Part shown: in pieces, positions 1-64,000 of the stretch | Layout of the letters: every line of letters begins with the position of its first letter | Numbering within the stretch: position 1 is the first letter of the stretch | Notes under the pieces: model-generated | Told to the model about the DNA's origin: nothing | Database searches by the model: none | What the model saw: only the letters and a program-made list of their open reading frames with translations | Made by a program: the position numbers and the translations under genes | NCBI RefSeq assembly: GCF_015207425.1 | Contig: NZ_JADEWZ010000008.1 | Location: 1-64,000, forward strand | Length of the DNA stretch: 64,000 bases | From: Lusitaniella coriacea LEGE 07157 | GTDB taxonomy: Bacteria > Cyanobacteriota > Cyanobacteriia > Cyanobacteriales > Spirulinaceae | Direction of reading: 5' to 3'

Positions 1-513
1 TTAACCTCAACAATAGTTCGGTTTCCTCAAGAGTCGAAGCAGGGGGAATCGGCAATGGCAGTGCTGCCAATGTTACCGCTCGCGAAATTAACCTCAACAA
101 CAACTCTCAAGTCTCCTCCTCAACTTCTGGCGTGGGAGACGCGGGAAGTGCGAACTTAAACGGCGATACGGTTAACCTCAATAACAGTTCGGTTTCCTCA
201 CGAGTCGAAGCAGGGGGAATCGGCAATGGCAGTGCTGCCAATGTTACCGCTCGCGAAATTAACCTCAACAACAACTCTCAAGTCTCCTCCTCAACTTCCG
301 GACAGGGAGATGCGGGAAGTGCGAACTTAAATGGCGATACGGTTACCCTCAACAATAGTTCGGTTTCCTCTGCGGTTAATAGTGGCGGTGAAGGGACTGG
401 TGGAAGCGCTAATATCGACGCGCGGGTGGTGACTTTAAGTAATAACGCTTTTCTCTCTGCTAGTACCGCAGGACGAGGCGATGCGGGAAGCGTTAATGTG
501 GGGGCGCGCGATC
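1..513 (+). repeat. 171-bp in-frame tandem repeats (57 aa) in the adhesin gene
   Basis: Units start at 1, 172 and 343. The first two are almost identical, for example both carry TTCGGTTTCCTCA and GCAGTGCTGCCAATG; the third is clearly diverged. The period is a multiple of three, so the repeat lengthens the beta-helix without changing frame. More copies probably lie upstream of the window. Confidence 0.9.
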
Positions 514-1847
514 GCGCGACCTTCGATCGCAGTTCTGCTCGCAGTAGCGTAGAACCAGGGGGAATTGGCAACGGCGGCAGTGTCAACGTTACCACACCGA
601 TCCTCACCCTTCTCAATGGCGCTCACCTCTCCTCCTCAACATCAGGATTGGGAGATGCGGGAAATGTCAATGTCCTCGCCACTCAAAGCGCTTTCCTCGA
701 CAACAGCGCGATCGCGTCCTCGGTGAGCGCAAGCGGCATCGGTCACGGGGGTAACGTTAACCTGCGAACCGGATTCCTGAATATGGTGAATAACGCCGAA
801 ATCGCGGGAAATACCTCTGGACTAGGCGATGCAGGTAACCTTTCAATTTTAGTCGGGGGTAATACCACCCTGACGAACAGCCGCATCACCAGTACAGTCA
901 ATCCCGGAGCCGTGGGGGACGGCGGCAGCATTTTCCTGGGAACCAACACCCTCAACCTCAATAATGCTCAAATTGCCTCCAATTCCGATGGAAACGGGAC
1001 GGCGGGGAATATCGAACTCGATATTGCTTCAACCCTTGATAGTCGCGGCGGCGAGATTACCGCCAGTTCTGCCAGGGACGGCGGCGGCAACATCACCATT
1101 TCCGCCCTCAGCACGCTGCTCACCGACGGTAGCCTAATCAGCACTAGCGTTTTTGATGGAACCGGAGGCGGGGGAAACATCTTCATCAACTCTCCAAGAT
1201 TTATCGCCCTTAATGATAGTGATATTCTTGCCAATGCCTTCCAAGGTCCTGGCGGCAACATTTTCATTAATTCCAGTACCTTTATCGCCGATCTCTTCTC
1301 CACGGGACGGGCATTCGCCGTTGGTCGTAATCCCGGCGATATTTCTCGTTTCCGAGGTAACGGTCGGGTCGATATTTCTGCATCTTCAATTTCCGGGGTC
1401 AACGGCGCTGTCTCATTCCCCGACTTCACCTTCCTCTCCAATTCCCTCTCGCCTCTCGCGAGTAACCTCATCGATACCGATGCCGCGATCGCGAACTCCT
1501 GCATTGCCCGCCGCAATGCCCAACAGGGAACCTTTTACATCACCGGAACCGGTGGCATTCCCACCAATCCTTACGAAACGATTCGGGGGCAATACGACGT
1601 GACCGCCGTTCGCAGTTTGCCCAGTGCCAACTCGCAATCTACCAATGCTAATTCTGCATCGCCAACTGTTGCACCACAAGAGCGGTCTTGGAAGCTGGGT
1701 GATCCCGTCGTGGAAGCCCAAGGCTTAACTGTTGCAACCAACGGACAAATTCTTCTCGGTACGGAAGCTCAAATCGAAGCCATTCAACAGGCTGAAGAAA
1801 TGGTTTGCTATGCCGAGCCAGAGGATAAACAAGAAGAACGCTCCTAG
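1..1847 (+). CDS. filamentous haemagglutinin-like adhesin, C-terminal part (5' truncated by window edge)
   Basis: The frame is open from base 3 with no start, so the gene begins upstream; GTG at 132 is only an internal codon. The visible ~615 residues are rich in N, S, G and T and consist of short repeated strands, the pattern of a right-handed beta-helix in two-partner-secretion adhesins. The last ~120 residues have the usual cyanobacterial ending of this family: an NSCIARR segment, then FYITGTGGIPTNP and a short variable tail. It should be an exported surface protein, but the N-terminal secretion domain is outside the window. It is followed by a CHASE2-cyclase and a DUF928 gene, a neighbourhood often seen with these adhesins in cyanobacteria. 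Confidence 0.85.
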   Translation, partial: NLNNSSVSSRVEAGGIGNGSAANVTAREINLNNNSQVSSSTSGVGDAGSANLNGDTVNLNNSSVSSRVEAGGIGNGSAANVTAREINLNNNSQVSSSTSGQGDAGSANLNGDTVTLNNSSVSSAVNSGGEGTGGSANIDARVVTLSNNAFLSASTAGRGDAGSVNVGARDRATFDRSSARSSVEPGGIGNGGSVNVTTPILTLLNGAHLSSSTSGLGDAGNVNVLATQSAFLDNSAIASSVSASGIGHGGNVNLRTGFLNMVNNAEIAGNTSGLGDAGNLSILVGGNTTLTNSRITSTVNPGAVGDGGSIFLGTNTLNLNNAQIASNSDGNGTAGNIELDIASTLDSRGGEITASSARDGGGNITISALSTLLTDGSLISTSVFDGTGGGGNIFINSPRFIALNDSDILANAFQGPGGNIFINSSTFIADLFSTGRAFAVGRNPGDISRFRGNGRVDISASSISGVNGAVSFPDFTFLSNSLSPLASNLIDTDAAIANSCIARRNAQQGTFYITGTGGIPTNPYETIRGQYDVTAVRSLPSANSQSTNANSASPTVAPQERSWKLGDPVVEAQGLTVATNGQILLGTEAQIEAIQQAEEMVCYAEPEDKQEERS

Positions 1848-1962
1848 GCGACGGACAGTCCACCTCTAGGGGCAAGTCCCGCATTTGAAACGGGCATTCA
1901 AGAATTTGTGAATCAGGGGTAATCGATCCAAAAAAACGCTTAGACAAATTCTTAACCCTGAT

Positions 1963-3936
1963 ATGCGGGTCAAACAACTCAAACACAAAATTAGAGAATG
2001 GCGAGGGGTAGGCTTCGTTATTCCGACTATCGCAGGCATCATTACCGCAATCCGATTTTTGGGATTCTTGCAGCCCCTAGAGCTAGTCGCTTTCGATCGG
2101 TTTATGAGCTGGCGACCTACCGAAGCCATCGACGAAAGAATTATCATTGTTGGGGTTGAGGAAGAAGATTTGAAAGGGGTCGGACAGTGGCCCATTCCCG
2201 ATGCCGTTCTCGCTCGCGCGATTGAAAAGATTAAAGCTGAAAATCCAGCGGTCATTGGACTCGATTTTTATCGAGATTTACCCGTCGAACCCGGTCGCGA
2301 CGATCTGGTTCGGGTTTTGAAGGACACGCCAAATTTAATTGGAATCGAACTGTTCGGGGACGAACAACCCAACTCTGCCGTTGCGCCACCGCCCACACTC
2401 AAAGACCAACCGGAACGGATTGGGTTTAATAACGTCGTTATCGATAGCGATGGAAAATTGCGTCGCGGGTTACTCTCCTCCTACAACGGCGAGCGCGAAG
2501 CCGCCTCGCTGAGTATGATTCTTGCCGGAATGTATTTAGAAAATCTGGGTATTATTCCCCAACCCCTCGCAAAAAATTCCCAAGCTTTTTCCTGGGGTAA
2601 AGGGATTGTTCGACCTTTGCAAAAATACGATGGGGGCTATGCAGGGGTCGATACGGGCGGGTATCAAGTTTTGATTAATTATCGCGGTTCGGCAGGGCGT
2701 TTTCTCCGGGTTTCCCTGATGGATGTGTTGGAAGATAAAATTCCCGATCGCGCGAAGCAAATATCCTCTGGCTCGGCTTTTGAAGGGCGCATTGTTTTAA
2801 TCGGCGCAACGGCGGTTAGTCTCAATGATTTCTTTTACACGCCCTATAGCGGCAATCACATCACTACCCCAGAACGAACGCCCGGTGTAGAAGTCCACGC
2901 GAACATTACCAGCCAATTGCTTGCTTTAGCCCTCGACGGTCGCCCTTTGATTCAAACCCTACCCAAACCCGCAGAAATCCTGCTGATTTTTATCGGATCG
3001 AGTGTTGGCGCGATCGCGTGTTGGTTGAGTCGGGAGGGGGGCAAGTTGAACGCCACTCCACTCCATTGGATATTGGTGAATGCCAGCTTAACGGGATCGG
3101 CACTCGTCGCTTTCATCGGGGGAAGTTACTTGTGTTTCGCGATCGCGAGTTGGTGGCTTCCCGTGGTTCCTTGCACCCTCGCTCTTCTCGCCTCCACCCT
3201 CGCCCTCAACCTCTATATCGCCCAAATTGAGCGCCAAGAACGTCAGACCTTAATGACCTTGTTTGGTCGCCACGTCACGCCGAAAATTGCCGAGGAAATT
3301 TGGCTCGGACGCGATCGACTCCTCAAAGAAGGTCGGCTCAAAGGACGCAAGGCGATCGCTTCCGTACTCTTTAGCGACCTCAAAGGGTTCAGCACCATCG
3401 CAACCCTAAGCGACCCCGAAGAACTGATGTGTTGGTTAAATGAGTATATGGACGGCATGGCAAAAGAAGTCCTGCAACACGGCGGAGTTGTGGATAAATT
3501 TATTGGGGATGCAGTAATGGGAGTGTTCGGCGTGCCGATTCCCCGCCAGCATCGGGAAGAAATTGCCAATGACGCGATCGCGGCAGTCCAATGCGCCTTG
3601 GCAATGACAACCACCCTTGAAGCCCTCAACCAGCAATGGGAAATACAAGGTCGCCCCCAAACCTCAATGCGAATCGGTATTGCTACGGGGGAAGTGGTGA
3701 CCGGAAGCTTGGGCAGTTCTCAGCGAATTGACTATACCACCCTCGGCGATAGCGTCAATGTTGCAGCGCGTTTGGAAGGATACGACAAAACCTTTGATGG
3801 CGGGCTTTGCCGCATTTTGATTAATGAAGAAACATATCAACTCGTAAAAGAGAAGTTCCCCACAAAATTCGTCAAAGAGGTGATTCTCAAAGGTCGCCAG
3901 CAAAAAACAAAGATTTATCAAGTTTTGCGATTGTAG
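1963..3936 (+). CDS. CHASE2 domain-containing class III adenylate cyclase
   Basis: 657 aa. The N-terminus has one membrane segment, followed by an extracytoplasmic CHASE2 sensor domain (about 45-320) and a cluster of three membrane helices (about 335-425). A class III nucleotide cyclase catalytic domain follows (about 460-655). Catalytic residues are visible: metal-binding D472 (FSDLKGFS) and D516 (GDAVMG), adenine-selecting K512 and D590, and transition-state N599 and R603. It should therefore make cAMP, not cGMP. Start ATG 1963 is the first good start after the adhesin stop. The signal sensed is unknown. The family partnership with haemagglutinin-like and DUF928 genes is recurrent in cyanobacteria; its meaning is inference. 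Confidence 0.93.
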   Translation: MRVKQLKHKIREWRGVGFVIPTIAGIITAIRFLGFLQPLELVAFDRFMSWRPTEAIDERIIIVGVEEEDLKGVGQWPIPDAVLARAIEKIKAENPAVIGLDFYRDLPVEPGRDDLVRVLKDTPNLIGIELFGDEQPNSAVAPPPTLKDQPERIGFNNVVIDSDGKLRRGLLSSYNGEREAASLSMILAGMYLENLGIIPQPLAKNSQAFSWGKGIVRPLQKYDGGYAGVDTGGYQVLINYRGSAGRFLRVSLMDVLEDKIPDRAKQISSGSAFEGRIVLIGATAVSLNDFFYTPYSGNHITTPERTPGVEVHANITSQLLALALDGRPLIQTLPKPAEILLIFIGSSVGAIACWLSREGGKLNATPLHWILVNASLTGSALVAFIGGSYLCFAIASWWLPVVPCTLALLASTLALNLYIAQIERQERQTLMTLFGRHVTPKIAEEIWLGRDRLLKEGRLKGRKAIASVLFSDLKGFSTIATLSDPEELMCWLNEYMDGMAKEVLQHGGVVDKFIGDAVMGVFGVPIPRQHREEIANDAIAAVQCALAMTTTLEALNQQWEIQGRPQTSMRIGIATGEVVTGSLGSSQRIDYTTLGDSVNVAARLEGYDKTFDGGLCRILINEETYQLVKEKFPTKFVKEVILKGRQQKTKIYQVLRL

Positions 3937-4034
3937 ATTATAGCACTTATAATACAATTGAGAAGAGGATCCCAGGGAATGCACTACTCTAAAAATCAAT
4001 CAAATAAACCCAATCCACAAAAACACTGAGGCCT

Positions 4035-4799
4035 ATGACAATTTCTAAAACCACAAAAATCATTGCTGCAGGAGCAGGTTCGATGCTGTTCGTGCAGTTG
4101 TTTGGCTTAACTCCTCTGCAGAAGCCTGCCGAACGCCTGTTCGGTGCCATAACGCTTCCAGCAGCGCAAGCCAGCACTTCGGCAAGACCGAAGCTCTTTG
4201 TTCCCAATTCGAGAAGAGGTCGCCCCGCACAAAGCGTTGGCGCGGGTTCTAGAGGTTGCGAACACGGCGACTTAGTTCCGAACACCGTGAAGTTATTAAT
4301 TCCTTCAGAGGAGGTTGCCGGACAAACTTCCTATGGTCGCCCTCAATTCTTCTTGCACTTGTCTAAGTCGGTTTCCGCTCCCCTGAAATTTACCCTAATC
4401 GAAGACGGAGTTAACGAACCCTTATACGAGACTCAAATTGACGCGCCACCATCGGGAATTGTCAAGATCGAAATTCCCAAAGATGTTCCCGAACTTGCCA
4501 CCAACGGCATTTATAAATGGTCGGTCAGTTTGGTTTGTAATGTAAAGCGTCCTTCTGCGAATCCGCTATTCTATAGCTGGGTCGAGCGCGTCCCGACAAC
4601 GCCTGAATTAGAACAAGCCATTAGCGCAGCTCAAACCGATCTCGATCGCGCTCGTGTCTATGCTAGCGCCGGACTTTGGTACGAAGCGCTTGCTCTCCTC
4701 CATGAAGCTCAAGCAACCCATCCAGAAGATCCTGCAATCCAAGCAGACTTCCAAACACTTTTAAGTGAAGTGGGGTTGACTGAAGTTGCTCGTCGATAA
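4035..4799 (+). CDS. DUF928 domain-containing protein
   Basis: 254 aa. An N-terminal hydrophobic stretch ending near AQA (about residue 46) looks like an export signal. The body has the DUF928 hallmarks: FVPNSRRGRPAQSVGAGSRG, a conserved LIPS segment, then YGRPQFFLHL. DUF928 proteins are cyanobacterial, of unknown function, and commonly lie beside CHASE2 proteins and haemagglutinin-like adhesins, as here. The C-terminal ~75 residues are helical (EALALLHEAQATHPEDP), resembling a single TPR-like hairpin. Probably periplasmic. Confidence 0.85.
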   Translation: MTISKTTKIIAAGAGSMLFVQLFGLTPLQKPAERLFGAITLPAAQASTSARPKLFVPNSRRGRPAQSVGAGSRGCEHGDLVPNTVKLLIPSEEVAGQTSYGRPQFFLHLSKSVSAPLKFTLIEDGVNEPLYETQIDAPPSGIVKIEIPKDVPELATNGIYKWSVSLVCNVKRPSANPLFYSWVERVPTTPELEQAISAAQTDLDRARVYASAGLWYEALALLHEAQATHPEDPAIQADFQTLLSEVGLTEVARR

Positions 4800-4921
4800 A
4801 AATAGGTTTGAGAGATAAATGTGAAGATTGGGCAATAGGAGGTTGCATTGAAAGACGCTAGAGTTAGCGCGCATTCTGGGAAAGTTTGCCTCTACCAACA
4901 TCAAGAGTGTTTCGATCGTAG

Positions 4922-4951
4922 GGGGTGGGTGAGAGCCTACCCCTTTTATTT
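4922..4951 (+). terminator. intrinsic terminator after the DUF928 gene
   Basis: An 8-bp stem GGGGTGGG / CCTACCCC (one G-U pair) with a 6-base loop is followed by TTTTATTT. It lies between two convergent genes, 4 bp before the pyrR stop codon. Confidence 0.75.
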
Positions 4952-4954
4952 GCC

Positions 4955-5509
4955 CTATTTATTTCCACGCGCGCCCGCCCGCATTAATTCCACTGCATCC
5001 CGTCCATCAATATCTTGTAGATAAACTCGGACTTTTTCTTCTGCGGCGGTGGGGAGTTTCTTACCGACGAAATCCGGGTGAATGGGAAGTTGGCGGTGTC
5101 CGCGATCGATCATCACCGCTAAACAGATCACTTCGGGTCTGCCATATTCAGTAACGGCATTCAATGCCGCCCGTGCAGTACGCCCTTTAAAAATGACATC
5201 ATCCACCAATACCACCATTCTGCCCGTGAGATCGAAGGGAATATCGCTTTTCGCTGGCGTGCGCATTCCAATGCGATCGAGATCGTCTCGATAGAAGGTA
5301 ATATCCAATGCCCCAACTGCAATTTCAATTTGTTCGAGCATTTCAATATGACGCGCCAGCATTTGAGCGAGGGGAACGCCTCGCGTGTGAACCCCAATCA
5401 AAACCAGTTTTGATAAATCCTCCGATCGCTCGACAATTTGAGACGCAAGACGAGTTAATGTTCGGCGAATCTCTTCAGCCGAGAGAATAGTAACAATCTT
5501 TGCAGGCAT
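4955..5509 (-). CDS. pyrR: bifunctional pyr regulator / uracil phosphoribosyltransferase PyrR
   Basis: 184 aa, normal length. The PRPP-binding loop is intact at 100-113 ([14 protein letters not shown]), and the N-terminal region ([12 protein letters not shown]) is typical of PyrR. In Bacillus PyrR binds pyr mRNA leaders in response to UMP and has weak UPRTase activity. In cyanobacteria the regulatory role is less certain, and no pyr attenuator is visible here. The fused pyrF-pyrE gene lies 32 kb away, so pyrimidine genes are dispersed. Confidence 0.92.
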
Positions 5510-5574
5510 AGAAGCAATTCAACACTCACAATTTTAATTTGGAGTCAGGGATTTCAGTGACTAACTTTTATTGT

Positions 5575-6465
5575 ATGTCTTTGTTTGGGTGGAAGGGGGC
5601 GAGATTGAGAGTATTTCTGGGCATTATATTCTTTTCGATCGCTTGTGAGAAACAGGTGGAAACCCCGGTAGAAAATTTACCCCCTCCCGCGCTACACTAT
5701 CGCACCTATGAGTTGCCTAAAAGTACCGTTCGCACGCTTTTGATTCCCTCTCAAGGGTCGTGGACGGTCGAACCTGCTCTTTCGTCGGGGGTGAGTTCCT
5801 TGGAAGTGTTTGCTCAAAAGCATCGCGCGATCGCGGTTATCAATGGCGGCTTTTTCGATCCCCTCAATCAACAGTCCACCTCCTACCTGATTCAAAACGG
5901 TCAAACCGTTGCCGACCCCCAAGAGAACAAGCGGATGATGGATAATCCCGATCTGGCTCTCTATCTCCCGCAAATTCTCAATCGTAGCGAATGGCGGCGT
6001 TATCGCTGCGGGAAAACGTTGCGTTACGCGATCGCGCCCCATCAAACCCCCCCACCCCAAAACTGCCAACTCCTCGATGCCCTTGGGGGAGGACCTCAAC
6101 TCCTTCCCGAATTGACGGCGGTTCGAGAGGGTTTTGTTGCAGAGGTGGAGGGAGTAAGAATTCGCGATCCCTTGGGGCGCGATCGCGCCAATGCCCGCAG
6201 TGCGGTGGGAATCACCCGCGACGGTTCTTTACTCTTGGCAATGGCAGCACAAAAACCCAACCCATCCAATAATGGCGGACTCTCTCTACCGGAGTTTGCT
6301 GCCTTTCTTAAAGGTTTGGGGGTCGAAAATGCCCTGAACCTCGATGGTGGAACTTCATCCGCATTCTACTACCGAGGAACCACCTTTTACGGCAAGTTGG
6401 ATGAAGCGGGCAATCCTATCTCGCGCCCCGTCAAATCAGTACTTTTAGTGAGGGAAAATCCCTGA
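5575..6465 (+). CDS. phosphodiester glycosidase family lipoprotein (NAGPA/DUF2233 domain)
   Basis: 296 aa from ATG 5575. I prefer this start to the upstream in-frame TTG 5539 because it places a short basic n-region and a hydrophobic core just before a lipobox (FSIAC). The domain signatures are AVINGGFFDP near residue 88 and the C-terminal ALNLDGGTSSAFYYRG, both typical of NAGPA-type phosphodiester glycosidase domains. Such proteins cleave phosphodiester-linked sugars; the substrate here is unknown. It is divergent from pyrR, with only ~65 bp between starts. Confidence 0.88.
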   Translation: MSLFGWKGARLRVFLGIIFFSIACEKQVETPVENLPPPALHYRTYELPKSTVRTLLIPSQGSWTVEPALSSGVSSLEVFAQKHRAIAVINGGFFDPLNQQSTSYLIQNGQTVADPQENKRMMDNPDLALYLPQILNRSEWRRYRCGKTLRYAIAPHQTPPPQNCQLLDALGGGPQLLPELTAVREGFVAEVEGVRIRDPLGRDRANARSAVGITRDGSLLLAMAAQKPNPSNNGGLSLPEFAAFLKGLGVENALNLDGGTSSAFYYRGTTFYGKLDEAGNPISRPVKSVLLVRENP

Positions 6466-6681
6466 GACGATCGGGGGGGTTTAAAGTTTGTGTAAAGGTT
6501 ATCTTACTTTTTTGCGTGCGATCGCGATCGCAAAAGCCTAGAGACTTGAGTCACGCACATTGGACTCCGCGATCGCCGAAAATGAGGACTAACTTCATCA
6601 GTTCTTCATGAAGTAGGTCACGGAAGTCTCCGGGAAAATACGAGATAGTAAGAAAGTAGCAAGCATTTTTCTTAAGCCATC

Positions 6682-6885
6682 ATGATCGCTAAACTTCAAC
6701 TCATCCCAGGAGCAATTTCAGAAATTCTGGTTTCGGCAACTGAAACGGGAATGTTAACCCTCGCCGATCGATACGGACTCATGGCAGCTATCTTAGACGA
6801 ATCCCTTGACGAAGAAGAACAACGCGCTGTCAATCGCATCGTTAGATCCGTGCTAAGAGGGCGATTGAGAATTCAGAAAGCATAA
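6682..6885 (+). CDS. small conserved hypothetical protein (67 aa)
   Basis: The product is acidic in the middle (DESLDEEEQRAVNRIVR) and basic at the end, predicted mostly helical, with no membrane segment. The start ATG 6682 is the only reasonable one. The composition resembles the small cyanobacterial hypothetical proteins found as single genes. I cannot assign a function. The ~215 bp upstream contain several HIP1 octamers and no other reading frame. Confidence 0.65.
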   Translation: MIAKLQLIPGAISEILVSATETGMLTLADRYGLMAAILDESLDEEEQRAVNRIVRSVLRGRLRIQKA

Positions 6886-6903
6886 AACCCTTCTCGAAGG
6901 TTG

Positions 6904-6991
6904 AGATCAAATCCTCCAAATTGCCCATTACAAAAATTCCCCGTGTCTGGTGTGTCAGCCCAAACTAAGGCAATTCAAACAGATTTTATAT
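6904..6991 (-). repeat. interspersed repeat family A, copy 1 (reverse orientation)
   Basis: The segment contains ATCAAATCC, CAAATTGCCCATTA and AAAAATTCCCCGTGTC, and ends in AGATTTTATAT. The same blocks occur near 27229-27331, 42769-42909 and 57752-57871. See those entries. Confidence 0.7.
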
Positions 6992-7118
6992 AATTGTTAC
7001 CTAGGGTTCGTCAAAATCTCGTAAGAGAAATCCGTACCGAAGCATTCCACTCTCAATCATGGATCTATACTTCTTTCGCGATTCGCACAACCCGTCAAAA
7101 TTATTGGAGTAGCTTCTA

Positions 7119-7460
7119 ATGCTATTGGCTCCTCTACCCGTTTCAAAAATAGATCGCAACAACGCATTTCCCCAAAACCTCACCAGTTATAGTGCCAGGA
7201 TTGAAGCGTTAAAAGAGGAGCAACCCTTCTCCTGGCGACCAAAGCCTCAATCGCCAAAATCTCCCAACGCGCAACTAATACCTCTCACTCAGAAGGATTT
7301 ACAGGTACTCGATCGATTGTTCGATCGCGAAGACATCGAAGCTATCAATACGGATATTTTTGAAATTCTCCTCATCCTTTGGCCCGATCCCTGTTGGGAA
7401 GACGATCCCTTTGAAGTCTATAACAACGACATATTCGATTTCTTGAGCGATTTCCTATAA
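7119..7460 (+). CDS. hypothetical protein (113 aa)
   Basis: Acidic C-terminal half (many D and E, hydrophobic ILLILWPDPCW) and a Pro/Lys-rich middle. GGAG lies ~12 bp before ATG 7119. It has no recognisable domain and no membrane helix. It ends 15 bp before the convergent TetR gene. Function unknown. Confidence 0.5.
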   Translation: MLLAPLPVSKIDRNNAFPQNLTSYSARIEALKEEQPFSWRPKPQSPKSPNAQLIPLTQKDLQVLDRLFDREDIEAINTDIFEILLILWPDPCWEDDPFEVYNNDIFDFLSDFL

Positions 7461-7474
7461 AAACTGTACTCAGA

Positions 7475-8035
7475 TTATTCTCGGCGCGTGAGAATCTTAT
7501 GCTGGAGTCGTATCTCAGTTAATCGTTCTTCCCGATTGCTTCGGGTTCCCAAAGTAAATTCGCCAATCAGCGAGTAGTAAACCATTCGCGCGCGCACCAC
7601 TGCTTCAAATGGCGTAAAGCCAACGCTCAAAAATAAATTTTTCGTATAGTTCAGACGGCGACTATCGACTTGGTTGAGTGTGGCTGCAATCCTGGAGTCA
7701 TGAGCTGCCCAAGCTCGAATCGCATTTTCAACCCGACCATCATCCTCAATTGCCAGTTCAAACAAGTGAAGTAATTTAGTCACCGCATCACCCCCCATCG
7801 CTTCAACCTGCTCGATAATACTGTCTGTTTGTTGGCTGACCCAAGCTTGCAAGATCGCCTCTAAAAACTCTTCTCGATTTTTGAAGTGCCAATAAAAACT
7901 CCCTTTCGTTACGCCGAGCAATTTGGCAAGGGGTTCGACTCGCACTGCCTCAATTCCACTTTCCTCTAAAACTTTTAGTCCCAAGTCGATCCAGTCTTGC
8001 TGTCCGAGTTTAGCTATTTTATTTTTCTTTACCAT
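7475..8035 (-). CDS. TetR/AcrR family transcriptional regulator
   Basis: 186 aa from ATG 8035 (MVKKNK). A longer frame to 8119 would run through both operator palindromes and overlap the divergent gene, so I reject it. The N-terminal helix-turn-helix is typical (GLKVLEESGIEAVRVEPLAK, then LLGVTKGSFYWHFKNREEFL). The C-terminal half is the variable ligand-binding part. The divergent neighbour encodes a SnoaL-like exported protein, and two similar palindromes in the shared promoter region suggest it represses itself and that gene. Confidence 0.92.
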   Translation of the reverse strand: MVKKNKIAKLGQQDWIDLGLKVLEESGIEAVRVEPLAKLLGVTKGSFYWHFKNREEFLEAILQAWVSQQTDSIIEQVEAMGGDAVTKLLHLFELAIEDDGRVENAIRAWAAHDSRIAATLNQVDSRRLNYTKNLFLSVGFTPFEAVVRARMVYYSLIGEFTLGTRSNREERLTEIRLQHKILTRRE

Positions 8036-8047
8036 ACGTAACCGTAT
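8034..8047. promoter_or_regulatory. operator-like palindrome 1 (TetR site)
   Basis: ATACG-TAAC-CGTAT is a perfect 5-bp inverted repeat with a 4-bp spacer. It overlaps the TetR start codon. It matches the second site 46 bp away almost exactly. Confidence 0.65.
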
Positions 8048-8078
8048 TGACAATTGGCTATCGAAACAATAATATGAC

Positions 8079-8094
8079 AATACGCAACCGTATT
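8079..8094. promoter_or_regulatory. operator-like palindrome 2 (TetR site)
   Basis: AATACG-CAAC-CGTATT is a perfect 6-bp inverted repeat with a 4-bp spacer, 12 bp before ATG 8107 of the divergent gene. Centre-to-centre distance from site 1 is 46 bp. The core ATACGNAACCGTATTGA is shared by both. Confidence 0.65.
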
Positions 8095-8106
8095 GAGAAG
8101 TTTGTG

Positions 8107-8736
8107 ATGAAAAATTCAAGTAAAAAGTTCGCGCTGCGTGTGCCTCACAGAGTTCGGAAACATCTAGGTTTCAGACTCATAAGCTTGGTTTGTTTCGGTG
8201 TTGTATTGATTTTGGGGTGGACTGCACCCGCGATCGCGGTTAGCTCTTTTCCCCAACCACAAGCAGTGTCAATTAGCCTTAAAAATCAAGGAGATTCTCC
8301 CATGTCTATCGAACAGAACAGATCGCTCGCCCTTCGCTTTGCTAAAGAAGGTTGGGGTACAAATTCCAATTGGAAAAAGGTTTGGGATGAGTTGATGGCA
8401 GCGGATGTGGTTTATCACTTCAATAGTTCGGCAAAACCCGTCGTTGGATTGGAAGCCAATAAAGAATTTAATGTCGATTTGTTTCAAGGTTTTCCAGATA
8501 TTTATCAGACAATTGAAGATGTTGTTGCTGAGGGGGATAAAGTTGTCTATCGCACGACAATTCAAGGGACTAATACGGGAAATTTCTTAGGTCTTCCACC
8601 AACAGGAAAATCCGTGAAAATCAACGATTTCACTTTGCTCCGAATTTCTGATGGCAAAATCGCAGAGTGGTGGTATGAATGCAATCTGCTCGAAGTGATG
8701 CAACAACTTGGTTTAGTTCCAGATATGGCTGCTTAA
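8107..8736 (+). CDS. SnoaL-like / ester cyclase family protein with N-terminal signal sequence
   Basis: 209 aa from ATG 8107. A basic N-terminus and a hydrophobic stretch ending in APAIA (about residue 50) look like an export signal. The rest is a SnoaL-like fold of the NTF2 superfamily: WDELMAADVVYHF, GFPDIYQTIEDVVAEGDKVV and GKIAEWWYECN. A second start, ATG 8302 with AAGGAG at 8288-8293, would give a leaderless 144-aa protein of the usual SnoaL length, so two forms are possible. Small-molecule enzyme or binder; substrate unknown. Probably controlled by the adjacent TetR protein. Confidence 0.82.
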   Translation: MKNSSKKFALRVPHRVRKHLGFRLISLVCFGVVLILGWTAPAIAVSSFPQPQAVSISLKNQGDSPMSIEQNRSLALRFAKEGWGTNSNWKKVWDELMAADVVYHFNSSAKPVVGLEANKEFNVDLFQGFPDIYQTIEDVVAEGDKVVYRTTIQGTNTGNFLGLPPTGKSVKINDFTLLRISDGKIAEWWYECNLLEVMQQLGLVPDMAA

Positions 8737-8794
8737 TCGAGATTTTGGGAAAGGTTTAGGGTACGAGACAAACTCAATTTAAATGTGCGATAGT

Positions 8795-9553
8795 TCACCA
8801 CGGTAAACGACTGCCATCCCAAGAAAAGAACTGTCCCCTATCGGTTTCTTCAAGTTTGTCTAAGACCTCTAACAGTTGATTGACCGTCCGTCCCACTGAA
8901 AACAATTTTTCGGGAGGGACATTTTTTTGAAAGGGTTGAGAAAGGTTCGTATCCGTCGTTCCTGGGTGTAGCGCGACCACGATCGTTCTGGGACTTTTCC
9001 GACGATATTCAATCGATATCGTTCGCATCAACATATTCAGTGCGGCTTTGGAGGCGCGATATCCATACCATCCACCCAGCCGATTGTCGCCGATACTACC
9101 GATCTTTGCAGAAATACTAGCAAAAATTCCGCGATCGCGGTGACGAAAGAGCGGGAGCAAATGTTTGGCGAGTAAAACCGACCCAATACTATTAACTTGG
9201 AAATAGCGCGTCAACTGTTCTGCATTAATTTCCCTCAAACTTTTCTCCGGTTTTAGAGTTCCTTCGTGCAAAATTCCTACGCAATTAATGGCGCAATGCA
9301 ACTTATCGGTTTGTGCCTGAATGGTTGCAATTCCTGCGATAATTTGTTCCTCATCGGTAATATCCATTGGCACGCAGGTTAGGCGTTCGGGATATTGCGT
9401 GGCGAGTTTCATCAACTCAATTGCCGATTCAGGGTGGCGATAGGTTCCATAAACTCGCGTATTGTTGCGCTCTAAAAACCTTTTGACAAACCCCAAACCA
9501 ATACCTTGGGTGGCTCCGATAATCAGGGTATGATTTGTTGGATTTTGGTTCAT
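8795..9553 (-). CDS. short-chain dehydrogenase/reductase (C-factor-like SDR)
   Basis: 252 aa. The Rossmann motif IIGATQGIGLGF lies at the N-terminus, NCVGILHEG in the middle, and the catalytic YRASK pair near residue 165, preceded by a Ser-rich strand (SISAKIGSIGDN). The overall form fits CsgA/C-factor-type SDRs with NAD(P) cofactor. Substrate unknown. It is convergent with the SnoaL-like gene, with 58 bp between their stops. Confidence 0.9.
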   Translation of the reverse strand: MNQNPTNHTLIIGATQGIGLGFVKRFLERNNTRVYGTYRHPESAIELMKLATQYPERLTCVPMDITDEEQIIAGIATIQAQTDKLHCAINCVGILHEGTLKPEKSLREINAEQLTRYFQVNSIGSVLLAKHLLPLFRHRDRGIFASISAKIGSIGDNRLGGWYGYRASKAALNMLMRTISIEYRRKSPRTIVVALHPGTTDTNLSQPFQKNVPPEKLFSVGRTVNQLLEVLDKLEETDRGQFFSWDGSRLPW

Positions 9554-9631
9554 TTGTAATATCGAGAAAGTCAGAAGGGAGCATAGTGCGCCACAAACTT
9601 ATGATTATTTTACACTTGATGCGAATTTACG

Positions 9632-9748
9632 CTTGATGCGAACACCCTGAAACCCTTGCTAGGAAAAGGGAATAGGGAAGAGTAAGAAGAAATTACCGCA
9701 GAGTAAGGATTTTAGCTTCTGATGCACATTAAGTGTGGTTATTCATAA
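9632..9748 (+). repeat. interspersed repeat family B, copy 1
   Basis: It starts TTACGCTTGATGCGAACACCC, has an AAACCCTTGCTAGG block and a purine-rich middle, and ends near TGATGCACATTAAGTGTGG. Related copies lie at 13455-13593 (reverse) and 19003-19119. A second left-end sequence (TTACACTTGATGCGAA) sits just upstream. The 430-bp gap 9554-9984 holds this repeat and the arsR promoter; I see no gene in it. Confidence 0.65.
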
Positions 9749-9934
9749 TCCCACATCAATCGAAATATCTGGCACGCGTGCTGCAAAAGGCAGATCTCTT
9801 CAAGATCGCGTCCCCAATGTTTGAGATAAATTCCTTGGGCCCTAAAGCGATGAATGCTGGAAAATTGCCAGTGTTGGAGCGAGATCCCTTCTTTCTTCAG
9901 CAGTCTAGTTCTAATTCAAAAGCGAGATGTACTC

Positions 9935-9992
9935 TTGACATTTAAGTAAATGCTTATCTATCATCAAAGGAGTTAGTTAAGTATTTGCTTAA
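9935..9992 (+). promoter_or_regulatory. promoter with two ArsR-type operators
   Basis: TTGACA at 9935-9940 and TATCAT at 9959-9964 (18-bp spacing) form a good sigma-70-type promoter. TAAG-N6-CTTA palindromes lie within the spacer (9943-9956) and across 9977-9992 (TTAAG-TATTTG-CTTAA). Both match the spacing of ArsR/SmtB-type sites and suggest autorepression of the downstream regulator. Confidence 0.7.
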
Positions 9993-9999
9993 ATATTTA

Positions 10000-10335
10000 A
10001 TGAGTAGACCTGTTGCCAGTGCAGATGTATTTGTCGCGATCGCGGATCCAACCCGACGCGCAATTCTCGATCGACTGTGCAAGGGCGAACAACCCGTCAA
10101 AAAACTTGCCGAACCCTTTAAAATTAGCTTGCCAGCGATCTCGCAACACCTGCAAATTCTAGTGGAAGTGGGCTTAGTGCGATCGCGCAAAGCTGGACGA
10201 CAGCGATTTTACCGCGTCGATCCCGAACCCTTAAAAGCCGTGCGAGACTGGGTAAGCCATTACGAAGGGTTTTGGGGCGAAAAACTAGATGCCCTCAACG
10301 ATTACCTGGAGTCAGACTCATGCAACAAAGAGTGA
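10000..10335 (+). CDS. ArsR family winged-helix transcriptional regulator
   Basis: 111 aa from ATG 10000. An upstream in-frame TTG (9985) has a better spaced AAAGGAG (9966-9972), so the start is uncertain by five codons. The family signature VFVAIADPTRRAILDRL is followed by the recognition helix (ISLPAISQHLQILVEVGLV) and the wing. No metal-binding Cys cluster is visible, so it belongs to the subgroup that pairs with SRPBCC proteins. The next gene is an SRPBCC protein whose start overlaps this stop by 16 bp, so the two are co-translated. Confidence 0.92.
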   Translation: MSRPVASADVFVAIADPTRRAILDRLCKGEQPVKKLAEPFKISLPAISQHLQILVEVGLVRSRKAGRQRFYRVDPEPLKAVRDWVSHYEGFWGEKLDALNDYLESDSCNKE

Positions 10336-10823
10336 ATTTGGATGTTGTATATTCCCATCCCCCGGATCGCGTGTGGCGCGCGATCGCGAATCGCCAAGGA
10401 CTCGCCGCGTGGCTGATGGACAACGACTTTGAACCGCGCCTCGGACATCGATTTCGCTTTCAAACCCAACCCCTACCCGGATGGAAACGCGAGATTGACT
10501 GCGAAGTTATCGAACTCGACGAACCCAAACGCCTCGCTTACACCTGGCGAGAAACCGCAACGAGTCAACCCTCAATCGTCACTTGGATATTAGAACCCGT
10601 TGAAGGGGGAACCAGAGTTCGCCTGGAACATCGCGCAATGGCAGCAACTTTTGCCCTTGCAACATCACTTTTATCGCCCTCATCCCCCAACCCCTTCTCT
10701 CAACGTTGGGAAAAGGAGAGCAATCTCAGTCAAGAAGTCCCTCCCCCAGACGTTCAAAACGAATGGCACTATCGACTCAATTCCAAGCTGCCAGAGATTT
10801 TGGCAAAGGGAGTCATGATTTAG
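10320..10823 (+). CDS. SRPBCC (AHSA1-type) domain protein with an inserted repeat segment
   Basis: 167 aa from ATG 10320. The N-terminal two thirds are typical: VYSHPPDRVWRAIA, GHRFRFQTQPLPGW, then YTWRE and GGTRVRLEH. The expected C-terminal helix is interrupted after TFALATSLL by ~30 Ser/Pro-rich residues (SPSSPNPFSQRWEKES...) encoded by an intergenic-type hairpin repeat. The frame then resumes with a plausible C-terminal helix. SRPBCC folds bind hydrophobic ligands. Whether this copy still folds is uncertain. Confidence 0.85.
   Translation: MQQRVNLDVVYSHPPDRVWRAIANRQGLAAWLMDNDFEPRLGHRFRFQTQPLPGWKREIDCEVIELDEPKRLAYTWRETATSQPSIVTWILEPVEGGTRVRLEHRAMAATFALATSLLSPSSPNPFSQRWEKESNLSQEVPPPDVQNEWHYRLNSKLPEILAKGVMI
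10680..10723. repeat. hairpin repeat inserted in the SRPBCC coding sequence
   Basis: The CATCCCCCAACCCCTTCTCT...GTTGGGAAAAGGAGAG block is the reverse complement, with a few changes, of the intergenic hairpin at 12518-12560. The length preserves the reading frame. Confidence 0.6.
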
Positions 10824-10862
10824 TTGATTTCGAGCAAACCCCTAGCACAATTCGGGAGACGA

Positions 10863-11207
10863 ATGCTCAAACAAATTTTTATCAATACGAATACAGAACA
10901 ATGGCTCAATCTAGAGCAGTTTCCCGGTACAAAAATTATGCCTCTTGCCGAACCTGTCTCACAAGGTTCTATTCACCGATTGCAAATGACTGCGGGGACG
11001 GTCATTCCCATTCATTTTCATCCCTGTGATGAATATGTTTACGTTCTCAAAGGCATTATCGAAACTGGGGGACGACAATGCGAGCAAGGAAGCTTCTGGT
11101 TTACGCCTGCGAATACCCAAAATGGTCTTCATAAGGCAATTACAGATGTGGAACTGCTAACCCTTCGCCTTGGTGCAATGGGTGTTTTTGAAGAAATAGA
11201 AATGTAG
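10863..11207 (+). CDS. cupin domain protein
   Basis: 114 aa from ATG 10863, which has GGGAG about 5 bp upstream; the in-frame TTG 10824 has no such signal. The cupin metal-binding motif is seen as IPIHFHPCDEYVYVLKG, followed by the second motif around GSFWFTPANTQNGLH. A single-domain cupin of this size is often a metal-dependent small-molecule binder or anti-sigma-like sensor; the exact role is unknown. It follows the ArsR-SRPBCC pair by 39 bp and may be in the same transcript. Confidence 0.85.
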   Translation: MLKQIFINTNTEQWLNLEQFPGTKIMPLAEPVSQGSIHRLQMTAGTVIPIHFHPCDEYVYVLKGIIETGGRQCEQGSFWFTPANTQNGLHKAITDVELLTLRLGAMGVFEEIEM

Positions 11208-11226
11208 CGAGATGAGAGCGTAATTT

Positions 11227-11262
11227 TGTTGGGTTTCGCTTGCACTCAACACCAACCTACAG
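11227..11262 (+). repeat. short interspersed repeat (TTGGGTTTCGCT type)
   Basis: TTGGGTTTCGCTTGCACTCAACACCAACCTAC-like sequence. A close copy with GGCGTTCAACGCCAACC lies at 47389-47421. It forms an imperfect hairpin. Confidence 0.6.
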
Positions 11263-11293
11263 CAGCAATAACCTTGTTAACGGAGTTATAGTC

Positions 11294-12325
11294 ATGCAAA
11301 TTCTAATTGTTGGCGGTACAAAATTCATTGGTCCCCCGGTAGTGCGCCGATTAGTCGCAATGGGACACGATGTAACAATCTTTCATCGCGGCAAAACTAA
11401 AGCCGAACTTCCCGATCGCGTCCGTCAAATTGTAGGCGATCGCGCCCAACTTCCCGAATTCCGCAGCGAATTTGAAAAAATAGCTCCCCACGTCGTCCTC
11501 GACACCATTCTCTACAGCAACAAGGATGCACAACTGACAATGGACACTTTCAAAGGGATTGCCAAGCGCGTTGTTGCCATCAGTAGCATGGACGTGTATC
11601 GCGCCTACGGCATCATGTTGGGACTCGAATCCGGTTCTATTGAACCCGTTCCTCTCACCGAAGCCTCCGATCTTCGTTCCGCCTTTTACCCCTTCAAAAA
11701 CTTCCCTGTCACGCCCCTAGAAGGCGCGTCTGCCGATTACGAAAAGATTTTTGTCGAACAAGTCATTATGAAAGATGGCGCGTTACCCGGTACGATAGTG
11801 CGCTTGCCGATGATTTATGGGGAAGGAGATCCCCTCAACCGCTTTTTACCTTATCTCAAACGCATGGATGACAATCGTCCCGCGATTGTTTTAGAAGAAG
11901 GGATTGCGCAATGGCGAGGTCCTTGGGGATATGTTGAGAATGTTGCTGCTGCGATCGCGTTAGCTGTCACCAACGATCGCGCGATCGGTCGAATTTACCA
12001 CATTGCCGAACCGGAAAACCCCAGCGAATTGGAAAGAGTCAGCAAAATCGGGGAAATTTCCGGCTGGGATGGGAAAGTTATTGCAATTTCTCGCGAAAAA
12101 CTCCCCGAAGGATGGAATATTCCCTTTAACACTGCACAACATTGGTCTGTAGATTCCAGCCGAATTCGCCAAGAACTCGGTTACCACGAAGTTGTTCCCC
12201 CCGATGAAGCGATCCAAAAAACGATAGACTGGACGCGATCGCGCGCTTCCCAAGAAATTTCCCCCTTTGCCGCACCCGGATTGCTCGACTACGCCACAGA
12301 AGATGCCATTCTTAGCCAACTCTGA
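11294..12325 (+). CDS. NAD-dependent epimerase/dehydratase (extended SDR)
   Basis: 343 aa from ATG 11294 (MQILIVGGTKFIGPPVVRRL). The in-frame codon at 11240 lies inside a repeat and is rejected. The N-terminal Rossmann motif is GGTKFIG. There is a Ser-rich strand (VAISSMDVYRAYG), a Tyr-rich region and a long C-terminal substrate domain. It resembles the atypical SDRs related to CSP41 and nucleotide-sugar epimerases; substrate not known. Confidence 0.88.
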   Translation: MQILIVGGTKFIGPPVVRRLVAMGHDVTIFHRGKTKAELPDRVRQIVGDRAQLPEFRSEFEKIAPHVVLDTILYSNKDAQLTMDTFKGIAKRVVAISSMDVYRAYGIMLGLESGSIEPVPLTEASDLRSAFYPFKNFPVTPLEGASADYEKIFVEQVIMKDGALPGTIVRLPMIYGEGDPLNRFLPYLKRMDDNRPAIVLEEGIAQWRGPWGYVENVAAAIALAVTNDRAIGRIYHIAEPENPSELERVSKIGEISGWDGKVIAISREKLPEGWNIPFNTAQHWSVDSSRIRQELGYHEVVPPDEAIQKTIDWTRSRASQEISPFAAPGLLDYATEDAILSQL

Positions 12326-12657
12326 GGCTGTTACAATTCTTGCTCTGATGCGGTACACCGACTCTAGGCTTGGGTAAGGGGGTAAAGTGCAGAGAACCCA
12401 CATTCTATTGTATATACGCATTTAGATTAGGACATTCCTAGATTCTAAAACCTACTGACAGCCTACTATTGCCTACTGCCTATCGCCCATTGCCTAGCGC
12501 GTAGCGCTATATCCATCTCTCCTCTCCCAGATTTGGGAGAGGGGCTGGGGGAGAGGGCGTTCAGAGATCCTGGGTAAGACGCATCATATGAAATCTGGTT
12601 GAATGCCCTCAGTAAGGGCTGAAATGGAGATGCGAAGAGGGCTTCTGGATCTAAACC
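12326..12657. repeat. repeat-rich intergenic region
   Basis: No gene seen. It holds degenerate TGCCTAC heptamers (12455-12497), a strong hairpin CCTCTCCCA-GATT-TGGGAGAGG (12521-12542) with a GGGGCTGGGGGAGAGGG tail, and a partial family A repeat (12586-12622, ATATGAAATCTGGTTGAATG then CCCTCAGTAAGGGCTGA). Confidence 0.7.
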
Positions 12658-13452
12658 CTAAGAAAGCAACCAGGAGGAAAAATCTCCGGCAAATTGTTGC
12701 AGTGACAAACCACTAATCCTAGAATCGTTGCAAATTGATGCCCTTGCTCGTTCGGTATTGTAGCCCCAATCGGCTAAATAGAGCCGTATCGAGGAAAGAT
12801 CCGGTTGTTGCGCGATCGATTGCAAAGTTTTGAGGCGATCCTCCACAAACCAAACGCTTACATCGGTTTTGGGGTGAGTTGCAATAATTTGGCGCAATGT
12901 TTCGTATTTGGGGCGTTTTGCTTCTTTGCCAATGATTGCCGATGGAGGCAATTCAATCCCTTGTTGTTGCAACAAGCGCCGAGCAAAACGTCCTTCTTTT
13001 GTGGTGATAATAAAAAGCTGCGAGGTTGATTTCGCTAAATTTTGCTGAATTTTAGCGATTGTGCCGGGATAAAAACGATGTAGCGCTAACCATTCTTCTA
13101 AATCCTGCTGAATCCAGGTATCTCGAACCCTATCGAGTTTATTTGAAACCTCTCGACCATCGAGTTGTTCGGATTCTACAATTTGTCGAGCCACTTTTGC
13201 CCAATCTTGCAAAATAGTCGCTTCTGGAACGCCGATAATGAGCGCTCTTAACAATACAGGCATTTCCCAACCCGTTTCAATCACCGGACGCAATTTTGAG
13301 AAACTCACGCTTAATTGCGGTTCGGGAGTCGTGCAATCGGGTTGCCAAAGTTGTACGTAAACTTGCCACGCAGACTGAAAATACTCCGTCAGTCCGTCAC
13401 AAACAACGCCATCAAAATCCAATGCAAGAACGTCAGGGAGATTCACAGACAT
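12658..13452 (-). CDS. HAD family hydrolase
   Basis: 264 aa. Motif I, ALDFDGVVCDGL, lies near residue 10. A helical cap region follows, then motif II (FIITTKEGRFARRLL), Lys in the IIGKEAKRPKYE region and motif IV WFVEDRLKTL. This is the phosphoglycolate-phosphatase-like branch. It should be a soluble phosphatase; substrate unknown. Start ATG 13452 is 2 bp from the end of repeat B copy 3, so its promoter lies in or beyond that repeat. Confidence 0.9.
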   Translation of the reverse strand: MSVNLPDVLALDFDGVVCDGLTEYFQSAWQVYVQLWQPDCTTPEPQLSVSFSKLRPVIETGWEMPVLLRALIIGVPEATILQDWAKVARQIVESEQLDGREVSNKLDRVRDTWIQQDLEEWLALHRFYPGTIAKIQQNLAKSTSQLFIITTKEGRFARRLLQQQGIELPPSAIIGKEAKRPKYETLRQIIATHPKTDVSVWFVEDRLKTLQSIAQQPDLSSIRLYLADWGYNTERARASICNDSRISGLSLQQFAGDFSSWLLS

Positions 13453-13454
13453 AA

Positions 13455-13593
13455 ATTTAGTGACTTACGTTTAATGTGCATTAGGGACTCAAAACCCGAT
13501 TGTATCGTTGTCGAGCCGAAAATTCACCCTTAACCTTTACCCCTTACCCCTTACCCTGCCAGGGTTCTCGATAATTCACATCAGGCGTAACTT
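13455..13593 (-). repeat. interspersed repeat family B, copy 3 (reverse)
   Basis: Read on the minus strand it begins GTTACGCCTGATGTGAA and ends CACATTAAACGTAAGTCAC. The ends are imperfect inverted repeats of each other (TTACGCCTGATGTG versus TTACGTTTAATGTG, 11/14). The middle carries GGGGTAAG units. Confidence 0.7.
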
Positions 13594-13697
13594 TGTCCTC
13601 AGTATAAAGCTGCGCGATCGTTGATGTTCGCCGCGTCTCCGTTGCTCCGTTTCTGCTCGACGCGATCGAACAATTTTTCCTTTGAGATGTTTTTAAC

Positions 13698-13769
13698 TGG
13701 GGTGCTAGGATTCGAACCTAGGGAATGGCGGGACCAAAACCCGCTGCCTTACCACTTGGCTACACCCCA
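13698..13769 (-). tRNA. tRNA-Gln (UUG)
   Basis: On the minus strand it begins TGGGGTGTAGCCAAGTGG and ends CTAGCACCCCA. A 7-bp acceptor stem, D-arm GCCAAGTGGTAAGGC, anticodon stem GCGGG/CCCGC with loop TTTTGGT (anticodon TTG) and the T-arm CCTAGGTTCGAATCCTAG are all present. 72 nt; CCA is not encoded. Confidence 0.97.
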
Positions 13770-13883
13770 TTGATGTCGCCTTTGCTATTTTATCAGTTCT
13801 AATGGGGAGAGTGTCAAGTCATTTCTCAAAACTGCTTTCTTTCGCTTAGGTCATAGGTTTGCAGGCGTTCTTCTTCTTGAAGC

Positions 13884-13914
13884 CAAAAAGATACTCCACC
13901 ATTTGGCGGAGTAT
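13884..13914 (-). terminator. intrinsic terminator after psaL-psaI
   Basis: On the minus strand the stem ATACTCCGCC / GGTGGAGTAT (one G-U pair) is followed by CTTTTT. It lies 56 bp beyond the psaI stop. Confidence 0.75.
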
Positions 13915-13969
13915 GGAAGTTGAGCGATTACTGCCCTAATGTCTTAAATTGACATTTGGAGACGAGATC

Positions 13970-14086
13970 CTAAGCTTCGCTCTCAATGTAAATGAACAAT
14001 AAAGCCGATACAACCACTGGCAGGAGCCAGCAGACAATGGGAATCAGAATCCAAGGTAAGTAAGCAGCCGTATATGCGCCTGTCAT
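13970..14086 (-). CDS. psaI: photosystem I reaction center subunit VIII (PsaI)
   Basis: 38 aa. It contains [17 protein letters not shown], then a short hydrophobic run and FIYIESEA, the almost invariant PsaI sequence. It has a single transmembrane helix and binds PsaL at the PSI monomer interface. ATG 14086, stop TAG 13972-13970. It lies downstream of psaL on the same strand with 305 bp between, so order is psaL-psaI. Confidence 0.95.
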
Positions 14087-14334
14087 ATTAAATCTTCCTG
14101 TCCTACAAGTTGCTTGTGAAAATCTTGACATACTCCTCAGCGTAAACGCAAGAGGATTCTAGGATACTAGCGTAGATTGCGAGGAAACCCCTCGACTAAC
14201 ATCTACATCTCCTACTGGAAAATGCCCTCACCAGTTGTGTTGATACACAGAGGTTCAACGATTCCCCAGCTTTTGGGTTCTCAGGATTCTTAACAAAGAA
14301 TTAAAAGGGGATTGGAAACTGGGGAGGTTTTCAA

Positions 14335-14355
14335 TGTTCGTTTCTACAACGAACA
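14335..14355. other. hairpin between psaL and psaI
   Basis: TGTTCGTT-TCTAC-AACGAACA is a perfect 8-bp stem, 37 bp after the psaL stop. There is no T-run on the minus strand, so it may be a processing or stability element, not a full terminator. The rest of the 305-bp gap shows no gene. Confidence 0.55.
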
Positions 14356-14391
14356 AATATAGACTGCCAATCCCCACAATTGCAGGAATTA

Positions 14392-14892
14392 TTAGTTAAC
14401 GAGTCCGCGGAAAATCGCATCGACACCTGCAAAGTTAGCGAGCAAGAAGTAAGCAACAAATGCGCCACCCATTGCACCGATAAAGAATCCACCGGTAAAT
14501 TGACCCCAGCCGCTTCCTGTTTGCAGATTTTCGGGAGCATCGGGATTGCTCTTGAAATAATCTGCTTTAGAGTCATCATCAGAGAATGTGACCAAGCCGT
14601 AAGCGGATAGACAAGCTGTAGCCAGCATGATCATTGCAACGGCGGGAATTAATCCCCCTAAAGCAGCAGCGCCTTCATAATCTCGCAAGGGGCCAAAAAC
14701 TGTCCAGGGTCCAGCAAGAAAGTAGCCGTGAGCCAAACCGACTTCTAAGCCGCGAATTAAAGGGGAAACGCCTTTGCGATAAGCAGGAAGGTTTCCGATG
14801 AATGCTTGGGTGAAGCCTGAAGCAGAAATGGGAGTTGCTAAATGTCCGGTAAAGGGATCGCCTTTATAAGGCTTAACCACCTGGTTTGTCAT
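14392..14892 (-). CDS. psaL: photosystem I reaction center subunit XI (PsaL)
   Basis: 166 aa. Typical N-terminus (KPYKGDPFTGHLATPIS), then PLIRGLEVGLAHGYFLAGPW and two or three membrane helices (LIPAVAMIMLATACLSAYGL; GGFFIGAMGGAFVAYFLL). PsaL sits at the centre of PSI oligomers and binds PsaI. The loop before the last helix (SDDDSKADYFKSNPDAPENLQTG...) is fairly long. Expressed with psaI, ending at the terminator near 13884. Confidence 0.97.
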   Translation of the reverse strand: MTNQVVKPYKGDPFTGHLATPISASGFTQAFIGNLPAYRKGVSPLIRGLEVGLAHGYFLAGPWTVFGPLRDYEGAAALGGLIPAVAMIMLATACLSAYGLVTFSDDDSKADYFKSNPDAPENLQTGSGWGQFTGGFFIGAMGGAFVAYFLLANFAGVDAIFRGLVN

Positions 14893-15090
14893 AGTGTGTT
14901 CTCCTCTTTTTCGAGCAATGTTGAAGCAAAATTTAAGATTGAGATTATTTTAAGCAGCGAAGGGGGACGGAATGCCCGAATGCGCGTTTACCTTTAGAAA
15001 AGTTCATCAAATCTGGGAATTCGCGATCGCGCGCGGGGCGAGAATGTCAAAATAAATTTTGACCGCTATTATTTATTCTCAAACTTAATC

Positions 15091-15819
15091 ATGATCGAAC
15101 AGCACCCTACTACTTTGCAGAAGCAACACGTCCTACAACGCTTGTTATTCTTTACCTTCGCCCTCTTCTTAGCGGTGGGAATGTTTGCCCTCCCCGCCAG
15201 TGCAACAGGAGTCTATCAAATGCCCCAAGTCAGTGCAGGCGACTCAACTTGGGTGATTGATGAGGCAGATGTCATCAGTCGCATCAATGAAGGCAAACTC
15301 AGCAGAACGTTCCAGAATCTTGCCAATAACAGTGGCAATGAAGTACGGATGGTGGTGATTCGCCGTCTTGACTTTGGAGAAACCATTGACAGTTTTGCCG
15401 ATGAGCTTTTTGATACCTGGTTTCCCACAGACGAAGCAAAAGCCAACCAAACCCTACTCATCCTTGACACGCTGACCAACAATAGCGCGATTCGTACCGG
15501 AGAGGCGACGAACGCCATCCTATCGGATGAAACCGCTCAAAGTATCGTAGAAGATAACATCGGCATTCCCGTGCGCGAGGGCAACAAGTATAACGAAGCA
15601 TTTTTGAGTGCGAGCAATCGCCTCGGCGAAATTCTCTCCGGACAACCCGATCCCGGTGCGCCTGTTGCCCGCGATACTCTGGATGTTGAGAGTACCTTCA
15701 CCAAAGCAGAGGAAACCGATACTGCCAATTCAACGATTTGGGTGATTGGGTTGCTGATTGCTGCAACAGTTATTCCAATGTTGACTTACTTCTTTTACGT
15801 GGGTTTTCCGGGTCGATAG
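15091..15819 (+). CDS. psb32: Psb32 / TPM domain protein, PSII repair
   Basis: 242 aa. It has a signal peptide (hydrophobic 19-38, then PASA), a TPM (DUF477) domain at about 55-185 beginning WVIDEADVISRINE and including SFADELFDTWF, and a C-terminal membrane helix (TIWVIGLLIAATVIPMLTYF). This matches cyanobacterial Psb32, homologous to plant TLP18.3, which helps protect and repair PSII in the thylakoid lumen. It is divergent from psaL with a 198-bp shared upstream region. Confidence 0.88.
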   Translation: MIEQHPTTLQKQHVLQRLLFFTFALFLAVGMFALPASATGVYQMPQVSAGDSTWVIDEADVISRINEGKLSRTFQNLANNSGNEVRMVVIRRLDFGETIDSFADELFDTWFPTDEAKANQTLLILDTLTNNSAIRTGEATNAILSDETAQSIVEDNIGIPVREGNKYNEAFLSASNRLGEILSGQPDPGAPVARDTLDVESTFTKAEETDTANSTIWVIGLLIAATVIPMLTYFFYVGFPGR

Positions 15820-16075
15820 GTTGTGAGCCTTCAGCTATCAGCTTTCAGCCATCAGGGAAAATCTGGTGATTTTTCAATATTGGCAGAGGTTGTAAAGATT
15901 TAACAAATGCTGGTGGCTATAAAGTTGAAGGGGAGTTATGCGCGCAAGATATAGCTCCCTATCACCCTCAAAAAACTAAAACTTTAAATAAATATCAACT
16001 TTATCGGACAAAAGTTGTTGCAAGATCGAAGACGCATTTTATTATTGAAGTTTATTCAATTCGTTTAGTTCTGTC
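15820..16075. other. intergenic, no gene seen
   Basis: 256 bp with short CAGCTATCAGC-type repeats near 15833-15855. It becomes AT-rich before ilvB, consistent with a promoter region, but I cannot place boxes confidently. Confidence 0.5.
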
Positions 16076-17935
16076 GTGGTTTCCTCAAGCATTTCCCCAA
16101 AAACCCCATCTGTCACTACTTCTTCTCGTCGTACTGGAGGGTTCGCCCTCATCGATAGCCTGAAGCGCCACGGCGTAAAACACATTTTTGGCTATCCCGG
16201 TGGCGCGATTCTGCCCATTTACGATGAATTGTATCGAGCCGAAGCCGAAGGAGGCATTCAACATATTCTGGTTAGACACGAGCAAGGTGCATCCCATGCT
16301 GCTGATGGATATGCGCGCGCTACAGGAAAAGTGGGGGTGTGCTTTGCAACCTCTGGTCCTGGCGCAACCAACCTCGTGACCGGAATTGCCACCGCGCACC
16401 TCGATTCGATTCCAATGGTCGTGGTGACGGGTCAGGTGACTCGCGCGGCGATTGGAACCGATGCCTTCCAAGAAACGGATATTTTTGGCATTACGCTGCC
16501 TCTGGTCAAGCATTCCTACGTAGTTCGCCGTCCTGAAGATATGGCGAGAATCGTGGCGGAGGCATTTCATTTAGCCAGTACGGGACGACCGGGCCCTGTT
16601 TTGATTGACGTGCCTAAAGATGTCGGCTTGCTGGAATGCGATTACATTCCTGTAGAACCGGGTAATGTGCAACTTCCGGGGTATCGTCCAACGATTAAGG
16701 GCAATCCCCGCCAAATTAATGCGGCGCTGCATTTGTTGCGAGAATCTCGCCAACCGTTATTGTACGTGGGTGGGGGCGCGATCGCGTCTGGGGCGCACGC
16801 TCAAGTTCAACAACTGGCTGAACATTTTAAAATTCCTGTGACCACAACCCTCATGGGATTGGGGGCGTTTGATGAGAAGCATCCTCTCTCTGTGAGTATG
16901 TTGGGGATGCACGGAACCGCCTACGCCAACTTTGCGGTGAGCGAATGCGACCTGTTGATCGCTGTGGGGGCGCGTTTTGACGATCGCGTAACGGGGAAAT
17001 TAGACGAGTTTGCCTCCCGTGCAAAAATCATTCACATCGATATCGACCCGGCGGAAGTGGGAAAAAATCGCGCCCCTGACGTTCCGATTGTGGGCGACGT
17101 GCGCTATGTTTTGGAGCAAATGCTTCAGCGCATCTCAGAGGCACAAATTCCCCGCAACACGACGGAAACGAGGGAATGGTTGGAGAGGATCGAACGCTGG
17201 CGCGAGGAATACCCTTTAACGATTCCCTGTCACGGGGACACCATTTCCCCCCAGGAAGCGATCGCGGAAATCGGACGACAGGCTCCCAATGCCTACTACA
17301 CAACGGATGTGGGTCAGCATCAAATGTGGGCGGCGCAGTTCATTCAATACGGCCCCAGGCGCTGGATTTCTAGTGGGGGCTTGGGGACGATGGGCTATGG
17401 AATGCCTGCTGCAATGGGCGTGCAAATGGCACTTCCAGACGAACAGGTGGTTTGTATTAGCGGCGATGCTAGCTTCCAGATGAATTTGCAAGAATTGGCA
17501 ACCCTCGCCCAGTACAATCTCAAGGTGAAGACGGCGATTATTAATAATGGCTGGCAGGGAATGGTGCGTCAATGGCAACAAGCCTTTTTTGGCGAACGCT
17601 ATTCCTCTTCTAATATGCAGACGGGAATGCCGGATTTTGTTCTGTTGGCGAAGGCGTTTGGGGTTAAAGGAATCGTAGTGCGCGATCGCGCGGAACTCAA
17701 GGACGCGATCGCCGAAATGCTCGCCCATGATGGCCCGGTTCTTTTGGATATCCACGTCACCAAAGACGAAAACTGCTACCCGATGATCGCCCCTGGGAAG
17801 AGTAACGCGCAAATGTTGGGACTTCCCCAGCGCAGCCAACTCGACCAAGCGATTGAGTTGATTTATTGCAGCAATTGTGGTGCCAAAAACCCCACGACGA
17901 ATAGCTTTTGTCCTGAATGCGGCACAAAGTTATAG
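16076..17935 (+). CDS. ilvB: acetolactate synthase large subunit with C-terminal zinc ribbon
   Basis: 619 aa from GTG 16076; no ATG lies upstream of the conserved core. It condenses pyruvate (or pyruvate plus 2-oxobutyrate) in branched-chain amino-acid synthesis, with ThDP, Mg and FAD. Visible features: [13 protein letters not shown], catalytic Glu69 (RHEQGA), the FAD domain around [15 protein letters not shown], and the ThDP motif starting [10 protein letters not shown]. The usual end ([10 protein letters not shown]) is followed by ~30 extra residues with four Cys (598, 601, 612, 615) in CxxC-x10-CxxC spacing, a zinc-ribbon pattern. The small subunit is not adjacent. A strong terminator follows. 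Confidence 0.95.
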
Positions 17936-17994
17936 CGTTTCGCCATCAGCTATCAGAAAAAATGAGGCGGTGGTAGCGCGTTAAATTGAGAGAG

Positions 17995-18023
17995 GGAGGA
18001 AATGACTTAATTTCCTCCTTTTT
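17995..18023 (+). terminator. intrinsic terminator after ilvB
   Basis: A perfect 9-bp stem GGAGGAAAT / ATTTCCTCC with loop GACTTA is followed by five T. Confidence 0.85.
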
Positions 18024-18162
18024 GGTTTGCCAGATAACCCATGCTTGAAGGGTGGATAAGTTATCTTAAGAAGCGCGCGGGTTTAGTTTTGATAAATTCG
18101 CAATTGCCCTTTCCTCCTGCCACCTGCCGTCAGGCGCTTATAACTGTTGATTGATAACTGAA

Positions 18163-19014
18163 ATGTATCCCATATTCACAGAATCTTTAAGTGTCGATAA
18201 AGTAACGATCGCGATCGCGGACTTACCACCATCTTTAGAAGGAACGAAAATCGTTCAACTGTCCGATCTTCACTACGACGGTCAGCGCCTTTCAGAAAAT
18301 TTGCTCCAAGATGCCATTGAGGCGAGCAATCAAGAAGAACCCGATTTAATTCTGCTCACCGGAGATTACATTACCGATAGCACCAAACCTATCGAACCCT
18401 TAGTTCTGCATCTCAAGCATTTGCGCAGTCGCTTGGGGATTTATGCCTGTTTGGGCAACCACGATGTGTATTATCCCAACTCTCGCAAGGCGGTTGTCGA
18501 AGCCATGACACGCATTGGCATTGAAGTTCTTTGGAACGCGATCGCGCATCCCCTCGGTGCCGAACTTCCCATCGTCGGACTAGCAGATTTTTGGTCGGGG
18601 GAATTTCGACCCACTCCCGTTTTCGCCCAACTCGATCCCAATGTCCCGCGAATCGTTCTTTCCCACAATCCCGATACTGCCGCAATCCTCAAAAAATGGC
18701 GCGTAGACCTGCAACTTTCCGGTCATACTCATGGCGGTCAAATTGCCCTCCCCGGCTGGGATTCAGCCCCTCTCATGCTCCAATCCTTACGTTCCCATCT
18801 GCACCCATCATTATGGGGTTTTGTGCCATTAATGAAAAAATGCGCGTGTGTTGTGAAGCACTGGGAATGGGGAAGGGGGTTGCATCAAATCGGTGACAAT
18901 CAACTGTATGTCAATCGCGGTTTGGGTAGCTATTTCCCTGGACGCTACGGCTGTCCTCCGGAGGTAACGGTAATGACTCTCGTTTGTCGGAGTTCAGAGT
19001 TACGCCTGATGTGA
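18163..19014 (+). CDS. metallophosphoesterase (YkuE-like)
   Basis: 283 aa from ATG 18163; TTG 18151 is an alternative. All five metal-binding motifs of the calcineurin-like fold are present: LSDLHYDG, LTGDYI, LGNHDVYY, LSHNPD and SGHTHGGQ. There is no signal peptide or membrane helix. It likely hydrolyses a phosphomonoester or diester; the substrate is unknown. Confidence 0.92.
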   Translation: MYPIFTESLSVDKVTIAIADLPPSLEGTKIVQLSDLHYDGQRLSENLLQDAIEASNQEEPDLILLTGDYITDSTKPIEPLVLHLKHLRSRLGIYACLGNHDVYYPNSRKAVVEAMTRIGIEVLWNAIAHPLGAELPIVGLADFWSGEFRPTPVFAQLDPNVPRIVLSHNPDTAAILKKWRVDLQLSGHTHGGQIALPGWDSAPLMLQSLRSHLHPSLWGFVPLMKKCACVVKHWEWGRGLHQIGDNQLYVNRGLGSYFPGRYGCPPEVTVMTLVCRSSELRLM

Positions 19015-19119
19015 ACACCCTAAAACCCTTGCTAGGGCGAGGACATAGGGAATAGTAAGAAGAAACAGCGATACGATAGGGGTTTGAGCGCCTAATCTTC
19101 GTTAGGTGTGAGTTATAAA
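19003..19119 (+). repeat. interspersed repeat family B, copy 2
   Basis: It starts at the stop of the metallophosphoesterase gene (GTTACGCCTGATGTGAACAC; the TGA stop codon is inside it), then CCCTAAAACCCTTGCTAGG. It ends near CGTTAGGTGTGAGTTATAAAT. It is collinear with 9632-9748. Confidence 0.7.
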
Positions 19120-19205
19120 TTTAGGGTTCAGAATTAAGACAGTGGGCAGTAGAGTTATATACAAACCTGTTAATCCATTACCCCACCTTCCGATTTTCAA
19201 CCTAG

Positions 19206-20303
19206 ATGTTAGAATTCCTCCGCTCAGACTTAATCGATCTTGCCGCTTATACGCCGCATCCGGGGGGGAAACCCAGCCATCCCGTGGATCGTCTCGACAC
19301 GAATGAAAGTCCCTTCGATTTGCCCAAAGACTTTAAGGAAAAGCTCGTTCAAGCTTACCAGGAGGGGATTGCAACCAATCGCTATCCTGATGGTTCTCAT
19401 GGTGAATTGAAGCGCGCGATCGCGCAATATGTTAACGAATCAGCAGGTTTAGAGAATGTTATCGATGCGAGTCGTATTTCTGTGGGAAATGGGTCAGACG
19501 AACTGATTCGATCCCTATTAATCGCCACCTGTGTGGGAAGCGACTGCTCGATTCTCGTCGCCACGCCAACTTTTTCCATGTACGGGATTCTCTCTCAAAC
19601 CCTCGGTATTCCCGTCAGCAGCGTCAGCCGTTCGGAAACTGATTTTTCGATTAATTTAGGGGAAGCGAAATATACGGTGGAGCGAAACCCCCTGATTCGC
19701 GTCGTGTTTGCGGTTCATCCCAACTCTCCCACTGCAAATCCTCTCACGCAAGCAGAGATCGAGTGGTTGAAGAGTTTGCCAGAACAAATTCTTGTGGTGA
19801 TTGACGAAGCCTACTTTGAATTCAGTCAAACTTCCGTCGTTCGCGAATTGGAAGAGCATCCCAATTGGGTCATTTTGCGCACCTTCTCCAAAGCATTTCG
19901 CCTTGCGTCCCTGCGAGTCGGTTACGCGATCGCGCACCCGGATGTAACTGCAACCCTAGAAAAAATTCGCCTCCCCTACAATCTTCCCAGTTTCTCGCAA
20001 ATTGCCGCCCAACTCGCCCTCGAAAATCGCGACTCTCTCCTTACAGTTATCCCCGAACTCTTAAAAGAGCGCGATCGGCTGTTTGCTGCCTTTTCTAGCC
20101 ACCCAAACCTACAAGTATGGGCTAGCAGCGCAAATTTTCTTTATCTACGTCCTCGAAGCCCTCAGCTCTCTCTGGCAAAATGGGTGGAAACTCTCAAAAG
20201 CAAAGGAACCCTCATTCGCCACACCGGAGGTGGCTTGCGCGTTACCGTGGGGACACCAGAGGAGAACGACCGAACCCTCGAACGTTTTCAAGCATTAAAA
20301 TAA
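19206..20303 (+). CDS. hisC: histidinol-phosphate aminotransferase
   Basis: 365 aa, usual length. PLP-dependent fold-type I enzyme converting imidazole-acetol phosphate to histidinol phosphate with glutamate. Visible: [10 protein letters not shown] (31-40), NRYPDG, the PLP-contact GNGSDEL (95-100), NSPTAN (173-178), [10 protein letters not shown] and Schiff-base Lys229 in [16 protein letters not shown]. Start ATG 19206. Single gene, not in a his cluster, as usual in cyanobacteria. Confidence 0.93.
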
Positions 20304-20358
20304 TTGTGAGAGCGCGCCGCAAAGACGCGGGTACACGGAAGGGCGATATTCAGAATAT

Positions 20359-20383
20359 TTCTAGATAGTTACACTATCTAGAA
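20359..20383. promoter_or_regulatory. perfect 10-bp inverted repeat upstream of the nucleotidyltransferase pair
   Basis: TTCTAGATAG-TTACA-CTATCTAGAA. It lies 70 bp before ATG 20453 and is not followed by a T-run on either strand, so an operator is more likely than a terminator. Confidence 0.55.
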
Positions 20384-20452
20384 TGTAGCTACATACCGCT
20401 ATACTTTGACCAAGAGATTCTGCTCAAAACTCGTTATGCTTTTGTTTTAACT

Positions 20453-20989
20453 ATGCGCTCAACCGTCGATCCTGAAAAGATAGAGCAGCTTATGAGCATT
20501 TTGGGTAGAGAAGCTCGTGGTGCAGGCTGCGTGTACTTCACTGGAGGTGCTAGTGCTTTGCTTATTGGATGGCGGAATGCGACTGTTGATATTGATATTC
20601 GCTTAGATCCTGAACCACCAGGTATCTTCCAAGCCATTGCCAAACTCAAACAAGATTTGAATATCAATATTGAATTGGCTTCTCCACAAGATTTTCTGCC
20701 ACCGCTGCCAGGATGGCGCGATAGAAGCTTATTTATTGGAAAGCGAGGTCAGGTTTCATTTTACCACTATGATTTTACAGCCCAAGCACTTTTTAAGCTA
20801 TCAAGGGGATACGATCGTGACATTAATGATGTTCTAGCTATGTATTCACAGGGATTATTCTTACTAAAAAATTTGCGTGATTGTTTTGAGGCTATTGAAC
20901 CTGAATTAATTCGTTTTCCTTCTATTAATCCTGAGATTCTAAAAGGTAGGTTAAATGAGTTCATTGAAAAAGCGTTATCAGAGGAATAA
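20453..20989 (+). CDS. DUF6036/AbiEii-type nucleotidyltransferase
   Basis: 178 aa. The minimal nucleotidyltransferase signature is FTGGASALLIG followed by TVDIDIRL (GG...DxD), with the RDIND segment later. This resembles AbiEii/MenT toxins of type IV toxin-antitoxin systems and related DUF6036 proteins. The gene is noticeably AT-rich and poor in HIP1 sites compared with its neighbours, suggesting transfer. It is followed after 2 bp by a small gene. Toxicity is inference. Confidence 0.75.
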   Translation: MRSTVDPEKIEQLMSILGREARGAGCVYFTGGASALLIGWRNATVDIDIRLDPEPPGIFQAIAKLKQDLNINIELASPQDFLPPLPGWRDRSLFIGKRGQVSFYHYDFTAQALFKLSRGYDRDINDVLAMYSQGLFLLKNLRDCFEAIEPELIRFPSINPEILKGRLNEFIEKALSEE

Positions 20990-20991
20990 CT

Positions 20992-21273
20992 ATGGATATA
21001 AAGGAATTGCCAGGAGCAGAATTAATCTTGCCCGGACTTGAAGATCTGCATAATGGTGAATCTAAAACGGTTGGAGCATTGCTAATTGCAATCGCCTCAA
21101 AGCGCTTGACTGAAGCAGGCTTAGATTTCCCCAAGAATTCTTTAATTCCAGAACCAGAACTAGCACTATATAACAGTTTACAGAATGAATGGGATGATGC
21201 TTATTCTTATTACAATGCTCTACTAAGTAGCCTCAACAGTTTTTGCAACGCACTCGAGTTAAACCGCATCTAG
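20992..21273 (+). CDS. small protein paired with the nucleotidyltransferase (putative antitoxin)
   Basis: 93 aa, acidic, predicted helical, no recognised domain. It begins 2 bp after the nucleotidyltransferase stop, so the two are surely co-expressed. In known nucleotidyltransferase modules the partner is an antitoxin or a HEPN protein. No HEPN RxxxxH motif is visible here, so its role is open. Confidence 0.65.
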   Translation: MDIKELPGAELILPGLEDLHNGESKTVGALLIAIASKRLTEAGLDFPKNSLIPEPELALYNSLQNEWDDAYSYYNALLSSLNSFCNALELNRI

Positions 21274-21415
21274 GTTGAGAACGAAGCAATAAGATTTTGA
21301 TAATCATTTATCAATAAATTGAAGTTGGGGAGTCGGGAAGAGGGAATAGAATAAAAGCATTACCCATTATCCAAAGAATAATGATCGCCGCCACAGCTAT
21401 CTCTCAACATACAAG

Positions 21416-21432
21416 GGTGGGCAATGCCCACC
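21416..21432. repeat. short palindromic repeat GGTGGGC-aat-GCCCACC
   Basis: A 7-bp perfect stem, a common cyanobacterial intergenic palindrome. Related GGTGGG/CCCACC sequences occur near 32799-32910. Confidence 0.6.
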
Positions 21433-21502
21433 AGCGTTAAATCAATGCCATTCATCTTGAGATAACTTGGTCTATTAGCCAAGAACTTGAGTTTTTGGTG
21501 GG

Positions 21503-22690
21503 TTGACGAAACACCCCATTCACGTTAATGAAGTGACCGTAGAATCCAATCAACCCATTCTCGTCTCAATCGTTCCCAATCTTTTGGGGGGTGAGGGTCA
21601 TATTATCGACTATCACAAATCCGTCGCGCAGGCGGCAAACCTTTTGGGATGGGAGCATTGCGTTGTTTGCGTTCCCGATGCAAAGGTGAAGGAATTACCG
21701 GACAATTGGTATGGGGAACTCAGAGGAGGCGATTTAGAAGCAGAGGGGAACCTTTGGGAAAAATTAACGCGTGTTCGCCAATCCTTACAATTAGGACATT
21801 CGATTGCCGAATTTATTAAAGGACAAATTGCAACCCAATCGCGCCCCACAATTATTTTTCTCGAACGCTTCATCCACCTGCAATTATTCTCCCTCGCGAT
21901 CGCGCTCCTTCTCCTCCCTCGTCAAAATCTTTCCGTTTGGATTCTCTACCGCCGCGATACGCACCGCAGCAAAACCCGATGGATTTATAAAGGTCTGAAT
22001 AAACTTATTAAAACCCTGCTTCCTCCCCAACAGTTTCACCTACTTGCTGATAGCGAACCCTTGGGCGAATCTTTATCTAACTACTTTGAAGAAACCGTAA
22101 CGGTGATGCCCATTCCCCATACCGATATAACGCATCGCGATCGATTTCCCAGAAAGAATAATGAAATTATCTGTTGGTGGTCGGGCCCTCCACGGGAAGA
22201 AAAGGGATGGGAAGTTATTAAACAATTAGCGAGTTATTCTTCGTCACTCCCCCAGAAAATTTGTATTGTCGCCGCTCAAAGTTCTAAATTGGGCGAATGT
22301 CAGGGCAGCATTGCGATTCGGTTGGTTGAAGATAACTTAGCGCGATCGGACTATTTAAAATGGATGAATACCTGCGATTTCATTCTCCTCCCCTACGATT
22401 CTGTTGCCTATCGTGAAAGAACGTCCGGAATTTTTACAGAGTGTATTATTGCCGGAAAAACTCCCCTCGTCACGGCAAAAACTTGGATGGCAAAAGAGTT
22501 ATCTAAATACGATCTTAAAGAGTCAATTCTCTCTTGGGACGATCTATCAGAAATTATTCAAAAAATAGTGTTTATTGAAAATAATTCAGAGTCAAAGAAA
22601 AAACTTTATTTGATGCAACAGGAATATCTCGCGTTACATAACCTTAAAAGTTACGCAAAAACCATGCAAGAAATCGGTCGCTTTTGGTGA
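21503..22690 (+). CDS. glycosyltransferase-like protein (GT4-like C-terminus)
   Basis: 395 aa from TTG 21503. The start is uncertain; GTG 21533 is an alternative and no ATG fits. The N-terminal half has IVPNLLGGEGHIIDYHKS, then a hydrophobic pair of strands. The C-terminal half has WWSGPPREEKGW and DFILLPYDSVAYRERTSGIFTE-type sequence, resembling the donor-binding EXE-like region of GT-B enzymes (E in TSGIFTECI). It likely transfers a sugar in envelope or exopolysaccharide synthesis; donor unknown. Isolated gene. Confidence 0.75.
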   Translation: MTKHPIHVNEVTVESNQPILVSIVPNLLGGEGHIIDYHKSVAQAANLLGWEHCVVCVPDAKVKELPDNWYGELRGGDLEAEGNLWEKLTRVRQSLQLGHSIAEFIKGQIATQSRPTIIFLERFIHLQLFSLAIALLLLPRQNLSVWILYRRDTHRSKTRWIYKGLNKLIKTLLPPQQFHLLADSEPLGESLSNYFEETVTVMPIPHTDITHRDRFPRKNNEIICWWSGPPREEKGWEVIKQLASYSSSLPQKICIVAAQSSKLGECQGSIAIRLVEDNLARSDYLKWMNTCDFILLPYDSVAYRERTSGIFTECIIAGKTPLVTAKTWMAKELSKYDLKESILSWDDLSEIIQKIVFIENNSESKKKLYLMQQEYLALHNLKSYAKTMQEIGRFW

Positions 22691-22787
22691 AGAATGGAAT
22701 AATCTGCGTGTCGCGCTAGCAATAGAATACTCGTATTTGGTAGGATTACCCCTATATCGGTCAACACAGTCACTTCGGGAGTGTCAA

Positions 22788-23462
22788 ATGACAGAACAAG
22801 CATTTTTAGCTCAACTCAACGCAATTATCGAACAGAGCCATCTACTCAAGCATCCCTTCTATCAAATGTGGAATGAAGGCAAATTGTCCTTGACAATGTT
22901 GCAAGAATATGCAAAAGAATATTACCTGCAAGTGCATCATTTCCCCACCTACGTCAGTGCAACCCACGCCGCTTGCGATGACATCAATATTCGCAAAATG
23001 CTCTTAGAAAACTTGATTGAAGAAGAACGGGGAAATGCTCACCACCCCGAACTATGGTTGCGCTTTGCTGAAGGATTGGGCGTTGAACGTACCGAAGTTT
23101 TAGAGCGAGACTACCACGAAAAAACTCGCGAATCCGTGTGCGCCCTTAAAATCTTAGCCCGCAGCGAAGAACCGGAAAAAGGTTTAGCTGCCCTCTACGC
23201 TTACGAATCTCAAATTCCTGAAGTTTCCACCACAAAAATCGCTGGATTACAGGAATTTTACGGCATTGACACCGACGAAGCCCTCTCCTTCTTCCGCGTC
23301 CACGAAGTCGCAGACGAAGTTCACTCCCAAGCTACCCAAGCTGCACTCGTCCAACTGTGTCAAACCGACGAACAAAAACAGCACGCCCTAGAATCTACCC
23401 AAAAAGCGGTTGACGCTCTCAACTTGCTCCTCGATGGCGTTTACGAAACCCATTGCCAGTAG
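22788..23462 (+). CDS. CADD family (TenA/PqqC-like) iron-dependent enzyme
   Basis: 224 aa from ATG 22788, with CGGGAG just upstream; the longer frame from 22737 has no such signal. All-helical haem-oxygenase-like fold with candidate iron ligands in ENLIEEERGNAHH and near the end (RVHEVADEVHSQAT). The family includes chlamydial CADD (CT610), reported as a self-sacrificing p-aminobenzoate synthase; cyanobacterial homologues are annotated as putative folate-metabolism proteins. That role here is inference from family. Confidence 0.82.
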   Translation: MTEQAFLAQLNAIIEQSHLLKHPFYQMWNEGKLSLTMLQEYAKEYYLQVHHFPTYVSATHAACDDINIRKMLLENLIEEERGNAHHPELWLRFAEGLGVERTEVLERDYHEKTRESVCALKILARSEEPEKGLAALYAYESQIPEVSTTKIAGLQEFYGIDTDEALSFFRVHEVADEVHSQATQAALVQLCQTDEQKQHALESTQKAVDALNLLLDGVYETHCQ

Positions 23463-23508
23463 GGTTTGGGGTTCCCTTTCCCTTTTTCGAGTGCTAATCT
23501 CAATAAAA

Positions 23509-23546
23509 AACCTCCTAGCATCGTTTTGCAGGAGGTTTCGTTTTTC
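23509..23546 (+). terminator. intrinsic terminator after the CADD gene (possibly bidirectional)
   Basis: AACCTCCT / AGGAGGTT stem with a 13-base loop. It is followed by TCGTTTTT and preceded by AAAAAA, so it may also work for the convergent gene. Confidence 0.8.
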
Positions 23547-23580
23547 CATAAATATTGTTCACTTGGATTGAGTTCTAGTC

Positions 23581-23596
23581 GTACGCGATCGCGTAC
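23581..23596. other. 16-bp perfect palindrome centred on a HIP1 octamer
   Basis: GTACGCGATCGCGTAC is self-complementary over 16 bp. It lies in the convergent gap and probably has no regulatory meaning beyond HIP1. Confidence 0.4.
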
Positions 23597-23646
23597 TTGG
23601 TAGAAAAACAACTATAAAATCGCTTGAGGGCAATTAGGGCAAGGGT

Positions 23647-24495
23647 CTAGTCTAATCCAAGTTGTTGTTTTAGGGCTTTGGGGACTTCGTGGGCTTTGTC
23701 TAGATTTTTTACGTTTTCCCAATTAGTGTACTCGTTCCATTGGATATTTTCGAGGGTAGCGCCGTACAAGTCTGCGCAATGGAGATCTGCACTATTAAGG
23801 TTTGCAGCACTAGGGTTTGCGCAACAGAAGTCAGCATCTACAAGATTTGCGCCATAGAGTTGAGCAAGATTGAGGTTTGCACTACTGAGGTCTGCACCAC
23901 TGAGGTCTGCACCACTGAGGTCTGAACCACTGAGGTCTGAACCACTGAGGTCTGAACCACTGAGGTCTGAACCACTGAGCTGAGTAAGAAAGAAGTTTGC
24001 GCTACCGAGCTGAGCGCCACTGAGGTTAGCACTTCGCAATAGCTCAGGTGAAGCAAAGTGATGTTGAACCAACCCTGCTTCAATCAAAAATATTGTTAGT
24101 TGCTGATTGCGCTTTGAGTCCAGCTCTCTAATAGCAGTTAACGTTAGCGCTCTTGCTGCTTGGGCAGTAGGTTCATCGTGGCTCTTACTCAACAACTCCT
24201 TGTCAACTAGCAGTACTGTCATTTGCTGGAGATAATTTCTGAGGGTTTCTTGCCTCTGGGTTTCTTCCTGCTTCCTTGTGTTTTCCTGTTCTAATCGCTC
24301 CTCTCTGTCCCGTTTTTGCTCTTCTAGTTTCTTAGTGACATTTTGGGCAATATAAAGTAAGACACACGGGGTTCCCAGAGAAGTTAGAACTCGAAGCCAC
24401 TGATAGAATGTTGGGTCGTCTATCAAATGCCATAACCAATTAACCGCAGCAGCAATAGATTCTATAACACTGAAAAACACTGCTAATCCCCCCAA
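23647..24495 (-). CDS. membrane-anchored pentapeptide repeat protein
   Basis: 282 aa. One N-terminal hydrophobic segment (about 30-50), a charged coiled-coil (about 50-95, EEQKRDREERLEQE), a helical linker, then A(D/N)LxX pentapeptide repeats (about 150-255). These include four near-identical GSDLS units encoded by a 15-bp tandem DNA repeat (about 23880-23980). Pentapeptide repeats form a right-handed quadrilateral beta-helix; function varies. Start ATG 24495. Confidence 0.85.
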   Translation of the reverse strand: MGGLAVFFSVIESIAAAVNWLWHLIDDPTFYQWLRVLTSLGTPCVLLYIAQNVTKKLEEQKRDREERLEQENTRKQEETQRQETLRNYLQQMTVLLVDKELLSKSHDEPTAQAARALTLTAIRELDSKRNQQLTIFLIEAGLVQHHFASPELLRSANLSGAQLGSANFFLTQLSGSDLSGSDLSGSDLSGSDLSGADLSGADLSSANLNLAQLYGANLVDADFCCANPSAANLNSADLHCADLYGATLENIQWNEYTNWENVKNLDKAHEVPKALKQQLGLD

Positions 24496-24610
24496 CAGAG
24501 TCCATGATCAATTACTTTAGCAATTTGAATAGGGAAATTGAGTACGTTTACTCTATACTTGTGACGACTCGAACACGTGGTGGGATAGTATTTTACGCTT
24601 TGCAATAGTG

Positions 24611-25435
24611 TTACTCCCTATTCAATCGCCGCACCTCCTCTACAGGCAAACTCAACGCTTCAGCAACCTGTTCTGTGGTCAAACCCATTCCTAGCAACTT
24701 GGGAACTGCTTCTCGCCGTGCTTGGGCTTCTTCGTCTCTTTCGCGTTCGGCTTGTTCAGCCCATTCGCCCCCTGTTAACAAAAGATTCCCCTCGCTATCC
24801 CACCAGCGTAACCAACGTTGGGTTTGATTTTGGTAGCTCCCTTCCCACAAACCCAATTCCACCCCCATCGACTCGATAGGATAATGCCCTCGTTCGTTGA
24901 CCTCTAAAGGTTGATAGGAACCGCCCGCAAGCCGAAACACTTCCAACCGTTCGGTTTTAATTTCATAAATCCCGTAGTAGGGAATTCGCATAATTTGCTC
25001 GTAAATCCAAAATTTTCCAGGTTTGGTTCTCTCGCTCTTATCCCAGGAAATCGGGGTGGTATCCCGTTCTTCAGAACCATCCCCAGAGGCAAATTCCAAG
25101 GCAATCGACGGCGCGATGAACTCCCGCCATAGGACGTAAGAATGGCGAATGTCACCGTCGAACTTGGGCGGGACTCTCGGCACGTAAAACCAGTCTGGGG
25201 ATTCTGCACCGCGTTCGGGGGGGTCGGTTTGTCGCCAATAAATTCCGCAGTCCTGGCCCACTGCGTACTGTCCGTCAGGGTGCAAACGCTGCAAAACCGA
25301 ACCGATGGAGTCGGTGAGGAGGATGCTTTGGGGATGTTCTTGAAAATTTTTCACAAATTCTCCGTTTTCCTCCGGCAGTTGCGTATGGTCGGGGAAAGGG
25401 GCAGGCAGTACAATGCGGGGTGGGCTGGTTGTCAT
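24611..25435 (-). CDS. Uma2 family (PD-(D/E)XK nuclease-like) protein
   Basis: 274 aa from ATG 25435 (MTTSPPRIVLPAPFPDHTQL). The longer frame to 25549 overlaps the divergent nnr gene and is rejected. SPDWFYVPRVPP supplies the PD, and IALEFASGDGSEERDTTP is the acidic strand of the nuclease fold. YYGIYEIKTERLEVFRLAGG and the charged C-terminal helix (WAEQAERERDEEAQARREAV) are typical of the cyanobacterial Uma2/DUF820 expansion. Role unknown. Confidence 0.88.
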   Translation of the reverse strand: MTTSPPRIVLPAPFPDHTQLPEENGEFVKNFQEHPQSILLTDSIGSVLQRLHPDGQYAVGQDCGIYWRQTDPPERGAESPDWFYVPRVPPKFDGDIRHSYVLWREFIAPSIALEFASGDGSEERDTTPISWDKSERTKPGKFWIYEQIMRIPYYGIYEIKTERLEVFRLAGGSYQPLEVNERGHYPIESMGVELGLWEGSYQNQTQRWLRWWDSEGNLLLTGGEWAEQAERERDEEAQARREAVPKLLGMGLTTEQVAEALSLPVEEVRRLNRE

Positions 25436-25518
25436 CTCAGTAGGGGGAGATTTGGAGTTAAGCAAAAGAAGCAGCAATTTTAACTCTATCTTGCCAAATC
25501 TATATTGGATCGAGCGCA

Positions 25519-27084
25519 ATGGAATGGTCAAATAACCGACAGGAAACAATCGAACGAGTTGTTGTCAGTGCGGAGCAAATGCGGCAGATTGAAGGGCGAA
25601 TTTTTTCTGCTGGAATGCCTGTTGAGGCGTTGATGGAAAAAGTTGCGGGGTTATTAACCGCTCGAATTGTCGCAACCTATCCTTTAGAAAAATTTTCCAG
25701 TGTCGGGGTTTTGGTGGGGCCCGGACATAATGGGGGCGATGCGCTCGTAATAGCGCGGGAATTGCATTTACAAGGCTATAAAGTTAGCATCTTTTGCCCT
25801 TTTTCTAAACTGAAGCCTCTAACGGGGAGCCATGCGAGTTATGCCCGAAGTTTGAGCATTCCTTTTTACGATCGCGCCCACCCATTAAAAAACTCCCAAT
25901 TCCTGATTGACGGGTTGTTTGGCTTTGGTTTGACTCGCGAACTTTCGGGGGAACTTGCCGCAGAGGTAGAGGAAATTAATTCGTGGTCGCAACCTATTGC
26001 AAGTATCGATCTCCCGTCAGGAATTCACACAGATACGGGGGCAGTTTTGGGAACTGCGGTCAAAGCCACGCAAACCTTTTGTTTGGGGTTGTGGAAACGG
26101 GCTTTTTTCCAGGATGCAGCATTGTCCCATTGCGGTCGCGCCACTTTAATTGATTTTGGCATTCCTCTTGCAGACATACGCGCAATTCTCGAACCCGTAC
26201 CTACAATTGAGCGCGTTACCAACGCAACGATGCGAGAACACCTGCCCCTTCCTCGCCCCCCCGTCACCCATAAATACAAACAAGGACATTTGCTCCTGAT
26301 TTGCGGTTCCCGACGCTATTGCGGCGGTGCGATTTTAACGGGTTTGGGTGCGAGGGCAAGTGGGGTGGGAATGCTGTCTATTGCCGTTCCCGAATCTCTC
26401 AAGCTCTTACTTGTCAGCCATTTGCCCGAAGCGTTGATTGTGGGCTGTCCGGAGACAAAAACTGGAGCAATTGCCGAATTTCCCGATGTTTTGGACGATT
26501 TGGAACAATTCAGCGCTATTGTTTGCGGGCCCGGTTTAACTTTAGATGCGCGATCGCGCGTTCGAGAAATTCTAAATGTAAATGCACCCCTAATTTTAGA
26601 TGCCGATGCTCTCAATTGCCTCGCCCAATGGGGAACGACCTCAACCCTCGCCCAACGCCAAGGGGAAACAATCCTTACGCCCCATCTCGGTGAATTTAAG
26701 CGCTTGTTCCCCGATTTCAATTATCCCTTGCAAGACGCGATCGCGTCCGCCCAAAACGCCGCAGCCCAGAGTGGAGCCATTATAGTCCTCAAAGGAGCCA
26801 GAACCGCGATCGCGCACCCTAATGGATCGGTAAAAATCGTCCCCGAAAGTACGCCCGCCCTCGCACGGGGAGGGAGTGGAGATGTCCTCGCGGGTTTAAT
26901 TGGGGGTTTGGTCGCGCAACCCACAACCGATATCGCCGCAACCGTCGCCACCGCAGCCACTTGGCACGCCCGTGCAGGGCTTCTCGCCGCAGGAGAACGC
27001 ACCGAATTGGGCGTTGATGCCCACACCCTCGGACAATTTTTAACACCCGCACTGGCGGAGATTTTGGCTTATCCCCTTCTATAG
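25519..27084 (+). CDS. nnr: bifunctional NAD(P)H-hydrate epimerase / ADP-dependent dehydratase
   Basis: 521 aa. The N-terminal epimerase (YjeF_N, about 15-215) has VGVLVGPGHNGGDALVIARELHL-type sequence and the LIDGLFGFGL motif. The C-terminal dehydratase (YjeF_C, about 235-515) has a GGAILTGLGARASGVGM segment and ARGGSGDVLAGLIGG. It repairs damaged NADHX and NADPHX. ATG 25519. The stop codon (TAG 27082-27084) lies inside the left end of a repeat element. Confidence 0.95.
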   Translation: MEWSNNRQETIERVVVSAEQMRQIEGRIFSAGMPVEALMEKVAGLLTARIVATYPLEKFSSVGVLVGPGHNGGDALVIARELHLQGYKVSIFCPFSKLKPLTGSHASYARSLSIPFYDRAHPLKNSQFLIDGLFGFGLTRELSGELAAEVEEINSWSQPIASIDLPSGIHTDTGAVLGTAVKATQTFCLGLWKRAFFQDAALSHCGRATLIDFGIPLADIRAILEPVPTIERVTNATMREHLPLPRPPVTHKYKQGHLLLICGSRRYCGGAILTGLGARASGVGMLSIAVPESLKLLLVSHLPEALIVGCPETKTGAIAEFPDVLDDLEQFSAIVCGPGLTLDARSRVREILNVNAPLILDADALNCLAQWGTTSTLAQRQGETILTPHLGEFKRLFPDFNYPLQDAIASAQNAAAQSGAIIVLKGARTAIAHPNGSVKIVPESTPALARGGSGDVLAGLIGGLVAQPTTDIAATVATAATWHARAGLLAAGERTELGVDAHTLGQFLTPALAEILAYPLL

Positions 27085-27196
27085 CACTAGCCAGGAGTGT
27101 TAGGACATTGGTGAAGGCGAGCAGGGGAAGCAGGGGAAGCTGAGGGAGAGAGAAGGTGTGAATTCGGGTGTCCTAACTGTTATGGCGACTGCTATA
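27080..27196. mobile_element. MITE-like element, family C
   Basis: 117 bp bounded by imperfect inverted ends: TATAGCA...GCCA...GTTAGGACA on the left, and on the right TGTCCTAAC...TGGCGACTGCTATA. The interior is GGGGAAGC-rich. The right end recurs alone at 39036-39062. No ORF, so non-autonomous if mobile. It overlaps the nnr stop codon. Confidence 0.55.
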
Positions 27197-27388
27197 AAAT
27201 TCGGTTGAATGCCCTAGAGTGAGGACTGATATGAAATCTGGTTGAATGCCCTCAGCAAGGGTTGACACGGGGACGCGGTGATGCGGAGACACGGTGAATT
27301 TTTAGGATGGGCAATTTGAAGGATTTGATATGACACGCCAGACACGGTGAAGTTTTGATGATGGGCAATTTGAAAGATTCGAGATGAC
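27192..27388 (+). repeat. interspersed repeat family A, full copy plus partial copies
   Basis: The full copy is 27229-27331 (103 bp): ATATGAAATCTGGTTGAATG...GGCAATTTGAAGGATTTGATAT. The ends are imperfect inverted repeats (16/24 positions). A left-half copy (27192-27228) precedes it and a right-half copy (27335-27388) follows. With family C it fills the 403-bp gap before cysK; no gene seen there. Confidence 0.7.
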
Positions 27389-27487
27389 GAAGCTTGCCAA
27401 TCTTAAAATTCTTATAGCGATTCTGGCAAACGCGCGGCATAAATTTGGATAATTCGATTATTAATGATTCATCTATCCCAAAAAACC

Positions 27488-28447
27488 ATGCATATTGCTC
27501 AAAATATTACCGAGTTGGTCGGGCGAACTCCTCTCGTTCAACTCAATCGCATTCCTCAAGCAGAAGGCTGTGTCGCTCAAATTCTGGTCAAACTCGAAGG
27601 AATGAACCCAGCAGCCTCCGTAAAAGACCGAATTGGAGTCAATATGGTTGCTGCTGCTGAAAAAGAGGGAAAAATCACCCCCGGTAAAACCGTATTAGTC
27701 GAACCCACCTCTGGCAATACAGGAATTGCCCTCGCTATGACGGCTGCGGCGAAGGGATACAAACTCATTTTAACGATGCCAGAAAGTATGAGTTTGGAAC
27801 GGCGAGCCATGTTACGGGCTTATGGCGCACAGTTAGAACTCACTCCCGCAAAAGCAGGGATGAAAGGTGCAATTCAACGGGCGCAAGAATTGGTGGACTC
27901 GACTCCCGATGCCTTTATGCCGCAACAGTTTCGTAATCCCGCGAACCCCGAAGTTCATCGCCTCACCACCGCAGAGGAAATTTGGGAGGACACCGACGGA
28001 AAGATCGATATTTTGATTGCTGGCGTGGGAACGGGGGGAACAATTACAGGGATTGCAGAAGCGATTAAATCGCGCAAACCAGAATTTAAAGCGATCGCGG
28101 TCGAACCAACCAATAGTCCTATTCTCTCAGGCGGCGAACCAGGGCCCCATAAGATTCAAGGGATTGGCGCAGGGTTCGTTCCAGAGGTCTTGAGGGTCGA
28201 TTTAATTGATGAAGTGGTGACGGTTACAGATGAGGACGCGATCGCGTTAGGTCGTCGTTTAGCCCGCGAGGAGGGCATCCTTTCTGGCATTTCCTCCGGT
28301 GCTGCTCTCGGTGCGGCAATTCAAGTGGCAAAACGTCCGGAAAACGAAGGCAAACTCATCGTCATGATTCAACCGAGTTTTGGGGAACGCTACCTCAGTA
28401 CGCCGTTGTTTAAAGATTTAGAAGAACGAGAATTGAGTGCCGTTTGA
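27488..28447 (+). CDS. cysK: cysteine synthase A (O-acetylserine sulfhydrylase)
   Basis: 319 aa from ATG 27488 ([20 protein letters not shown]); the 24 bp upstream of it in frame have no support. PLP-dependent fold-type II enzyme making cysteine from O-acetylserine and sulfide. PLP Lys46 is in [10 protein letters not shown], the phosphate/substrate loop TSGNTG is at 74-79, and the C-terminal [11 protein letters not shown] is intact. Confidence 0.95.
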
Positions 28448-28566
28448 CTTCCAACACCCGCTATCTGCCCCTTTTCCAAGAACTGACAATTGAGAAAATT
28501 CTGAAGTTAGTGGAAAGTGGGGCTATATTAACCCAAAAAAGTCGATAACATTCGTAGAGATACTTA

Positions 28567-29163
28567 GTGAAAAAAATGCATATTTTAAAGCAAACCTTTT
28601 TGATGTTGGTTCCTGGCATCGTTGGAACGAATTTTCTAGCCATGCCTGCTATGGCGATTAGCTTTAATTTTTCCTTTGACAATGCGTTGAATGGGGGTGG
28701 AGCTGTAACAGGCGTAATCCGAGGGTTAGAGGAAGGAACTGGAGCAGCAACAAGTGTTGAAGTGTTGAGCAACACCACAGGCTTTGGTCTTGGGGAGTAT
28801 ATTGGAAGCCCTAGCTCAAACTCTTGGACTGTGATGGGTGGGGAACTGATTGCGTTTGATTTCATCTCATTCGGTATTCGCAATACCCCCCCTGCTACAA
28901 CAGATTCCACACTTTTTTTCAATTCGAGTGAATTGATGGGTGCTTCATTTCGAGCGGGAGTTAACTCAAATATTAGTAGCGTCATTACTGGCCGTTCCGG
29001 TGTTACAACTGAGGATATCGCCTTAACCTTTACTCAATTTACTCAACTAGATGACGAGCCTGAATCTGTTCCAGAACCCGCCAGCGTCTTGAGTCTCTTC
29101 GCAATTGGCGCAGTTGCCACCGGGTCAGTACTCAAGCGCAAGGAAGCTTTTAATCAACGCTAA
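28567..29163 (+). CDS. PEP-CTERM sorting domain protein
   Basis: 198 aa from GTG 28567 (ATG 28576 is an alternative). It has a signal peptide (MKKMHILKQTFLMLVPG..., AMA cleavage), a Ser/Gly/Thr-rich secreted body, and a C-terminal VPEPASVLSLFAIG hydrophobic helix ending in KRK, the PEP-CTERM signal. In other bacteria such proteins are processed by exosortase. The function of the body is unknown. Lower HIP1 content than neighbours. Confidence 0.88.
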   Translation: MKKMHILKQTFLMLVPGIVGTNFLAMPAMAISFNFSFDNALNGGGAVTGVIRGLEEGTGAATSVEVLSNTTGFGLGEYIGSPSSNSWTVMGGELIAFDFISFGIRNTPPATTDSTLFFNSSELMGASFRAGVNSNISSVITGRSGVTTEDIALTFTQFTQLDDEPESVPEPASVLSLFAIGAVATGSVLKRKEAFNQR

Positions 29164-29371
29164 TTGTGTTAGTTCTGCTCTGCTTTTATAGATGGCGCGA
29201 GCGAGCGGGTAGAGCGGGTATTGTTTGCCAGCCAAGGCTTAGGGGTTTTGAAATAATACACTCCAACCCTTTATCAATTGTCTTTGATTCTCTCAAAACA
29301 AACAACTTTGCCAACGCTTGGCAGAGTGTTATAGTTCGTCTTACTACTGTTGCATTTAGCCGAGCGGACTT

Positions 29372-30463
29372 ATGGTGTATCGCATTCTCAGCTTAGACGG
29401 AGGGGGCATTCGAGGGGTTTTATCCGCGCAAATTCTGGCAAGTTTAGAAACCCTAATCGATCGACCGTTACACGAATATTTTGACATGATTGCCGGAACC
29501 TCGACGGGTTCGATTGTCGCGGCGAGTCTCGTTCTGGAGAAAAGTGCGAAACAAATCGTCGAACTGTATCGCAAAAACGGCAGCACTATCTTTCCTTACT
29601 GGGGAAAAACCAGCTATCTTTCTCCAAAACGGTTTAAGTTGCTGCTTAATTACGGTCTTTCTGCGCCCAAATTTTCCAATCAAGGGTTGTGCGACGTTCT
29701 CAAGCAAGAATTTAGCGAAACGAAGACGGTGACTGACATTACGCTTTCAAGTGGTAGGAAGCCAAAACTCCTCATTTTTTCCTACGACACGGTTTCCCGC
29801 AGTCCCATCGTGTTCAAGAGTTGGCGCACGAGCAATTGGTACGCCGACGTTACCCTATGGGAAGCTTGTGCTTGTTCCGCATCCGCACCCACCTTTTTTC
29901 CCGCCTATCAAGTGAGTGGTGGGGGTAAAAGCTGTGCGGCGATTGATGGCGGTGTTGCGGCGAATAATCCGGTTACGGGCGCGATCGCGGAAGCGATAAA
30001 TTTAGGAGAAAAGATTGAGGATATCCGCGTTCTGTCGATTGGAACGGGAGAATACGCTTCGGGATTTCCCTACAAGGATGTGAAACAATGGGGCGTATTA
30101 CAATGGGCGGGACATATCATTGACGTGTTGATGGATGCTCCGGTTGATATCAGCGACTACGTGGCAAGGCAATTGATTAATACACAAGACCGCGAAACCG
30201 ACCATTATATTCGCCTGCAACCCCTCCTCTCCAACACATATTTGAGGGATTTGTTTGATGCGGAACTCGAACGCCAACTTCCCATCGGAATCAGCCGCAG
30301 AAATCTTAAACTGACAACAGCAATGGACAATGCCAGTCGAGAGAATATTGAGGCACTCATTGCTTTGGGGAAAGCTTACGTGAAAAATGGCAAATGTAGC
30401 GAGAAACTCACCGTTCGACAAAAAATTCAAGATTTTATCGACGAAGCACGTGGGGGCGATTGA
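29372..30463 (+). CDS. patatin-like phospholipase
   Basis: 363 aa. Oxyanion loop GGGIRG (10-15), nucleophile Ser44 in GTSTG, and the dyad Asp192 in AAIDGGVAANNP are all present, so it should be an active acyl hydrolase. A C-terminal ~100 residues (RQLINTQDRETDHYIRLQ...) belongs to the CBASS/patatin-type bacterial subgroup. No CD-NTase or other defence gene is adjacent, so a lipid-turnover role is as likely as defence. ATG 29372. Confidence 0.92.
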   Translation: MVYRILSLDGGGIRGVLSAQILASLETLIDRPLHEYFDMIAGTSTGSIVAASLVLEKSAKQIVELYRKNGSTIFPYWGKTSYLSPKRFKLLLNYGLSAPKFSNQGLCDVLKQEFSETKTVTDITLSSGRKPKLLIFSYDTVSRSPIVFKSWRTSNWYADVTLWEACACSASAPTFFPAYQVSGGGKSCAAIDGGVAANNPVTGAIAEAINLGEKIEDIRVLSIGTGEYASGFPYKDVKQWGVLQWAGHIIDVLMDAPVDISDYVARQLINTQDRETDHYIRLQPLLSNTYLRDLFDAELERQLPIGISRRNLKLTTAMDNASRENIEALIALGKAYVKNGKCSEKLTVRQKIQDFIDEARGGD

Positions 30464-30577
30464 GCGATCGCGCGTTTAGAATAGGAGACGGAGTACCAAT
30501 TGGCAACAGGTCGATTGGATATGGCGAGGAGACTTCGACCTCAATTCGCAATTGACTCATAATTCTGAACGCATAAA

Positions 30578-31555
30578 ATGGAGCAAGCATTTTACGATCG
30601 CGGATTGGAGAAATCCAGTCAAAAAAAGTACGCGGAGGCGATTAAAGAATTCGATCGCGCGATTCGAGTCAATTCGCAATTTTTATCCGCCTATTATCAA
30701 CGGGGATTGGCGTATTTCGATCTGGGGGATTTTCGGCGCGCGATCGCGGATTTCAACGAAACCCTTCACCTCGATCCTTTCTACGCTAAAGCTCATTGTA
30801 GCAGGGGTTTAGCTCATCTCGCCGCAGGCAACCCCCAAGCGGCACTCAAAGATGCCAATCGAGCGGTTGAATTGGATATTACCTATGCTCAAGCCTACAG
30901 TTTGCGAGGCGTTCTATTCCGCCGTCTCAATAATCCCGCGATCGCGATCGGCAATCTCAAAAAAGCCGCAGAACTTTACTTAGAAATACAAGATAAAGTC
31001 AATTGCCGACGATGTTTGCAGCAAATCGAAGATATCAAGAAATCCCGTCCTCCCGACAAACCCAAACCCACGCCGCCAGAATTTTGGGAAGAACTAAAAA
31101 ATAAAGTCCTTCGCGGCGATCTTCGGGAAGCGCTGGATGATTGCGATTGGCTGTTGCGCATCAATCGCCAAGACCCCAAAACTTACTACCATCGCGGTAG
31201 AATTTATCTAGAATGGGGCAATACTGCTGCCGCCATTGAGGATTTCAAAAAAGCCGCAGAATATTTTCAAAAGCAAGGAAATGAGATAGAAATGCAGCGA
31301 ATGTTCGACTTGCTTCAACAATTGCGCTCGAATCCTCCCCGTTACGCCGAGAGAACAACGCCGACACCTCCTCCTTTCATTCCCGATATCCCCTCACCCC
31401 GAACAATCCTCCACCACAAACTGTATCGTTTAGTGGGCAATTGGGAAATTGCTCAGGGACTCGTCAAACGCTTGAAAAACTCGCATCCCGGCAATCCAGA
31501 AGAGTGGTATTGGGAAAAAGCGATTTATGACATAGAGCGCGATCGCGGTAGATAA
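30578..31555 (+). CDS. TPR-repeat protein
   Basis: 325 aa. Five or so tetratricopeptide repeats (for example YAEAIKEFDRAIRVNSQF, FRRAIADFNETLHLDPFYAK, TAAAIEDFKKAAEYFQKQ) in two blocks separated by a Pro-rich linker (about 145-165). The C-terminal ~60 residues are not TPR-like. It starts 115 bp after the patatin gene. Likely a protein-protein interaction scaffold; partner unknown. Confidence 0.85.
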   Translation: MEQAFYDRGLEKSSQKKYAEAIKEFDRAIRVNSQFLSAYYQRGLAYFDLGDFRRAIADFNETLHLDPFYAKAHCSRGLAHLAAGNPQAALKDANRAVELDITYAQAYSLRGVLFRRLNNPAIAIGNLKKAAELYLEIQDKVNCRRCLQQIEDIKKSRPPDKPKPTPPEFWEELKNKVLRGDLREALDDCDWLLRINRQDPKTYYHRGRIYLEWGNTAAAIEDFKKAAEYFQKQGNEIEMQRMFDLLQQLRSNPPRYAERTTPTPPPFIPDIPSPRTILHHKLYRLVGNWEIAQGLVKRLKNSHPGNPEEWYWEKAIYDIERDRGR

Positions 31556-31653
31556 TCGAGTTCAGAGTTCGTGCTGAATGTGGAATTAAAACGATTCGCT
31601 GGGATATTATATAAAATCCGGTTACACGCTTCTTGTAAAAATCCCTAAAATCC

Positions 31654-32751
31654 CTAAGCTTCAAGTGAGGGATAATCCGTATATCCCACTTCCAAATTGT
31701 TATCTCCACGACCATAAAAAGTTTTGGGATTGGGTTCGTTCAGAGATGCATCAACTTTGAATCTTTGGGGTAAGTCGGGATTTGCAAGAAAAAGCTTACC
31801 ATAAGAAACTAATTCTGCTTGTTCTGTCGCAATTGCTCGATTTCCACTCACTTTTTCATAGCCGCCATTCGTAATTATCGTTCCATTATAAATCGGTCGA
31901 AAAACAGGCAAAACAGGATTAATAACATCGGCATTTGCCAAATCTATTTCATTGGGTTCCATTAAATGGATATAAGCTAAGTTGAAATCATTTAGAGCAT
32001 TAATTACATAACTAAATATAGCTTTGGGATCGGAATCCCTCATTCCATAGAAAGTGTTACTAGGGGATAGTTTAATGCCAACGCGATCGCCACCCCAAAC
32101 TTTTGTAACAGCATCAACCACTTCCAGTAAAAAACGAGCGCGATTTTCAATTGAACCGCCATATCGATCGGTACGTTGATTGGAACCATCTTGTAAGAAT
32201 TGATCGATAAGATAGCCGAAAGCACCGTGCAATTCGATTCCATTAAAACCAGCTTCTATTGCATTTTCTGCACCTTGACGAAATTGCTCGATAATGGTCG
32301 GAATTTCTTCAGTTTCTAAGGCGCGAGGTGTTGGCAAATCTACCTTTCCAATGGGAGTATGGAGTTGTCCAATTCCCGCGATCGCGCTAGGTGCAATAGG
32401 TGACTCTCCATTCAATAAAGCCGGGTGTGTAACCCGTCCGCTATGCCACAGTTGCAAGAAAATTTTTCCATCCTTCTCATGAACGGCTTGAGTCACTAAT
32501 TTCCACCCTTCCACTTGCTCGGTAGTATAAATTCCCGGACAATTCATGTAACCGCTACTGAAGGGAGAAACCATCGTACACTCGGTAATAATTAATCCGG
32601 CTGAGGCTCTTTGAGCGTAATAGGTTGCCATTAATTCGGTGGGAATTGTACCATTCGCTCGCAAGCGAGTCATGGGAGCCATTACCATCCGATTGGGTAA
32701 AGTATTACCCCCCAACTGCACGGGAGAAAAAAGAGTAGTTTCAGAACTCAT
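31654..32751 (-). CDS. alkene reductase of the Old Yellow Enzyme family
   Basis: 365 aa. FMN-dependent NAD(P)H:alkene reductase. Visible: SPVQLGGNTLPNRMVMAPMTR at the N-terminus (split by convention of the family), HSGRVTHP, then FNGIELHGAFGYLIDQFLQ and RTDRYGGSIENRARF. It reduces activated C=C bonds in electrophilic compounds. With the pirin gene upstream and a divergent LysR gene, it forms a likely electrophile- or oxidant-responsive group. Confidence 0.93.
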   Translation of the reverse strand: MSSETTLFSPVQLGGNTLPNRMVMAPMTRLRANGTIPTELMATYYAQRASAGLIITECTMVSPFSSGYMNCPGIYTTEQVEGWKLVTQAVHEKDGKIFLQLWHSGRVTHPALLNGESPIAPSAIAGIGQLHTPIGKVDLPTPRALETEEIPTIIEQFRQGAENAIEAGFNGIELHGAFGYLIDQFLQDGSNQRTDRYGGSIENRARFLLEVVDAVTKVWGGDRVGIKLSPSNTFYGMRDSDPKAIFSYVINALNDFNLAYIHLMEPNEIDLANADVINPVLPVFRPIYNGTIITNGGYEKVSGNRAIATEQAELVSYGKLFLANPDLPQRFKVDASLNEPNPKTFYGRGDNNLEVGYTDYPSLEA

Positions 32752-32919
32752 AATTGATATATTTATTGTTAGGGAATGGAAGATTGAATGCTTTTATGGG
32801 GTGGGCTAGGCTGCAATTTATTCGATATTTTTTTGTTGAACTTCTATTCGCCCTAACCCACCAAAACCAGAGATTTTTGACTTAAAGCGGGTGGGCGCTA
32901 CCCACCCAACGAAATATCT

Positions 32920-33621
32920 CTAAGCCATATCAAATAGAAGAACTTCCGTACCATCCGTCATCCCTTGGAGAGTAATGCTATCTTCCTCGGAAATAGCTGC
33001 ACCATCTCCTGTTTCAAGAGAACGATTGTTGAGTGTTACAGCACCTCTTGCAACTTGAACCCATACCTTTCTTTGGCTAGACGTATTGTGATGAACGGCT
33101 TCATCTTTTGCCAAAGATGTTGCGTACAAATTTACGTCTTGGTGAATTGTTACTGAACCCTCTCTACCCTCTTGCGAACCCACTAATCTTAATTTGCCTC
33201 GTGTTTCCTCTTCTCCGAACATCTTTTGTTCGTAGCTGGGTTCTAGTTTATTTTGGTTGGGAAAAATCCAAATTTGTAGGAAATGAACCGATTTTTCATT
33301 GGATGGATTATACTCGCTATGGAGAATGCCCGTCCCCGCAGACATTCGCTGCACTTCTCCAGGACGAATAATTGAACTATTACCAATATTGTCTTTGTGT
33401 TCTAGTTCCCCTTCTAAGACATAGGTGACGATTTCCATGTCTTTGTGTCCGTGGGTTCCGAATCCTTTACTCGGTTGTACTTTGTCTTCATTGATGACTC
33501 GGAGACTGGCAAAACTTATATGGTTAGGATCGTAGTAGTTCCCGAAAGAAAAAGTATGTTTGCTATCGAGCCAACCCAGGTTAACCGCACCTCTTTCATT
33601 TGTGGGACGAATCGCAATCAT
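32920..33621 (-). CDS. pirin family protein
   Basis: 233 aa, a bicupin. The N-terminal cupin has the metal-binding [23 protein letters not shown] (His and Glu ligands) and the [13 protein letters not shown] motif. Bacterial pirins have quercetinase-like or regulatory activities. It is immediately upstream of the alkene reductase on the same strand (168-bp gap with GGTGGG/CCCACC repeats) and divergent from the LysR gene. Confidence 0.92.
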
Positions 33622-33696
33622 AACATTGACCTCCTTGATTGAAGGATTTGTATTCTGTTAGCTTGTTATTTATATTATGAATTGAATCTAATAAAA

Positions 33697-33717
33697 AGAC
33701 AATAGTCAATTTTGTCT
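33697..33717. promoter_or_regulatory. LysR-type binding palindrome
   Basis: AGACAA-N9-TTGTCT, 28 bp before the LysR start and in the shared region with pirin. The dyad spacing contains the T-N11-A pattern expected of LysR boxes. Confidence 0.6.
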
Positions 33718-33745
33718 ACATACCGTTTCCAAAATAGATACAATA

Positions 33746-34654
33746 ATGGATAAATTTGAAAGCCTGCGCGCTTTCTCTCGCGTGGTGGAAGAGGGGGGAT
33801 TTGCGGCGGCGGCGCGAAAAATGGAAATGTCCCGTTCTGCGGTGAATAAGTTGGTTGCAAACTTAGAGAATGAATTGGGGGTGCAATTGCTGTACCGCAC
33901 GACTCGGAAAGTGACCCCAACGGATACAGGGAGAGCATTCTACGAGCGTTGTGTGGAGATTTTGACAAGTTTAGCAGAAGCGGAGCAACTTGCGTCCGAG
34001 CAGCACGGCGAACCGAAAGGAACGATTAAGATTAATGCACCGATGTCTTTTGGGACGTTATATTTGGGCGCGATCGCGTCTGATTTTATGGTGCGCTATC
34101 CAGAGATTAAGGTGCAACTCACTCTCGACGATCGATTTGTGGACGCGATCGCGGAAGGTTACGATTTAGTGGTGCGAATCGCTAAACCCACGGAGTCTGC
34201 GAGTTTAGTGGTTCGTCCCATTATTCCCATTGAACGAGTACTATGTGCCGCACCCGCTTACCTGGAAAAACGCGGCATTCCCCAACATCCCCAGGATTTA
34301 AAACAACATTCTTGCTTGCACTACGGTTACTTGGCGACGGGGAGTCAATGGCAATTTGAGGATGGAACAGAGCGATATACTATTGCGATTAACGGAGTCT
34401 TCTGTTCCAATAATGGGGAAGTTTTGCGAGATGCGGCGGTGCGAGGGTTAGGAATTGCACTGCTACCTCGATTTATTGTGGAAAATGAGTTGAACAATGG
34501 CACAGTTCAGCAAATTTTAATGAATTATCGCCTTCCAGAAATTGTTTTGAGTGTTATTTATCCCGTCAATCGCCATCTCTCAACGAAGGTACGATTATTA
34601 ACAGAATTTTTGGAGGAATGCTTAAAACTACCCCAAAGAAAAAGTGTTAAATAG
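33746..34654 (+). CDS. LysR family transcriptional regulator
   Basis: 302 aa. N-terminal winged HTH ([20 protein letters not shown], then [23 protein letters not shown]) and a LysR substrate-binding domain (about 90-295). It belongs to the DhcR/AaeR-like group often divergent from the gene it controls. Its divergent targets here are pirin and the alkene reductase. Confidence 0.94.
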
Positions 34655-34755
34655 TGTCAGACAGACGGAGTGACTTTTCAGACCACAGTCATCAGCGACC
34701 GACGAGCGAGATTTGCCTGAAAAAGAAAAGATGAAACACCATGAGGTCTCGGTAA

Positions 34756-34813
34756 GGGCGGGTTTTGCGGATCTTTCATGAATTATAGTAATAACTGTTG
34801 CTCAAACCCGCCC
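34756..34813. repeat. long inverted repeat between convergent genes
   Basis: GGGCGGGTTT / AAACCCGCCC, a perfect 10-bp stem with a 38-base loop, flanked by TGAGG / CCTCA. Possibly a terminator-like structure for the flanking convergent genes, but without a T-run. Confidence 0.5.
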
Positions 34814-34852
34814 AGCCTCAGCGAAAAACTGTATTTCACCAAGAGTCATCCA

Positions 34853-35746
34853 CTAAGCAAAACGACGGCGCAATAAGGGTTGAATTGCAAATAAGATTGC
34901 TGCATCAAAAACGAGCAATACCAGAAGAACGGTTGCAAAATTCAGGGTTCCCCACGGTGCTTCCATGACGGTGCTTCCGAGTCCCCAACCGTCGTTCAGG
35001 TAAATATAGCGGATGGGTTCAATCGCGTAGGTTAAAGGGTTCAGAGAGGCAATCCACTGCAACCAATTTGCCATAAAGGAGAGGGGTGCAAGGGCTGTAC
35101 TGGCAAAAAGTAAAGGCAGGTTAGTGACAAAGATAACAGCAATCAATTCGATGTGTCCGGGAAGGGCAAAAGCCAACCCCAAACTTAACGCCGTTACGCC
35201 TAAAACCACCAAAAAGACGAGCAGCGCGATCGCGCTCAACCCGGCAAAACCAGGCAAACCCGCCCCCAGAAAGGCACTCGCCGCAACAATCACCGCCGTT
35301 TGAATGAAAGCAAGGCTGATAATATAAATTGTCGATGCGGCAACAATAGAGTAGCGAGTCGCTAAAGGCGCAACCAGCAAGCGATTGAGAAACCCAAATT
35401 CGCGATCGAACATGACGGGCAATCCCGCATTCAACGCCCCAGAAAAAGCGGTAAAAACAATAACACCCGGTGCGAGAAATTTACCGTAGCTAATATCCGT
35501 TCCTAAAAATCCTTGGGGGGCTTGATAAAATAGCGCGCCAAAAAGAATCAACCACATCAATGGCTGAATCACCCCTGCAATCAGGGTTGAAGGGCGGCGT
35601 TTCAGTTGAATAAAGAGGCGCTTAGTGAGGGCGAGAGTTTCCTGTATAAATTCGGAAATAGGATTGCCCAAATCGCCCATTTGCCCTTGCATTTCTGGAT
35701 TAGGTGCGAGGCTTTTGAAGTTAGATGGCGTAATAGATTGGCTCAT
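34853..35746 (-). CDS. ABC-2 type transporter permease
   Basis: 297 aa from ATG 35746 (MSQSITPSNFKSL). The longer frame to 35872 overlaps the next gene's stop and is rejected. About six membrane helices; the conserved FGALFYQAPQG and MFDREFGFLNRLLVAP segments are typical of DrrB-like ABC-2 permeases. The ATP-binding partner is not adjacent, so it is encoded elsewhere. Substrate (drug, lipid or polysaccharide) unknown. Confidence 0.9.
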   Translation of the reverse strand: MSQSITPSNFKSLAPNPEMQGQMGDLGNPISEFIQETLALTKRLFIQLKRRPSTLIAGVIQPLMWLILFGALFYQAPQGFLGTDISYGKFLAPGVIVFTAFSGALNAGLPVMFDREFGFLNRLLVAPLATRYSIVAASTIYIISLAFIQTAVIVAASAFLGAGLPGFAGLSAIALLVFLVVLGVTALSLGLAFALPGHIELIAVIFVTNLPLLFASTALAPLSFMANWLQWIASLNPLTYAIEPIRYIYLNDGWGLGSTVMEAPWGTLNFATVLLVLLVFDAAILFAIQPLLRRRFA

Positions 35747-35868
35747 AAATTTGGATTCAATATTATTGATGGGAAGTCTACTTGGAGAGACGCAATTCTC
35801 TTCTCGTAGTCTATCAAAACTCAGCGCAGTACTCCGCCTATACTCAATCGGGTTGGGTGGAGAGGATG

Positions 35869-37230
35869 TCAACCCAAATATTGAGAGAAAATGTAGTAGT
35901 CATCTAGATCGGATTGGGAGTTTGCGTGCTGTCCTTCAGCAGATTCATTGGGGTTTGAAAGTAGCCTGTGCGGTTTTTTCGAGATTTCTATTAAAGAATA
36001 TTTCACGTCGCGATCCCCATAGATGGCAAAAACGATTTTAAAAATTTCAAAAAAGTTGACCACCCACTGACATTCCTCTTCAGGGAAATTCATGTAGTAC
36101 CGAATCAGTTCTGCGATGCGCTGTTCGAGGTGCAAGCGCGATTGGGGACAAATTAATAGCAGTTTGAGCAAGAGCATGACCAATGTGAGAGAATTGCCCT
36201 GAATGGCGGCGTAGAGAAAGAGTTCTGAAGGAGCTTGACCGTTTTCTGTGGTGAGGAAATCAAAGACTCGATTGCAGGTTCTCAGCAGGAGTGCATCATC
36301 AATTTTCTCCTCGTCGCGATCGCGGTACAACGTCTCTAAAAATTTTGCTAATTTTTCTGGGATTTGTTCTAAAGGAGAAACATTGGAAAGATTGTTAGAA
36401 CACAGCAGGTAGCGTTGCAGGGCGATTTTGAAATCTTGATAGCTCAGGTTTTGCGTTTGTCCTAAGAAAAGATGGGCTAAATGGGTGTAGCTCAAACAAC
36501 CTTTTTTTAAGACAATCATTTTAATCAGGCGAAGAACGCCATCTCCCAAAGCGGTTGGGTTATCCAAATTTTTATTTTTATAAAGATTGAGTTGAGAGCG
36601 CGTGGCGTACAGAGCGAGGTCAACTTTGAATTGCTGTTTCAACCGTTGAGCTAAAATTTTTGCGGCTTCTCGCTGCTCTTTGGGATTTTGCGTGCTGGCA
36701 TATTGAGCGGTCAACAAATAGGAAGTATAGCGCTGACTCCAGTGAGTCTCTGTTTTTTGAGTCGAGGTATTTTTGGGATCTGGTTTTTCGTGTTTCTCGA
36801 TGAAAAGGAGAAGGTCTTGATAATCTTGGCTTTCTTGAAATCGTTTTAACCACGATCTCAAACGATTGACCAGATGAGAAGCGGTTTTTCTCTGGCGACT
36901 GACTCCGGAAAAGCCGGAAATCAAGAGAGTAATATATTCGTATTGCCGTTTGGTTTCCCAGTTATTAATTAAGATATAACAGCAACGCTTTAAGGTAGCA
37001 AAAAAGTCTTGAGGGCGATTCGCCATCAAAAGGTGAGAAAGTTCTTGCATCGCGTCAATATTTCCGGGATGCGTGCTGTACTCGAAAAACAAATTGTTGA
37101 ATTCCTGTAGAGTCGTTTCAGGATTGTTTTGATTGACTTGTTCGAGTAAAAATTGGTAGATGATTTTTTGAGCTTGCTCGATATCAATAGAGGCACGATT
37201 GGAAAAAGAGGAATCAAAGGGGTTGGACAT
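35869..37230 (-). CDS. conserved hypothetical protein (453 aa)
   Basis: From ATG 37230 (MSNPFDSSFSNRASIDIEQA); the longer frame to 37485 overlaps a small upstream frame and is rejected. It is predicted all-helical, rich in Q, L and R, with no membrane segment and no motif I can place. Helical segments such as FLLEQVNQNNPETTLQEFNNLF suggest an adaptor-type alpha-solenoid. The gene lies between pyrF-pyrE and the permease. Function unknown. Confidence 0.75.
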   Translation of the reverse strand: MSNPFDSSFSNRASIDIEQAQKIIYQFLLEQVNQNNPETTLQEFNNLFFEYSTHPGNIDAMQELSHLLMANRPQDFFATLKRCCYILINNWETKRQYEYITLLISGFSGVSRQRKTASHLVNRLRSWLKRFQESQDYQDLLLFIEKHEKPDPKNTSTQKTETHWSQRYTSYLLTAQYASTQNPKEQREAAKILAQRLKQQFKVDLALYATRSQLNLYKNKNLDNPTALGDGVLRLIKMIVLKKGCLSYTHLAHLFLGQTQNLSYQDFKIALQRYLLCSNNLSNVSPLEQIPEKLAKFLETLYRDRDEEKIDDALLLRTCNRVFDFLTTENGQAPSELFLYAAIQGNSLTLVMLLLKLLLICPQSRLHLEQRIAELIRYYMNFPEEECQWVVNFFEIFKIVFAIYGDRDVKYSLIEISKKPHRLLSNPNESAEGQHANSQSDLDDYYIFSQYLG

Positions 37231-37426
37231 TGCTTGGAGAACTGTATTGTTCGTAAACGTCCTTGATGAATTGTTGGCAAGGGAGAAATCCTGGAAAACC
37301 TGTACTGGCTTCCCACCTATACCGCGCTTCTGCAATCTTGTGATGCCATTTGCACAATTCACCATTTTCTTGACCTGACGTATTGGGGGACGGGAGTAAA
37401 GGGGATTTCGCGCGATCGCGCGACAC
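37214..37426 (-). CDS. possible small protein upstream of the 453-aa gene
   Basis: 70 aa from GTG 37426. The C-terminal 45 residues look protein-like (CKWHHKIAEARYRWEASTG, then FPGFLPCQQFIKDVYEQY). The stop overlaps the next gene's start by 17 bp, a pattern of coupled genes. The N-terminal part runs through a HIP1 site and is poor. Not certain to be translated. Confidence 0.4.
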   Translation of the reverse strand: MSRDRAKSPLLPSPNTSGQENGELCKWHHKIAEARYRWEASTGFPGFLPCQQFIKDVYEQYSSPSNVQPL

Positions 37427-37491
37427 CGATCCATTCGCTCTACCTTTCTATATATCTGGGGGAGCGTTGGGTATGCAGTTTCCAAAAATTT

Positions 37492-38943
37492 TCAACCTTC
37501 GGAGTGACGCAGCACCTCATATTGTTTATCGTCAATGCGTCCGGCTTCGTAGAGGGTTTGCGTAATGTCACCCAGGGTCAAAACAGAATGCGCTCGATAG
37601 CCAAACTCACTTAATTTATCTTTAACGCCTTGTTCGTGGTCGAGAAAGACGACAATATCTTTAACCTTTAAACCGCAAGATTTGAGCTTTTCCGACCCTT
37701 CCATAACGCTTTTTCCGGTGATCAGAATGTCATCGACAACGACAACGGTTTCCCCAGATTGAAAATTCCCTTCAACGGTGCGTCGCGTTCCGTGGGCTTT
37801 GACTTCCTTGCGCGGGAAAATCATGGGGTGGTTGAGGCGCAGGGAGAGTCCTGTGGCAGTGGGGAGAGAACCGTAGGGAATGCCAGCAATACGGTCGAAG
37901 GTCAAGTCTTGAAGAATTTGAGCGTAGGCGGTGAGAACTCGATGGAAAATTTGGGGTTTTGAGATGATTTTTCGCAGATCGATGTAGTAGGAAAAGGCTG
38001 TGCCGGAAGCTTGAACGTAGTCGCCAAAAAGGATGCAGCCGATGTCGTAGAGTTGCAGGATCAGGTCTTGGTGGGGGTGTTGGGTCAATAGGCAAACATC
38101 GGGCATCCACAAGTCGCAACTTAGGGAGGTTTGTTGGCGTTCGTTGCGAATTTGATTGACGGTTTGATTGAGGGTCTGAATTTGGGTGGGGAGTTGTTCG
38201 CTTCCGAGTAAGTCTTGGGGAATGGGGACGAGTAAACCGCTTCCCTCGTCGTTTAACCCAGCTTGAAGGATGTTTTTGAAGTTTGTGCCTTCTGTCCAAA
38301 TACTCCGGGCTAAAATCGTCCGTTCCGGCGCGATCGCGCGAATTTCCTCAAACATCTCCGGTTGGGTGCTTCCCACCTCCAGGGCAAGCTGTTCTGGGGT
38401 TCCCCAGGTTTTGGCTTCCTTAACCACGTGGAGGTATAAGGGGAGATCGGCGTTGGGGTAGTGCTGAATGCTTCTGGCGGTGGGGTTGGAGGTACAGCAG
38501 AGGATAAAAACCGCAGCATTGGGATCGACAAGAAAGGGAGCAACGAGGTCTTGTCCGGCGTAGGGATTGAGGGTCACCGCATCCACTTTCCAGGTTTTGA
38601 AGGCGGTGCGAGCAAAAAAGCTGTTGGTGTTGAGATCGCTGTGCTTGGCATCTAAAATAACGGGAATGTGCGGCGGAATGAAGGTGAGAACTTGAGTGAG
38701 GAGTTCTAATCCTTCCGCACCTAAAGATTGGTAAAAGCCGAGGGTGGGTTTGTAGGCGCACACGAGATCGGCAGTTTGCAGGACAATCCCTTGCAACCAA
38801 TCTCCCAAGTCTTCGACAAGATGCCCGATCTCCCCAAAATCCCGATAGGATTGGGGCATCATTTCGGGGTTGGGGTCGAGTCCAAGGACGAGTAAGCTGT
38901 TGTTGCGCGCGATCGCGCCATTGAGTTTATCAAAGAAGTTCAT
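37492..38943 (-). CDS. pyrF-pyrE: fused orotidine-5'-phosphate decarboxylase / orotate phosphoribosyltransferase
   Basis: 483 aa. The N-terminal OMP decarboxylase of the type 2 PyrF family (about 1-275) has the catalytic DAKHSD at 98-103. The C-terminal OPRT (about 290-480) has the PRPP motif at 399-411 (VVVVDDILITGKS). It catalyses the last two steps to UMP. In the usual pathway OPRT acts first, so the domain order is reversed relative to reaction order, as known for cyanobacterial fusions. ATG 38943. Confidence 0.94.
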   Translation of the reverse strand: MNFFDKLNGAIARNNSLLVLGLDPNPEMMPQSYRDFGEIGHLVEDLGDWLQGIVLQTADLVCAYKPTLGFYQSLGAEGLELLTQVLTFIPPHIPVILDAKHSDLNTNSFFARTAFKTWKVDAVTLNPYAGQDLVAPFLVDPNAAVFILCCTSNPTARSIQHYPNADLPLYLHVVKEAKTWGTPEQLALEVGSTQPEMFEEIRAIAPERTILARSIWTEGTNFKNILQAGLNDEGSGLLVPIPQDLLGSEQLPTQIQTLNQTVNQIRNERQQTSLSCDLWMPDVCLLTQHPHQDLILQLYDIGCILFGDYVQASGTAFSYYIDLRKIISKPQIFHRVLTAYAQILQDLTFDRIAGIPYGSLPTATGLSLRLNHPMIFPRKEVKAHGTRRTVEGNFQSGETVVVVDDILITGKSVMEGSEKLKSCGLKVKDIVVFLDHEQGVKDKLSEFGYRAHSVLTLGDITQTLYEAGRIDDKQYEVLRHSEG

Positions 38944-38950
38944 GGGGTTT

Positions 38951-38993
38951 TATAGCAAAAGGCAGGGGGCAGAGGGCAGAGGGCAGAGGGCAG
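38951..38993. repeat. short tandem repeat GGGCAGA (octamer-like)
   Basis: GGGCAGA units, three nearly perfect, just upstream of pyrF-pyrE. This is the kind of short tandem repeat common in filamentous cyanobacteria. The gap also carries a partial family C end at 39036-39062. Confidence 0.7.
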
Positions 38994-39103
38994 GAGGGAA
39001 AGGCTTGACGGGTCAAGGTTTGGTGCGTTGGCTGTTGTCCTAACTGTTCTGGCGACTGTTTCAGCACGATTGAAGAAGGGCAAAACGGGCAGAAATCGTT
39101 GCT

Positions 39104-40300
39104 TCAACCCTCGCAAGGTAAGGAGATTTCACGCTTGCTAAAAGGTAAATCTTGATTGATCGCATCGATTTCTTGCTGTTCCATTTCATTGATTTCGGCA
39201 ATGTAGGACTGCAAAATTTGGTTCATGCGAGGATCGTAAAAGCGGTGCAAGCTGTAGTTTGGCGTTGCGGGGAATCCTCGTCGCTTTTTGTGTCGTCCTC
39301 CCGCGCCGGGATCGAATTGTTGCACATTTTGCGCGATCGCCCATTCAATGGGTTTGTAGTAACAGGCTTCAAAATGGAGGCAGTCGTAATCCTCCAAACA
39401 CCCCCAATATCGCCCGTAGAGGTTATCTCCTTTGCGAATGCAAAAAGAGAGTCCCACGGGGTCGTTTTCTTTCTCGTCAGGATAAGCCGCAGCAAGAAGC
39501 ACGCGATCGCGGTAGTGGGGATAAAGCTGCTCGAAAAAGCGCCGCGTCAAGTATTTACTCCCCCAATAAAACTGGTCGCAGGTACTGCTATAAAAGCGAT
39601 AGATCGTTGGGAACAGCGTCGGGGGAATCTCCTCCCCACTCAGGGTTTTGAGATAAAGCCCCGCCTTCGACACCGCTTTGCGTTCCCGTTTAATATTCCG
39701 CCGTTGATTGGAATTAAAGATTTTCAAATAATCCTCAAAGCCATTGAATCCTTGATTTGTCCAAATATAACTGTGATGCAGCCACGCACTATAACCGTAC
39801 TCTTCTACCATTGAGCGCCATTGGGGATCCACAAACAGAAAGTGACACCCTCCCAAACGATTGCGCTGACAAAAGCGATCGATCTCTGCAAGCATCATTG
39901 CGGTAATCTCGGCTTCGTCCTCATTTGGCGCAATCAAAAAGCGATAGCCCTCGGCGGGAGTAAAAGGAGTCATACCCAGGAGCTTGGGATAATAGCAGAC
40001 TCCCAAACGGTGGGCTAAATCCGCCCATTGATGGTCGAAGACAAACTCGCCATAGCTGTGGGTTTTAATGTATAAAGGAGCCATTGCGATCAATTGCCGC
40101 GATCGCCACAGGGTCAAATGGCACGGTTGCCAGCCGGTTTTTGGGGTCGCACTGCCCGATGTTTCGAGATTATTAAGCCATTCCCACTCTAAAAACGGAG
40201 TTTTTAGGGGTTGAGCGAGAGCATCCCATTCATTTTGGGGAATATCGGCAAGCCTTTGCATCCACTGAATTGAATAAGACGATTTAAGTTTTTCAACCAT
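39104..40300 (-). CDS. COG3146/DUF482 GNAT-like protein (peptidogalycan biosynthesis family)
   Basis: 398 aa from ATG 40300 (MVEKLKSSYS); TTG 40360 is an in-frame alternative. Family features: TPFLEWEWLNNLETSG, GCHFLFVDPQWR, GRYWGCLEDYDCLHFE and FDPGAGGRHKKRRGF. Members are predicted acyltransferases of the FemAB/GNAT group; the substrate is unknown. Preceded by ~430 bp without a gene up to the histidine kinase start. Confidence 0.88.
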   Translation of the reverse strand: MVEKLKSSYSIQWMQRLADIPQNEWDALAQPLKTPFLEWEWLNNLETSGSATPKTGWQPCHLTLWRSRQLIAMAPLYIKTHSYGEFVFDHQWADLAHRLGVCYYPKLLGMTPFTPAEGYRFLIAPNEDEAEITAMMLAEIDRFCQRNRLGGCHFLFVDPQWRSMVEEYGYSAWLHHSYIWTNQGFNGFEDYLKIFNSNQRRNIKRERKAVSKAGLYLKTLSGEEIPPTLFPTIYRFYSSTCDQFYWGSKYLTRRFFEQLYPHYRDRVLLAAAYPDEKENDPVGLSFCIRKGDNLYGRYWGCLEDYDCLHFEACYYKPIEWAIAQNVQQFDPGAGGRHKKRRGFPATPNYSLHRFYDPRMNQILQSYIAEINEMEQQEIDAINQDLPFSKREISLPCEG

Positions 40301-40360
40301 ATTCTGGGGTAGAGGGAGATCGAACCAATCTAAAACTAGGGTAATGCAATCTTCCTTCAA

Positions 40361-40730
40361 GAAATCTTTGAAAAAAGTTTACACAAACTTGACAGAAGCG
40401 CGTCTATTGCTTAAACCGAACTCAGAAAATGATTGGAAGCGGGGGAAATCCCTGAGTTTGAATTGGCTGTATCCGTCCCTTTGAAAAGAGTTCCCACGTA
40501 GCTTTTTTTATTCCTCCTCCAGATTAATGCGAGATATTGCGGTACTCCTTGAGGTTCAGCCACTCAGTTGAGCTAGATTTGACTAAGATAGCTATGGACG
40601 GACTCAAAGTTAGGGTTAATGTTATGGCAGTATTCAATCATTCGTGAAAATTTTGTTGTTTCCGATTCCTGTTGTTCGCCCATTTTGTTTGTAATTCCAA
40701 TAGGATTGCCCTATAAGTCCAACAATTTCT
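40361..40730. other. intergenic, no gene seen
   Basis: Between divergent genes. It is AT-rich with a possible TTGACT/TAAGATAGCTAT box near 40576-40595; otherwise nothing recognised. Confidence 0.4.
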
Positions 40731-42695
40731 ATGGCTAAGTCCGGTCAAACCTCTTTTCGTCGTATTTTACTCACGCGCTTGTTGCTCCTGAGCGTTCCGG
40801 TGTTATTACTGGGGATGTGCGTGACCTTTAGTGTCACCTATCGCAAAGCGCGTTCTGCGCTGCTGGAAACAGCGCGACAAAACCTGACGGAAAGTGCTGT
40901 CCGCAAAGGCGAAAGTATTGGTCAGTTGATTGCAGCGCTGAAAATGAATCTTTTGAGTGCCAGTCAAAGTTCTGTGCTGGCGCGAGGGGATTTGGCAGAG
41001 GATCGCGCTTTTGTGGAAAATTTGGCACAACGACTTCCCACAGACATTCAGTGCGTCCAACTGATTGATTGGCAAACCCAAGACGCGATCGCGAGTACCT
41101 GCGATGACGAACCCCTAGGGGATTTTAGCCAGATGGATTGGTCCGATCGCGACCTAAACCCCCTAGGAAAAAGATCGCCGATTTTCCTAGAAGCGGTGGT
41201 TCCGGACAAAGGATTGGAATCTACGCGACACAGCCAGAGTTTGCAGCCTGGAATCAATCTTTTGCGATTGCTACTCGGTACGCCCGTGTACGATGCAGAG
41301 GGGAATATACGCTATATCCTGGCGATTCAATCGCTGCTGGTACAAAAAGAAGACCTTCGACCGCGATCGCTCACGGGATATTCAGTGATTTTAGACCCCC
41401 AGGGAACAATCCTGATGCACCCCGACCTCACACGAGTGGGTCGTAATATTCTCAAAGAACAAGATCCAGAGCGATTGCAAAGCATATTGAGGAACGCGAT
41501 CGCGGGTCGTCAAGATTTTCTGCACTTGGTCGAAGACGGTCTCGAACTCCTCGCCGGATATACCGCCATTCCCAGTCCTGTAAGCGAAGAACAAGATCTA
41601 AAATGGGTTGTACTTGCCGTCACCCCCCTCGACGCGGCTTTATCGGGATTATTTGAAATTCAAAAAACGCTGCTGACGCTGCTGTTGCTGTTGACCCTCG
41701 CTTTAATTAGCGCAAGCGTTTTGGCAACCTTGTATATTTCCCGCGAGTTAGCCCTTCCCTTGGAAAAACTGCGCGATTATGCCCTTAATAACGATCGCTC
41801 CCATTCTCCAGAGAAGATTCCACGCAATTTCAAAATTCGAGAATTCAATCAACTCGCGATCGCGCTTAAGGGAATGCTCGAACGCCTCAAAACCTGGGCG
41901 CAAGAAGTCGAATCCGCTTGGGAAGAAGCCCAAAATGCCAACCAGCTCAAAAGCGAATTTCTCACAACCATCTCCCACGAACTGAGAACCCCCTTAAATG
42001 GGATTATTGGTTCGGTTTCTTTGGTCAAAGATGGATTCTGCGACGATCGCGAAGAAGAAGTGGAATTCTTGGAACAAGCGAATAGCGCTGCCGTTCACTT
42101 ACTTGGCATTATTGACGATATCCTCGATCTCTCCAAAATCGAAGCGGGTCACCTCAGTATTACCCACGCACAAACCGACTTGGGCAAAATTCTCAACGAA
42201 GCGATCGCGCTGCAAACTGCACCCATTCGGGAAAAAGGCTTAGAACTCATTCAATCAGAGCGCGATCGCGAATATATCGTTTATGCGGACCCCGATAAAT
42301 TAAAACAAGTCTTTATCAACCTCATTGATAACGCCGTCAAGTTCACCAAAACCGGCAGTATTACTATCGATGTCAGTGCAAACCTCTCCGAATCAGAAGA
42401 AGTGCCAACCCAAGAACCTTCAGACGCACCTATAACAGATAGCGAACATCAGGTGGTTGTCAAAATTATCGATACGGGAATTGGCATAGAACCGGAGCAA
42501 TTGGAAAAAGTCTTCCTTCCCTTCGTTATGGTTGACGGTTCCACCACCCGCGAAGCTGGCGGCGCGGGGTTGGGATTAGCTATCTCGCGACACCTCGTCG
42601 AACTGATGAGCGGCAAAATTCAACTCTTCAGTCCGGGGAAAGATGAAGGAACAACAGTCGCGATCGAACTGCCGTTATTGAAAGTTGCTGAGTGA
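40731..42695 (+). CDS. sensor histidine kinase with extracytoplasmic Cache-like domain
   Basis: 654 aa. First membrane helix about 12-33; extracytoplasmic domain about 35-305 with a Cache-like part (YSVILDPQGTILMHPD, LLAGYTAIPSP); second helix about 310-338. A HAMP-like linker follows (LALPLEKLRDYA). HisKA has phospho-acceptor His416 in TISHELRTPLNGIIGSV. HATPase_c has N, G1 and G2 boxes (FINLIDNAVKFT, IDTGIGIEPEQ, GAGLGLAISR). No response regulator is adjacent. ATG 40731. Confidence 0.93.
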   Translation: MAKSGQTSFRRILLTRLLLLSVPVLLLGMCVTFSVTYRKARSALLETARQNLTESAVRKGESIGQLIAALKMNLLSASQSSVLARGDLAEDRAFVENLAQRLPTDIQCVQLIDWQTQDAIASTCDDEPLGDFSQMDWSDRDLNPLGKRSPIFLEAVVPDKGLESTRHSQSLQPGINLLRLLLGTPVYDAEGNIRYILAIQSLLVQKEDLRPRSLTGYSVILDPQGTILMHPDLTRVGRNILKEQDPERLQSILRNAIAGRQDFLHLVEDGLELLAGYTAIPSPVSEEQDLKWVVLAVTPLDAALSGLFEIQKTLLTLLLLLTLALISASVLATLYISRELALPLEKLRDYALNNDRSHSPEKIPRNFKIREFNQLAIALKGMLERLKTWAQEVESAWEEAQNANQLKSEFLTTISHELRTPLNGIIGSVSLVKDGFCDDREEEVEFLEQANSAAVHLLGIIDDILDLSKIEAGHLSITHAQTDLGKILNEAIALQTAPIREKGLELIQSERDREYIVYADPDKLKQVFINLIDNAVKFTKTGSITIDVSANLSESEEVPTQEPSDAPITDSEHQVVVKIIDTGIGIEPEQLEKVFLPFVMVDGSTTREAGGAGLGLAISRHLVELMSGKIQLFSPGKDEGTTVAIELPLLKVAE

Positions 42696-42768
42696 TAAGC
42701 TAAAACACATTCAAATTGGGTATTAGGCGCTCTGTATCGCGTTCTCATTTTCCTGACTCTAATCCGCC

Positions 42769-42909
42769 ATATCAAATCCTTACTCAATCCAAGCATCAGG
42801 ACGAGCAAGAGCAAACTAGCAAATTGCCCATTATAAAAATTCACCGTGTCTCCCACTCCCTGCGTCACCGTATCAGCCCTTGCTGAGGGCGTTCAACCAG
42901 ATTTCATAT
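42769..42909 (-). repeat. interspersed repeat family A, copy split by a 41-bp insertion
   Basis: The minus-orientation element ATATCAAATCCTT | CAAATTGCCCATTATAAAAATTCACCGTG...AACCAGATTTCATATC is interrupted at 42782. The insert (42782-42822) matches 48260-48300 at 39 of 41 positions; that region codes for the peroxiredoxin signal peptide. The right end supplies the stop codon of the HTH gene. Confidence 0.7.
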
Positions 42910-43147
42910 CAATGGGCCCAAAATTATCGGGAACTTCGTCTAGCGATTGAATTTCTAGCACTTGCATTATCGCTTTCCACTGCCGGGGGGTTGGCTTCGC
43001 TTCTGTTTCTCCCAATACCCAACGTTGATAAGTCCTCAAGGGAATACCGCATCGTACTGCAAATTCTGCCTGAGAAAGTTTGGTGCGCTGGAGTCTGAGT
43101 GTTTCTATGGGTGACGCACTCTCTTGAGGTCTTCTATCTTTTTTCAT
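42893..43147 (-). CDS. small XRE-like helix-turn-helix protein
   Basis: 84 aa from ATG 43147 (MKKDRRPQESASPIE). HTH core: LSQAEFAVRCGIPLRTYQRW, then EAKPTPRQWKAIMQVL. It resembles small cyanobacterial HTH proteins. The last residues (PIDMKSG) and the stop are encoded by the end of repeat family A, so the original C-terminus may have been replaced. Two GTCAT-x-(A/T)TGAC palindromes upstream suggest autoregulation. Confidence 0.8.
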   Translation of the reverse strand: MKKDRRPQESASPIETLRLQRTKLSQAEFAVRCGIPLRTYQRWVLGETEAKPTPRQWKAIMQVLEIQSLDEVPDNFGPIDMKSG

Positions 43148-43159
43148 GAAAAACGGCGC

Positions 43160-43197
43160 GTCATATTGACATAAGATAATTGGCACGTCATAATGAC
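43160..43197. promoter_or_regulatory. pair of palindromic operator-like sites upstream of the HTH gene
   Basis: GTCATATTGAC (43160-43170) and the perfect palindrome GTCATAATGAC (43187-43197). Their centres are 27 bp apart, starting 13 bp before the HTH start codon. They are candidate binding sites for the HTH protein. Confidence 0.6.
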
Positions 43198-43298
43198 ACA
43201 AAACAATAAGAGATGAGTAGGCAAACTCCTAGAAGAGAACTAAGAGTTAACCTGCCCTTCTTTCTAGTGTCTCATTTTGCTCGCAATTCATAACAACG

Positions 43299-43514
43299 AT
43301 GAAGTACAAACAAGCACTCTTTCCTTGGGTCATTTATCGCCTCTTACCCAATTTGCAACGACTTACTGTTGCTCGATTTCGCCACCGCAACGATGCCGAA
43401 GAACACATGAAGATTATTCAAAGATTGCTACCACAAGCATCCTTTACAATTGCATTTGAAGTGAGTCAGCCGTATCCCCGCGTACAGCCCACAATATTGA
43501 CTATTTTGGAATAG
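43299..43514 (+). CDS. small conserved-looking hypothetical protein (71 aa)
   Basis: Basic, with FRHRNDAEEHMKIIQRLLPQ followed by a short beta strand (SFTIAFEV). This looks like a compact folded domain, similar in style to small cyanobacterial proteins that sit beside HTH genes. It is divergent from the HTH gene, sharing its palindrome-bearing upstream region. Function unknown. Confidence 0.55.
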   Translation: MKYKQALFPWVIYRLLPNLQRLTVARFRHRNDAEEHMKIIQRLLPQASFTIAFEVSQPYPRVQPTILTILE

Positions 43515-43576
43515 AACTTGAGCAATTACTCGTTTTCCGCGATCGCTATTTCATAGTTTATCGCGCTTGCACGGAT

Positions 43577-45970
43577 TTATCCTCCGAACCCAAAGTCTGC
43601 CCATTCTGTCTCAATTCTTTCTAGGTCTTTCTTTGCGCCGAGTTGGTTCAAGAGGTGGCGTGCGGTTTCGTAGTGAGTTTGGGCGAGGGTGAGGTTGTTG
43701 CGTTGGCGGTAGAGTTGCGCTAAGTCGTAATTCGTTTCGGCAATTCCCCAAGTCATACCGAGTTCTTGCATTCGTTCGAGGGCTTGGGTGAGGAGTTCTT
43801 CCGCTTTGTTGAGATTACCGCGTCCGAGTTCATTTTCCCCCAAACAGCCCCAAGAGGTCGCCATCCCCGCGCGATCGCCCAATTCTTCCCGCAATTGCAG
43901 GGATTGTTGATAAAGGCGCTCGGCATCATCCCAATTCCCCCGATTGCGCTCGATATCTCCTAACACTCCCCAAGAAGAAGCCATCCCCGCGCGATCGCCC
44001 AATTCTTCCCGCAATTGCAGGGATTGTTGATAAAGGCGCTCGGCATCATCCCAATTCCCCCGATTGCGCTCGATATCTCCTAACACTCCCCAAGAGGTCG
44101 CCATCCCCGCGCGATCGCCCAATTCTTCCCGCAATTTTAGGGATTGTCGAAAAAGGCGCTCGGCTTCATCCCAATTTCCTCGATTCCTCTCGATATCTCC
44201 TAAACTCGCCCAAGAGGTCGCCATTCCCGCGCGATCGCCCAATTCTTCCCGCAATTTTAGGGATTGTCGAAAAAGGCGCTCGGCTTCATCCCAATTTCCT
44301 CGATTCCTCTCGATATCTCCTAAACTCGCCCAAGAAGAAGCCATACCCGCGCGATCGCCCAATTCTTCCCGCAATTGCAGGGATTGTCGATAAAGGCGCT
44401 CGGCATCATCCCAATTTCCTCGACTCCTCTCGATATTTCCTAACACTCCCCAAGAAGAAGCCATACCCGCGCGATCGCCCAATTCTTCCTCCACTTGTAA
44501 GCATTGTCGAAAAAGGCGCTCGGCTTCATCCCAATTCCCCCGATTCCTCTCGATATTTCCTAACACTCCCCAAGAAGAAGCCATACCCGCGCGATCGCCC
44601 AATTCTTCCCGCAATTTTAGGGATTGTCGATAAAGGCGCTCCGCTTCATCCCAATTTCCTCGATTCCTCTCGATATCTCCTAAACTCGCCCAAGAAGAAG
44701 CCATACCCGCGCGATCGCCCAATTCTTCCCGCAATTTTAGGGATTGTCGATAAAGGCGCTCCGCTTCATCCCAATTCCCCCGTTTCCTCTCGATATCTCC
44801 TAAACTCGCCCAAGAAGAAGCCATCCCCGCGCGATCGCCCAATTCTTCCCGCAATTTTAGGGATTGTCGAAAAAGGCGCTCCGCTTCATCCCAATTTCCC
44901 CGATTCCTCTCGATATTTCCTAAAGATCCCCAAGAAGTTGCCATCCCCGCGCGATCGCCCAATTCTTCCCGCAATTTTAGGGATTGTCGATAAAGGCGCT
45001 CGGCTTCATCCCAATTTCCCCGAACATTCTCGATATCTCCTAACACTCCCCAAGAAGAAGCCATCCCCGCGCGATCTTCCACTTCCTTGTATAGTTGCAA
45101 TGCCCGTTGTAAATTTGCCTCCGCTCGATTCCAGTCACCGATTTGTTTCCGAATGTAACCCATCCATGACAGGGAAAAGGCTGAGGAGGATTTGCGATTA
45201 GCTTGTTCGTATTGCTGTGCTGCTTCCTGGAGAGACGAAATCGCTAGTTTTACGTCGGTTTCCGGCGTGTTGGATAAACCCCGTTGCACCCTCTCAAAAT
45301 ACGTCTGTCCCAAGGTGTGATACAAACTTCCCAATAATGGAGAATTCGGTTCCAACTGTTTCAATTCATCAATTTGCTGCTGCAATTCTGCAACATCGGC
45401 TAAGGGTTCCGACGCAACGGCTTGGGGAAGTTCGGGGATAACGATATCGTGGGATCGAGTGCGGGGATCGATGGGTTTGAAAAATTCAAACACGCCACCG
45501 CGCCAACTCCAAAAATCCGGTGCTTGGTTTGCCAGTTTTGCGGCGATGGATTCTGTCACCCACACGACGACGGGAAATTGAAAAGCTCGCAGCGCTTCCC
45601 GCGTCCACTGTACGGAAAACAGAAAGCGTTCCAGGGGAGATTTTTTTTCTGTCAGTCGCAAATCGAGAAGATCGCTGGTTCCCAAAATGGTGACAACGGT
45701 TAATTTTCCCAACTCCGACTCTTGTTCGACGAGGGTTTCTAAACTTTCCCGCAGACTGGGTTGAATGCGATCCATTTTGACGCGATAACAACGAACCCCT
45801 TTTTCTGTTAATTCCTTCTCATAAATTTGAACGATTTCATCTCGATAAAGGGGGTTATCGCAGATCGCAATCAGAAGCGAAAGTTTGCCAAAACTCGCCT
45901 GAATTGACAGGATCAACTTGCGCAGGTTGCGTTGATTTTCTCTTTGAGTGTCAATTGCTGAATCTGTCAT
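43577..45970 (-). CDS. TPR protein with degenerate P-loop-like N-terminal domain
   Basis: 797 aa. The N-terminal ~185 residues (LSLLIAICDNPLYRDEIV, VVTILGTSDLL, then APDFWSWRGGVFEF) resemble a STAND/AAA-type NTPase N-half that lacks the GxxxxGKS loop. A helical linker leads to tandem 40-residue TPRs of the NWDEAERLYRQSLKLREELG type: ten nearly identical copies plus diverged ones at each end. It begins 19 bp after the AAA ATPase gene and has AAGGGG before ATG 45970, so the two form an operon. The ATPase may supply the missing P-loop function; that is inference. Confidence 0.85.
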   Translation of the reverse strand: MTDSAIDTQRENQRNLRKLILSIQASFGKLSLLIAICDNPLYRDEIVQIYEKELTEKGVRCYRVKMDRIQPSLRESLETLVEQESELGKLTVVTILGTSDLLDLRLTEKKSPLERFLFSVQWTREALRAFQFPVVVWVTESIAAKLANQAPDFWSWRGGVFEFFKPIDPRTRSHDIVIPELPQAVASEPLADVAELQQQIDELKQLEPNSPLLGSLYHTLGQTYFERVQRGLSNTPETDVKLAISSLQEAAQQYEQANRKSSSAFSLSWMGYIRKQIGDWNRAEANLQRALQLYKEVEDRAGMASSWGVLGDIENVRGNWDEAERLYRQSLKLREELGDRAGMATSWGSLGNIERNRGNWDEAERLFRQSLKLREELGDRAGMASSWASLGDIERKRGNWDEAERLYRQSLKLREELGDRAGMASSWASLGDIERNRGNWDEAERLYRQSLKLREELGDRAGMASSWGVLGNIERNRGNWDEAERLFRQCLQVEEELGDRAGMASSWGVLGNIERSRGNWDDAERLYRQSLQLREELGDRAGMASSWASLGDIERNRGNWDEAERLFRQSLKLREELGDRAGMATSWASLGDIERNRGNWDEAERLFRQSLKLREELGDRAGMATSWGVLGDIERNRGNWDDAERLYQQSLQLREELGDRAGMASSWGVLGDIERNRGNWDDAERLYQQSLQLREELGDRAGMATSWGCLGENELGRGNLNKAEELLTQALERMQELGMTWGIAETNYDLAQLYRQRNNLTLAQTHYETARHLLNQLGAKKDLERIETEWADFGFGG
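43838..45070 (-). repeat. ten near-identical 120-bp repeats inside the TPR gene
   Basis: Each 120-bp unit contains one CGCGCGATCGCCC and GCTTCATCCCAATTTCC-type segment. Differences between units are mainly in a few codons (GVLGDIER / ASLGDIER; Y/F), indicating recent unit duplication or gene conversion. Confidence 0.95.
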
Positions 45971-45989
45971 GGCGAATGCCCCTTAAATT

Positions 45990-47282
45990 TCAAGATTCAA
46001 TGAGTTCTTCTCGCCGCAAAAGTTCGATAACGATGGGATGAACGTCGTACCACAGGGCATCATTTTCGTACTCCAAAACCATTAGTCCATGCAGCAATTT
46101 GATAAATCCTTCTCCTTCCGCAGGCTTGAGGGTTTTGTAAACTTCCGCTAACATTTCGTACAACTGTCTCGAACCAACTTGCCGCGCAAAATCATTCCGC
46201 AAATTGCGGAGCGCCGTTGATAAAATTTCGTCGTTAATTTTAATATCGTCGCAATCGGAATCGATTTCTAATTGCACCATGCATTCCGTACAGCACTCTC
46301 GCCCGATGCGCACTAATTCTCGAATCACTCCGCCACTCATTAAGATCGTTTTCTTGGCAATTTCTGGAGATAAAAGTCCCGGCGGAAATCGTTTTTCAAG
46401 GACTCTCTCGAACAATTTAATATTCTTTTCAATGGGTTGGGCGTTAGGGCTGCGACAATCTTGATTGGAGTAAAATTTAGTGACGGGGAAAAGGTGCGGG
46501 CGAACAATACCTTCAGAGTTCAATGCGCCCATGACTCGCGGTTCTTGAATCGCGGCAATGGGAATGGTAAAAACAATTTTGAATCCCGGCGAAAATAACG
46601 CTTTGAGGTTGTTGCGATAAATTGGTTCGATAATGTTTAAATCGAGTTTATCTAAGTCATCAATAATAACGAGAACGGGTCTTTTGGTTGCATTTTGAAT
46701 TGTCGCAGCGAGAAGGTCGAGATTGCGAACTAGTTCGGAGAGTTTTTTCTCATAAGTTCGTTCTAATTCTTTACGGAACTTTTGCTCTCGCTGTAACTTC
46801 AGGCTAATAAATTTAAAAATATCGACCCCGCCCAATCCCGTTTCGGCTGTTGTTTCTTGTTCAACTGCTTCTGTTTCTGTTGTATTCATCCAGTCCAACA
46901 GCGATCGTTTGATACTATCTGCAATGGGAATTCTTAACTTAGACGCTCGACTCAAAAGCATCAAGCCAATGGCATACAAAATGTTGACATGACTGACATC
47001 AGACATCTCAATTAAGTCAGAAATGGAGAAAAAGATCGAAAAGTACTTGTCTGCCATTTCCACGCTCAAGCGCTTGAGAAGCGTCGATTTGCCGCAACCT
47101 CGGTGTCCCGCAAAAATCACTTTTCCATCGGATGTGGAGGCTTCTATCTCTCGCTTGAGTCGCACGAGAACCGGACGACCGTATTCAACCCGAAACTTTT
47201 CGATATTTTCGGGTTCGATGAGGGGAAACAAATCTAAGTCCTGATAGGCTTGCTGCAACTGTTTCAGTCGTTCTTCGTTCAT
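45990..47282 (-). CDS. AAA-type P-loop ATPase
   Basis: 430 aa. Walker A GHRGCGKST at 59-67, a long charged helical insert (about 135-195), Walker B VLVIIDDLD at 203-211, a sensor-1-like segment (KIVFTIPIAAIQ), then a winged-helix-like C-terminus (VLEYENDALWYDVHPIVIELL). It resembles the MSP/STAND-like ATPases that act with separate sensor or effector proteins. The TPR gene downstream is its likely partner. ATG 47282. Confidence 0.88.
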   Translation of the reverse strand: MNEERLKQLQQAYQDLDLFPLIEPENIEKFRVEYGRPVLVRLKREIEASTSDGKVIFAGHRGCGKSTLLKRLSVEMADKYFSIFFSISDLIEMSDVSHVNILYAIGLMLLSRASKLRIPIADSIKRSLLDWMNTTETEAVEQETTAETGLGGVDIFKFISLKLQREQKFRKELERTYEKKLSELVRNLDLLAATIQNATKRPVLVIIDDLDKLDLNIIEPIYRNNLKALFSPGFKIVFTIPIAAIQEPRVMGALNSEGIVRPHLFPVTKFYSNQDCRSPNAQPIEKNIKLFERVLEKRFPPGLLSPEIAKKTILMSGGVIRELVRIGRECCTECMVQLEIDSDCDDIKINDEILSTALRNLRNDFARQVGSRQLYEMLAEVYKTLKPAEGEGFIKLLHGLMVLEYENDALWYDVHPIVIELLRREELIES

Positions 47283-47388
47283 CGTTTTGGGTCGAGGTTA
47301 CTCCCTAAATGATACTGGAGCAAGCCACTATTTTTTATCGCTGGAGGGTGCATAGGAATAAAGTCAGCAGCAGGAATAAGCTGCTATT

Positions 47389-47421
47389 GGGTTTCGCTGG
47401 CGTTCAACGCCAACCTACGAT
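47389..47421 (+). repeat. short interspersed repeat (TTGGGTTTCGCT type)
   Basis: TTGGGTTTCGCTGGCGTTCAACGCCAACCTAC-like hairpin; a copy lies at 11227-11262. Confidence 0.6.
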
Positions 47422-47484
47422 CGCGCTAATCTTAGATTGAGACTGCATGAGGAATGCACTGATGAGACTTCCGAATAAAAAAAT

Positions 47485-47631
47485 GTGACCGATGCCGAAA
47501 ATCGTTTAGTTTCGGTGTTAATCGATTACGACGATTGGCAAAAAATAGAGAAATGGTTAATCGCTCATCAAAGTCAAGAAGAAACCGCAGAAAGTCAATT
47601 ACCGCAACTTGAAGTGAATTGGATGATTTAA
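47485..47631 (+). pseudogene. remnant of a small antitoxin-like gene
   Basis: From GTG 47485 the frame reads TDAENRLVSVLIDYDDWQKI, then EKWLIAHQSQEE and ends at TAA 47631. This looks like the C-terminal half of a Phd/YefM-type antitoxin. The expected N-terminal DNA-binding part is missing: the adjacent ATG 47483 runs into TGA. In the same frame a further fragment (GTG 47632 to TAG 47715) follows. No toxin gene is nearby. Too short for certainty. Confidence 0.45.
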
Positions 47632-47782
47632 GTGCAAGATATACCAGAAGCCCATCAACATCCGAGCATTAGTCAGCAGCTACATCAGCAAGTGCTAAAT
47701 TTAGCGCAAGAGTAGCGATCGCGCCAATATTTTATCCCTAAAGCAAAGTTTATCGGATTTTGATGCGTTTGCCCTATGGTTA

Positions 47783-48337
47783 TCACTGCAATTCGTTTAA
47801 GCGCGCTAACACTTCCCCGCTGTGAATCGCAGGTTTGACCCCCAAGAATATTGCTTGGAGAATTCCTTGGGAGTCGATGATATAGGTGTGACGGAGAGAC
47901 TGGTAGCCTAGCCACGAACCGTAGGCTTTACTGGTCGAACCATCCGTATCGGCTAAGAGGGGAAAGTGCAATCCTTCCGAGTCGCAGAATTCAGCGTGGG
48001 AATCAATATCGTCAGCGCTAATGCCTAAAATTTGCGTATTTCTGGCGCTGTATTGGGGTAAGTCTTGTTGGAAGCGGCGCGCTTCTAGGGTGCAACCTGT
48101 GGTGAAGTCTTGGGGGTAGAAGTAGAGGACAACCCACTGTCCTCGATAGTCGGATAGGGAAATTTCCCCATCACCTGTGTTGGTGGGTAAGGTAAATTCT
48201 GGCGCGGGTTGATGGAGAGGGGGTTGGGGACCGCCCAGCGCGATCGCGTCGGGAACATCACTCAATCCAAGCGTCAGGACGAACAAGAGCAAACTAGCAA
48301 GCAACTTTACTAAAAATGAGCGACAAAACATAGTCAT
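47783..48337 (-). CDS. exported PrxQ-type peroxiredoxin
   Basis: 184 aa. N-terminal signal sequence (KLLASLLLFVLTLGLS, cleavage near AIA-LGG) followed by an AhpC/TSA fold: APEFTLPTNTGDG, LYFYPQDFTTGCTLEA with the peroxidatic Cys. The second Cys five residues later, found in two-Cys PrxQ proteins, is replaced (GCTLEARRF); another Cys (HAEFCDSEG) may serve instead. Lumenal or periplasmic peroxide removal. A 41-bp piece of its signal-peptide region is duplicated at 42782. Confidence 0.9.
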   Translation of the reverse strand: MTMFCRSFLVKLLASLLLFVLTLGLSDVPDAIALGGPQPPLHQPAPEFTLPTNTGDGEISLSDYRGQWVVLYFYPQDFTTGCTLEARRFQQDLPQYSARNTQILGISADDIDSHAEFCDSEGLHFPLLADTDGSTSKAYGSWLGYQSLRHTYIIDSQGILQAIFLGVKPAIHSGEVLARLNELQ

Positions 48338-49269
48338 TGGCTTAGAAAATATAACTTCATAATTATTGTTTGCATCGCGAATCTATTGAGTTCGTGAAAG
48401 TATAGCGCACAGGCGAAGCGCGCAACATCTTACAGAAGAATTTGATAAATTATTTAGTTTCTCCAGGGCGATTTTGAGCTTGAAACAATCTGAGCCGAAA
48501 CAGAATTCACTTTCCGGGAGTTAGAAAAATACGTGAAAATACTCTAAAAAATGTAAAATCCTGATAAACCAAGTATAAACACGCAAAAAACTCACCTCTT
48601 CTTGGATTAAAATTTTTATTAGTATTTATGGGTAAAAAACCAAACAGTTATAATAGTAAAGAATCTTAGCAATCCTGAAACTTGAAGTTGATTTGATGTC
48701 ATAATATAGCTTGTTTAAACAGTTGAACGAACTAACTCAGTGAGTAGACAAATAAACTTAAATTTTGCCATTATTAAATAGATTCAGTATCAAGAGATTG
48801 CGGGTTAATTTCTTTTTTTGTAAACAACCACCTCTAAACACAATTCTGTAAACTTTACAATCTTCATATTGACTTAAACCTAAGCAGAGCAAGTCTTTGG
48901 AGTAGTAAAAGCCTCAAGATATCGATCGTTTTGGTAGTTGGATTATGAAAAACTCATGAAATCTATTATTTCATTGACCGATTTTAAATAAAGGAGGCTA
49001 TACTTTAATCTTCTTGGGCATTGTGTAAAACTCGTGAAATCTGTCAGCTTGCCGATCTATCACTTAGCCCGGAAATATATATTTGAGTTTCGAGCAAATT
49101 GTGAAAAACTCGTGAAATTCATTGTTGTGTCCACCTGCGAATCCCAAATCCAAAACAAGACATTCTTGTTAGCGCTTTAAGGGTATGAAAAAGCATAATC
49201 GAGGTTTGACTAAATCCTGAAAGCGTTTCAGGAACATCATTTTGGTGTTGTTCTACCGTTAATGAAGAA
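48338..49269. other. 930-bp AT-rich gene-poor region
   Basis: No convincing gene on either strand; only very short frames. The right third carries three spaced direct repeats (see 48945-49120). It separates the peroxiredoxin gene from the glycosyltransferase pair and is likely a long regulatory leader or decayed sequence. Confidence 0.6.
48945..49120 (+). repeat. three iteron-like direct repeats, 78-79 bp apart
   Basis: TGAAAAACTCATGAAATCT (48945), TGTAAAACTCGTGAAATCT (49024) and TGAAAAACTCGTGAAATTC (49102), on the same strand. Spacing of 79 and 78 bp is close to a whole number of helical turns (7.5), placing alternate repeats on roughly opposite faces. They lie 150-325 bp upstream of the glycosyltransferase start. 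Confidence 0.7.
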
Positions 49270-50544
49270 ATGAAGAGAGTTGAAATTTTAAATGTCGCGA
49301 TCGACAATGTATCCAAACTGGAGTTAGCAAAAAAGCTCGAACGCCACGGGGGAGTGGTGGTAACGCCGAATGTCGATCACTTGATGAAGTTGCAAACGGA
49401 CGAGGAGTTGTATCGGGTTTACCAAGATTCCACTTACCGAGTATGCGATAGTAAAATCTTGCAATATGCGGCAAAGTTTTTAGGACAACCCGTGCAGGAA
49501 AAAGTATCGGGTTCCGATTTTTTCCCCTTCTTCTGTAATTACCACAAAGATAATCAGGAAGTTCGGATATTTTTGCTCGGTGGAGCGGAGGGTGTTGCTT
49601 TGCGCGCGCAGCAAAAAATTAATCGTCGAGTCGGTCGAGATATTGTTGTTGGGGCGCATTCCCCATCTTTCGGTTTTGAAAAGAATCCCCAGGAGTGTCA
49701 AGAAATCATCGATTTAATTCATCGTTCTGGCGCGACGGTTTTGGGAATTGGGGTTGGAGCGCCGAAGCAAGAAAAGTGGATTCATCACTATCAACACCAG
49801 CTCAAAAATATCCGCATTTTCCTCGCGGTAGGTGCAACGATTGACTTTGAAGCTGGATGTAAGTCAAGAGCGCCAAGATGGATAAGTGAGTTGGGAATTG
49901 AATGGTTGCATCGCCTGCTCTCGGAACCGGGGCGCTTGTGGAGGAGATATTTGATTGAAGATTTACCATTCTTCTGGTTATTACTGAAGCAGAAATTGCG
50001 GCTGTACGAGCAACCGTCTTGGAATGCCGATGCTATTGTCCCCACAGATCGAAACCTTTGGACGTTGCGTATCGGTCAAGTTTTGCAGGAGGCGAATTTA
50101 GTCTCTCGCGAGCAGTTAGAAGAAGCGTTATGTCTTCAAAATACTTGCCCGCAGAAGCGCCTTGGAGAGATCATGACAGAGCGGGGATGGGTTGAACGGG
50201 AGACGATTGACTTTTTTGCCGATGAGTTACCTAATTTAGTAGACGATCGACTCCAACGACCGCTCGGACACTATCTTAAATCGGCTCGATTATTGGATGA
50301 GTCTCAAATTCAGCTTTTGTTGAAGGAGCAGAAAACGGAACATCTGCGTTTTGGGGAATTAGCGGTGCGGAAAGGATGGGTTAGAGAGGAAACGCTTAAT
50401 TGGTTTTTGCAAATCCTGGGCGTGCAGCAGAAAGAGCGTTCTAGTGCATCTTTAAATCCTGTGGTGGAGATTGAGAGCAAACAAGCGGTTGAGATGGACA
50501 CTCCTTCTGAGACTCGTCTCTCTGAATTGATTGGGTTACCTTAG
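49270..50544 (+). CDS. WecB/TagA/CpsF glycosyltransferase fused to four MshEN-like motifs
   Basis: 424 aa. The N-terminal GT26 domain (about 1-240) has TPNVDHL, then GVGAPKQEKWI and VGATIDFEAGCKSRAPRW. It transfers a sugar to a lipid-linked acceptor in teichoic-acid or exopolysaccharide-type synthesis. The C-terminal ~120 residues hold four 24-residue motifs of the form (R/P)(L/I/F)G-x3-L...(Q/W...) at 267-290, 297-320, 331-354 and 360-383. This is the pattern of MshEN/type II secretion E N-terminal domains, some of which bind c-di-GMP. The fusion suggests second-messenger control of this enzyme. Confidence 0.88.
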   Translation: MKRVEILNVAIDNVSKLELAKKLERHGGVVVTPNVDHLMKLQTDEELYRVYQDSTYRVCDSKILQYAAKFLGQPVQEKVSGSDFFPFFCNYHKDNQEVRIFLLGGAEGVALRAQQKINRRVGRDIVVGAHSPSFGFEKNPQECQEIIDLIHRSGATVLGIGVGAPKQEKWIHHYQHQLKNIRIFLAVGATIDFEAGCKSRAPRWISELGIEWLHRLLSEPGRLWRRYLIEDLPFFWLLLKQKLRLYEQPSWNADAIVPTDRNLWTLRIGQVLQEANLVSREQLEEALCLQNTCPQKRLGEIMTERGWVERETIDFFADELPNLVDDRLQRPLGHYLKSARLLDESQIQLLLKEQKTEHLRFGELAVRKGWVREETLNWFLQILGVQQKERSSASLNPVVEIESKQAVEMDTPSETRLSELIGLP

Positions 50545-50611
50545 TGGAAACGATTGTTTTGTAGGCTAGTATTGACGAATCGTTTGTATTTGCTTGTTTA
50601 TATATAGCTTT

Positions 50612-51799
50612 GTGAGCGTATCGATCGAATTTATTTTTTTAATCATTGCCATAGGACTTTGCGTGCCTACGGGAGTTTTGGCGATTGAATGTATCGGTGC
50701 TTTGTGGGGAGAGCGCTCAATCCCTGAAATACCGACAGAAGTAAGATCGAGGGTGGCGGCGATCGTTCCCGCTCATAATGAAGAGGGGACAATTGAGGCA
50801 ACGATTCAATCTTTGAGCGCTCAATTGGGAAATTGCGGTCGCGCGATTGTCATTGCAGATAATTGTACGGACGATACGGCGGCGGTGGCGCGTCGCTTGG
50901 GCGTGACGGTTTTGGAGCGGAAAGATGATGAAAATAAGGGGAAAGGCTACGCTTTAGATTATGGGGTGCAATTCCTTGCTCAAGACCCCCCAGATGTGGT
51001 GGTGGTGATGGATGCGGATTGTCTTTGCGGTGAGGGCGCGATCGCGCGCATCTCCAGTTTAGCGGCACATCGGGGAAGACCCGTTCAAGCACTCTATTTG
51101 ATGGAGCAACCCCCACAACCCCAAGGGAAGGATTCGGTGTCTGCTCTTGCCTTTTTGGTGAAGAATTGGGTACGTCCAAGAGGTCTGGCTCGTTTGGGTT
51201 TGCCTTGTTTGTTAACGGGGACGGGAATGGCATTTCCTTGGTCGGTTTTGCGTTCGGTTTCTTTGGCGAGTGGGAATATTGTCGAAGATATGCAAATGGG
51301 TTTGGATTTGGCGATCGCGGGATATCCCCCCCTCTTTTGCGAAACAGCAATCGTGACGGGGATTCTCCCCAGACAAAGCCAAGTCGCAAAGGGTCAAAGA
51401 ATGCGCTGGGAACACGGACATTTACGCACCCTATTGACTCAGGTTCCGCGATTGTTTAAAGAAGCCATTAAACAACGTCGTTTCGAGCTTTTCGCGATCG
51501 CGCTGGATCTGTGCATTCCCCCCCTCTCCCTTCTGGTACTGGTTTGGGGAATTGCTTTTTTGGGCGCGGTTGTGTTTGCCTACTTCGGGATCGCTCGAAG
51601 TGCTGCCTCGATCTTAACCCTCGAAGGGGTTTTGATGGTTCTAGCTATTTTAGGGGCGTGGGCAAAGTTTGGTCGCGAGGTAATTTCCGGGCGTTCTTTA
51701 CTCGCCATTCCTCTCTATATCCTCTGGAAAATTCCCCTCTATTTCGCCTTTTGGCTCAAGCCGCAAACTCAGTGGGTTAAAACCAAACGGGAGATTTGA
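50612..51799 (+). CDS. glycosyltransferase family 2 membrane protein
   Basis: 395 aa from GTG 50612; TTG 50594 is an in-frame alternative and no ATG is available. N-terminal hydrophobic helix, then a GT2 domain (AAIVPAHNEEGTIEATIQSL, ADNCTDDTAAVARRLG, DXD-like VVMDADCLC) and QSQVAKGQRMRWEHGH, followed by C-terminal membrane helices. Likely a processive or single-step sugar transferase at the membrane. It follows the WecB-type gene by 67 bp, so both probably act in one surface polysaccharide pathway. Confidence 0.88.
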   Translation: MSVSIEFIFLIIAIGLCVPTGVLAIECIGALWGERSIPEIPTEVRSRVAAIVPAHNEEGTIEATIQSLSAQLGNCGRAIVIADNCTDDTAAVARRLGVTVLERKDDENKGKGYALDYGVQFLAQDPPDVVVVMDADCLCGEGAIARISSLAAHRGRPVQALYLMEQPPQPQGKDSVSALAFLVKNWVRPRGLARLGLPCLLTGTGMAFPWSVLRSVSLASGNIVEDMQMGLDLAIAGYPPLFCETAIVTGILPRQSQVAKGQRMRWEHGHLRTLLTQVPRLFKEAIKQRRFELFAIALDLCIPPLSLLVLVWGIAFLGAVVFAYFGIARSAASILTLEGVLMVLAILGAWAKFGREVISGRSLLAIPLYILWKIPLYFAFWLKPQTQWVKTKREI

Positions 51800-51814
51800 G
51801 TATTGCGTAACAGC

Positions 51815-52714
51815 TTACCCATCTTCAGCCTCTAAACGTCGCTCGATTTGAGAAATTGCTAACGCGATCGCCTTTTTAACGCTCTCTTCCGATTCCTCGG
51901 TCATTGCGTTCTGTAGTGGTTCAATCGTCGCGCGATCGCCCATTTTCATCAAAGCAAGGGCTGCTGATTTCCGGGTTTCTCCGTTCTCGTGATGCAAAGA
52001 CTCAAGTAGCTTGGGTATTGCAGGCTGATAATTGAGTTTTCCCAATGCTGCCGCCGCCTCGCTGCGAACATTGACCGCAGGATCTTCTAGGGAATTAACC
52101 AAAATCTTAAATGCTCTCTCCTCCGGATCCCCCTCAGCAATATTGGAAATCGCCCCGACAACTGCCGCGCGAACGGTTGCAAAATCGGAAGATATTTCTT
52201 GGTAAATTGCCTCCTTCGCCTCTGCGCCAATAAATGCTAGCGCCCACGCTGCATGACCTTTCATGCTTTCTGGGTGCTGCGATGAGGCTAAAATCTCAAT
52301 GAGTACGGGTACGGAAGCTTCTCCTATCCGGGCAAGCGCCCCCACAGACGAACCTTTAACGACTGTATCCTCGTCCTTCAAGAGTGCGTCGATTAACGAG
52401 GGAATCGAACTGGGATCTGCAATCAGCGTTAAGGTTTTCGCACAAGCGCGTCGTACCACGGGATTTGAGTGATGGGTCAAACCCTCAACTAACTCCGGAA
52501 CTGCCGGTTTGCCAATTTCGCCCAGTGTTTCGGCTATTCTCAATCTCACCATTCCTCGCGAATCGGCAAAACTTTCAACCAATTGTTTTAAAGTCGCGCG
52601 ATCGGTTGAATCGAATGTATTCGATGCTTGTTGTTCGTTGACCCGTCGAACGAGTTTGTCTACCTTTGCTTGAGAGACGTTGAGATCGCCTTCCGTATTT
52701 AGACCGTGATTCAT
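51815..52714 (-). CDS. HEAT-repeat protein of the PBS lyase type (CpeF/MpeV-like candidate)
   Basis: 299 aa, six or so HEAT-like repeats (GKPAVPELVEGLTHHSNPVVRR, PSSIPSLIDALLKDEDT-type; EDPAVNVRSEAAAALGKLNY). Such proteins include E/F-type bilin lyases (CpcE/F, CpeY/Z, CpeF) that attach or isomerise bilins on phycobiliproteins. Size and its place at the end of the cpe run fit CpeF/MpeV, but HEAT proteins are hard to separate by eye. ATG 52714. Confidence 0.8.
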   Translation of the reverse strand: MNHGLNTEGDLNVSQAKVDKLVRRVNEQQASNTFDSTDRATLKQLVESFADSRGMVRLRIAETLGEIGKPAVPELVEGLTHHSNPVVRRACAKTLTLIADPSSIPSLIDALLKDEDTVVKGSSVGALARIGEASVPVLIEILASSQHPESMKGHAAWALAFIGAEAKEAIYQEISSDFATVRAAVVGAISNIAEGDPEERAFKILVNSLEDPAVNVRSEAAAALGKLNYQPAIPKLLESLHHENGETRKSAALALMKMGDRATIEPLQNAMTEESEESVKKAIALAISQIERRLEAEDG

Positions 52715-52765
52715 CCCTTAATTCCCATCCAACTCATCGGGGGTTTTTGACCGAATAAACAATTC

Positions 52766-53500
52766 TTAGCGCCGAAATGTCCGATAGCGCCATTTATTGA
52801 TTTGCATTTCGCCAAATCTTGCTAGGTGTTGCAATTGCGTGATTTCTTGCTCTAGTGACTCAATTTGATTGCTCTGTTTTTGGATTAACTGTTGAGCGTC
52901 ATCGGGGAGAACGCATTGCGCTGTTAAAATTTCCAAATCCTGTTGCAATTCATCAATACGAATAGATTTTTTCGCCAGTTCATCCTGTCGTGACTGAGCG
53001 ATCTCGTTTTGGTGAGAGATTAATAATTTTTTCTCCTTGAGTTGCTCTTGTGAATCGACTATTTGTTCTGCTTGACTTTTGTTGTTTTGCCGTAGCGCTT
53101 GATTGATTTGAGTTTGCCGATCGTTTAAGACTTGATGTTGACTAAGTTGATGCTGTAGATCGGCAAATTGCTGTTGTAGTTGGGCGAGTTCGCTTTTTAA
53201 TTGAGTGATGGCTCTGTTTTCTTCTTTTGTCTGCTGCGTTCTTGAAGTTTCGTTCCTTGCTTCTTGAGTTTGAGAGATGATGTTGATTTCGATTTCTTCT
53301 ACTCGTTCTGGAGTCTGAATTTTTTGAAGTGCGATTGTTGTCTTAGCCGAAGGGCTGGCAACCGCGATCGCGCCGCTCACAATTTGCTCGACCAACGCAG
53401 ACCGAGATAAGCCCGTTTCTTTCGCCATTCGACCTAACCCATCGATTGCGGTCGGACTGAGAGAAACTCTAAATCGCGATTGACTTTCTAAAGACTTCAT
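52766..53500 (-). CDS. ribbon-helix-helix-like, coiled-coil protein sharing a tail motif with the adjacent linker
   Basis: 244 aa from ATG 53500 (MKSLESQSRF); the extra N-terminus of the longer frame is poor. Residues 5-45 look like a ribbon-helix-helix unit (SRFRVSLSPTAIDGLGRMAK, then ETGLSRSALVEQIV). Residues 80-222 are a long Q/E/L-rich coiled-coil. The C-terminus (202-244) contains LARFGEMQINKWRYRTF, nearly the same as the end of the linker encoded just upstream. I do not recognise a characterised family. Position in the cpe run suggests a regulatory or assembly role at the phycobilisome. Confidence 0.75.
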   Translation of the reverse strand: MKSLESQSRFRVSLSPTAIDGLGRMAKETGLSRSALVEQIVSGAIAVASPSAKTTIALQKIQTPERVEEIEINIISQTQEARNETSRTQQTKEENRAITQLKSELAQLQQQFADLQHQLSQHQVLNDRQTQINQALRQNNKSQAEQIVDSQEQLKEKKLLISHQNEIAQSRQDELAKKSIRIDELQQDLEILTAQCVLPDDAQQLIQKQSNQIESLEQEITQLQHLARFGEMQINKWRYRTFRR

Positions 53501-53608
53501 CGTAGGGTAGTATGTTGACTCGTGACTAACATGATCTTCAAACAAGCTATGAGAACAGTATATTGCGCCATAGCTTTGTCTGAAGAAACCTTTAACATTT
53601 AACAAGTT

Positions 53609-54682
53609 TTAGAAAAATGTACGACTGCGCCATTTATTGAGTTTTGCCTCTCCAATCGTTGCAAAGCGTTGAGCTTCTAAAATTTCTTGTTCGAGGGTAG
53701 CAATTGTCTCGGCTTGTTCTTTAGATTGACGCTGAAGTGCTTCGTAGCTGTCCGCTATTTCTGTTTCTTGTTGAGCCTCCACTTGCCAACCGGGGACGAA
53801 ACGACTTGGTTCGCTGGGAGTAGAAGTAGAAGATTGCCACGCGCTTAAGTAAGCAGAACCAATCGAGGCAAAGGGTTTTAAATCCGATAGCCGTTCTTGC
53901 AGCACCGCGATCGCGCGATCCTGTTCTTGGCACTTCTGTTTGAGAGATTGATAGGCTTGTACGGACGTAACAGAAGTTGATGGGGGAGTGTATTTTTTTG
54001 CTTTGGGTTTGAGGGCGGCGGCAATCGGCGAAGGAGACTGCGCCCGCGAGAGAGGAATAACAGTACTGGGCGTATTGGTCGCGATCGCTTTGTTGAGTCG
54101 AGATTGGGTTCCACCAAAGCTAGAACGATCGCTGCTGCAAGCGCCGCGCAACAGTTGGAAGAGGTGAGTAAAACCGACTAAACTTTTTCCCGTCTGGGTT
54201 TTATAGCCTCGGTAATAGGGAACAATATTCTCGCCAAAATTCTGTTGATATTCATCGCTATCGAGATAAGTATCAATCTCTGCCTCAAAACCCCCTTCAT
54301 CAAGAATTTGGCTGTGAGCCTTCATTTCTTCATAACTGTCTGGAGCGCGACCCAGCAAGTGTTTAAAATTTAATTCAATAAAGCGGTAACGGGGAGAACT
54401 CTCGAAAAAACGCTCGCGATACAGGTCGGATTTTGCCACTTGCCGAACGAACTCGCGAACAGTTATTTCACCATTTTTAAGCTTAGATTCCGGGACGACA
54501 AGTCGCTCGCTTTCCATCACGTAAGCGTTCCCTAACACTTGTCGATAAACTGCTCGAATTACTGTCTCAATTTCTTGATGAGAATCAAATAAACTCGCAT
54601 TAAATGGTTCTGTTTCTTCAAACAAACTAATTCCTAATTGCGAGGCTTGAGTTGTCACAGGATTTATGAAACGACTAACCAT
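53609..54682 (-). CDS. phycobilisome rod linker with duplicated coiled-coil C-terminal module
   Basis: 357 aa. The pfam00427-type linker domain (about 35-180) is complete: [40 protein letters not shown] and [20 protein letters not shown]. Residues 185-243 are low-complexity Ser/Pro. Two copies of a 42-residue module follow, at 244-285 and 313-354, each a short coiled-coil ending in FA-x-I-G-x-A-x-L-x-x-W. No CpcD domain is present. It probably connects phycoerythrin discs. ATG 54682; 27 bp after cpeR. CpeC or CpeD equivalent not decided. Confidence 0.85.
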
Positions 54683-54709
54683 CTTAAATAATCTCCTAAA
54701 TTTCTAATC

Positions 54710-55042
54710 TTAACAACGTTCGTCAAATCGAGTATAAAAGCTGCCGTACTTAATCCAATATTGTTTCAGACCGTGGTGCGGCGTATGCAAACTTGCCTTG
54801 GCTTGATAAAGAATGACTTGGCGATGCGTGCCAATCCAAACTTTGTTGATGGGTTCAACCGAAATTAGCGTTCCTCCTAAGCTAGCAACACATTCAGAAA
54901 ATCGCTCAACCGCAGAGTATTCGACGGTTTCAAAGATAAAAAAATTGCCGACGCAAATAAGATGCCGACTGCGAATCCAGGTTTGCATTTTTTTGCAAGC
55001 TGCTGGGGGTAACATGACTTTTTTCAACTCTACGCTCGGCAT
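54710..55042 (-). CDS. cpeR: CpeR, activator of phycoerythrin genes
   Basis: 110 aa from ATG 55042 (ATG 55015, MLPPAACKK, is an alternative start). Characteristic sequence KKMQTWIRSRHLICVGNFFI, then SVEPINKVWIGTHRQVILYQ and KYGSFYTRFDER. In Fremyella CpeR, last gene of cpeCDESTR, is needed to express cpeBA. Here it follows cpeT by 22 bp, keeping the S-T-R order. Confidence 0.93.
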   Translation of the reverse strand: MPSVELKKVMLPPAACKKMQTWIRSRHLICVGNFFIFETVEYSAVERFSECVASLGGTLISVEPINKVWIGTHRQVILYQAKASLHTPHHGLKQYWIKYGSFYTRFDERC

Positions 55043-55064
55043 CTCCTATCTTCGTTTTAAATCG

Positions 55065-55694
55065 TTATTCAATGGATTGGGTTGGGACTTCATTGGCAAA
55101 ACTTTGCCATTTTTCAAAACGTAAAGGACCTGCTGCCGAACCCCAAACTTGTTCGTGGGTATTAATATCCAAACCTCGGTCTGAGCTTACCCAAGTTTGC
55201 TCGGTTAGTTCGACTTCGCTGACTAAATAAGTTTGGTGACCTCGTTTTTCAATGGAGCATTGATTGCCCGGTTCGACGCTGCCGCGAAACATTTCGCCAT
55301 CCCTTTGAAAAATCATCGAACAGTGGTAGCGTCGCTGGATGCAATCGGGGGTAATTGAGCGAAGAATGTCTAATTCTCGCGCTGCTCCGGCATAGCGCAG
55401 GCGGTCGGTTAGACTATAATTTTCAATGTAAATCCGATCGCCCCAATCGACTAATCGATGAATGCCTTGGCGATAAGGTGTCCAAAGATCGTGGTCGTAA
55501 ACTTGTTCTGAATAGAAGCCAATGGTATTAAAAAATGAAACGGGTAAGGGACGAAAAAAAATGCGGATATGTGCGTAAGTCGCGGGTTGGTCAAAGGCTT
55601 GTTTTTGGTTGCTAAAATCCCCTGCCATCCAACGGGCTAAGGTGACCATTAGCTCGCTATGTTGTGCTTCTATATCCAGGCGCGGTTGACTCAT
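55065..55694 (-). CDS. cpeT: CpcT/CpeT-type chromophore lyase
   Basis: 209 aa. Conserved sequence IRIFFRPLPVSFFNTIGFYS, YDHDLWTPYRQGIHRL, RRYHCSMIFQ, FRGSVEPGNQC and VSSDRGLDI. T-type lyases attach bilins to Cys-153/165-type sites of beta subunits. Placement between cpeS and cpeR supports a phycoerythrin target. ATG 55694. Confidence 0.93.
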   Translation of the reverse strand: MSQPRLDIEAQHSELMVTLARWMAGDFSNQKQAFDQPATYAHIRIFFRPLPVSFFNTIGFYSEQVYDHDLWTPYRQGIHRLVDWGDRIYIENYSLTDRLRYAGAARELDILRSITPDCIQRRYHCSMIFQRDGEMFRGSVEPGNQCSIEKRGHQTYLVSEVELTEQTWVSSDRGLDINTHEQVWGSAAGPLRFEKWQSFANEVPTQSIE

Positions 55695-55719
55695 TTTCTC
55701 TAACTTGAGACTAACGATT

Positions 55720-56253
55720 TTATTGACCGGACAAGGAACGAATTTCTGAAGAAAAAGAAGCCGTTACAACTCCAGATCCAGCACTGGTTTTAATCAGCGA
55801 TACGCGCAATCGCAAGTTGGGGGTTGCAAACCAAATTTTTTCTTCTGCGGTAGCGCGATCGTATTCAGTAGAAAGTGTAAATGTTCCGTTTTCGCTAATA
55901 CAATACTGCCCGATTGAGGGAATGGTTTCTGCGTATCCGCGATCGCGCAGAAGTTTACCTTGTGCGGGGTTATCAGCGTCAGGAATCGGTACGAGAACGG
56001 TCGTACCTTGGGAGGCTTCATTCTCATCCCAATCAGACTCTCCTTCCCAGCTCATACGAAAAGGAGCGACTGCGGTAGCCGGATCGATGTTGTTGGACTT
56101 ACACAGCGCGATCGCGTCAGGATCGTTTGGGTCTAAAGCAACAATGTCAATCGTGGATATTACCTGCTCAAAATGAGCAAAAGCAAGGTGATGAGCGCTG
56201 CGCTGCGAACGCCAGCGTCCCAAGGAAAGTTCCACAAATTTGGTAATATCCAT
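55720..56253 (-). CDS. cpeS: CpcS/CpeS-type phycobiliprotein lyase
   Basis: 177 aa, lipocalin-like fold. FVELSLGRWRSQRSAHHLAF, WEGESDWDENEAS, LLRDRGYAETIPSIGQYCI and WFATPNLRLRVSLIK are typical. S-type lyases attach bilins to Cys-82/84-type sites. It opens the S-T-R run, 25 bp before cpeT. The Asp/Trp pair in ESDWDEN and Arg in RDRGYAE are retained. ATG 56253. Confidence 0.92.
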   Translation of the reverse strand: MDITKFVELSLGRWRSQRSAHHLAFAHFEQVISTIDIVALDPNDPDAIALCKSNNIDPATAVAPFRMSWEGESDWDENEASQGTTVLVPIPDADNPAQGKLLRDRGYAETIPSIGQYCISENGTFTLSTEYDRATAEEKIWFATPNLRLRVSLIKTSAGSGVVTASFSSEIRSLSGQ

Positions 56254-56349
56254 TACAACACTGACTGATTGAAAAGAACTAAATTAAAAGCAATTAAAGG
56301 ATTCAAACTGCCAGCAAAAACTCAGGAAAATCGCTTTGAAAGAAAGTAG

Positions 56350-56376
56350 AGGGGATTTGTTAGCAGCAAATCCCCT
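56350..56376. other. perfect 10-bp hairpin between the CpeE-like linker gene and cpeS
   Basis: AGGGGATTTG-TTAGCAG-CAAATCCCCT. No T-run on the minus strand, so it could set transcript stability or partial termination, raising linker over lyase levels. The 217-bp gap 56254-56470 holds no gene. Confidence 0.65.
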
Positions 56377-56470
56377 GCCTTCAAAAAACAGGTCATTTTG
56401 AACTTGCTAAACTTGCCTTAAGGTATTGCTCTCTTAAAGCAGCTTGTCTAGACTCGCTTCTCCCTAAAAA

Positions 56471-57229
56471 CTAGGAGACCTCAGTAATACTGAGAATTTT
56501 GCCGCCGGTCTTTTGAATGTTTTGAATTTTCTGGGAGAGTTGATTGTAAGAAACTTCAACAACGGCGTTGCTTTGGCGCACGCGAGGGCCAGAACCGACT
56601 TGAGATACGGCGATGCGGAAACGCTTGCTCCTCGTGCCAGAAGAAGCGCCTCTTGCTGGAGACGAGATTTTCGTCGGGCGATTCCCTGCAACGTCGCTAA
56701 TGAGTTTAGCGCGACCGCCGAGGGAACTACTGGCATAGCCACGCATGATGGCAAAGGTACGATTGAAGCCTACATTTTTAATCCCTGCTTGGCTGCGATT
56801 TCCGCGAGTGTAGGGAACGGTATTTTCGCCAAAATTATCGAGATATTCTTCGCTATTAAGATAAGAATCAATCTCGGCATCGTAACCCTGTTCGTTGTAA
56901 ATGCAAACGTGCTGGGAAATTTCTGCTTGGTCTTGGGGAGCGCGTCCGAGGAAATGCTTGAAGTTTAGCTCAATAAAGCGATACGGGGAAGAATATTCAA
57001 AGTAGCGAGACTTATAGAAGTCGGACTTGGCAATGGATTCGATAAATCCGCGCACTGTAATATCGCCGTTGCGCAATTGCGATTCTGCACTGGAAAAGCG
57101 TTCGCTCTGCAATAAGTGCGGATTGCCGAGGACTTGGCGGTACACTGCTCGAATGATAACTTGCAAGTCTTCTTCACTTGCATTAGGACGTAGTTCAATG
57201 GGGTCAGCATCAGCGATCCACAATGACAT
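56471..57229 (-). CDS. cpeE: phycobilisome rod linker with C-terminal CpcD domain (CpeE-like)
   Basis: 252 aa. Linker domain (about 20-150: [53 protein letters not shown]) and a C-terminal CpcD domain (about 195-252, RFRIAVSQVGSGPRVRQSNA and the KILSITEVS end). Immediately upstream of cpeS, the position of cpeE in cpeCDESTR; that is the basis for the symbol, not a residue-level assignment. ATG 57229. Confidence 0.85.
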   Translation of the reverse strand: MSLWIADADPIELRPNASEEDLQVIIRAVYRQVLGNPHLLQSERFSSAESQLRNGDITVRGFIESIAKSDFYKSRYFEYSSPYRFIELNFKHFLGRAPQDQAEISQHVCIYNEQGYDAEIDSYLNSEEYLDNFGENTVPYTRGNRSQAGIKNVGFNRTFAIMRGYASSSLGGRAKLISDVAGNRPTKISSPARGASSGTRSKRFRIAVSQVGSGPRVRQSNAVVEVSYNQLSQKIQNIQKTGGKILSITEVS

Positions 57230-57933
57230 TGTTATTTCTCCTATTGATAAATTTGAAATGCGACTGGGCTAAATTTAAAATCCAACGTTTTATCGATCGA
57301 CTTTTCACAAGAGTCGTATTTGTTGAGGTGCAAGCCAAACTAAACGCCAAGCTCCACACGAAGAATTGCTTAACCAATTCCTGATTTATGGTTAACTCGC
57401 TCGGAATTCAAAGTGTGGGACTTTAAAAATATCCGGAGCAATATCCCCAAAGTTGGCAAGTTGAGCAAAACGCAGACAAACACAGCACCTTACAAACCTT
57501 ATGCTTTGCTTTGCTACGCTTTATTCAATATGACTTCCCAGGCAATTGCCCATTGCTTGCTAATTGGAATTTTTAACACCTCGTTAGGTTTATTTATACA
57601 ATGCCTTTTGAGGGATTTATTGTCAAGAATTGTAAACCAACCCATCAAATTGTATGTCTGATGGGGGATGTGAGAGCGGTAATATCAAATAGTTTCTAGT
57701 TTGCTATAACAGGATTGACACGGGGTGACGGGGCGACGGGGTGACGGGGTGATATAAAACCCGGTTGAATGCTCTCAGTGAGGACTGACACGGCACTTCG
57801 ACACGCTCAGTGACCGGGAGACACGGGGACACGGTGAATTTTTATAATGGGCAATTTGAAGGATTTGATATGACGGGGTGAGAAATATATAGCACTGTTT
57901 TTACAATTTCATATAAGAAATTCAAGTCTATTG
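57230..57933. other. intergenic region with cpe promoter and repeats
   Basis: 704 bp. The 57230-57420 part should hold the cpe promoter, but I cannot place boxes. A plus-strand frame at 57413-57661 is not convincing. From 57715 it holds GGGGTGAC tandem units and repeat family A. Confidence 0.5.
57752..57871 (+). repeat. interspersed repeat family A, 120-bp copy
   Basis: ATATAAAACCCGGTTGAATG at the left and TTTATAATGGGCAATTTGAA then GGATTTGATAT at the right. The interior is expanded by a GACACGGCACTTCGACACG segment. Confidence 0.7.
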
Positions 57934-58494
57934 TTAATGCTCTTTTTGCTCTACGCCAAAACCGACGAGGGCAACTTGTTCTAGGGGTTGTCCTTCTGGG
58001 GGACGTAGGTAGTTGAGGATTTTGCGAATTCTCAGGTTGGGATTAATTAGTGTAATAGAATCGACGGAGACGACGCGGGTGTAATTAGTGGTCATCAGGA
58101 GTTCTCGGACTTTTGGATCGAAGCGGAAGTGAGAGATGATGGGTTTCGCTTCTTCGTAGGCGCGATCGCGCAGGTAATCGCCTTCGAGAAAGGAGGCATT
58201 TTCTTGGGTGGGAACGAAGAGAAGATTGAGTTGTTGGGAGACTTCTTCACCTTTTTCAGAAATGGTATAAAAGCTGAGGCTGTATCCCGGCAAAATTTCA
58301 AGGTTGGACGGGACTGGGTATTTATTGTCCAATAAAACCTGAGTTTTGCGGTCAATGTCTAAGGGATTGATGTTAAATTCCGTGCGCGATCGCTCGACTT
58401 CCTGGTGGGTGAGATAGTGGTAGCTTCGTTCTGTCACCCATTTACCGACACAGCAGTCAAAGAATTGTTGAAATTGAGATAGATCGTTGAGCAT
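57934..58494 (-). CDS. CpcS/CpeS-family lyase, second type
   Basis: 186 aa. Family features: FFDCCVGKWVTERSYHYLT, LEGDYLRDRAYEEAKPIISH, MTTNYTRVVSVDSITLINP and a C-terminal LVGFGVEQK. It is diverged from CpeS: longer spacing and no WDEN-type segment. It follows the phycobiliprotein-like gene by 26 bp, so the pair may act together. Which subunit or Cys it serves is unknown. ATG 58494. Confidence 0.87.
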   Translation of the reverse strand: MLNDLSQFQQFFDCCVGKWVTERSYHYLTHQEVERSRTEFNINPLDIDRKTQVLLDNKYPVPSNLEILPGYSLSFYTISEKGEEVSQQLNLLFVPTQENASFLEGDYLRDRAYEEAKPIISHFRFDPKVRELLMTTNYTRVVSVDSITLINPNLRIRKILNYLRPPEGQPLEQVALVGFGVEQKEH

Positions 58495-58520
58495 TGGGTT
58501 ACTACGGGTTTGATTTGAAC

Positions 58521-59099
58521 TTATTGAGATTGAAACTGACGAAGTTCTCGAATCAAAGAATCAAAATAGGGCGCGATTTCTGCTTTGGGGGTGATGTGTT
58601 TGAGGCTTGCTGTTTTCAGGTTTTCTAGTCCCAAAATCATTGCTTTGAGGGGAACGCGCAATTCTTGGTACAACAATTCCATATTTTTGAGTCCGTCTTG
58701 GGAGAGATATTGCGGGTTATTCCCTGCAATTCCGTAGGTGATGCAACGAAGAAAGTGCCAAAAGTCTCGCCAACAGGATTCTGCACGGATGGGGGGATAG
58801 AGATCGCCGCCCGGTTGCGCGATCGCGGGATATTGGGCAAGGACTTGTTCTCGCGCTGTATCAACAATTTCCGGCGCGCGATCGCGCAATGTTTTAACGA
58901 CTTCAATCCAGGGTAGGGGAGAAGAAGAGAGGGTTTGAATTTGAGCGAGATCGCGATCGCGCAAATATCGCCCTTCATTGTCTGCGTCCTGGAAAATTTG
59001 AATGACTTCGTTGGGGTGCGATCTTGTCCAGGAGGTGAAACTGACGATTCTGGCCTTGGCAATTAATTGTTTCGCGCGATCGCTGAGTTGAGAACTCAT
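58521..59099 (-). CDS. phycobiliprotein-like protein (phycobilisome protein family)
   Basis: 192 aa from ATG 59099 (MSSQLSDRAKQLIAKARIVS); the longer frame runs through GGCAGTA repeats and is rejected. Globin-like phycobilisome fold. GRYLRDRDLAQIQ and RAESCWRDFWHFLRCITYGI resemble the phycobiliprotein segment around Cys84, Arg and Asp, so bilin binding is possible. It is more diverged than canonical alpha/beta subunits. An S-type lyase follows in the same operon. Role unknown. Confidence 0.85.
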   Translation of the reverse strand: MSSQLSDRAKQLIAKARIVSFTSWTRSHPNEVIQIFQDADNEGRYLRDRDLAQIQTLSSSPLPWIEVVKTLRDRAPEIVDTAREQVLAQYPAIAQPGGDLYPPIRAESCWRDFWHFLRCITYGIAGNNPQYLSQDGLKNMELLYQELRVPLKAMILGLENLKTASLKHITPKAEIAPYFDSLIRELRQFQSQ

Positions 59100-59143
59100 A
59101 TAGCGTTTTCGTTTGGAATGTGGAACTGGACGTGACGGCAAAA

Positions 59144-59166
59144 GGCAGTAGGCAGTAGGCAGTAGG
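59144..59166. repeat. GGCAGTA heptamer tandem repeat
   Basis: Three GGCAGTA units flanked by GGCAAAA. Short tandem repeat typical of filamentous cyanobacteria; the gap 59100-59267 holds no gene. Confidence 0.75.
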
Positions 59167-59267
59167 CAAAAGGAGATACAGGTGTTATTTGGGGATATAA
59201 GAAATCTGTGTTGGGTTTCACGCTTCATTTGTAAACGCTATAGGAGTGCTTGCTCAATCTGAGACAG

Positions 59268-59489
59268 TTAAAGGGCTTCTTTTTCGCTTCTAAGCTGTGC
59301 GAGTGCCGCATCAATTTGGGCAATTTCTGGATGATTTTCCAAGTCTTTCAGGGCTTTTTTCTTGGAAAACTTGACTTTTTGAGCCATTTGCATGACACTT
59401 TCAACGATTCTTTCCCGATATTGCTCTAACTCGGCAATCACCGATTCAATCTCCTCGCGCGAAGTCGGTGAATTTGTGGTTTCAGTCAT
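59268..59489 (-). CDS. small conserved helical protein (73 aa)
   Basis: From ATG 59489 with AGAGGA about 5 bp upstream (the longer frame to 59516 lacks one). Charged helical protein: ESVIAELEQYRERIVESVMQ, then KKKALKDLENHPEIAQIDAALAQL-like sequence. Small helical proteins of this kind occur near phycobilisome genes. Function unknown. Confidence 0.7.
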   Translation of the reverse strand: MTETTNSPTSREEIESVIAELEQYRERIVESVMQMAQKVKFSKKKALKDLENHPEIAQIDAALAQLRSEKEAL

Positions 59490-59619
59490 GATTTTCCTCT
59501 CAAGAGTCAAAGGCAAATAAGGTTAAAGTTCCAGCCAATATCATCCCAAAAGCCGTTCCCCTTTAGCAATTTTGTAAAGTAAAGTAAAGAAAAATGAAAT
59601 TCTAACGAAATCGATTCTG

Positions 59620-60276
59620 ATGAGCATTAACGAAATCAAAACTGCTTTAGAGAGTTCTAATTTTCAAGATCGACTTAAGGCGCTGACGGCGTTGCGGCAG
59701 TATGAGCCAGAGGTTGCGGTTCCTTTATTATTAAGCCACGTCCGCGATCGCGAATTTTTAGTCCGCTCTTTTGTGGCGATGGGATTGGGAAAAAAGCAAA
59801 CTGCCGATTCCTTTGCCGCTTTACTCGAAATGATCAAATTCGATCGCGATCCCAATGTTCGAGCAGAAGCCAGCAATTCTCTCTCTCTCTTCGGTCAGAT
59901 TTCCGCATCTCATCTCGTTCAAACCTTTCTTCGAGACGACCATTGGTTGGTTCGTCGCAGCATTCTTGCCGCTTTGAATGAACTCGATTGTCCGGGGGAA
60001 TTGTTTGAGGTTTGCCTGTGTGGCTTAGAAGGAGAAGACCAGTCTGTAAAAGAAGCTTCCATTGAAAGCTTATCTCGCTTTGCCAATTCTCCTCAACAAG
60101 ACGCGGCACTGAGTTACATCCTACCTCTCGCTCAGGACTCCTGGTGGCGGAATCGGATGCGCGCGGCACAAGCATTGATAAGATTCGATTGTCCCCAAGC
60201 GAAGGACATTCTCGCTATTCTCCGAAAGGACGAGCATCATCGCGTTGTGGCGGCTGCCTTGGAAGCGGCAATTTAG
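59620..60276 (+). CDS. HEAT-repeat protein (PBS lyase/NblB-type)
   Basis: 218 aa, ~5 HEAT repeats: LKALTALRQYEPEVAVPLLL, FLVRSFVAMGLGKKQTADSF, DRDPNVRAEASNSLSLFG, DHWLVRRSILAALNE. It matches the small E/F- or NblB-like HEAT proteins of cyanobacteria. It could be a lyase accessory, an isomerase or a phycobilisome-turnover factor. Divergent from the small helical gene. ATG 59620. Confidence 0.82.
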   Translation: MSINEIKTALESSNFQDRLKALTALRQYEPEVAVPLLLSHVRDREFLVRSFVAMGLGKKQTADSFAALLEMIKFDRDPNVRAEASNSLSLFGQISASHLVQTFLRDDHWLVRRSILAALNELDCPGELFEVCLCGLEGEDQSVKEASIESLSRFANSPQQDAALSYILPLAQDSWWRNRMRAAQALIRFDCPQAKDILAILRKDEHHRVVAAALEAAI

Positions 60277-60465
60277 CTTTTGCTTTTTGATCGCGTTTCT
60301 CTATCAAATGAAGTACACAATTTTCAGCACTCGGCAATTAAGGTTTATTTAAGGGCAGAGAGAATTGCTTTATCGGTTAACAAGTATCAATACTTACAGA
60401 AATCTCTAAGCAATCTGCAAAAATTTGAAAAATCTAACTTGGCAGTCTATTCCAAGGAGGTATTG

Positions 60466-60666
60466 ATGAATTCAGACGCAGGACAAATGACCTGGCGACC
60501 GGACGGGGCGAGTTCAACAGATATGCTCTATTTACGGAGTGGCAACTTGGAACCGTGGCAACCCTATACCCATTTCCCTGAAATCGCATTGCCCGATCCT
60601 CCTGGTTTTTCCATTGGATATGCAACATTTCTTGCTTTGCTGAAAAAAGAGTGGCAGGCGGTGTAA
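60466..60666 (+). CDS. small hypothetical protein with strong ribosome-binding site (66 aa)
   Basis: ATG 60466 is preceded by AAGGAGG at 60454-60460, the best Shine-Dalgarno sequence in the region; the longer frame from 60280 is not needed. Sequence: GQMTWRPDGASSTDMLYLRS, then PWQPYTHFPEIALPDPPG and a hydrophobic/helical end. Unlike anything I can name. Between a HEAT gene and an S-type lyase. Confidence 0.7.
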   Translation: MNSDAGQMTWRPDGASSTDMLYLRSGNLEPWQPYTHFPEIALPDPPGFSIGYATFLALLKKEWQAV

Positions 60667-60809
60667 GGATCGCCCACTCAAACAGGATCGGACGCAATAG
60701 CAGAATTCCGATTTTCAAGGTAAAATATGAAGAATAGTAACGATACGCGACTCTTTTGTTGACAAAATAGCGTCATTACTAACTAAGGATTTATTGAGGT
60801 TTCTTCTCT

Positions 60810-61349
60810 ATGACATCATCTCTGCAAGGTTCTCAGTTATCGGCTCAAGCGTTAGCAACTGAGTTTTTTAAGCAGTCTGAAGGGGAGTGGAGATCCCAAC
60901 GGCGCTACTACACGCTGACAAATGAAGAGGTTCAAGAGGTTGTCAGTCTCCTTCAAGTTGGCTTTTTACCTGCGGGTAGCGCGGAACTGGTTGAATTAGC
61001 CAAGCTGCATCACTTAGAGGAGGAGAATGCCTTTATTTGTGGGGCAAAAACAAGTTGGGAGAGCAGCTATACAGGGACGAAGCGCAAACCTGCTAAGGGA
61101 TCGACCATATTTGGCGTTCGAGGCAATTTGTTGTACCGCGATCGCGGTTTTGCGACCTCTAAGCCCGTTACCGCCCAATTCTACTTCACCAATTCCCAAA
61201 CCATGTGTCTGAGAACGGAGTACAACGGTTCGGTGTTTGAAGAAGAACTCAAACTCATCGGTCAAAAATACCGCACTCGTCAGACGATCATCTCCCGCGC
61301 TGGGGAAGAACAAACGATCGGTCAGTATCTAGAGAAGCGGATTGCTTAA
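60810..61349 (+). CDS. CpcS/CpeS-family lyase, third type
   Basis: 179 aa. FFKQSEGEWRSQRRYYTLTN, GVRGNLLYRDRGFATSKPVT, LRTEYNGSVFEEELKLIG and YRTRQTIISRAGEEQTIGQY. It keeps the RDRG element of the family but lacks the Asp/Trp signature segment of CpeS. ATG 60810. A TTGACA at 60759-60764 lies in the right place for a promoter. Target subunit unknown. Confidence 0.88.
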   Translation: MTSSLQGSQLSAQALATEFFKQSEGEWRSQRRYYTLTNEEVQEVVSLLQVGFLPAGSAELVELAKLHHLEEENAFICGAKTSWESSYTGTKRKPAKGSTIFGVRGNLLYRDRGFATSKPVTAQFYFTNSQTMCLRTEYNGSVFEEELKLIGQKYRTRQTIISRAGEEQTIGQYLEKRIA

Positions 61350-61481
61350 TTGTTGTTATCGGGTGTATCTATCGCATTTCTCTGTTTGGTAAGGGATAAA
61401 GCTTTCAGGGAATAGGAAATAGAAAATTCCCCCCGTCACACTCAACGCACAAAATCGAGGTTGACGAATCACTAAGGAAGC

Positions 61482-62300
61482 TCACTGATAAACATATCCC
61501 AAACTTTCCCCCGTCGTCGTTCGCGTGTAAGGGTTCCAGGTTCCTAAATCCGCTAGGGGATGGCTCAATAACTTGGCTTTTGCTGTTTCGCTTAATCCCA
61601 CAGCTTGAGTAAAGTCAGCACCAGCAACCCCTTGAAGATTGCTCAAATCGACTCCCGTTAAATCAGCGGCACGTAAATCCGCTCCCTGTAATTCTGCACC
61701 GCTCAATCGCGCGTTGCGCAAACAAGCTCCTGTGAGAAATGCTTTTTGGAGATTTGCGCCACTGAGGGCCGCATCTGCTAAATTTGCGCCGGTGAGATCC
61801 GTTCCGCTTAAATAAGCGCCAATGAGTTGAATGCCTTGGAGATCGCTACCGCGAAGGTTGGCTGTATTCAGGAATGTTCCATTGAGCTTTGCATTGGGTC
61901 CAATAGCACCGGAATTTCGATAGTCATAATCTTCCAGCCAAATCGTCGCGCGATCGTAGAGGGCTACTTTCAGTTTGGCATCTGTTAAGTTTGCTGCGGT
62001 AAAATTTGCGCCGGAAAGATTGGCTCGATTGAGATAGGCTCCGGTTAAATTCGCTCTGGTTAAATTCGCTCCCTGGAAATCGACCCCTCGCAAATCAGCT
62101 TTATTTAAATTGGCTCCTTTTAAATTGGCGTTCTTAAGATTCGCGTTGGTGAGAAGGACTTGGCTTAAATCGGCATTTTCCAAATTGACTCCTTCCAAAT
62201 CCATCCGGTATAAGTCTATTTGTTGGAAATCGATACCGCTTAAATCTTGCCCTTCCTGAAGTTGTTTTAAAAGCGTCGCGCGATCGGAAATTGATTGCAT
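61482..62300 (-). CDS. pentapeptide repeat protein
   Basis: 272 aa, almost all A(D/N)LxX repeats (DLEGVNLENADLSQVLLTNA; LTRANLTGAYLNRANLSGAN) forming a quadrilateral beta-helix, with a short break around residues 110-135 (DRATIWLEDYDYRNSG). No signal or membrane helix. It lies between S-type lyase genes and is convergent with the third. Function unknown. ATG 62300. Confidence 0.9.
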   Translation of the reverse strand: MQSISDRATLLKQLQEGQDLSGIDFQQIDLYRMDLEGVNLENADLSQVLLTNANLKNANLKGANLNKADLRGVDFQGANLTRANLTGAYLNRANLSGANFTAANLTDAKLKVALYDRATIWLEDYDYRNSGAIGPNAKLNGTFLNTANLRGSDLQGIQLIGAYLSGTDLTGANLADAALSGANLQKAFLTGACLRNARLSGAELQGADLRAADLTGVDLSNLQGVAGADFTQAVGLSETAKAKLLSHPLADLGTWNPYTRTTTGESLGYVYQ

Positions 62301-62371
62301 AGTATTTCTGGTTGCTTCGTAAAAGCTATTCTACAATTTGGGGCAATCAGAAAATGGAGGTTAAGCCTGTT

Positions 62372-62956
62372 ATGTCATTTAAACCGCCCATGACAATGAT
62401 GGACTTTTTTCGCAAAAGTCAGGGAGTATGGTTAACTCAACGCGCCGTTCATCACTTTGATGTGGTGGCGGATGAATCCGGACAATCCAATTTAATTATC
62501 AAGATGATTGAAAAGGAAGATCCCAGAGTCAATCAAGTTTGTAAGTTTCAAGGGATTGACCCGGTTAAGGCGATGGGAGGTGCTAGTTTCGCATGGCAAG
62601 CAAACCTCGACGATAGTCCGCCCAACGATAGCTATGCTGCGGTTTTGATCGATATTCCCGACGATGAAACGGGCTTGTCTGGAAAATTGATTCGCGATCG
62701 CGGTTATGTGGAAAGTATGCCCGTTGCCAGTCGCTACTGGTTCGGACGGGACGGAATTTTGACCATCGACACAGATTACGACAACAATCAGGGTCAGGAA
62801 CGCTGCTGGTTCGTGACAGAAGACTTTCGCGTGCGCGCGAGTACGGTGCGGATGATGAACGGCGTGAACTTGGTAACCTACTGCTCGGAACGTCGCTGTG
62901 TCTCGCCAGAAACCCTAGAGCAAATGGTACAAGATAATCTCGCAAGAGCAGTTTGA
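62372..62956 (+). CDS. CpcS/CpeS-family lyase, fourth type
   Basis: 194 aa from ATG 62372, with GGAGG at 62356-62360; the upstream frame is a leader. FFRKSQGVWLTQRAVHHFDV, LIRDRGYVESMPVASRYWFG and CWFVTEDFRVRASTVRM. The lipocalin-like fold and RDRGYxE element are retained. It lies 165 bp upstream of pebA on the same strand, so linked to phycoerythrobilin supply. ATG choice is favoured by the ribosome-binding site. Confidence 0.88.
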   Translation: MSFKPPMTMMDFFRKSQGVWLTQRAVHHFDVVADESGQSNLIIKMIEKEDPRVNQVCKFQGIDPVKAMGGASFAWQANLDDSPPNDSYAAVLIDIPDDETGLSGKLIRDRGYVESMPVASRYWFGRDGILTIDTDYDNNQGQERCWFVTEDFRVRASTVRMMNGVNLVTYCSERRCVSPETLEQMVQDNLARAV

Positions 62957-63121
62957 GATTCAGCTCGACTATCAATACTCCTGTTTTGAAGTTGATTGTG
63001 GGCTAACGGTTGAATCCCCGCTCCAATATTACGGATTGTTGCTTTGTGGCTCAAAAACGAGACGCACTTTGGGGAATCTTCTATTCTCCAAAATGAGTTT
63101 CTCTATCTGAGTCAGTGATCC

Positions 63122-63853
63122 ATGTACCAAGCTTTTCGCGAATTTTTAGAAAGAGAGTTGTTTGAGCGCTTCGACCTGCGGACTCGTCCCATTCCTCCGG
63201 GACTAGAATTCAATGCAAGCGATCGCGGGAAAACCTCAGCAACAATTCGCAGTTGGTCCTATGAGTGTCCCCAATTACGCAAAATTCGCTACACCTATAT
63301 TGATGCGGGGGAAATGGCTCAGGTGTTCAATAGCGTTATTTATCCCAGCCATCACTACGACCTACCATTGTTAGGCATAGATTTTCTCACTTTTGGTAAG
63401 AAGAAAATTCTCGTTGTTATGGACTTTCAACCCCTATTCCGCGATGAAGCTTATCAAGAAAAATATATCGAACCCATGAAATCTCTGCGCGATCGCTATG
63501 ACGATCTGGCGCAAAACTTGGAAATGAAGTTTTACGATGCCAATCAGTACTTTTCTAAGTACCTGCTCTTTGCAAAAACAGACGCTGAAACGGTTCAATC
63601 CCGTTTATTTCCCGCGTATCAAGAATATATTCGGCTATACCTGCAAATATTAGAACAAACCGAACCACTCGCCGATCCCGAAGCAATTCAGCGCGTGGCA
63701 AAAGCTCAAAAAGACTACGATCAATACAGTGCCGATCGCGATCCTGCATCCGGTTTATTCAGCAGCTATTTTGGTCACGAATGGGCAGAACGCTTTTTGT
63801 ATGAATTTTTATTTGAAGATGCCGTTCCCCTTGCCGTTGCTTCCGGGAAATAA
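63122..63853 (+). CDS. pebA: 15,16-dihydrobiliverdin:ferredoxin oxidoreductase PebA
   Basis: 243 aa. Ferredoxin-dependent bilin reductase converting biliverdin to 15,16-dihydrobiliverdin, first of two steps to phycoerythrobilin. FDBR features: [51 protein letters not shown], and a C-terminal [15 protein letters not shown]. The stop overlaps the pebB start (TAATG), a coupled pebAB operon. Confidence 0.95.
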
Positions 63854-64000
63854 TGACTTTATACCAACCTTTTTTAGATTACGCGATCGCCACCCTACAA
63901 CAACGATTAGATTTAAATCCCTACCCCATTCCCCCAGGATTTGAACGAAAGGAAGGGACAATGGGAAAAGGAAAGCGTCAAGAAGACGTTCTCACCACCA
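63853..64000 (+). CDS. pebB: phycoerythrobilin:ferredoxin oxidoreductase PebB, 5' part (truncated by window edge)
   Basis: Only the first 49 codons are present: [20 protein letters not shown], then PYPIPPGFE and [12 protein letters not shown]. This matches PebB, which reduces 15,16-dihydrobiliverdin to phycoerythrobilin. It starts at the pebA stop (TAATG). Confidence 0.92.

Follow-up and report, generated by a model that had tools for sequence, protein, structure and literature searches.

A C-terminal tail shared by a phycobilisome rod linker and a ribbon-helix-helix coiled-coil protein of cyanobacteria, and its possible role as an anchor

A rod linker of Lusitaniella coriacea LEGE 07157 and the protein encoded next to it, which carries a ribbon-helix-helix (RHH) head and a long coiled coil, end in the same C-terminal tail, and comparison of the sequences indicates that this shared tail is real, being neither a chance match nor a generic coiled-coil end. 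We tentatively propose, at a probability of about 0.4, that the tail serves specifically as an anchoring or docking helix, by which rod-end linkers and the RHH protein come together at one site, probably at the thylakoid membrane. Both genes lie in the window, by which we mean the whole 64,000-nucleotide stretch of contig NZ_JADEWZ010000008.1 that was analysed.

On the minus strand of the window, a rod linker of the ordinary type, with PF00427 and the CpcD-like domain PF01383 in the domain scan (56471..57229), is followed by a CpeS-family gene (55720..56253, PF09367), a CpeT-family gene (55065..55694, PF06206), a gene that we take to be CpeR-like (54710..55042), the tailed phycobilisome (PBS) rod linker directly downstream of it (53609..54682), the gene for the RHH protein (52766..53500), and a HEAT-repeat protein (51815..52714) that is bilin-lyase-like by sub-threshold NCBIfam matches. 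The CpeR-like protein gave weak, unconvincing matches in Pfam and none in NCBIfam, and was itself matched in 84 of the 195 genomes of the order. We read the RHH gene from the ATG at 53500, upstream of which there is an in-frame TTG at 53605. The frame is open after the linker stop (53605-53611) and, being the same frame, continues into the RHH gene; this coincidence has a one-in-three chance and may be meaningless. Elsewhere in the window, inspection by eye showed a 797-aa protein (43577-45970) with many near-identical repeats of the form EELGDRAGMASSWGxLGxIERxRGNWDEAERL, adjoined by an ATPase-like gene (45990-47282).

The shared tail and its anatomy

The initial annotation had described one module in the linker and in the next protein, with NKWR-x-RTF as the match common to both C-termini, and had placed two copies in the linker, all of which agrees with our reading. 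Copy 1 (residues 244-285, 53828..53953) has a degenerate core and runs from Y244 to W282, while copy 2, placed at residues 313-354 and extending to residue 357 as the C-terminal tail (53612..53746), runs from Y313 to W351 and ends NKWRSRTFF. In the RHH protein, which is 244 aa long, the tail occupies residues 202-244 (52769..52897), and the C-terminus reads ...LARFGEMQINKWRYRTFRR.

Used as a single query, the RHH protein found the linker tail of its own genome (E 4.5e-5). It also found those of no fewer than six other genomes (G010, G028, G036, G061, G117 and G127) at E 5.7e-7 to 9.7e-4, in frames that were separately identified as PBS linkers. This search, which gave matches in 46 of 148 genomes, used no motif and is hence independent of the motif-based selection described below. 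With the linker as query, matches in more than 10 other genomes extended from the N-terminal part to residue 356. Among the 176 tail-bearing open reading frames (ORFs) of the collected loci, 82 were PBS linkers, 77 were RHH-headed and 17 fell in neither class, several of the last being cut by contig ends or broken; the last profile match lay within at most one residue of the C-terminus in 169 of the 176.

At E < 1e-5, the full-tail profile of the linkers found 56 of 61 RHH tails and that of the RHH proteins found 67 of 69 linker tails. This cross-class test is not fully independent, because a profile of 20 tails (A1), or a subset of it, had served to gather the later loci. The Trp, basic and Gly columns are moreover conserved by construction, because the members of A1 were initially selected with a regular expression demanding a Trp, adjacent basic residues and an upstream Gly. 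At E < 0.01, the 17-residue core profile of the RHH class found 67 of 69 linker tails, and that of the linker class found 39 of 61 RHH tails, rising to 50 when the limit was relaxed to E < 1. We find it hardly credible that generic coiled-coil ends have come to look alike by convergence. Coiled coils do give widespread weak matches, as in the Pfam listings for these proteins; however, the conserved core occupies the final 17 residues, and, of 13,983 ORFs, not one that was unrelated reached E < 1 with either core profile (best E 1.3 and 5.1), so that the core-only profiles led us to reject this explanation. A generic coiled-coil end was also the outcome that the initial annotation had named as speaking against itself, and it is not what we found: the core profiles cross-match, and the tail is enriched near PBS genes (see below).

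AlphaFold2 predicted each linker copy as a single helix, so the "coiled coil plus W-R end" of the first description is one helix in these models. Aligned on the Trp, the heptad reads I-24, L-21, I-17, A/L-14, A-10, G-7, L-3, W0, and it persists through the conserved A, G, L and W of the core A-x-(I/V)-G-E-x-x-L-N-K-W-R. Taken whole, the module is a coiled coil capped by a basic end that has small core residues and a Trp. The tail had a mean net charge of +3.9 in 69 linkers and +2.1 in 51 RHH proteins, compared with -1.3 and -0.4 for the preceding coil. Mean hydrophobic moment was 0.26 and 0.33 for the tail, no higher than the 0.33 and 0.35 of the preceding coil, and was lower still in the two tails of the window (0.14 and 0.13). 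Amphipathicity of the tail is thus only suggestive, and its lipid score rests on charge.

The closest relative of the window linker's tail was an RHH tail, with 64% identity. A tree of the tails (42 columns, 114 rows) had 5 changes of class label, of which the starred branches force 1, and one transfer and several were indistinguishable on it. Against solved structures, the 46 hits of the tail profile at E <= 1 were mostly coiled coils and included no PBS chain. A description of the tail was not found in a search of the full-text literature whose reach left out most subscription papers.

The tailed linker and the RHH coiled-coil protein

The linker is 357 aa long and carries one PF00427 domain (residues 34-158, 54209..54583, E 2.5e-54); the domain scan of the window protein found no CpcD-like PF01383. 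Single-domain tailed linkers in general gave the same picture, with PF00427 present in 34 of 34 and PF01383 in 0 of 34 at E <= 0.001. In the AlphaFold2 model (mean pLDDT 64.3, pTM 0.42), a folded PF00427 domain leads through a low-confidence stretch to two long helices, 239-283 and 310-356, whose middle blocks have pLDDT 71-84. One PF00427-like domain was present in 54 of the 82 tailed linkers, two in 27 and seven in 1, and two module copies reached the core in 65 of the 82 and only one in 17. The seven-domain example, from a genome of the window's order (L105:3318-9344, G078:C113), is a 2008-aa frame with the same tail (PF00427 bit score 1119.5), and exceeds the 1182-aa CpcN chain in length. 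We conclude that the tailed linker is a new variant of rod linker.

Like the CpcC and CpeC rod linkers, the window linker has PF00427 and the stretch that follows it, and its best single-domain PDB match was the 32.1 kDa phycocyanin rod linker 7veb_Z (residues 9-216, E 7e-65); unlike them, it has two long helices in place of PF01383. CpcL, a linker with a C-terminal anchor, is nearest to the tailed linker in design, although not in sequence, its chains being matched by the window linker at only about 1e-23. CpcL is described as the rod-membrane linker of rod-shaped PBS, with a C-terminal transmembrane (TM) helix, and cpcL as being found with phycoerythrin genes in Nostoc punctiforme (PMC12461855). 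Whereas CpcL ends in that TM helix, the window linker ends in a basic coiled-coil tail: no C-terminal TM helix was seen in its last 60 residues, which read as charged throughout and were modelled as a helix with heptads. Against CpcG, its best score was 119.5 bits, below the curated NCBIfam cut-off of 420.

CpcJ, CpcN, Glr2806 and Glr1262 of the Gloeobacteria resemble 28 of the 82 tailed linkers in having several PF00427 domains; the window linker differs from the multi-domain CpcJ and CpcN in having one. Their best matched stretches end at or before residue 249 of the window linker, which is before the tail core. CpcN is described as carrying five PF00427 domains without a CpcD-like one, two CpcJ linkers join four hexamers, and a CpcN homologue of more than 50% identity was found only in Candidatus Aurora (PMC10696076).

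The RHH-like N-terminus proposed for the second protein was borne out, since 12 of the 22 scanned family members matched RHH_1 at E <= 0.01 (best 1.9e-7) and the top Foldseek hits were RHH proteins; the initial annotation had considered the lack of an RHH fold to be fatal to its claim. RHH_3 was matched by 10 of the 22 at the same limit. In the window protein, the head (residues 9-41, 53378..53476) matched RHH_1 at E 8.8e-4, and its 19.6 bits were borderline, 0.9 bits under the curated Pfam cut-off of 20.5. The AlphaFold2 model (mean pLDDT 82.0, pTM 0.42) has helices at residues 16-29, 33-42, 76-195 and 200-242, with no strand assigned in the head of this single chain; the third helix is the long coiled coil (52916..53275, pLDDT mostly >90), and the fourth is the tail. 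Foldseek with this model ranked Arc, VapBC, YiiF, VapBC and Arc as its top five (best E 0.25, probability 0.95), with nothing at E <= 0.001. By sequence, the closest RHH-fold protein in the PDB was CopG at E 0.063, ranked behind coiled-coil SIR4 matches at 0.013. In the Pfam and NCBIfam scans, these proteins matched no specific family model beyond the general RHH ones, and a plasmid collection gave no match to the RHH protein. One core-reaching module copy was present in 70 of the 77 RHH proteins. A third architecture, in which the coiled coil and tail come after a basic N-terminus and no RHH was detected, occurs at three loci (L021, L091 and L164), and at L091 this gene is the next marker gene after cpeS-cpeT-cpeR.

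RHH domains are dimers, and RHH proteins usually bind DNA. We consider it improbable, nonetheless, that the protein regulates transcription of PBS genes in the manner of CopG, oligomerising through its tail and being titrated by the tailed linker, so that expression would follow antenna assembly. CopG uses R, T and T as contacts, and at these places a strand of the usual form K-(V/S)-K-(V/L)-G-(I/L/V)-S-L-T-P, preceded by a basic arm M-x-(K/R)-K-x-R, is common among 64 distinct sequences. Long RHH proteins (frames of 185-893 aa at E <= 1e-8, with frames >1000 aa excluded) are also commoner in CpeR-positive genomes, at 49 of 84, than in negative ones, at 21 of 111 (p 1.6e-8). FciC of marine Synechococcus furthermore sets a precedent for RHH proteins in the vicinity of phycoerythrin genes: it is a 55-67 aa RHH protein encoded beside the phycobilin lyase gene mpeZ, with a suggested role in regulation (PMC3877281). 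The window protein shares its RHH head with FciC and with CopG and Arc, and differs from them in the long coiled-coil stalk followed by a tail or, in its relatives, a membrane helix. Against the regulator, CopG-like repressors rarely have stalks of 120 or more residues or span a membrane; there are tailed-linker genomes with no long RHH protein (see below); and the window protein itself has no basic arm, although it keeps R-F-R-V-S-L-S.

What stands at the C-terminus of the RHH proteins gave the strongest hint to function. Distinct RHH proteins with a length of 150 aa or more number 85, of which 57 have the tail at the C-terminus and 12, from 9 genomes, a TM helix; a further 10 are cut by the locus end, some of these being short copies of genes that are whole elsewhere, and 6 have neither. 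These 6 comprise four broken frames (N runs or frameshifts), one diverged tail (L017) and one doubtful short ORF (L235), and no clear third kind of C-terminus was seen among the intact RHH proteins. The TM-ended form was found in a member of the Prochloraceae (L071 = L173) and in its genus mate (L025, whose protein missed the E limit and is not among the 12), in Pleurocapsales LEGE 06147 (L145), with two RHH genes in a row, and in survey family f20, in all seven genomes where the RHH C-terminus was seen (G057, G078, G095, G111, G127, G141 and G167). In three genomes (L227, L232 and L233), it lies 291-782 bases downstream of cpeS-cpeT-cpeR with no other marker gene between them, and at other loci it follows the tailed linker. 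The lineages concerned retain the tail on the linker. Because the TM helix stands where the tail is missing on the RHH protein, this swap suggests that the tail is an anchor, a function left out of the initial annotation.

Distribution and gene context

The observation is wider than was first seen from the window alone. The A1 profile matched 85 of 195 genomes of the order and, in a phylum-wide draw, 25 of 194, of which 24 belong to the same order (the window's own genome included) and 1 to the same class. A peptide-pattern scan of the named collection (84,980 species) gave 94 stretches, 91 of which were confirmed; the best 80 of these 91 form our named loci, and their genera are Nostoc, Komarekiella, Calothrix, Mastigocoleus, Hormoscilla, Symploca, Geitlerinema, Pleurocapsa, Microcoleus, Tychonema and others. 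One record labelled Candidatus Gracilibacteria (L166) holds a cyanobacterial CpeR-like gene and a tailed linker, and is probably a mis-binned contig.

A CpeR-like gene was found in 26 of the 27 tailed-linker genomes, which were named by hand from the search listings, compared with 84 of 195 overall (Fisher p 4e-10). In the remaining one, G017, genes of phycocyanin or phycoerythrocyanin type and a rod linker precede the tailed linker (L073). The module had first been taken for a tag of phycoerythrin rods, and as such it did not hold up, because 58 of the 85 tail genomes have no tailed linker and 28 of these 58 have no CpeR-like hit either. These 28 genomes and the cluster type of the G017 linker led us to reject a phycoerythrin-only module.

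The expected enrichment of the tail near PBS genes was clear for tailed proteins other than linkers, with a PBS gene within 9 kb at 36 of 56 loci compared with 1 of 20 control regions, the latter being hand-chosen round positions in 20 genomes (Fisher p 2.4e-6). At 25 of the 36 loci, no tailed linker was in reach; at the other 20 of the 56 there was no PBS-set gene in reach, although two of these had bilin-reductase fragments. Such genes follow cpeS-cpeT at five loci (L084, L088, L114, L115 and L118) and stand beside CpeS-family genes near cpc-type genes at others (e.g., L068, L122 and L123, the neighbour at L122 having been checked by Pfam). In Tychonema and Microcoleus, tailed proteins come after two PebA/PebB-type bilin-reductase genes, with full-length frames in L190, L192, L196 and L200. 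At eight further loci, several of Microcoleus/Tychonema type (L174, L184, L186, L188, L191, L199, L030 and L094), the PebA/PebB-type matches beside the RHH gene are short fragments. The adjoining RHH genes mostly have whole frames, and the RHH gene seems to persist after phycoerythrobilin synthesis has been lost.

At several loci with no CpeR-like gene in reach, RHH genes adjoin CpeS-family genes, two of which were checked as PF09367. This would suit a tail that binds a common soluble PBS component, such as the core cylinder, a lyase or a hexamer face, with the TM forms as an unrelated lineage-specific change, and CpcG, too, attaches through its C-terminal part. We regard this as quite improbable, since it leaves unexplained why intact RHH proteins end only in a tail or a TM helix, and the structure hits of the tail profile contain no PBS chain.

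Of 27 tailed linkers in the survey, 13 had a CpeR-like gene no more than 1.5 kb upstream, and 14 had an RHH coiled-coil gene on the same strand no more than 2 kb downstream; for the named loci, which overlap the surveyed ones in some genomes so that the counts are not added together, the figures were 48 of 55 and 11 of 55. At Nostoc loci with a whole linker, the linker follows the CpeR-like gene, and no RHH gene comes after it. At the level of genomes, a long RHH protein was present in 20 of 27 with a tailed linker compared with 50 of 168 others (p 1.8e-5), and G061 is a 21st, whose RHH protein has diverged (L025). No long RHH protein was found in the other six (G010, G054, G117, G121, G143 and G177), nor in six named genomes, mostly Nostoc relatives, that were chosen for having no RHH gene beside the linker. 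A set of 16 tailed-linker genomes in which no tailed RHH protein was seen, which is no measure of co-occurrence because it was picked for that lack, comprised four with a long frame (G078, G097, G127 and G167), nine with only short ones (<=119 aa) and three with none. Because some tailed-linker genomes show only short RHH frames or none, we conclude that the linker tail works in some genomes without an RHH partner, or with an undetected one.

These counts bear on direct pairing, in which the linker tails would form a heteromeric coiled coil with the adjacent RHH tail and the RHH protein would be a rod-bound scaffold. The neighbouring genes at 14 of 27 tailed linkers, the co-occurrence in 20 of 27 genomes, the presence of one module in both proteins, its heptad core with small residues and a Trp, and the 64% identity between the window linker's tail and an RHH tail are all as such pairing would have it. 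The co-occurrence, however, is mostly explained by CpeR: among CpeR-positive genomes alone, a long RHH protein was present in 19 of 26 with a tailed linker and in 30 of 58 without (p 0.09). Direct pairing is also at odds with the 58 of 85 tail genomes that have no tailed linker, with the six surveyed and six (picked) named genomes that have no long RHH protein, and with the TM lineages, in which the RHH protein is tail-less and the linker tail is retained. On balance, we judge it somewhat unlikely. The shared heteromeric coiled coil of the initial annotation thus keeps the support of co-occurrence, but an exclusive linker-RHH pair is unlikely because of the six of 27 genomes and the TM lineages just mentioned, while its shared docking-type module is supported as real.

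A possible anchor at the rod end

If the tail is an anchoring helix, as we prefer, the tailed linker would be placed at the end of a pigment rod, because PF00427 binds a hexamer and the CpcD-like domain, which usually makes contact with the next one, is missing; its two helices would protrude from the rod. These helices may fix the rod end at the thylakoid membrane or at a membrane-bound partner, and the linker would then work like CpcL by other means. The RHH protein would dimerise through its heads and bear, on a long coiled-coil stalk, two tails or two membrane helices; it may be fixed at the site of the linker tails as a scaffold or regulator of PBS building. Because linkers (probably monomers) mostly have two copies and RHH dimers would likewise present two tails, the functional unit may be a tail pair.

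In favor of anchoring, the tail ends two PBS-linked families, is basic, forms one heptad with the coil and has a TM helix in its place on some RHH proteins; its positive charge, while no proof of a membrane surface, fits one and is suggestive. Several observations nevertheless tell against this reading. A heptad coiled coil is no less suited to a protein partner than to a lipid surface, and the hydrophobic moment of the tail does not exceed that of the preceding coil. The replacement of tail by TM helix is seen on the RHH protein only, the linkers of the TM lineages keeping the tail; 17 of the 82 linkers have a single core-reaching copy; and 20 of the 56 tailed non-linker loci have no PBS-set gene in reach.

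An anchoring tail on the RHH protein also leaves room for a DNA-to-membrane tether, which we see as very much a long shot. Its heads would hold the PBS gene cluster, its stalk would span the gap and its tail or TM helix would sit at the thylakoid, with tailed linkers gathering there by the same tail. If this were true, antenna genes would be expressed where rods are built, and tailed linkers would be a second, coiled-coil kind of rod-membrane linker. These ideas are practical to test, because tailed linkers occur in several Nostoc strains of culture collections. The shared tail, or the TM helix in its place, offers a concrete anchor that bears on how phycoerythrin-rich rods are held, and on how antenna gene clusters, lyases and linkers are coordinated.
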